Virus record (IMG/VR): IMGVR_UViG_3300024518_001724
Span: 1-20,425 of that record
Origin: a virus
Reading direction: 5' to 3' (one strand)
DNA: 20,425 nucleotides
Part shown: positions 1-20,425 of the stretch, piece by piece
Layout of the letters: every line of letters starts with the position of its first letter
How positions within the stretch are numbered: the first letter of the stretch is position 1
Program-made: the position numbers and the translations under genes
Notes under the pieces: generated by a model
Database searches by the model: none
Told to the model about the DNA's origin: nothing
Seen by the model: only the letters and a program-made list of their open reading frames with translations

Positions 1-1
1 G

Positions 2-61
2 CTGAAAAGAATATTTAAGAATTACAATCCGCAACCAAGACCGGAAGGGTTCGGCAAATGA
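2..61 (+). CDS. 3' end of an unidentified gene (cassette 0 ORF)
   Basis: An open frame enters from the left edge and ends at TGA 59-61, giving 19 residues ending in QPRPEGFGK. The product cannot be identified from so short a tail. Its stop lies one base before an R''-like box (CGCTAAC, 63-69) that opens the first attC-like hairpin, the spacing expected for the last gene of an integron cassette. That placement, not the peptide, is the main support for this being a real coding end. Confidence 0.45.
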   Translation: MKRIFKNYNPQPRPEGFGK

Positions 62-62
62 A

Positions 63-158
63 CGCTAACGATTTAGCTATGGTGAGAAGCTGCACCATTC
101 AATGTCAGCTATAACAAAACAGGGTGATTGCAGCTTTTCATTATAGCGTGTGTTACCC
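63..158 (+). other. attC-like recombination site 1
   Basis: R''-like box CGCTAAC (63-69) and R'-like box GTTACCC (152-158) enclose a long imperfect hairpin. Arm 76-94 pairs with 129-147 over 19 positions, 16 Watson-Crick and 3 G-T, leaving a 34-nt loop. The arms start AGCTAT and end ATAGCG, as in the sites at 1189 and 6050. Length is 96 nt; known integron attC sites span roughly 57-141 nt. The inferred cut G152|T153 is the left end of cassette 1. R' departs from the classical GTTRRRY consensus after GTTA. Confidence 0.68.
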
Positions 159-180
159 ATCTTTTAAAATTACGGATATG
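158..180 (+). repeat. 23-nt cassette leader repeat, copy 1
   Basis: The stretch from CATCTTTTAAAATTACGG to the start codon at 178-180 is identical to 937-959. Both copies begin at the last base of the R' box or directly after it and end in the ATG of the cassette ORF. This indicates a shared 5' leader brought in with the cassette and sets both translation starts. Confidence 0.8.
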
Positions 181-420
181 TTAATAGAAGAAACTAAATG
201 GATGAAAAATTTACTCCCAGACGATTACACATGTGAACCAAGAGAAAACGGAGTACACTGTCACAGCCAAGAAGGTATTGCAGATGATAAAGGCTTATGT
301 GATCACTTTGATTTGATATGTAAAGCAATCGAGCAAAAGTTTGGAGATAGATTCATGGAAATTTTTCATCAAACGAATACCTATCATAGAAGATTTACGG
401 TCTATATCAGACCTGAGTAA
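178..420 (+). CDS. Hypothetical cassette-borne protein (80 aa)
   Basis: This 80-residue protein begins MLIEETKWMKNLL. I do not recognise a family. It is hydrophilic, has no membrane segment or signal peptide, and contains two Cys/His-containing stretches (TCEP...HCHSQ near residues 20-30 and LCDHFDLIC near 40-50) that may be coincidental. The start at 178 is preferred to an in-frame GTG at 124 because 158-180 is duplicated exactly at 937-959, where it ends in the ATG of another cassette ORF, and because the GTG lies within the attC-like hairpin. It is the only ORF of cassette 1, and its stop lies 10 bases before the R'' box. Confidence 0.62.
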   Translation: MLIEETKWMKNLLPDDYTCEPRENGVHCHSQEGIADDKGLCDHFDLICKAIEQKFGDRFMEIFHQTNTYHRRFTVYIRPE

Positions 421-430
421 TTTTTATTGT

Positions 431-521
431 GGGTAACGACCCAAATAAGGTGATGTGACCACCTGCAAACGTCACTATAACCGCTACAATCAAAGGTCAT
501 TCACCTTATTGTTTGTTAGCA
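431..521 (+). other. attC-like recombination site 2
   Basis: R''-like GGGTAAC (431-437) is the exact complement of the box that opens cassette 1. R'-like GTTAGCA is at 515-521. Between them 444-453 pairs perfectly with 501-510 (10 bp), then a 2-versus-1 bulge, then 456-460 with 495-499 (5 bp), leaving a 34-nt loop. Total length is 91 nt. Bulged stems of this kind are typical of folded attC sites. Confidence 0.68.
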
Positions 522-535
522 AAAGTTACAGAGAG

Positions 536-838
536 ATGGATTACATCAAAACACTAAAAGACTTCTATGGGATTGGAAGAGAAGCATTGCATTTAATTTC
601 TGGAATATCAGCAGATGCATTAATGAGGTATGAAAAAGGGGAAGAAGCGCCTCGCAAATACAGAATGCTTTTAAATGCAATGCTGGACATACCTACTTTC
701 GAGACATTTTTTCATTTATCCAAAGGACTTTTGAATGCATCAGATATTGATAAGATTGAAAAGAAAATAGTCGAAGAAATGAAATGGAGAGAAAGGCAAG
801 TAAGGGAATATCGCAAAGAGTCGATGAACGTTGGCTAA
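536..838 (+). CDS. Small XRE/HTH-like regulator or antitoxin-like protein
   Basis: This 100-residue protein begins MDYIKTLKDFYG. Residues of about 8-50 read as a helix-turn-helix of the XRE/HTH_3 type: ISGISADALMRYEKGEEAPR has the pattern of recognition helix, R-Y-E-x-G, then a basic or proline turn, as seen in the DNA-binding half of MqsA/YgiT-like antitoxins. The C-terminal third is charged and probably helical (IEKKIVEEMKWRERQVREYR). No toxin partner is adjacent. The start at 536 is chosen because the upstream GTG at 455 lies inside the attC-like hairpin, while 536 is 15 bases after the R' box. The gene is the sole ORF of cassette 2; the stop is 4 bases before its R'' box. Confidence 0.66.
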   Translation: MDYIKTLKDFYGIGREALHLISGISADALMRYEKGEEAPRKYRMLLNAMLDIPTFETFFHLSKGLLNASDIDKIEKKIVEEMKWRERQVREYRKESMNVG

Positions 839-842
839 TTTT

Positions 843-937
843 TGCTAACGTTGGTAATAAAATGTAGTAAAGCAACTGCGACACTTGAATAAAAGCACAA
901 GCCTAACATGCTTTATTCATTTTATTTATTGTTAGGC
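843..937 (+). other. attC-like recombination site 3
   Basis: R''-like TGCTAAC (843-849) matches the complement of the cassette 2 start (10 bases if extended). R'-like GTTAGGC (931-937) fits the classical GTTRRRY. The stem pairs 856-864 with 918-926 (9 bp) and 868-873 with 910-915 (6 bp) across a 3-versus-2 internal loop. Length is 95 nt. The loop contains GCCTAAC (901-907), identical to the R'' box of the next cassette; I cannot say whether this is chance. Confidence 0.66.
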
Positions 938-959
938 ATCTTTTAAAATTACGGATATG
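937..959 (+). repeat. 23-nt cassette leader repeat, copy 2
   Basis: Exact copy of 158-180, again placed immediately after an R' box and ending in a start codon (957-959). Confidence 0.8.
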
Positions 960-1175
960 AAAAACGTGAAATTAAAAAAGAAAATTTTATTAGACTTGCG
1001 ATTATTAATAATTGCGATACCCTCATTTATTACTGGCTTTCTAAGTAGCCCCTTTGTAGAAAATAAAATTTTTGACATAGCCCCCGTATTGAGCGGAATA
1101 AGTGGCGCTCCTGCATTGTTAATAATATTGTATTTAATTATAAGTTGGATGTTTTATGATATACTGTATAAGTAG
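957..1175 (+). CDS. Small two-helix membrane protein (cassette-borne)
   Basis: This 72-residue protein has a basic N-terminus (MKNVKLKKK) and two predicted hydrophobic segments, about residues 12-31 (LLDLRLLIIAIPSFITGFL) and about 45-68 (ending LLIILYLIISWMFYDILY). I do not recognise the family. Function is unknown; small membrane proteins are common in integron cassettes and phage accessory loci. The start is fixed by the duplicated leader at 937-959. It is the only ORF of cassette 3, and its stop lies 13 bases before the R'' box GCCTAAC at 1189. Confidence 0.62.
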   Translation: MKNVKLKKKILLDLRLLIIAIPSFITGFLSSPFVENKIFDIAPVLSGISGAPALLIILYLIISWMFYDILYK

Positions 1176-1188
1176 TAATTTTCATTGT

Positions 1189-1247
1189 GCCTAACACTAA
1201 GCTATTAATCGTTGAGGAACGAAATGGTTCAATAGCGACTGTTGAAA
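1189..1247 (+). other. attC-like recombination site 4
   Basis: Compact 59-nt site: R''-like GCCTAAC (1189-1195, fits RYYYAAC), 4-nt spacer, AGCTATT (1200-1206) pairing with AATAGC (1231-1236), inner GAAC/GTTC (1217-1220 with 1227-1230), 3-nt spacer, R'-like GTTGAAA (1241-1247). It aligns without gaps to 6050-6108 at 38 of 59 positions, including the loop block TGAGG(A/G)ACGAA. It closes cassette 3; the unit to its right has no matching TTTCAAC box, so the array seems to end here. Confidence 0.7.
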
Positions 1248-1286
1248 GCCGTTCGTAGAATGGCGTGAAAATAAAGCAGATAGTTC

Positions 1287-1317
1287 TTTGATATGTATAT
1301 GTATATACTTACATTGC
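1287..1317 (+). promoter_or_regulatory. Possible Bacteroidota-type promoter for the small-gene chain
   Basis: TTTG at 1287-1290, within GTTCTTTGATATG (a phrase I associate with Bacteroidota promoter or leader regions), is followed after 19 nt by TACATTGC (1310-1317). That is a partial match to the -7 element TAnnTTTG, 4 of 6 fixed bases. Transcription would begin about 10 bases before the ATG at 1334. The -7 fit is weak. Confidence 0.4.
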
Positions 1318-1333
1318 ATTACAATTATAAATT

Positions 1334-1561
1334 ATGGCAAAGAAAAGAGTAACATTTCAGTTAAATCCAGAAACAATTGCAAAGGTTAATTTTTCCAGGG
1401 AATGGAACCACGAAAATTGTACGGATTGCTTCCCAGACATGAACGCCTTTCAAACTGAACTTGATGAATTAGCTGATTACGGATTTTCTAAAATGGTTGG
1501 TGGTGTTGTTGGTGCGTGGGACGAATTAACCGATGAAGAAAGAAAACAATATTTCAAATGA
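1334..1561 (+). CDS. Hypothetical protein (75 aa)
   Basis: This is the first gene of the overlapping small-gene chain, after an AT-rich leader (ATTATAAATTATG). The product is acidic toward the C-terminus (VGAWDELTDEERKQYFK) and soluble. One CTDC pair near residues 29-32 might bind metal, but no second pair is present. No family is recognised. Its TGA overlaps the next ATG as ATGA. The spacing from attC-like site 4 would allow it to be a further cassette ORF, but no matching R'' box follows, so I treat it as phage-linked. Confidence 0.68.
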   Translation: MAKKRVTFQLNPETIAKVNFSREWNHENCTDCFPDMNAFQTELDELADYGFSKMVGGVVGAWDELTDEERKQYFK

Positions 1562-1731
1562 GCGCAACGGTATTGTCTTATATAATATTTTTTTGTATGG
1601 GGCTTTGTGTAGGCTTGATCGGGTGGGTTTTTGAGCGAATAAAAACTAAGGCATTAACAAGAATATTAGAAGATTTAAGCGAGGATTCTAAGTTCTGGAG
1701 GACGCTCTACAAAAGCATTGCAAAGGAATAG
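1558..1731 (+). CDS. Small single-pass membrane protein (57 aa)
   Basis: ATG 1558 overlaps the previous stop by four bases (ATGA). The product starts MSATVLSYIIFFCMGLCVG, a strong N-terminal hydrophobic segment of about residues 4-25, followed by a charged cytoplasmic-like tail (WVFERIKTKALTRILEDL) that is probably helical. The layout resembles spanin or holin accessory proteins or other phage microproteins, but there is no lysis gene nearby and I make no functional call. The overlap and the sharp hydrophobic-to-charged layout support real coding. Confidence 0.66.
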   Translation: MSATVLSYIIFFCMGLCVGLIGWVFERIKTKALTRILEDLSEDSKFWRTLYKSIAKE

Positions 1732-1766
1732 ATTAACCAAAGAGGTAAAGCAAAAATTCTATTAGA

Positions 1767-2273
1767 ATGGAAGAAATTTGGAAAGACATAGAGGATTACA
1801 GAGGTGTGTACCAGGTCTCAAGCATTGGAAGAGTAAGAAGATTAAAGAGAATTAGAGAAAATATATTATCATGTGCCCCAAATACTAGCGGATATCCAAC
1901 AGTTCACTTATGCAAAAATGGAAAGCGATCGACAAAGACTGTGCATAGATTAATAGCTCAAGCATTCATTCCAAACCCAGAAAACAAACCCCAAATAAAT
2001 CACAAAAACGGAATAAGACCTGATAATAGGTTAGAAAATTTGGAGTGGTGTACAAGCTCGGAAAACAACTTACACGCATATAGGACTTCAAAAAGGAAAG
2101 TTTTAAGAGGGGAGAATCACGGGATGAGCAAATCAGTTTTTGATAAATCAACAGGAAACGTGTACGAATCTATTACTGCATCATCTTTAGCTATTGATAT
2201 GAAAGGCATTACTGTTTGGAGAATGGTAACAGGAATAAGTCCTAACAAAACGAATTTAACTTTGGTAAAATGA
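1767..2273 (+). CDS. NUMOD4 and HNH homing-type endonuclease
   Basis: This 168-residue free-standing nuclease has an N-terminal NUMOD4-type DNA-binding domain (residues about 3-50: EIWKDIEDYRGVYQVSSIGR) and an HNH_3-type core with HRLIAQAFIPNP (60-71), INHKNG (77-82), NRLENLEWCT (87-96) and ENNLHAY (99-105). H79 and N91/N100 are candidate metal-site residues. The C-terminal 50 residues look like a NUMOD1-type helix-turn-helix. Such nucleases make site-specific double-strand breaks and spread selfishly in phages. It is inserted in an otherwise overlapping chain with a 35-nt gap before it; its stop still overlaps the next ATG. Length is normal for the family. Confidence 0.92.
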   Translation: MEEIWKDIEDYRGVYQVSSIGRVRRLKRIRENILSCAPNTSGYPTVHLCKNGKRSTKTVHRLIAQAFIPNPENKPQINHKNGIRPDNRLENLEWCTSSENNLHAYRTSKRKVLRGENHGMSKSVFDKSTGNVYESITASSLAIDMKGITVWRMVTGISPNKTNLTLVK

Positions 2274-2449
2274 ATAAATATAAGCTTAGCGCAGGGAAAA
2301 AGTTCTTATTAATAGTTGTTGCGGCCGGGATAGCTTTTCAAATATATTGGATAGCATCACCTGAAGCTCCTTATCTAATTACATGGGTTTCGCTTAACAT
2401 AGTATTGGCCGGGCTGCTTGCCATATTCTTTTTATGTAAAAAATGTTGA
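2270..2449 (+). CDS. Small membrane protein (59 aa)
   Basis: It starts at ATG 2270, overlapping the HNH stop (ATGA). The product has a basic N-terminus (MNKYKLSAGKK), a hydrophobic segment at about 12-28 and a second at about 36-55 ending FFLCKKC, so two predicted membrane helices with a short loop. No family is recognised. Start/stop overlap and composition support coding. It is one of a run of membrane microproteins here. Confidence 0.64.
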   Translation: MNKYKLSAGKKFLLIVVAAGIAFQIYWIASPEAPYLITWVSLNIVLAGLLAIFFLCKKC

Positions 2450-2450
2450 G

Positions 2451-2825
2451 ATGATAGATCCGAATGAAATAATGATGGGTAATTGGGTTTCTTATGATGG
2501 GAACCCATATCGAGTTATCGGAATACATTCTGTTCCGATATTAGACACTATTCTATATGGGATCGGTGTGGTTGAATGGAATGATTTAGACCCCATTCTA
2601 TTAGACGAAGAGTGGCTTTTGAAGTTCGGGTTTGATAAGGAAGATAGTTTAACATTCAAAAAAGACTGGTTTGAATTATGGGGTTCTTCATATTCCGGGG
2701 ATTATCAATTACGGATTTACAAAGTAGGCAATGACTACGAGAAGATTATAAACATAAAATATGTCCACACGCTCCAAAACCTTTACAAATCTTTAATAGG
2801 GGATAAATTAGAAATACAGGAATGA
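2451..2825 (+). CDS. Conserved Bacteroidota phage or mobile-element protein of unknown function
   Basis: This 124-residue protein begins MIDPNEIMMGNWVSYDG. The phrase EEWLLKFGF near residue 50 and the C-terminal YVHTLQNLYKSLIGDKLEI match, from memory, a protein family common in Bacteroidota prophages and elements, usually with a tyrosine-rich middle and the ending VHxLQNLYxxLxGxEL. The function of the family is unknown to me. The start at 2451 is preferred to a TTG at 2418 because 2418 lies within the preceding membrane gene and 2451 follows that stop by one base. Its stop overlaps the next ATG. Confidence 0.8.
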   Translation: MIDPNEIMMGNWVSYDGNPYRVIGIHSVPILDTILYGIGVVEWNDLDPILLDEEWLLKFGFDKEDSLTFKKDWFELWGSSYSGDYQLRIYKVGNDYEKIINIKYVHTLQNLYKSLIGDKLEIQE

Positions 2826-3124
2826 GCAAATACTGGTTCGATAAAAAACATCCTGAAAGCTGTTACCCAATTAAAAGGCATAGAGAAGAAATGCTCGAAA
2901 ACAATGAGCCCGAAAGGACATTGATTGGCGCAAAAGCCATAATTGGCGAAGGTATTTATTACTGTACCAAATACGGCGAGCCGGGAGATAGCGGCGATGG
3001 GATGTGTGGTAAAATATGTGATGGTTATAATCCACGGAACGGCAAAAACGGGAGGTGTTTGCATTCTGGGTATTGTTACGAACCGACCAAGGAAACGAAA
3101 ACAATCAAAATCAATATCGAATGA
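2822..3124 (+). CDS. Cysteine-rich small protein (100 aa)
   Basis: ATG 2822 overlaps the previous stop (ATGA). The product carries eight cysteines, seven of them between residues 48 and 86, including YYCTKYGEPG, MCGKICDGYNP and RCLHSGYCYEP. The pattern suggests a small zinc-knuckle or disulfide-stabilised fold, but it does not match a motif I can name. There is no signal peptide, so cytoplasmic metal binding is likelier than disulfides. Its final codons overlap the next start at 3121. Alternative frames at 2943 and 3055 are shadows. Confidence 0.7.
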   Translation: MSKYWFDKKHPESCYPIKRHREEMLENNEPERTLIGAKAIIGEGIYYCTKYGEPGDSGDGMCGKICDGYNPRNGKNGRCLHSGYCYEPTKETKTIKINIE

Positions 3125-3528
3125 ACACCTGGATAATATGGATAGTGTTTACTGCCATGAGTTTCGAATGGGACGCATTGAAGATCTATCACAACGGCAT
3201 TGAAAAGAAAGGAAATTTAAAACACGGTTATAGAATGGCATTAAGGTTTTTGTTTGGCTTAGTTTTGGTAAATAGGGGGCGGGATGTTGTTTATGATGTT
3301 TCATATTTTTATGATTTATTTTTAGAGGCCGTCCCCTTTTATGCTTTCTTTTGGTTGGTGTTTGATCCGTGGTTGACCTTAAGGCGGATGCATTACATAG
3401 AAGACTTTAGGCCGGCGGACGGGATTTTCTATGCTGGCAAGGATTGGTGGGAACTTAGCTTTTTGCCGTGGCATGTGAGAACATTGTTCAAGGCAGGATT
3501 GTTTATAACTTCAATTTTAGTGTTATGA
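3121..3528 (+). CDS. Multi-pass membrane protein, unknown (135 aa)
   Basis: The start at 3121 overlaps the preceding TGA (ATGA); an in-frame ATG at 3055 would overlap that gene by 70 bases and is rejected. The product has hydrophobic segments at about residues 2-14, 41-52, 66-86 and 121-135, with aromatic-rich stretches (FEWDALKIYH, YAGKDWWELSFLPWH). Two to four membrane passes are plausible. No family is recognised. The C-terminus is hydrophobic to the last residue (GLFITSILVL). Confidence 0.66.
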   Translation: MNTWIIWIVFTAMSFEWDALKIYHNGIEKKGNLKHGYRMALRFLFGLVLVNRGRDVVYDVSYFYDLFLEAVPFYAFFWLVFDPWLTLRRMHYIEDFRPADGIFYAGKDWWELSFLPWHVRTLFKAGLFITSILVL

Positions 3529-3575
3529 GCTATTTAAACGATGTGTGTAGCTATCAAAAAGTACTTAAAGCGTAA
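3525..3575 (+). CDS. Possible 16-aa leader or linker peptide
   Basis: ATG 3525 overlaps the upstream stop as ATGA and opens a 16-codon frame (MSYLNDVCSYQKVLKA) ending three bases before the next ATG. It would keep ribosomes moving across the gap to 3579. It is too short to judge by composition; support is positional only. Confidence 0.3.
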   Translation: MSYLNDVCSYQKVLKA

Positions 3576-3578
3576 GAG

Positions 3579-3974
3579 ATGACTATAAAAGAATTAGTGC
3601 CTTACTTGCCTTATGGGTTGAAGGGCTTAGTTGAAGATTTCGGGATCGAAACTGCTATTGGTTGTATTGGGACTGAGGTACTAACAACAGAAGATAATTG
3701 CGAATTATCAGAGTATAAACTAATCCTAAGACCTTTATCAGATTTGACAAAAGAGATTGAACATAATGGTGAAAAATTCAAACCGTCTTTTGTTTTAAGT
3801 AGAGATTATAAAGATGAATTTGTAGAATTATTAATCACTGAAAAAGGCAAGGGTTATTATAATGATTTATTAAGGTATATACCTTTATGTATTGCTGAGA
3901 AACTTTTTAAGTGGCATTTTGACGTATTCGGGTTAATTGAAAAAGGAGAAGCAATAGACATTAATACATTATGA
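3579..3974 (+). CDS. Conserved Bacteroidota phage or mobile-element protein of unknown function
   Basis: This 131-residue soluble protein has the phrases LILRPLSDLTKEIEHNGEKF (residues about 47-66) and, at the C-terminus, KWHFDVFGLIEKGEAIDINT. I recognise both from memory as hallmarks of a widespread Bacteroidota phage/prophage family, often encoded near the family seen at 2451-2825. The N-terminus (MTIKELVPYLPYGLKG) is also typical. No enzymatic motif is visible and the role is unknown. Its stop overlaps the next start (ATGA). Confidence 0.82.
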   Translation: MTIKELVPYLPYGLKGLVEDFGIETAIGCIGTEVLTTEDNCELSEYKLILRPLSDLTKEIEHNGEKFKPSFVLSRDYKDEFVELLITEKGKGYYNDLLRYIPLCIAEKLFKWHFDVFGLIEKGEAIDINTL

Positions 3975-4285
3975 CAGCATTTACAACACTAATGGCAATA
4001 GCATGTTTCGCAGCCGGCTGGGTAGCTGGCTTGTTTTCAGCAGTGGCAATAATAGCACTTTTTAAATATAAAGAGGATGGGATATCAGACAATGAACAGG
4101 AAGATATACCCGAATGCCCGAAATGCAAAAAGCCAACCAAACGATTAAGGACACCGGGGTATAAAACGGCTGTTTTTTATCCGGCTATGTATGATGAAAA
4201 AGGGGTCAATACAAATCCAGATAGAAATGCAGTTACTTATAGTTACACATGTTTAGAATGTGGCGCGAAATACGAGGATACATGA
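3971..4285 (+). CDS. Membrane-anchored zinc-ribbon-like protein (104 aa)
   Basis: The N-terminal segment of about 5-31 (LMAIACFAAGWVAGLFSAVA) is a clear membrane helix. The rest is soluble, with CPKC (C49, C52) and CLEC (C94, C97), a CxxC-41-CxxC arrangement suggesting a small zinc ribbon. Between them lies a conserved-looking YKTAVFYPAMYDEKG stretch. The job is unknown; the topology would place the zinc domain in the cytoplasm if the positively charged FKYK after the helix is inside. It is linked to both neighbours by ATGA overlaps. Confidence 0.72.
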   Translation: MTAFTTLMAIACFAAGWVAGLFSAVAIIALFKYKEDGISDNEQEDIPECPKCKKPTKRLRTPGYKTAVFYPAMYDEKGVNTNPDRNAVTYSYTCLECGAKYEDT

Positions 4286-4401
4286 GTTGGAAAACAGGAA
4301 ATAAAGAGGCTAATTTTTATGTCATAGTATTTAGTATAATAGTGGCGGCAATATTTATAATTAGGATATTTTGGCCATTACCTAAACCACCAATAGAATG
4401 A
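4282..4401 (+). CDS. 39-aa single-pass membrane microprotein
   Basis: ATG 4282 overlaps the previous stop and the TGA at 4399 overlaps the next ATG (both ATGA). The product is MSWKTGNKEANFYVIVFS followed by a hydrophobic run to about residue 32 and the ending PLPKPPIE. One transmembrane helix is evident. It is unrecognised and included because it exactly bridges two genes by start/stop overlaps on both sides. Confidence 0.6.
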   Translation: MSWKTGNKEANFYVIVFSIIVAAIFIIRIFWPLPKPPIE

Positions 4402-4607
4402 AACTATTAAAAAAACTTTATTACAAAATATTTCCTACCTACACTGAGAGGGACGAGGGGTTATATGGATATCTTGAAGCTGATCAAATGATATCGGATT
4501 CTATAAATTCAGAAGATTCAGAACAATGGGAACTATCTAAATTAGAGGACGGGAACTTAACTATAGGATATGTTTGGCTTTGTAAAAAAACAAGGGTAAT
4601 AGAATGA
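4398..4607 (+). CDS. Hypothetical protein (69 aa)
   Basis: Soluble, acidic middle (SDSINSEDSEQWELSKLEDG), basic N-terminus (MKLLKKLYYKIFP). The N-terminal segment could be a short amphipathic helix. No domain is recognised. ATGA overlaps at both ends support translation. Confidence 0.64.
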   Translation: MKLLKKLYYKIFPTYTERDEGLYGYLEADQMISDSINSEDSEQWELSKLEDGNLTIGYVWLCKKTRVIE

Positions 4608-4816
4608 AATGTAAAAAATGTAAATACTATTTGTCCGACAATCAGGGGATTATTGGAGATAATGGATTGGTGATTTTTACCCCAATCACTGGGGGGTTTT
4701 GTATGGCTTATAATTGGAATTTGAATAGCCAAAACGTTGTTGAGTGTGGAGCTTTCAAGAAAGATAAAAATAGCGGGTCTAAAGGCAAAAAGTCTTACAA
4801 GATAAATATCAAATGA
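4604..4816 (+). CDS. Small four-cysteine, probably zinc-binding protein (70 aa)
   Basis: It begins MKCKKCKYYLSDNQG, with C3 and C6 as a CxxC knuckle; C33 (GFCMAYN) and C48 (VECGAFKK) complete a possible four-cysteine site. The C-terminus is lysine/serine-rich (KNSGSKGKKSYKINIK), compatible with nucleic-acid contact. Four-cysteine proteins of this size are frequent in phage accessory regions; I cannot name the family. Overlaps (ATGA) join it to both neighbours. Confidence 0.66.
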   Translation: MKCKKCKYYLSDNQGIIGDNGLVIFTPITGGFCMAYNWNLNSQNVVECGAFKKDKNSGSKGKKSYKINIK

Positions 4817-4980
4817 TATTAAAATTTATATACCTAATGATTTTATACCAGTTGGCAATACTGGCAGATAATATAACCCAATACCTGAAGCGGTACAAAT
4901 TGACACCTTGGCCGCTTTTAAAGACATCCTGGAAACGCCGGGGTTTAAATTGTACTAAAGGGGCTGGTATGTGGATATGA
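4813..4980 (+). CDS. Small hydrophobic/basic protein (55 aa)
   Basis: It starts at ATG 4813 overlapping the previous stop. The N-terminus MILKFIYLMILYQLAILADN is hydrophobic; the remainder is basic (QYLKRYKLTPWPLLKTSWKR). Its last codons (4960-4980) form the left arm of a strong inverted repeat, so the 3' end may be shaped by the structure. Start/stop overlap is the main support; no family is recognised. Confidence 0.5.
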   Translation: MILKFIYLMILYQLAILADNITQYLKRYKLTPWPLLKTSWKRRGLNCTKGAGMWI

Positions 4981-4995
4981 TTTGAGCCCAGCCCC
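4960..4995 (+). promoter_or_regulatory. GC-rich stem-loop between genes
   Basis: GGGGCTGG (4960-4967) pairs perfectly with CCAGCCCC (4988-4995) around a 20-nt loop, in an otherwise AT-rich stretch. It lies at the end of the 55-aa gene and 14 bases before the HNH start. No U-run follows, so it is more likely an attenuator, mRNA-stability element or DNA site than a classical intrinsic terminator. Confidence 0.5.
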
Positions 4996-5009
4996 TAATT
5001 TAAAGAAAA

Positions 5010-5279
5010 ATGAAGAAACACGTTAAATTATATCATGACAAGCTCGGTTACTACTATGGTGAATTCATACCATGTGAGGTTTGTGGGGGCAAAAGTGTTG
5101 ACATCCATCACATTGACTCGAGAGGCATGGGAGGATCAGGCAGAAAGGATTTTATCAACAATGTCCAGGCATTATGTAGGCACTGCCATATCGAATATGG
5201 AGATAAAAAGCAGCATATAGAATTTCTAATACAAAAACATGTTAAAACAATCGAAAGAAGAACAAAAAAACGAGCTTAA
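5010..5279 (+). CDS. HNH endonuclease (89 aa)
   Basis: Compact HNH nuclease: CEVCGG (C22, C25) and CRHCH (C56, C59) form the structural zinc site; VDIHHIDSRG (H33/H34), a central N50/N51 and H60 make the beta-beta-alpha metal catalytic core. Length is about the minimal HNH domain. HNH proteins encoded close to phage terminases often assist packaging cleavage, but here it is about 1.6 kb upstream of the terminase, so its role may instead be selfish or defensive. It begins 14 bases after a GC-rich stem-loop. The frame at 5035-5220 is a shadow. Confidence 0.9.
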   Translation: MKKHVKLYHDKLGYYYGEFIPCEVCGGKSVDIHHIDSRGMGGSGRKDFINNVQALCRHCHIEYGDKKQHIEFLIQKHVKTIERRTKKRA

Positions 5280-5454
5280 CATCAAAAGACAATTGGAACA
5301 ATCTGTTTTTGAAAAGATGTTCAAGGATCTGTATTCAATTTGTTGCAAAGCAGGATTTCAGCATATAGAAATGGGGGACAAGTTCATGAAGGTGACTGAT
5401 GAACACAGGAATTTTAAAATAGAGTTAAGTGTTAAGGTTGGTATTGTTAATTAA
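5239..5454 (+). CDS. Hypothetical protein (71 aa)
   Basis: It overlaps the end of the HNH gene by 41 bases. Highly charged N-terminus (MLKQSKEEQKNELNIKRQ, probably helical) and a C-terminal strand-rich stretch (FMKVTDEHRNFKIELSVKVG). No family is recognised. The long overlap makes the exact start uncertain; no good internal ATG exists before residue about 27. Its stop codon lies inside a perfect palindrome (5446-5455). Confidence 0.55.
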   Translation: MLKQSKEEQKNELNIKRQLEQSVFEKMFKDLYSICCKAGFQHIEMGDKFMKVTDEHRNFKIELSVKVGIVN

Positions 5455-5498
5455 CAGATATGTGCAAATTTTGCACGGTGGTTCTTGGAATTAATTCC
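5446..5498. repeat. Three successive palindromes
   Basis: GTTAATTAAC (5446-5455), GTGCAAATTTTGCAC (5462-5476, 7-bp arms around one base) and GGAATTAATTCC (5487-5498) follow one another within 53 bases. None is followed by a U-run. They could be binding sites for a dimeric repressor or part of a degenerated recombination site; the three differ in sequence. Confidence 0.55.
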
Positions 5499-5505
5499 TA
5501 ATTGA

Positions 5506-5554
5506 GCATAACGGTTTGGGTATGGGCTGATTTTAAGCCGATTTAAAAGAACGA
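5506..5554 (+). repeat. Intergenic motif A (attC-half-site-like)
   Basis: GCATAAC (5506-5512) followed by TAACGNNTTGNNTATG-type sequence and later GATT...AAGAAC.AA aligns with 5813-5853 (motif B). A minor hairpin GGCT/AGCC sits in the middle. Both copies lie directly upstream of a small gene. No matching right half with GTT follows this copy. Confidence 0.45.
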
Positions 5555-5818
5555 ATGATGAAAGACGTAAATAAGATATTTGAATCAATACATGAAGTGT
5601 ATGAGTCTCATGATGGAGGTGGCATATGGTTGGATGATAGCCAAAAACTACTCATCAAAAACCAACTAAGGCAACTGATCTTAGCGAATAAAAATCATGG
5701 TGTCATACATAATGTTAGACGTAGGTTTTATTCTGATGATGAAATACAGGAAATAGAAGATGCAGCAGCGCAAGGCAGGGAGGATTGGCTTATTCAACAA
5801 CATGAAAATTCCATCTAA
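5555..5818 (+). CDS. Hypothetical protein (87 aa)
   Basis: Soluble, charged, probably helical: MMKDVNKIFESIHEVYES, then DDSQKLLIKNQLRQLILANK, then an acidic C-terminal part (SDDEIQEIEDAAAQGREDW). Two adjacent ATGs (5555, 5558) make the start uncertain by one codon. No domain is recognised. The stop codon lies inside an R''-like box (ATCTAAC, 5813-5819). Confidence 0.62.
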   Translation: MMKDVNKIFESIHEVYESHDGGGIWLDDSQKLLIKNQLRQLILANKNHGVIHNVRRRFYSDDEIQEIEDAAAQGREDWLIQQHENSI

Positions 5819-6034
5819 CGCATTGTATATGAAACGAACGGATTAAGAACTAAAAATAAATTTAAAATTATGAATATAGCTATTTTAATACTGTGCATTT
5901 TAATTATGGCAGGAATTATAACATTAGGAAACAACCAAGTTAAAATAACAAACAACCAAAGTAAAATAGCGGAAACGCTTGACAAAATTAACAAAGAAGT
6001 ACATAGGTAGTTTGTTTTATATACGTTGTTATGT
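5813..6034 (+). other. Possible oversized attC-like element with an ORF in its loop
   Basis: Left half: ATCTAAC (5813-5819, fits RYYYAAC), spacer, TGTATATGAAA (5824-5834). Right half: TTTTATATACG (6015-6025), spacer, GTTATGT (6028-6034). The inner arms pair at 9 of 11 positions with the two mismatches being G-T-type. If real, the site is 222 nt, longer than usual attC sites, and its loop holds the 46-codon ORF 5870-6010. An insertion into an attC is one reading; chance AT-rich pairing is another. Confidence 0.35.
5870..6010 (+). CDS. 46-aa single-pass membrane microprotein
   Basis: ATG 5870 follows the A-rich leader TTTAAAATT. Residues 1-20 (MNIAILILCILIMAGIITLG) are a hydrophobic helix; the rest (NNQVKITNNQSKIAETLDKI...) is a hydrophilic coiled-coil-like tail. 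The pattern resembles small phage membrane proteins such as Rz-like or superinfection-exclusion proteins, without a motif to decide. It lies in the loop between two attC-like half sites. Confidence 0.6.
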   Translation: MNIAILILCILIMAGIITLGNNQVKITNNQSKIAETLDKINKEVHR

Positions 6035-6056
6035 GCTTTTTTAATTGCACTATAAC
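6028..6056 (+). repeat. Inverted repeat, possible ORF-less mini-cassette body
   Basis: GTTATGTGC (6028-6036) pairs with GCACTATAAC (6047-6056) with one bulged T around TTTTTTAATT. The two ends double as R'-like and R''-like boxes, so 6029-6102 would be a 74-nt cassette carrying only a recombination site and no ORF. A hairpin with an internal T-run is an alternative. Confidence 0.4.
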
Positions 6057-6108
6057 ATCAAGCTAAAAAATGGTGAGGGACGAACTTGTTTTTAAGCGGC
6101 TGTTATGA
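6050..6108 (+). other. attC-like recombination site 7 (homologue of the site at 1189)
   Basis: CTATAAC (6050-6056), 4-nt spacer, AGCTAAAAA (6061-6069) pairing with TTTTTAAGC (6089-6097) with one mismatch, GCT spacer after a G, then GTTATGA (6102-6108). Length is 59 nt, exactly that of site 4. Ungapped identity is 38/59, including R'' TAAC, AGCTA, loop TGAGG.ACGAA, AGCG.CTGTT. This places a cassette-type site between phage accessory genes and the terminase. Confidence 0.62.
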
Positions 6109-6118
6109 ATTGTAAATT

Positions 6119-6223
6119 ATGACCTGGTACATCAACACAACATGGGGCAAAAAAGACTATGTATTTTATCAATATTTTGAACTTAACGGAATGATAATAG
6201 AATTATGGAAGGAAGAACAATAA
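6119..6223 (+). CDS. 34-aa hypothetical peptide
   Basis: ATG 6119 follows the leader GAATTGTAAATT right after attC-like site 7. The product MTWYINTTWGKKDYVFYQYF... is aromatic-rich and ends ELWKEEQ. It overlaps the following gene by 19 bases. It is short and unrecognised; the leader and lack of other coding in this gap favour translation. Confidence 0.45.
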   Translation: MTWYINTTWGKKDYVFYQYFELNGMIIELWKEEQ

Positions 6224-6396
6224 GCCCGGCACCTTTGGCAGATAGGGTGATTGATTACGTGATCGCTACAAGGTTTAAAAGAATAGGAAAACGGTTTTCT
6301 AAAATGATTGATAGTTTTGATAAATATAATGTTGAGATCCACAAACCCATTTCCGATTTCAGAAAGGCAATAGCCAATTTGAAAAAGATTAAATAA
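6205..6396 (+). CDS. Hypothetical basic protein (63 aa)
   Basis: Basic (MEGRTISPAPLADRVIDYVI then RFKRIGKRFSKMIDSFDKY and ending FRKAIANLKKIK), probably mostly helical, no membrane segment. No family is recognised. It overlaps the preceding small ORF. Confidence 0.58.
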   Translation: MEGRTISPAPLADRVIDYVIATRFKRIGKRFSKMIDSFDKYNVEIHKPISDFRKAIANLKKIK

Positions 6397-6412
6397 TTAA
6401 CTAACTTACATT

Positions 6413-6532
6413 ATGATCAACGCTTCCTATCCTGGAAAAACTACTCAAACAAACCCTTTCAATTGTATTTTGCATAATCACACTGTTAACAGTGTTGATA
6501 ATAACGGCGCTATTAATAAGGTTTTGATATGA
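6413..6532 (+). CDS. Uncertain 39-aa ORF; another frame encodes a membrane segment
   Basis: The frame from ATG 6413 gives MINASYPGKTTQTNPFNCIL..., ending with an ATGA overlap to the next gene, but its composition is not protein-like. The +1 frame from 6417 to TGA 6525-6527 reads STLPILEKLLKQTLSIVFCI and continues as a convincing membrane helix ending ALLIRF, yet it has no ATG because a TGA sits at 6414. One base fewer near 6416 would give MSTLPILEK. The real product may be the hydrophobic one. Confidence 0.35.
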   Translation: MINASYPGKTTQTNPFNCILHNHTVNSVDNNGAINKVLI

Positions 6533-6666
6533 TAACATATAAAAAAGCGTGTAAAAGGTTAGAAATCCTTGCAAATATAGCTAAGGAAGGGGCGTATACC
6601 ATCGGTATTGAGCCAACAATTAAAATTAAAGACTGGCAGAAAGACAATAAATGGTTCCACGAATGA
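6529..6666 (+). CDS. Hypothetical protein (45 aa)
   Basis: ATG 6529; the product starts MITYKKACKRLEILANIAKEG and ends KIKDWQKDNKWFHE. It is soluble and basic. Its TGA overlaps ATG 6663 of the next gene as ATGA, matching the style of the region. No family is recognised. Confidence 0.58.
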   Translation: MITYKKACKRLEILANIAKEGAYTIGIEPTIKIKDWQKDNKWFHE

Positions 6667-6863
6667 TAGAAGAAAAAAGCTTTCAAATGGACAAAAACAC
6701 TTTATTGATTTCTAAGGAAGAACTTAGCAAAATGATCCCTATTGACAAAGTAAAAGAGATAGCTTTAAAGGCATGGATTGAAGGATATGGCGAAGGATGG
6801 GAAGATGCTGATATACCAGATATATTTAGAGTATGGTTTCACGGAATTGAAAAAGAACTATGA
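6663..6863 (+). CDS. Hypothetical protein (66 aa)
   Basis: Starts MIEEKSFQMDKNTLLISKEE; the C-terminal half (EGYGEGWEDADIPDIFRVWF) is acidic and aromatic. The start at 6663 is preferred to 6651 because it forms the usual ATGA overlap. Soluble, no domain recognised. Confidence 0.62.
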   Translation: MIEEKSFQMDKNTLLISKEELSKMIPIDKVKEIALKAWIEGYGEGWEDADIPDIFRVWFHGIEKEL

Positions 6864-6904
6864 TTGAATACTGGAAAGAAAAACAATTAAAAGAAATTAG
6901 TTAA
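6860..6904 (+). CDS. Possible 14-aa peptide upstream of the terminase
   Basis: ATG 6860 overlaps the preceding stop (ATGA) and encodes MIEYWKEKQLKEIS, stopping nine bases before the terminase small subunit. It may serve to carry ribosomes to the terminase start. Support is positional only. Confidence 0.28.
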   Translation: MIEYWKEKQLKEIS

Positions 6905-6913
6905 ATTTGCGCA

Positions 6914-7279
6914 ATGGCAGGCAGACCACCTAAATACAAAACAGTAGAAGAACTTCAAACAGCTATTGATAAATACTTTGAAGATGTAGCCAATGAAGAA
7001 AAACCCACAGTAACTGGGTTAGCTTATCATTTAGGGTTCACAAGTAGGCAGTCAATCTATGATTTCGAGACTAAGAAAAAGAAAGTATTTGCTTACACTA
7101 TAAAAAGAGCGGTCCTAAAAATAGAGCATAAACACGAGTTAGGGCTATATAATCAAAGTAATGCGGGTCATATCTTTTGGTTAAAGAACAGGCGTTGGAG
7201 CGATAAACAAGAGATTAAGCATTCAGGCGAAATAACAGGTTTTAACTATGTCGATAGTAACGATAAGGCCGACGGCTAA
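6914..7279 (+). CDS. Terminase small subunit (GP3_package/P22 gp3-like)
   Basis: This 121-residue DNA-recognition subunit of the packaging motor binds the packaging start site and recruits the large subunit. MAGRPPKYKTVEELQTAIDK at the N-terminus, TVTGLAYHLGFTSRQSIYDF (an HTH-like segment at residues about 33-52), a lysine-rich linker, FAYTIKRAVLKIEH and the closing HIFWLKNRRWSDKQEIKHSG are typical of the gp3-type DNA-packaging family. Its end overlaps the large subunit by 32 bases, the usual arrangement. The start follows the small-gene chain with no clear promoter of its own. Confidence 0.9.
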   Translation: MAGRPPKYKTVEELQTAIDKYFEDVANEEKPTVTGLAYHLGFTSRQSIYDFETKKKKVFAYTIKRAVLKIEHKHELGLYNQSNAGHIFWLKNRRWSDKQEIKHSGEITGFNYVDSNDKADG

Positions 7280-8558
7280 ACAGCATGAGGCATGGCAAGC
7301 ATTAAAAACTAAAGACACTGTATTTTTAGGAGGCGGGGCCGGCGGTGGCAAATCATGGCTCATATGCGAAACCCGGTTAGCGAATTGCTATTTTTATCCC
7401 GGTTATAAATCCTTCATAGCACGCGAAGAGCTTAAACGGCTCATGCAGTCTACTTTTATTACTTGGTCGAAGGTCTGCAAATTCCACGGGATACCCCCAA
7501 ACGATTGGAAGCTAAACTCTATGTACAATTATATTGAGTTCTTTAACGGCTCACGGATAGACCTTTTAGATTGCGCTTATAAGCCGTCAGATCCGTTGTA
7601 TGAACGTTTCGGCTCATTAGAGTACTCAGACGGAGCATTAGAGGAGGCGGGCGAAATACATCACCTGGCATATGATGTTTTAAAGTCCAGGATAGGTAGG
7701 CACATGACAGACGAAGTAAGGCCCACAATGCTGATCACAGGAAACCCCAAAAAGAATTGGACTTACACTACTTTTTACAAGCCGTGGAAAGAAAATATCC
7801 TCCCGGACGGCATAGCATTCATTCAAAGCCTTTACAACGATAACCCACACACGGCAAAGACTTATAAAAAGCAATTAGAGGGCATTACAGATCAATCAAT
7901 CAAAGAAAGGCTAATGTTCGGGAACTGGGACTACGACGATGATCCGAGCGCTCTTATTGACTATGATGCTGTTTGTGATATGTTCACTAATGACCACGTG
8001 CCAAAAGGAGATAAGATGATCAGTGCAGATTTAGCTATGCAAGGGCGTGACAGGTTCATAGCAGGACTATGGTCAGGTATGAGGGTATCTATACCCATAG
8101 ACAAAGAAAAAGCCACAGGCAAGGAAATTGAACGCGATTTAACCAATCTTAAGAACACAGAGAAAGTAGGAAACTCTAAGATTATAGCAGACAGCGACGG
8201 TTTAGGAGCTTACCTGGATAGCTACATCCGGAACATTAAAGCCTTTCATGGCGGTGCAAGTGCAAATAATAAGAATGAATTTGTTAACTTTAAAAGCGAA
8301 TGTGGTTTTAAGCTTGCCGAAAAGATCCAGAACAGGGAGATTAAAATTATATGTTCAAAAGACCAGGAGGAACGCATTAAAACAGAAATAAGCGTCTGTT
8401 TGAAGCGTCACAACATGGATAAGGACGAAACAAAGAAGCGATTAATACCAAAAGACAAGATGAAAGAACTATTGGGGCATTCGCCTGATTACTTGGATAT
8501 GCTGCTAATGGGCATGTATTTCGAAATAGACAATAGAGTTGAATTCCAAGTGGCATGA
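7248..8558 (+). CDS. terL: Terminase large subunit
   Basis: This 436-residue ATPase/nuclease drives DNA into the prohead and cuts it into genome lengths. ATPase domain: Walker A GGGAGGGKS (28-36), Walker B region with catalytic glutamate in DGALEEAGEIHH (128-139), coupling motif TGNPKK (164-169). RNase H-like nuclease domain: D261 in ISADLAMQGRD, D315/D317 in IIADSDGLG, D414/D417 in HSPDYLDMLLMG. Length is normal for phage TerL (about 400-600). It overlaps the small subunit and ends with ATGA into a 24-aa ORF. Confidence 0.96.
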   Translation: MSIVTIRPTAKQHEAWQALKTKDTVFLGGGAGGGKSWLICETRLANCYFYPGYKSFIAREELKRLMQSTFITWSKVCKFHGIPPNDWKLNSMYNYIEFFNGSRIDLLDCAYKPSDPLYERFGSLEYSDGALEEAGEIHHLAYDVLKSRIGRHMTDEVRPTMLITGNPKKNWTYTTFYKPWKENILPDGIAFIQSLYNDNPHTAKTYKKQLEGITDQSIKERLMFGNWDYDDDPSALIDYDAVCDMFTNDHVPKGDKMISADLAMQGRDRFIAGLWSGMRVSIPIDKEKATGKEIERDLTNLKNTEKVGNSKIIADSDGLGAYLDSYIRNIKAFHGGASANNKNEFVNFKSECGFKLAEKIQNREIKIICSKDQEERIKTEISVCLKRHNMDKDETKKRLIPKDKMKELLGHSPDYLDMLLMGMYFEIDNRVEFQVA

Positions 8559-8629
8559 ATTGTATTATTCAAAGATTGATTACAAACCCACAAGGGAGAC
8601 TAAAAAGATATAACTATTCAAAGAAATGA
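8555..8629 (+). CDS. 24-aa linker peptide
   Basis: ATG 8555 overlaps the terminase stop and TGA 8627-8629 overlaps the next ATG, both as ATGA. The product is MNCIIQRLITNPQGRLKRYN followed by four residues, basic. The double overlap makes translation likely; function unknown. Confidence 0.45.
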   Translation: MNCIIQRLITNPQGRLKRYNYSKK

Positions 8630-8874
8630 TAGCAATAGCAAAGAAAGACATTAGCCCCTTAATAAAAAAAGGAACTATCTTAGTAAAAAAGAAAGTGAGG
8701 CACCCCGATCATGGATTGCGGTTCTTTGGCATCATGCGGGGTTATGATGAATGTCTTTATATAGAGTGTACGCATTGGGTCATGTTCGAGGAAAGAACGG
8801 TAAAGCCTCCCAATTACTACACGTGGAGATTGATAGAAGCAAATAGGGAATGGTTTAAAATTAGCAAAGAATGA
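8626..8874 (+). CDS. Hypothetical protein between terminase and portal (82 aa)
   Basis: Soluble, basic-aromatic protein: MIAIAKKDISPLIKKGTILV, then ECTHWVMFEERTVKPPNYYT. The opening (a K-G-T-ILVKK strand pattern) suggests a small beta-barrel-like fold, but I cannot name a family. It overlaps the portal start by ATGA. Confidence 0.62.
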   Translation: MIAIAKKDISPLIKKGTILVKKKVRHPDHGLRFFGIMRGYDECLYIECTHWVMFEERTVKPPNYYTWRLIEANREWFKISKE

Positions 8875-10301
8875 ATTGGTTTCAAAAACAATTATTACCC
8901 AAACAGGTCAAGCAAATAATATTACAGGCCGAATCCGGGGATGTGATAAAGGCCATGTTCCAAATATTCGGCAATAATGTAACCCTGATAAACGAGAATA
9001 CAGATCAATATATAAAGTCTGGATATCTTGGTAATGCAGATATCTATTCTATTGTACGGCAAATATCAAGATCATGCTCGATCCCTGAATGGGAGCTTTT
9101 CGAAATAAAGAACGAAAAAGCACATGCCGACTATGTGAGGTTAAAGCAAGACGGCTCGGAGGCGTCGCTGTTCAAGGCCATGAAGTTAAAAGGCGAAGCT
9201 TTGGAGCAAGTAGAAAACCCTGAAATACAAAAGCTTTTTGTACAACCAAACCCCTTACAGGGATGGACAGAATTTATTGAGTTAAGCACTGTATTTAGGT
9301 TGATAACAGGCAACAGGTACTGGAAAGGATCGGCCCCTGAATTTGGCGCTAATGCAGGCAAATGGCAGGAACTTTTTGTATTGCCAGCCCAACATGTAGA
9401 GATACTTCCAGGTGACAACATACTCGAACCAATCAGGGGGTACAGGTTTAACTTTAACCCTTCCGATGAATTTGATGCCGAAGACGTAAGCCATTCGAAG
9501 TATCCTAATCCTGATTTTGTGGCGGGAACGGGGTCTAACTTTTACGGCCTTTCACCTTTAAGGCCCGGCAGGACTGTATTAACGAAGTCCAATGATGGGT
9601 ATGAGGCAAGCGCCAGGCTATTGCAAAACTCCGGGGTTATGGGAATTGTGTCGGGTGCAAAAGAAGCGACCGCGCAACCTGGGGACATGGATATACAAGC
9701 TATCAAGTCAAAGTTTGAACAAAAGTCACGGCCTGAAAACTACGGCAAGCTGGCATGGACAAACGCGATGCTGAACTACATCCAAATGGGTATGAACGCC
9801 AACGAACTGGGGTTGAACGAAGGGCAAATGCTTTCGTTGAGGCAGGCATGTAATATTTACAACTATCCATCAGAACTGTTAAACGACAAGGTAAGCGCTA
9901 AATACAATTCCTTTAAAGAAGCCAAAAAGAGTGCAATCATCAACGCGGTATTGCCAGAACTTAACCTGGATAGGGATTCACTCAATACGTGGTACTTGGA
10001 ACCATGGAGGAAAGCAGACCGGAAGAACTACTTTTTAGATTATGAGGTGAATTCATTCCCTGAAATGCAGGAAGATTTAGGGAAACTTTGGGCAAGGATC
10101 GATACAAGTACAGAGCTGACATTGAACGAAAAAAGGAAATTGAAAGGCTTTGACGAAAGAACAGAACCGGGCATGGACGACATATGGCTTCCTTTTAACT
10201 TAACGCCAATGCAGGGCTTTGGCAACACGGACACCACGGAGTTAGACGAAACATTGAAAGCATTGGGAATAACTGAATACGCTTCAAATGGTGTACATTA
10301 A
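8871..10301 (+). CDS. Portal protein, HK97-like family
   Basis: This 476-residue protein forms the dodecameric ring at the capsid vertex through which DNA enters and leaves. Supporting stretches are YSIVRQISRSCSIPEWELF near residue 62, VENPEIQKLFVQPNPLQGWT (about 114-133), FYGLSPLRPGRTVL (about 224-237), and QACNIYNYPSELLNDKVSAKYNS with LPELNLDRDSLNTWYLEP toward the C-terminus, all typical of HK97-type (Phage_portal) proteins. Length is in the normal range. Stop and next start overlap as TAATG. Confidence 0.93.
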   Translation: MNWFQKQLLPKQVKQIILQAESGDVIKAMFQIFGNNVTLINENTDQYIKSGYLGNADIYSIVRQISRSCSIPEWELFEIKNEKAHADYVRLKQDGSEASLFKAMKLKGEALEQVENPEIQKLFVQPNPLQGWTEFIELSTVFRLITGNRYWKGSAPEFGANAGKWQELFVLPAQHVEILPGDNILEPIRGYRFNFNPSDEFDAEDVSHSKYPNPDFVAGTGSNFYGLSPLRPGRTVLTKSNDGYEASARLLQNSGVMGIVSGAKEATAQPGDMDIQAIKSKFEQKSRPENYGKLAWTNAMLNYIQMGMNANELGLNEGQMLSLRQACNIYNYPSELLNDKVSAKYNSFKEAKKSAIINAVLPELNLDRDSLNTWYLEPWRKADRKNYFLDYEVNSFPEMQEDLGKLWARIDTSTELTLNEKRKLKGFDERTEPGMDDIWLPFNLTPMQGFGNTDTTELDETLKALGITEYASNGVH

Positions 10302-11116
10302 TGCCTGACACAGCTACCCAAATATGGCAAAACACAGACCGTAAGCGGGCGCGGTTCATGCCTTCGATAGAAAGGGCAACATTGCAAGCGTTAAGAATCC
10401 AGGCGAAACCTATATTTGATCTTTTTAATACAGGTATGGCCTTGGAAGATATCAAGGCACAAATAAAAGGGCTTATCCGTGAACCAGCCATAAAGGTATT
10501 GATCGATTCTATTTTTAACCGTGTAGGGATGGCGTTTGCAGATGATTCATTCCATGAAATAACCTCACAACTAAAACAAGACACTTTTATAGAATCCCAG
10601 ATAGAAGGAACCCTTCAAAGGATAATCCAGGTACAAGCGGCATTAGATATAACAGCAATCACAGAGACTACCCGCAATTGGCTTTCTTTAGAGATCCAAA
10701 GATACATCGAAGAGGGGTTAAGTATCCCAAATGCAGCGAAGGAACTTACGAAAAGGTTTGATTTCATAAGCAGGGCACGAGCTACGATGATAGCACGAAC
10801 AGAGATTATAAGCGCAAGCAACGCGGGAAGTTTGGCAGGCGCGGAAAGCACAGGATTGCCAGTTCAAAAGATATGGCTCACTGCCAGGGACAAGTCTGTA
10901 AGGGATTCACACATAATAACAGACGGCCAAAAAAGAAACCTAAAAGAGAACTTCAATGTCAATGGAAGCCCAGCCATGCAGCCTGGAGATCCAAAACTGC
11001 CAGCAGGCGAACGCGTTAATTGTAGGTGTACGATTATCTACCAAGTCGAAGGAAGGGACAGCCCACTTACAGAGCTTCAAAGGCCAGAGGTATTTGATTT
11101 CAGTCAGTTTGAATAA
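10301..11116 (+). CDS. Head morphogenesis protein (SPP1 gp7 / Mu F-like minor head protein)
   Basis: This 271-residue minor capsid protein of the MuF/SPP1 gp7 type probably sits inside the prohead near the portal and may be ejected with DNA. The C-terminal MuF domain is clear: ARATMIARTEIISASNAGSL (residues about 159-178), KIWLTARDKSVRDSHIITDG (about 190-209), and GERVNCRCTIIYQ (about 236-248), the NCRC motif being diagnostic. No additional toxin or enzyme domain follows. It is placed directly after the portal, as usual. Confidence 0.92.
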   Translation: MPDTATQIWQNTDRKRARFMPSIERATLQALRIQAKPIFDLFNTGMALEDIKAQIKGLIREPAIKVLIDSIFNRVGMAFADDSFHEITSQLKQDTFIESQIEGTLQRIIQVQAALDITAITETTRNWLSLEIQRYIEEGLSIPNAAKELTKRFDFISRARATMIARTEIISASNAGSLAGAESTGLPVQKIWLTARDKSVRDSHIITDGQKRNLKENFNVNGSPAMQPGDPKLPAGERVNCRCTIIYQVEGRDSPLTELQRPEVFDFSQFE

Positions 11117-11129
11117 TTTTTGGGCTTGT

Positions 11130-11180
11130 ATATTTGCATATGCGCATATTTGCATAAACGAATATACTTTTCTAAATTTG
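11130..11180 (+). promoter_or_regulatory. Promoter with overlapping repeat/palindrome ahead of the protease-capsid genes
   Basis: TTTG (11149-11152), 20-nt spacer, TAAATTTG (11173-11180) fits the Bacteroidota -33/-7 consensus TTTG-N19-21-TAnnTTTG at every fixed position. Transcription would begin about 10 bases before the ATG at 11197. Just upstream and overlapping the -33 box are an 11-bp direct repeat ATATTTGCATA (11130-11140, 11146-11156) and the perfect palindrome ATATGCGCATAT (11138-11149), which look like an operator. Confidence 0.72.
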
Positions 11181-11196
11181 ATAAACATGTTTTAAA

Positions 11197-11874
11197 ATGA
11201 TCTTATCAAAAAATTTCTCATACGAGATTAAAGACGTAGATGAGCCGCAAGGGATTGTTACTATCTATGTAAATTCATTCGATAAGGAAGATTCGGACGG
11301 CGACATATCTCATAAATCATCATTTAACAGGACAATTAAAAACGAATTCAATCGGATTAAACATTTCAGAAACCACAACCCTGATCAAAACATAGGATTA
11401 CCAAAAGAAATGCAAGCAGATGATTTCGGGCTAAAAGTGGTTAGCCAGTTAAATATGGAAAAAGAACTGGCAAGGGATGTATTTTCAGACTATAAATTAC
11501 ATGCTGAATTAAACAGGTCAATGGAGCATTCTATTGGGTTTAATGTAATGCAAAGGGACGCGAAAGACAAAAAAATAATAACAGAGTACAAGTTGTGGGA
11601 ATACTCAAGTCTTTCGCATTGGGGGGCAAATCAGGATACGCCACAAGTGGATGCAAAGGATTTATCAAGGGATGATATCATAGATCAGATATACTACATA
11701 TCTAAAGCATTTGAAAAAGCAGATTTCACAGATGCTAAATTCAGAAAATTAGAACAAAACATGGTCGAGCTTACTAAAGCTTACGAACTCGTTAAGGACT
11801 CACAAACTCCTTTCATAACGACTGACAATAAAGACCTGGAAGCAATTAAATATTTTAAACAAATTTTAAACTAA
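11197..11874 (+). CDS. Prohead protease (HK97/S78 family)
   Basis: This 225-residue serine protease matures the capsid by removing the N-terminal scaffold (delta) domain of the major capsid protein. GIVTIYVNSFDKEDSDGD (residues about 19-36), a histidine in IKHFRNHNPDQNIG (H56 or H60) and EHSIGFNV with S112 match the family's His and Ser active-site segments; LWEYSSLSHWGANQDTP (about 133-149) is the conserved segment after the catalytic core. The capsid gene follows with a TAATG overlap. It has its own upstream promoter, in keeping with high demand for protease and capsid. Confidence 0.93.
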   Translation: MILSKNFSYEIKDVDEPQGIVTIYVNSFDKEDSDGDISHKSSFNRTIKNEFNRIKHFRNHNPDQNIGLPKEMQADDFGLKVVSQLNMEKELARDVFSDYKLHAELNRSMEHSIGFNVMQRDAKDKKIITEYKLWEYSSLSHWGANQDTPQVDAKDLSRDDIIDQIYYISKAFEKADFTDAKFRKLEQNMVELTKAYELVKDSQTPFITTDNKDLEAIKYFKQILN

Positions 11875-13154
11875 TGGCAGAAGAAATTAGTGACGTTCTA
11901 AAGCAAGAGCTGAAGGACATCAACGACAACATAACCGCAAAAACCGATAAGCTCAAAAAAGATATCGGCGAAGTGGCGGACGAAAAAGCATCGGCTTTAA
12001 TAGCCACCTATAAAGAAGAGCAAGGCGCTTTACAGGTTGAGCTTGACAAAAAGCAGGCCGAAAAAGATACGGTAATGCAAAAGCAGCTCGACGATATCGA
12101 CAAAAGATATAAAGAGCAAAAAGCAATTGTACCGGCTAACATGTCCTTAAAAAACAGGATCATAACAGATCTTAAAGGATCAGATAAGCTCATTGAGCAT
12201 ATCAAAAACATTGATGCCAAAAAAGGAAGCAATAACTTTAGTATGGACATGAAGGTAGTCGGTGATATGTCAAGCGGGAACGCAACTACCTCGATAACAG
12301 ATGAATTTGCACCTGGAATGTTAGAGGCAGGGGTTAACCGCGTTGCAAAAAGACAAACTTTTGTACAGTCTTTGATCAACACGGGAACGCTTACCAACAC
12401 AAGAACGGTTTCATGGTATGAGCAAACAACTTCCGAGGGAGGCGTTGCAAACCGTGCCGAAGCTGCTGAAATGGCACAGGTAGATTACGATTGGGTTCGA
12501 CAGGAAGAAGCTTTAAAGTTCATTTCAGGATATACCAAGGTAACCAACGAAGCTTTGGCCGATTGGGGACAAATGGCGACTGAGATACAATTCGAACTTT
12601 TCAGGGACTTGTCTTTGAAGCTTGATGACCAACTTCTTAACGGTGATGGAATAACCGTAAACATTGATGGTATATTGAGCAAGGCGACAGCGTTTGCAGC
12701 GGGTAATTTTGCTTTAGGAATCGAAAGCGCACAGCATTTCGATGTGTTGAGGGTAGCTATAAACCAAATTATTTTGGCCAATTTCTTCCCTACGGCTATT
12801 GTTCTTAACCCTGACGATGCCGCTACTTTGGATTTACTTAAAATAGCAGATAATCGTTATTTGTTAGCGCCGTTTGTAAGCGCCGACAATACGATTATAA
12901 AAGGTATTCCAATTGTTGAGAATTCAGGAATCGCTACTGATAACTTCCTTGTAATGGATGGATCACGGGCAACTGCTTTCTTCCGTCAAGGAATTACGTT
13001 GAGGATTTGGGATCAATCAGATGATGATCCAAGATTCAACCGTCAAACAATGACCGCCAATGTTGAGGCATTGCTAAGGATTAAAGGCAATGATGTACCC
13101 GCATTTGTAACAGGTGATTTCACAACTGCTAAAGCGGCCTTAGAAACTGTATAA
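11874..13154 (+). CDS. Major capsid protein, HK97 fold, with scaffold-like N-terminus
   Basis: This 426-residue protein is the main shell subunit. Residues about 1-85 form a charged coiled coil (DVLKQELKDINDNITAKTDK ... ELDKKQAEKDTVMQKQLDDI), the delta/scaffold region usually cut off by the upstream protease. From about residue 115 the HK97 core follows: TSITDEFAPGMLEAGVNRVA, RTVSWYEQTTSEGGVANRAE, AQVDYDWVRQEEALKFISGY, LSLKLDDQLLNGDG and a C-terminal RIWDQSDDDPRFNRQTMTAN. All are typical of HK97 gp5-like proteins. Its stop overlaps the next ATG (TAATG). Confidence 0.95.
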   Translation: MAEEISDVLKQELKDINDNITAKTDKLKKDIGEVADEKASALIATYKEEQGALQVELDKKQAEKDTVMQKQLDDIDKRYKEQKAIVPANMSLKNRIITDLKGSDKLIEHIKNIDAKKGSNNFSMDMKVVGDMSSGNATTSITDEFAPGMLEAGVNRVAKRQTFVQSLINTGTLTNTRTVSWYEQTTSEGGVANRAEAAEMAQVDYDWVRQEEALKFISGYTKVTNEALADWGQMATEIQFELFRDLSLKLDDQLLNGDGITVNIDGILSKATAFAAGNFALGIESAQHFDVLRVAINQIILANFFPTAIVLNPDDAATLDLLKIADNRYLLAPFVSADNTIIKGIPIVENSGIATDNFLVMDGSRATAFFRQGITLRIWDQSDDDPRFNRQTMTANVEALLRIKGNDVPAFVTGDFTTAKAALETV

Positions 13155-13327
13155 TGAAAAAGCAGGCTAAATTGATAAAAGAAATGTGTGGCCTTCCAAT
13201 AGGCCATGCTATTTCTATTGCCTCTAATGACTCTGAGAAAGCCTTGATAAAAGGTGGTTATATAGCCAAAGAGGAGAAAATGAAGCGCAAGACCAAAGAA
13301 GAAAAAGGCTTTACAAAGGATGATTAG
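13154..13327 (+). CDS. Small basic protein between capsid and connector (57 aa)
   Basis: ATG 13154 overlaps the capsid stop (TAATG). The product MKKQAKLIKEMCGLPIGHAI... has a very lysine-rich tail (KMKRKTKEEKGFTKDD). It overlaps the connector gene by 8 bases. Lysine-rich proteins at this position occur in HK97-like modules, but I recognise no family. Confidence 0.6.
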   Translation: MKKQAKLIKEMCGLPIGHAISIASNDSEKALIKGGYIAKEEKMKRKTKEEKGFTKDD

Positions 13328-13856
13328 AGGGGATAACAACTTACTGGAAATAATTGATTCTGTGGGGATTACCGAATTGATTACACGTAACCAAGTAAGG
13401 GATTGGCTCGACGAACCTGACACTTCGCACAATAGTACTTTAGATAGTTTAGTTGTTGCTACAAGGGAGTTGTTCGAAAAGCGATATAACCTCACATTGG
13501 CAGAACGTACCAGAACGTTTTATTATTCTACATATGCAACAGAATTAGAGCTACCAAACAAGCCCCATACTTCAATAGATACTATTGAGGAGCAGGACAT
13601 CGAAGGGGATTTGACCTTGTGGGTATTAGGCGAAGATTATACTTTGTTTGGCACTTCTTTATTAAGGTTCAACGATTGTGGAATTAACTTGATTATAACC
13701 ACAACAAGCGGTTACACTGTTTTACCAAAGGACATTGAGCGGGCTTCTTTAATGCAAATAAAGTTCATGTTCGATGGTGAATGGGACAATGAGGAACGTG
13801 TAAGCCCGGAAGTTGAAAAGATCATGCGAAGGTATGACAGGGAAATATTAGTGTGA
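13320..13856 (+). CDS. Head-tail connector, gp6-like
   Basis: This 178-residue protein probably forms the ring below the portal after packaging. Typical features are an N-terminal helical part (TRNQVRDWLDEPDTSHNSTL ... SLVVATRELFEKRYNLTL), a beta-rich middle (YYSTYATELELPNKPHTSID) and the closing helix (PKDIERASLMQIKFMFDGEW). This is the gp6/YqbG-type layout. It is encoded right after the capsid block and overlaps the next gene by GTGA. Confidence 0.85.
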   Translation: MIRGDNNLLEIIDSVGITELITRNQVRDWLDEPDTSHNSTLDSLVVATRELFEKRYNLTLAERTRTFYYSTYATELELPNKPHTSIDTIEEQDIEGDLTLWVLGEDYTLFGTSLLRFNDCGINLIITTTSGYTVLPKDIERASLMQIKFMFDGEWDNEERVSPEVEKIMRRYDREILV

Positions 13857-14194
13857 AGTATAAGGATACATTGGAGGTTTATTTGCCAACCGGATCAGAC
13901 GACGGCGCGGGCGGTACTGAAGAGGTTACCGGGGATGTGGTTTTTAAATTGAGGTGTAGGATAACACCCGGACCGGGTTCAAGGTTCTTCCAGTTCGGGC
14001 AAGTGTACGATGGAAAGCCTATGGAGATTACAACAAGGTACAGGCAAGACCTGGAGGAGTTTAGTTTGACATTTAAAGAGGTAAAACGGGACTATTTATA
14101 CAAGTTCAGGGGCCGTGAAATCACCGTCCAGGATATCTTTATAGATAACGAAGAACGAAAGTTTATAACGATGCTGGCATTTGAAAAGGCATGA
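13853..14194 (+). CDS. Head-tail joining protein (SPP1 gp16 / H_T_join-like)
   Basis: This 113-residue beta-rich protein starts with GTG within the overlap GTGA: the GTG is three bases before the end of the connector gene and no ATG is available nearby. Its pattern (KYKDTLEVYLPTGSDDGAGG, then RCRITPGPGSRFFQFGQVYD, KPMEITTRYR, GREITVQDIFIDNEERKFIT) fits head-closure/stopper proteins that seal the connector. ATGA overlap links it to the gp10-like gene. Confidence 0.82.
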   Translation: MKYKDTLEVYLPTGSDDGAGGTEEVTGDVVFKLRCRITPGPGSRFFQFGQVYDGKPMEITTRYRQDLEEFSLTFKEVKRDYLYKFRGREITVQDIFIDNEERKFITMLAFEKA

Positions 14195-14532
14195 AAGGAA
14201 TTAAGGTAACATTAAAAAACAAGCGCGCAGTTCAAAGGGAGCTTACCAAGTACGGGAGTGAGCGCGGCAAGAAAGTGTTAACGGCCATGCAAAGTACTGG
14301 TTTAGTTGTGCAGTCAAAAGCTAAAGCAAGAGTGCCTGTAGATACGGGAAGGTTAAGAAATTCAATCAGCACGAAAAAAGAACCAAATACGGTTATAGTT
14401 GGGACGAACGTAAGTTACGCGCCTCATGTGGAATTTGGCACATCTAAAATGTCGGCGCGTCCTTATTTCTTTAATAGTTGGGACGAAGAAAGGCCAAAGC
14501 TTATAAAAAAGATAATACAAATATTTAAATGA
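14191..14532 (+). CDS. HK97 gp10-like tail component
   Basis: 113 residues. The diagnostic phrase is KAKARVPVDTGRLRNSISTK (about residues 49-68), followed by VGTNVSYAPHVEFGTSKMSA and RPYFFNSWDEERPKL. This is the gp10 family of head-tail/neck proteins that help join the completed tail to the head. The length and place between the joining protein and tail terminator are standard. Overlaps next gene by ATGA. Confidence 0.92.
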   Translation: MKGIKVTLKNKRAVQRELTKYGSERGKKVLTAMQSTGLVVQSKAKARVPVDTGRLRNSISTKKEPNTVIVGTNVSYAPHVEFGTSKMSARPYFFNSWDEERPKLIKKIIQIFK

Positions 14533-14951
14533 AAGATCCTGATTACCAATTGCGAAGGGCCTACTATACGGCATTAAATGGAAACGTTTCCTATGCAGGA
14601 AAAGATGTTCCCGTTTATGACAGCGTACCAAACAACGCAACGGCTCCATGGATCAAATTTGATTTAACCGCAGGCGACAGGGTAGAAGAAAAAGACGGAT
14701 ATACAACCAATAGGTTATTCAGCATCATATGTCACACGGCATGGAACAAAAGGGGAGGCAAAAAGCAAGCCGACCAGATTTCAAGTCAGGTGATGCAATT
14801 AATAGTAGATCAAACACTGACCGACGTAAGCGGTCAATTCAAGTTCCACGAGCAAACGGTCGAAGACTTCGCAAGTGCCGAGGATGACCGGGGGGACAAA
14901 AAGATAATACAGAAAATAATTATTTTTAACAATTTCATTCAACAAATATAG
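14529..14951 (+). CDS. Tail terminator / completion protein (DUF3168-like)
   Basis: 140 residues: MKDPDYQLRRAYYTALNGNV, VPVYDSVPNNATAPWIKFDL, SIICHTAWNKRGGKKQADQI, and a closing beta segment (KKIIQKIIIFNNFIQQI). The mid-protein P-x-Y-D-x-V-P and following W-I-K-F pattern fits DUF3168/gpU-type tail terminators, which cap the tail tube and set its final length with the tape measure. Two bases separate it from the tail tube gene. Confidence 0.82.
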   Translation: MKDPDYQLRRAYYTALNGNVSYAGKDVPVYDSVPNNATAPWIKFDLTAGDRVEEKDGYTTNRLFSIICHTAWNKRGGKKQADQISSQVMQLIVDQTLTDVSGQFKFHEQTVEDFASAEDDRGDKKIIQKIIIFNNFIQQI

Positions 14952-14953
14952 TC

Positions 14954-15373
14954 ATGGCAGAAGATGATAAAATCAGGGGTAAGATTATGAGGATCCAAGT
15001 TGACGCGGAGCAGATATTATTTGCTACCGAGTTTACGTGTAGTCAAACCACCGAAATGTTAGAAGCATTCACAAAGGATTCAGCAAACTTCACGGACAGG
15101 GAAGCCAACATCAATGATGTTACCCTGTCAGGGGCTTACTTATTAACTTTAGAACCGGCGACGGGTAAAGCCAATTACGAAACGCTCTGGGACGCCTGGA
15201 ACACGCAGACCACAATCGTGTGTATCTGGGAAGACGGTATAGTAGGCAATCCAAGTTGGACCGGTAACTTTCTTGTTTCTACATTGGACATGGAGGCCAA
15301 CGCAGACGGTTATGCAAGTGGTTCATATGAGTTTCTTATAAACGGCATAGTGACCAAATCGGTACAGGCATGA
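14954..15373 (+). CDS. Major tail tube protein
   Basis: 139 residues: MAEDDKIRGKIMRIQVDAEQ, TCSQTTEMLEAFTKDSANFT, NVSL-like strands and WTGNFLVSTLDMEANADGYA with ASGSYEFLINGIVTKS. Beta-sandwich tail tube proteins of the TP901-1/phage_tail_2 kind have this length and ending. It would polymerise as hexameric rings around the tape measure. The following chaperone gene overlaps by ATGA, typical of the tube-chaperone-tape measure order. Confidence 0.85.
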   Translation: MAEDDKIRGKIMRIQVDAEQILFATEFTCSQTTEMLEAFTKDSANFTDREANINDVTLSGAYLLTLEPATGKANYETLWDAWNTQTTIVCIWEDGIVGNPSWTGNFLVSTLDMEANADGYASGSYEFLINGIVTKSVQA

Positions 15374-15714
15374 TTGTTACAATCGAAAAAAAGGAATATC
15401 CTTTTTTATTTTCTTTTAGCGCAATTCAGGAATACCAAACATTGTTGGAAAAGAGCACCAAGAAATCAAGCGGCAACCTGGAAGATATGAGAATCTTCAT
15501 TAGGCTTGGTTTAAAATGGGGCTGCAAGTTCGAAGAAATCAAATACGATCTTAGCGATGTAAAGATTGCCAAATGGATGGAACTGAACTTAACGGAAGCC
15601 GCTAAATTGGTAAAGCATTGCACTACCCAGTTCAGGGTATTTGGAAATGCTTTTAAAGCTGAAATAGAAGAAAGTGAAAAAAAGCCCAAACCTCAAATGA
15701 AAAAGGCGGGATAA
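15370..15714 (+). CDS. Tail assembly chaperone, short form (gpG-like)
   Basis: 114 residues, mostly helical: MIVTIEKKEYPFLFSFSAIQ, IFIRLGLKWGCKFEEIKYDL, LTEAAKLVKHCTTQFRVFGN. It sits between tail tube and tape measure, where siphophages encode the chaperone that coats the tape measure before tube assembly. The last ten codons contain the A AAA AAG slippery sequence at 15678-15684, beyond which the -1 frame is open and protein-like, so a fraction of ribosomes should make the longer G-T form. The stop TAA is at 15712-15714. Confidence 0.82.
   Translation: MIVTIEKKEYPFLFSFSAIQEYQTLLEKSTKKSSGNLEDMRIFIRLGLKWGCKFEEIKYDLSDVKIAKWMELNLTEAAKLVKHCTTQFRVFGNAFKAEIEESEKKPKPQMKKAG
15678..15684 (+). promoter_or_regulatory. 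Probable -1 ribosomal frameshift site
   Basis: The heptamer A AAA AAG stands in the right register of the short-form frame (GAA AAA AAG CCC). A -1 slip continues without a stop from GCC 15684 to TAA at 16034. The A AAA AAG heptamer is among the most efficient bacterial slippery sequences. I see no strong downstream stem-loop by eye, so stimulating structure is unproven. Confidence 0.72.
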
Positions 15715-16034
15715 CGCTTTGGGACGCTTACGAACAGCGGGCATTTGGGGAGATAGGATTGAGCGTAAAGGATTTTTACAATCATGAGCCGATACAGTTT
15801 CACAATAGATGGGAGGGCCATCAATCAAAGGTACGTAGCGAAGCGGAAGTTTACCGTAGCGTTATGTTTCATCATGCTATTACCGTGGTTAATTCTTCGC
15901 GGTCTAATCGCTATCAGTTTGATGTACTCAAAGATTTTCCTTTTCCGTGGGACGAAGGCGAAGGGGGTATCAAAGAAGCTATCAAAGAAACGCGCATTGA
16001 AAGGGATTATGCAATACTAAAACAGCGGGCATAA
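15684..16034 (+). CDS. Tail assembly chaperone, frameshifted C-terminal extension (T-like)
   Basis: This frame has no good ATG at its beginning. Reading from 15684 gives AQTSNEKGGITLWDAYEQRA then FGEIGLSVKDFYNHEPIQFH, a coherent protein start that precedes the first usable TTG at 15759. I therefore read it as the part added by the -1 frameshift, giving a fusion of 105 + 116 = 221 residues. The C-terminus (DFPFPWDEGEGG...KETRIERDYAILKQRA) is helical and charged. Its stop overlaps the tape measure ATG (TAATG). A shorter, independent start at TTG 15759 is the alternative. Confidence 0.74.
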   Translation, partial: AQTSNEKGGITLWDAYEQRAFGEIGLSVKDFYNHEPIQFHNRWEGHQSKVRSEAEVYRSVMFHHAITVVNSSRSNRYQFDVLKDFPFPWDEGEGGIKEAIKETRIERDYAILKQRA

Positions 16035-17749
16035 TGGCAACAGCACGAGAGGAACTTATTATTGATGTAGCGGCAGATATTGCAGACCTAAAAAAAGGAC
16101 TGTCAAAAGGCAAGCGTGAAATGGACGGCTTTGGAAAGGCCGCCAAGAAATTGGGAGGTGTCCTTGCTGGGGTTTTTGCAGTGTCCAAGATTGCGGACTT
16201 TGTTATGGAGGCTTCTAAGCTGGCAGGCGTTGGCGAAGGTGTTAGGGCTGCATTTTCAAGGATTGGCGGGGCTGCAATATTCGAAGAGATAAACGAAGCG
16301 GTAGCTGGAACGGTTAGTGAGCTTGATTTAATGAAACAAGCTGTACTGGCAAAGAATTTGGGGCTTCCTATCAAGGAACTTGGAACGCTGTTTGAGTTTG
16401 CCACAAAAAGGGCACAGGACACGGGGGAAAGCGTGGATTTTTTAACAGACTCGATTGTAAAAGGCATAGGTAGAAAATCTCCTTTGATTCTTGACAACTT
16501 AGGGATATCGGCAATCGCCTTAAAAGAAGCTTTAGGAGGTGTAAGCACAGAAGCCGCAAGCGTGGCACAAGTCACCGAGGCCGTTGGCAAGATAGCAAAA
16601 CAATCACTTAAAGAGTCAGGAAAAATTATAGAGACGGCCGCAGTCCGCACGGCACGATGGAACGCTCAACTTGAGAATGTACAAGAATCCATAGGAAGGG
16701 ACATTAACAGGGTCATAGGAGCATTGGGGCCTTCGATAGACTCAATGATATCAGGCGCTAAAAAAGGATTTAAGGAAATTCGAAACAGCGTTATAGGATT
16801 TGCGAATGAATTCATAAAACTTCAAAACCAATCTGAAGAGTTCAGGGTTGTTATAAGTTTTTTAAAAAATATATGGGTAGCATCATTTAAAGTAATGGGT
16901 GCGCAATTAAATGCTCTATTAATAGAACCATTGAAGGTAATCGGACGTATCATAAAAGCTTCTTTTACTAATAACATTGCCGCAATCCCTGGGATTGTAA
17001 AACAAGGGTTTAAAAACATTGCAAACGATGTAATAGGCTCCGGGGTAGAGACCTTTAATGCTTTCAAAAAAGGCATTGAGGACGCGAAAAAAGCAGAACC
17101 AATACCTTTGATTTCACTTGAAGAACAAGCAGCGGTCATCCCTGTGGCAAACATGGCAGGCCAAAAGGCGGGCGAAAGCTTTGCAGAGGGTTTTGATTTT
17201 GCAACTAAAGGATTATTGGATTTTGGAGGCGGTCGTGATATAGCGGCAGGACAGGATCAACTTTCAGGTTTTAATGAATTGCTTGTACAGTTCACAGAAA
17301 ACAACAACGCGGTAGCGGAATCTATCCTTGGCAGTGCTGAGGCGCAAGCATTTATGAACGAAGAACTAAAAGAAGCTGATGCAGACTGGCAGGCTGTCCG
17401 GGATGACTTTGTGACCAACAAAGAAGCAACGGACAAATGGCAAAAGTCACTCGAAGGACTGGGGCAACAATTCACAGGCATAAGCGCGGACTTGTTTAAC
17501 CTTGCATTGAGCGGACAAAAAAGCATAGGGGCTTTAATTAATAAAATGATTGATCTGGCCTTTGCGGCCATACTTGCCAAAGGGGCCATTAAAGGAATTG
17601 GGGGTATCATTGGCGCCGGAATTGCCGTGGCAGGATTAAAGGCTTTGGTTTCGTCCACGATAGGAAAACAACCAGAACCAACGGTAAGAGGTGACCAAAT
17701 ACAATTGGTAGGAGCAAATACAGCACAACGAAACGATAGGGTTTTCTAA
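16034..17749 (+). CDS. Tape measure protein
   Basis: This 571-residue protein sets tail length and is ejected during infection. The N-terminus AREELIIDVAADIADLKKGL and KREMDGFGKAAKKLGGVLAG is the standard tape measure opening. Long helical, alanine-rich regions follow, with SKIADFVMEASKLAGVGEGV near residue 50 and a hydrophobic region of about 497-539 (LAFAAILAKGAIKGIGGIIG) that could cross the host membrane. The size would give a tail of roughly 85 nm at 0.15 nm per residue (inference), short for a siphophage. Start and stop overlap neighbours as TAATG. Antisense frames such as 15982-16650 are shadows. Confidence 0.93.
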   Translation: MATAREELIIDVAADIADLKKGLSKGKREMDGFGKAAKKLGGVLAGVFAVSKIADFVMEASKLAGVGEGVRAAFSRIGGAAIFEEINEAVAGTVSELDLMKQAVLAKNLGLPIKELGTLFEFATKRAQDTGESVDFLTDSIVKGIGRKSPLILDNLGISAIALKEALGGVSTEAASVAQVTEAVGKIAKQSLKESGKIIETAAVRTARWNAQLENVQESIGRDINRVIGALGPSIDSMISGAKKGFKEIRNSVIGFANEFIKLQNQSEEFRVVISFLKNIWVASFKVMGAQLNALLIEPLKVIGRIIKASFTNNIAAIPGIVKQGFKNIANDVIGSGVETFNAFKKGIEDAKKAEPIPLISLEEQAAVIPVANMAGQKAGESFAEGFDFATKGLLDFGGGRDIAAGQDQLSGFNELLVQFTENNNAVAESILGSAEAQAFMNEELKEADADWQAVRDDFVTNKEATDKWQKSLEGLGQQFTGISADLFNLALSGQKSIGALINKMIDLAFAAILAKGAIKGIGGIIGAGIAVAGLKALVSSTIGKQPEPTVRGDQIQLVGANTAQRNDRVF

Positions 17750-20425
17750 TGTTACATGAATTACGTGGTTGGTTTCAGCATGACATCCAGAGCAGCGGCA
17801 CTAAAATATGTCAGTGCTTTTGGGACGATGTGGCCACTAATATCAAGGTTTACTTTTGGCCTGAAGACTTTACAGGGTTCCCGGACACAGGCCTGGCTAC
17901 GCTGGCAACTTTTGGGAACACGATAAACAGTAGTGAGGGAAACGATTGGGCACTAACAAACACGAAATCAAATTACTTTTTCTGTGATGCGTCCGAACTT
18001 AACGAGTTCTTTTCGCAACCTACATTCCCATATTTTAACAAACAGGAAACCCAAAATTCACCCACGTGTGCGGTGATTGCTTGCGACCTACGGATAAGAA
18101 GGCCCTTAGGTATCACAGATTCCAACAGTACCGTAGTAGGATCAGGGGACGGAATAGTTACTTTAAAAGCAACATCAAGCCAATCGGGGATACAGTTTTC
18201 ACTGGACAATATAACTTTTGACACAGGGATCCTTGTTGATGGATTTTACCAGTTTACGTACCCCAATTTAGATGTAGGAACGTGGATTGCCTATAGTAAA
18301 GATTCTGAGAACTGCACGGACCAGGTACCGTTCGAGATAGGGTTTGTGGACGCGTACCAAATTAAGTACCAGGCACAATTCACACAAAACGACTTTGTAT
18401 ATTTTATAAACTTTCTTAAGCGTGATTATGTTGGCCCTATCATTCCCGTGCTTGTGGCAAAAGGCGGAGCCGCTAATTTTATATATGGACAGGAAAACGA
18501 TGATCCTTGGAAAGTTATCAAAGGGGGTTTTTGGGAGCTTACCCTGAAGCGCGGCAAGGCTAACCCTATAGATACGTTTGAGGATTTTGCAACACAAGAT
18601 GAAAGGCTGTTTAGGGTCGAAGTGTTTAAAGGAAACGCTTTAGATTGGAAAGGGTGGCTGTTGGCAGATAAATTAATTGACCAGTGGACAAACGCACCAA
18701 GTACTTTCAAGGTAAACGCGAAGGACGGGCTGGGATCATTGAAGGAGTTCGAGTTTAAGGCAATAGATACATCAGAGTTCCAAGGCAACAGGACGATTAT
18801 CGAAATTATAGAAATCTGCCTGGACAAACTTGATCTGGATTTAGATATTTACAGCGCGGCGAATATCCGCTCACAGGACCACGAGGACACGGATGATCCT
18901 TTAGAGAATACAAAGATCAATATTGATTCTTTAGATGGGCTAAACTGTTATGAAGTCATAGAAAGGCTTTTATTTCATTACAACATTTACCAAAATAAAG
19001 GGCGTTGGGTAATTGCACCTTTTAACAACACGGAAGATTTAACATTTAACATCTTTCAAAACGGTGTTAATGTGGGCGTTTCGTCTGAGCCGGTTTCGAA
19101 GGCATTGACCCAGTTAGGGAGCACTAAGCTGGCGAGGATTTCACCTACTGGGATAGGGCAGGCTTTTTTAAGTACCGAATTTGCCATTAAAGAATCCAAC
19201 GTCTTGCAGGACTACGGGCTGAAGGAGGATTTAATATTCAATTCGAGCTTCAAAGACTGGACAAACGGCGTCCCAGACGGGTGGACGGGCGATGCTATTT
19301 CAAGCGGCAACGTACAACAAGCGCCAAACAGGAACAAGGAAAGCACATTGACTATTTTAGGCGAGGCACCCTCTAATATTTTAGGCGAGTTTATTACAGC
19401 GAAAGCTTTTGATCTGGATATCGTAACAGGCTCAAATGCCGAAGCGGCCACGATATTCATGAAGGTAAAAGGCGACTTCACGCAAGCGACACAGGTAAGC
19501 TTGAGATTTCAATGGACAGATGGAGTTATATTTAAGTTTTTAAACAATGATGCTAATTTTTGGGACTCAGACGTAGACAACAGGGTTCGGGTTACCTTAA
19601 CAAATAAAAACAGTTACGCAGATGTAGAAATTCCCATGATATTTAATGGCGCGGCGGGATCTTACACATTATCGATCTTTCAAGGCCATTCAAGTACGGG
19701 AAGCGTTACAAGCTTAACATTTGACTATGTAGAGGTTATCTATAAAGTTGACCGTGAAGCCCCGGAATCCGATACGACATGGACAGCTATCAACCAGGAT
19801 AAATCTACCATTTTAGTAAATAATGAAGAGGTATTTTTTGGCAATGCCCCGGTACTTGAGAATACAGAAATTATTTACCAAGGGGCTTTGCTTAACCTTA
19901 ACAATCAGCCTTTAGACTTGTTTCGAAGAGGGGTTAACAACGAGGCGATAAGCTATGCCGATATTTTCGCGCGTAATATAATCACGGCGAAAGGCGTTCA
20001 GTTAAAGTCATGGAGCGGGAACGTTTCTTTAAGGGGCGGGGCCGTGTTGGATCAGTTCAGCATAGTAAAGTTAAGGGAGGTTGAGGATATTTTATATAGG
20101 GTAATCTTTTGGCGTGCCAATATCCCGGACCAGGATTACAGGGTGTTTTTATTGGAAGTGACAGAAAGCGAAATTATAGAACCACCGAACCCTATACTTT
20201 TTTATACTAACGGAGACGGCATTTTATACCCTGATTTAACGAATATAGGTTTAGAGAACGGCCCTAACAACGTAGGTGGTTTACAACAGGCGGGCGTGGT
20301 CGGAACGGCATTAGATGATATATTCTATGTCGTTGATTCAGGCGAAGCGAATTTAGAGTTTCAAAACAAAAAAACAACCGTCCAGGACATGGGGGACTAT
20401 GCAGGCGGTGGCGGAACGATCCCTT
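17749..20425 (+). CDS. Large tail-tip / host-recognition protein (partial, runs off the right edge)
   Basis: ATG 17749 overlaps the tape measure stop (TAATG); I read the frame codon by codon to the window end with no stop, giving more than 892 residues. Position and size fit a distal tail/tail-associated or receptor-binding protein. The N-terminal third is beta-rich. Around residues 347-365 IIEIIEICLDKLDLDLDIYS marks a helical domain. Residues about 495-667 resemble a carbohydrate-binding jelly-roll inserted into the protein: FNSSFKDWTNGVPDGWTG, then strands such as TLTILGEAPSNILGEF, VSLRFQWTDG and LSIFQGHSSTGSVTSLTFDY. After it the tail-protein part resumes (LFRRGVNNEAISYADIFARN). Family name is uncertain. 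Confidence 0.8.
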   Translation, partial: MLHELRGWFQHDIQSSGTKICQCFWDDVATNIKVYFWPEDFTGFPDTGLATLATFGNTINSSEGNDWALTNTKSNYFFCDASELNEFFSQPTFPYFNKQETQNSPTCAVIACDLRIRRPLGITDSNSTVVGSGDGIVTLKATSSQSGIQFSLDNITFDTGILVDGFYQFTYPNLDVGTWIAYSKDSENCTDQVPFEIGFVDAYQIKYQAQFTQNDFVYFINFLKRDYVGPIIPVLVAKGGAANFIYGQENDDPWKVIKGGFWELTLKRGKANPIDTFEDFATQDERLFRVEVFKGNALDWKGWLLADKLIDQWTNAPSTFKVNAKDGLGSLKEFEFKAIDTSEFQGNRTIIEIIEICLDKLDLDLDIYSAANIRSQDHEDTDDPLENTKINIDSLDGLNCYEVIERLLFHYNIYQNKGRWVIAPFNNTEDLTFNIFQNGVNVGVSSEPVSKALTQLGSTKLARISPTGIGQAFLSTEFAIKESNVLQDYGLKEDLIFNSSFKDWTNGVPDGWTGDAISSGNVQQAPNRNKESTLTILGEAPSNILGEFITAKAFDLDIVTGSNAEAATIFMKVKGDFTQATQVSLRFQWTDGVIFKFLNNDANFWDSDVDNRVRVTLTNKNSYADVEIPMIFNGAAGSYTLSIFQGHSSTGSVTSLTFDYVEVIYKVDREAPESDTTWTAINQDKSTILVNNEEVFFGNAPVLENTEIIYQGALLNLNNQPLDLFRRGVNNEAISYADIFARNIITAKGVQLKSWSGNVSLRGGAVLDQFSIVKLREVEDILYRVIFWRANIPDQDYRVFLLEVTESEIIEPPNPILFYTNGDGILYPDLTNIGLENGPNNVGGLQQAGVVGTALDDIFYVVDSGEANLEFQNKKTTVQDMGDYAGGGGTIP

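Follow-up and report, generated by a model that had tools for sequence, protein, structure and literature searches.

A probable integrase-less cassette array in a Bacteroidota tailed phage, with hairpin sites that appear to move together with the downstream gene

Canonical integron cassettes carry their attC site behind the gene and recombine at its R′ box. In phages, Qi et al. 2023 (PMC9892861) report integrons or attC clusters in 21 genomes, Polaribacter phage P12002L included, and recombination by IntI1 at one of two P12002L sites tested; a preliminary description of the present locus had held integron cassettes in phage DNA to be rarely described, which does not stand against these published clusters. 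Complementarity between the R′ and R″ boxes of the same cassette (own-box complementarity) has been found in 51 of 58 bacterial cassettes (PMC4909258), and complete integrons are almost unknown in Bacteroidota, with one in Salinibacter ruber (PMC9024848). For the VCR attC site, Bouvier et al. 2009 (PMC2727003) inverted the extrahelical bases and the central spacer and obtained recombination at R″, and a polarity of this kind is therefore physically possible. The Baltic ‘Moomin’ Flavobacterium phages were described by Nilsson et al. 2020 (PMC7077304), who connected plating efficiency with one methyltransferase; their main text uses none of the words integron, cassette and integrase.

The stretch of DNA analysed here (the window), a linear IMG/VR record of 20,425 bases, is a tailed-phage genome from position 1334 onwards, in which tail genes accompany the head and packaging genes (Table 1). 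Relatives of its terminase belong mostly to Bacteroides, Polaribacter, Flavobacterium and Cellulophaga phages, and include that of P12002L (35%). At the extreme left end of the contig, in positions 1–1247, three small ORFs are complete and a further one is present as its 3′ end only; with them lie three attC-like hairpins and, at the end of the array, a shorter hairpin. A search for relatives of the first phage gene 3′ of this array found none. Terminase relatives in IMG/VR (L121–L133) carry no array within the sequence parts examined; for L121, an exact match to the window terminase, the expected start is at about window position 2773, so the array region lies outside the comparison. Elsewhere in the phage part, an 89-aa HNH protein (5010–5279) resembles in part the IscB nuclease portion (E 6.4e-7, a long way under the family cut-off).

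Table 1 Features of the window, in contig coordinates
Feature	Position	Strand	Content or evidence
Further ORF, 3′ end, truncated by contig start	2..61	+	Translation, LKRIFKNYNPQPRPEGFGK then stop; stop codon 2 bases 5′ of R″ box 63-69
attC-like site 1	63..158	+	R″ CGCTAAC 63-69, hairpin, R′ GTTACCC 152-158; stem scan; covariance model E 8.3e-6
Leader of cassette 1	159..180	+	ATCTTTTAAAATTACGGATATG, including ORF1 start codon (ATG); 22 bases, identical to 938-959
Cassette ORF1	178..420	+	80 aa, no known family
attC-like site 2	431..521	+	R″ GGGTAAC 431-437, hairpin, R′ GTTAGCA 515-521; stem scan; marginal model match E 0.31
Cassette ORF2	536..838	+	100 aa; weakly like MqsA-type antitoxin helix-turn-helix (E 0.012, below cut-off)
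attC-like site 3	843..937	+	R″ TGCTAAC 843-849, hairpin, R′ GTTAGGC 931-937; covariance model E 2.8e-7
Leader of cassette 3	938..959	+	Identical to cassette 1 leader
Cassette ORF3	957..1175	+	72 aa, hydrophobic, no known family
Shared cassette tail and R″	1176..1195	+	TAATTTTCATTGT, R″ GCCTAAC 1189-1195
Array-terminal element	1189..1262	+	R″, short hairpin, CGACTGTTG, second stem (GCCGTTCGTAGAATGGC)
Phage genome	1334..20425	+	Tailed-phage genes listed below, and tail genes
HNH endonuclease	1767-2273	+	
Small-terminase-sized ORF	6914-7279	+	
Large terminase	7248-8558	+	
Portal	8871-10301	+	
Minor capsid	10301-11116	+	
Prohead protease	11197-11874	+	
Major capsid (HK97-type)	11874-13154	+	

The three sites have the R″/L″/L′/R′ layout of attC with a TAAC/GTTA core. 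A blind scan for TAAC…GTTA pairs with complementary arms returned sites 3, 1 and 2 as the best distinct plus-strand sites, and a covariance model trained on 21 sites of other phages, none of them from the window, matched these sites alone in the 20.4 kb. On 347 kb of other sequence its matches were confined to two Polaribacter phages, the class 1 and TJE1 attC sites included there being unmatched. By eye the sites are 91–96 nt long, AT-rich and end in GTTA; intrinsic terminators are short GC-rich stems followed by a T run. A scan of the window against Rfam matched no family. The 5′ arm has one extra base in sites 2 and 3 and none in site 1, and most sites of the wider family described below have two G/A mismatches. 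The hairpin and leader of site 3 are 93.6% identical over 109 bp to a viral contig (L014) in which the flanking genes differ on both sides.

In each of the three units, the R′ box ahead of the ORF is the exact reverse complement, 7/7, of the R″ box behind it (152–158/431–437, 515–521/843–849 and 931–937/1189–1195), and the complementarity extends to 8, 10 and 9 bases in units 1, 2 and 3, respectively; boxes within one site match at only 2 to 5 of 7 positions. Two consecutive own-box-matched sites occurred in none of 200 first-order Markov shuffles, and the window contains a chain of three. The preliminary description had pointed out these three pairs, which our recount and the shuffles bear out, and had proposed an attC covariance-model search, for which the model trained on phage sites served as a substitute, with the three matches above. 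It had also counted four hairpin sites between the three ORFs: three are attC-like, and the fourth (1189–1247) is instead a shorter array-terminal hairpin with a poor R′ box (GTTGAAA), unmatched by the covariance model. The first R″ is corrected here to CGCTAAC at 63–69. As had been remarked, the boxes fit GTTRRRY only in part; the RYYYAAC/GTTRRRY consensus is not followed, and the three R′ boxes are constant only in GTTA. Many verified attC sites deviate from it too, and the consensus is a weak guide.

Searches for relatives of the three cassette ORFs found none, and no copy of the window's cassettes turned up in other sequences; blastn of the array against phages and plasmids gave one 25-base chance match and nothing else. 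The exact leader and tail strings are absent from 84,980 genomes, a weak result in that it concerns exact strings only. Unrelated ORFs between near-identical leaders and tails occur in the window (159–180 and 938–959) and in L002, L003, L084 and L148, and in the pair L012/L109 the ORF alone is common (97.7%), with a different leader and downstream hairpin. On the sequences compared, both arrangements may be traces of how new cassettes are made. In L002 (minus strand, ~1384–885), a cassette that has the leader of the window is immediately preceded by an ORF that by eye resembles the Panacea/SocA (DUF4065) antitoxin family. Two-stem array-terminal elements, joined by (C/T)GACTGTTG or similar, were seen in the window and in L113, L068, L029 and G002 (L138), which are different phages.

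Further array-bearing viral contigs were found through the leader and the tail (TAATTTTYATTGT before R″); the tail pattern is loose, and many matches in unrelated coding sequence were set aside. Across these loci, 126 stems scored >=12 over both strands, compared with 2 in shuffled sequence. The 43 kb contig G008 has nine sites with a portal gene on one side and helicase and terminase genes on the other, G002 has its array between head and tail genes, and Flavobacterium phage 11b carries a chain at 2103–3057 ahead of terS-terL with exact own-box pairs in 3/3 cases. Many sites of the same family are present in Polaribacter phages P12002L and P12002S, and 9–14 in each of the Moomin phages. Such arrays between genuine phage genes, together with the gain and loss of units described below, strongly support cassette units that come and go at the boxes, and the window's array belongs to a family of cassette arrays of Bacteroidota phages.

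Two regularities run through this family. In the loci examined for it, own R′ and R″ boxes match 7/7 in 24 of 43 consecutive site pairs less than 1.5 kb apart, compared with 6 of 103 within single sites; the 24 are nearly all of the pairs that enclose a single ORF, and most of the others are spaced widely enough to hide a missed site. The hairpins are also marked by strand: the 5′ arm has G where the complemented 3′ arm has A. Where a site has at least two such marks they lie five bases apart in 52 of 67 cases, a count for which the mark itself picked the site orientation; orientation derived from the ORFs, which is independent of the mark, agrees with it 75 to 7. Half-sites, which lack L′ and R′ so that R″ and L″ run straight into an AT-rich leader and then the next ORF, are very common (L010, L012, L033, L057, L063, L081, L100 and others, as well as P12002L/S), and are either decayed sites or a simpler form of the site. 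In the Moomin phages (L164–L177; ~1.4–8.4 kb), large cassettes encode mostly DNA methyltransferases, and the complement varies between sister phages. Ahead of the G002 array (L138:10744) lies a Bacteroidota-type promoter, a promoter-like sequence (CAAAAGTTGCAATTGTC...TATCTTNTCTTTG) that recurs in front of the phage gene following the array.

No pairs differing by gain or loss of a unit were found among the IMG/VR contigs, P12002L/S being the sole candidates, and cultured sister phages were therefore compared: 14 Moomin phage records together with P12002L and P12002S. These gave 20 comparisons in which units were gained or lost, which we count as about 17 distinct events, some of them nested or multi-unit. 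After R″, the empty allele resembled the right-hand hairpin or anchor (identity 0.68–1.00) and not the left-hand one (0.23–0.47) in 20/20 comparisons, the upstream side being out of register and uninformative in 3 of the 20, and the overlap common to both alleles at the junctions was as short as TAAC. The unit therefore runs hairpin, R′, leader, ORF, R″. We had initially assumed the canonical unit, with the hairpin behind the gene, and dropped it on the P12002 and Moomin junctions. Under the same comparison a class 1 aadA1 control behaved canonically, its cassette starting at GTT with the hairpin behind the gene.

The P12002 pair illustrates these junctions. The two genomes are 97.8–99.9% identical over their longest common blocks (94.9% in one end block) and differ in their cassettes. 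A relocated 1,001-bp module (99.2% identical) stands behind different genes in P12002L and P12002S and has both edges in R″ boxes, at ...CAGGT|AACG versus ...TTGCT|AACG on one side and at ATACAAC|G on the opposite side. The R′ of the module is GTTGTAT, a match to its own R″. One further P12002 event has its breakpoint in L″, outside R″. Partial hairpin matches in IMG/VR have the same polarity: 32 of 39 end at R″ and pass through R′ into the leader, none does the opposite and the others are intermediate, with some of the 39 sharing a site and two being window site 3 (with its leader, in L014). In its sense (G on the 5′ side) the strand mark agrees with the extrahelical bases of canonical sites, and alone would predict crossover at R′, against the R″ crossover recorded here. 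The comparisons do not distinguish insertion of units from their deletion.

The 14 Moomin arrays have their first cassettes in common and all finish at one anchor, TAACTACAATATTACATG, which follows at least 8 different last cassettes. This pattern suggests that Moomin arrays may grow at the anchor, in an attI-like role; no attI site was recognised in the window. The preliminary description had proposed cassettes that circularise at G|TT, and had asked whether they vary between strains. Variation and the movement of units at boxes are borne out by the cultured relatives, and the crossover is not, lying in TAAC of R″ with the hairpin before the gene in all 20 comparisons; the earlier interpretation is partly supported, in its cassette units and not in their canonical integron form.

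The absence of a visible integrase, also remarked on earlier, holds for the array-bearing relatives searched. No tyrosine recombinase (PF00589) was matched in 25 array-bearing records, and no integron integrase scored above cut-off in 25; the window itself is a fragment cut at the array. In G005 (the L032 record), which has one attC-like site, the integron-integrase model matched positions 23097–23879 as two separate segments of 92 and 59 bits, both short of the cut-off; an in-frame TGA interrupts the second. On this analysis, the enzyme that moves the arrays would come from the host, from a co-infecting element or from an unrecognised family.

Several other explanations were weighed. The array might consist of ordinary integron cassettes (CALIN) from a bacterial integron, passively carried by the phage, with attC behind the gene and crossover at R′. 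Attractive in this respect are the attC-like sites with matching own boxes, which are the rule in bacterial cassettes too, the published phage CALINs and the IntI1 activity on one P12002L site. It is nevertheless unlikely, given that every one of the gain/loss comparisons places the crossover at R″ and assigns the hairpin to the gene downstream, in contrast to the canonical outcome of the class 1 control, that the phage-built model misses class 1 sites and, more weakly, that none of the genomes searched contains the leader or tail as an exact string. Marginally less likely again is that hairpins, leaders and tails are linkers between which phage homologous recombination (Erf, NinG and others) shuffles genes without any site-specific enzyme. 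Relatives do have Erf or NinG genes, different phages do have leaders, tails and hairpins in common, ORFs alone are swapped between leader and R″ as in L012/L109, and one P12002 breakpoint fell in L″; yet the junction overlap shrinks to TAAC, almost always the same TAAC, and perfect R′/R″ complementarity around each ORF would not survive free shuffling.

A purely RNA role of the hairpins, as terminators or as elements of processing or translation in place of recombination sites, is very improbable. The marked bases form G-U pairs on the transcribed-sense strand and the array-terminal element has two consecutive stems, as such a role might predict, but gain and loss of units take place precisely at the boxes, the R′ and R″ around an ORF match each other and not their partner within the hairpin, and no Rfam family was matched; an RNA role in addition to recombination is possible. 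An assembly chimera that joins array and phage genes from separate molecules is the least credible of all. The array does sit at the very end of a contig known from its sequence alone, but phage 11b carries the same type of array ahead of terS-terL, similar array-end elements recur in other viral contigs, and arrays lie inside other phage genomes.

With hairpins and own-box matching in place and units gained and lost at R″ in related phages, we consider it probable, at roughly 0.7, that an integrase-less mobile cassette array of a Bacteroidota tailed phage forms the left end of the window, and that in it the hairpin moves with the downstream gene by recombination at TAAC of R″. Each unit would comprise an attC-like hairpin, an R′ box, an AT-rich leader that contains the start codon, one small ORF and an R″ complementary to its own R′, a polarity that would be the mirror image of the canonical cassette. 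Units would be gained and lost through site-specific recombination inside TAAC of R″. By analogy with integrons, the hairpin would form from a single folded DNA strand and may be acted on by an integron-type tyrosine recombinase, supplied in trans by the host or a co-infecting element; the window's own units would move as those of its relatives do. Phage transcription likely expresses the cassette genes, since the promoter sequence of G002 recurs before the next phage gene. It is possible, at somewhat less than an even chance, that Bacteroidota phages share a phage-specific pool of reversed-polarity cassettes, moved about by an unrecognised recombinase, through which they exchange accessory genes such as DNA methyltransferases, in a system parallel to integrons and not part of them.

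Such arrays would give phages an integron-like route to acquire and drop single genes. They raise the questions of which recombinase moves cassettes in phages without one and of why crossover falls in the other box of a hairpin site that keeps the usual asymmetry, and the common leader and tail round unrelated ORFs bear on the origin of new cassettes. Phage-borne attC clusters are already published, P12002L among them; the reversed polarity, the cassettes of 11b and the Moomin phages and the common leader and tail appear to be new, no earlier report of them having been found in the open-access literature. Phage 11b and the Moomin phages are unnamed in the main-text parts of PMC9892861 that were searched.

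Among the closest described cases is P12002L, which, like the window, has integrase-less attC-like sites in a phage genome and whose sites belong to the window's array family. Qi et al. 2023 (PMC9892861) treat its sites as ordinary attC and note their divergent directions, whereas here the unit is a hairpin with the downstream gene, crossed at R″. The reverse integrons of Treponema denticola (PMC7691350, PMC4909258) are similar in having an unusual gene direction, but there it is the integrase gene that is inverted, and the cassette stop codon still lies at R″ with attC after the gene. Inverted VCR sites (PMC2727003) likewise recombine at R″, as natural phages do here; they are laboratory mutants with much reduced recombination, and their kind of inversion is not present in the marks of the phage sites. 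Class 1 cassettes (aadA1; R100, pSTM6-275) have in common with the window R″/L″/L′/R′ hairpins, TAAC/GTTA boxes, a longer 5′ arm and own-box complementarity, and differ in that the cassette starts at GTT with the hairpin behind the gene, that IntI1 adjoins the array and that the phage-built model finds no match in them. The array in the window works like an integron cassette array, yet we do not file it as a canonical one, because the gene-attC order and the crossover point, tested in its relatives, proved to be different.
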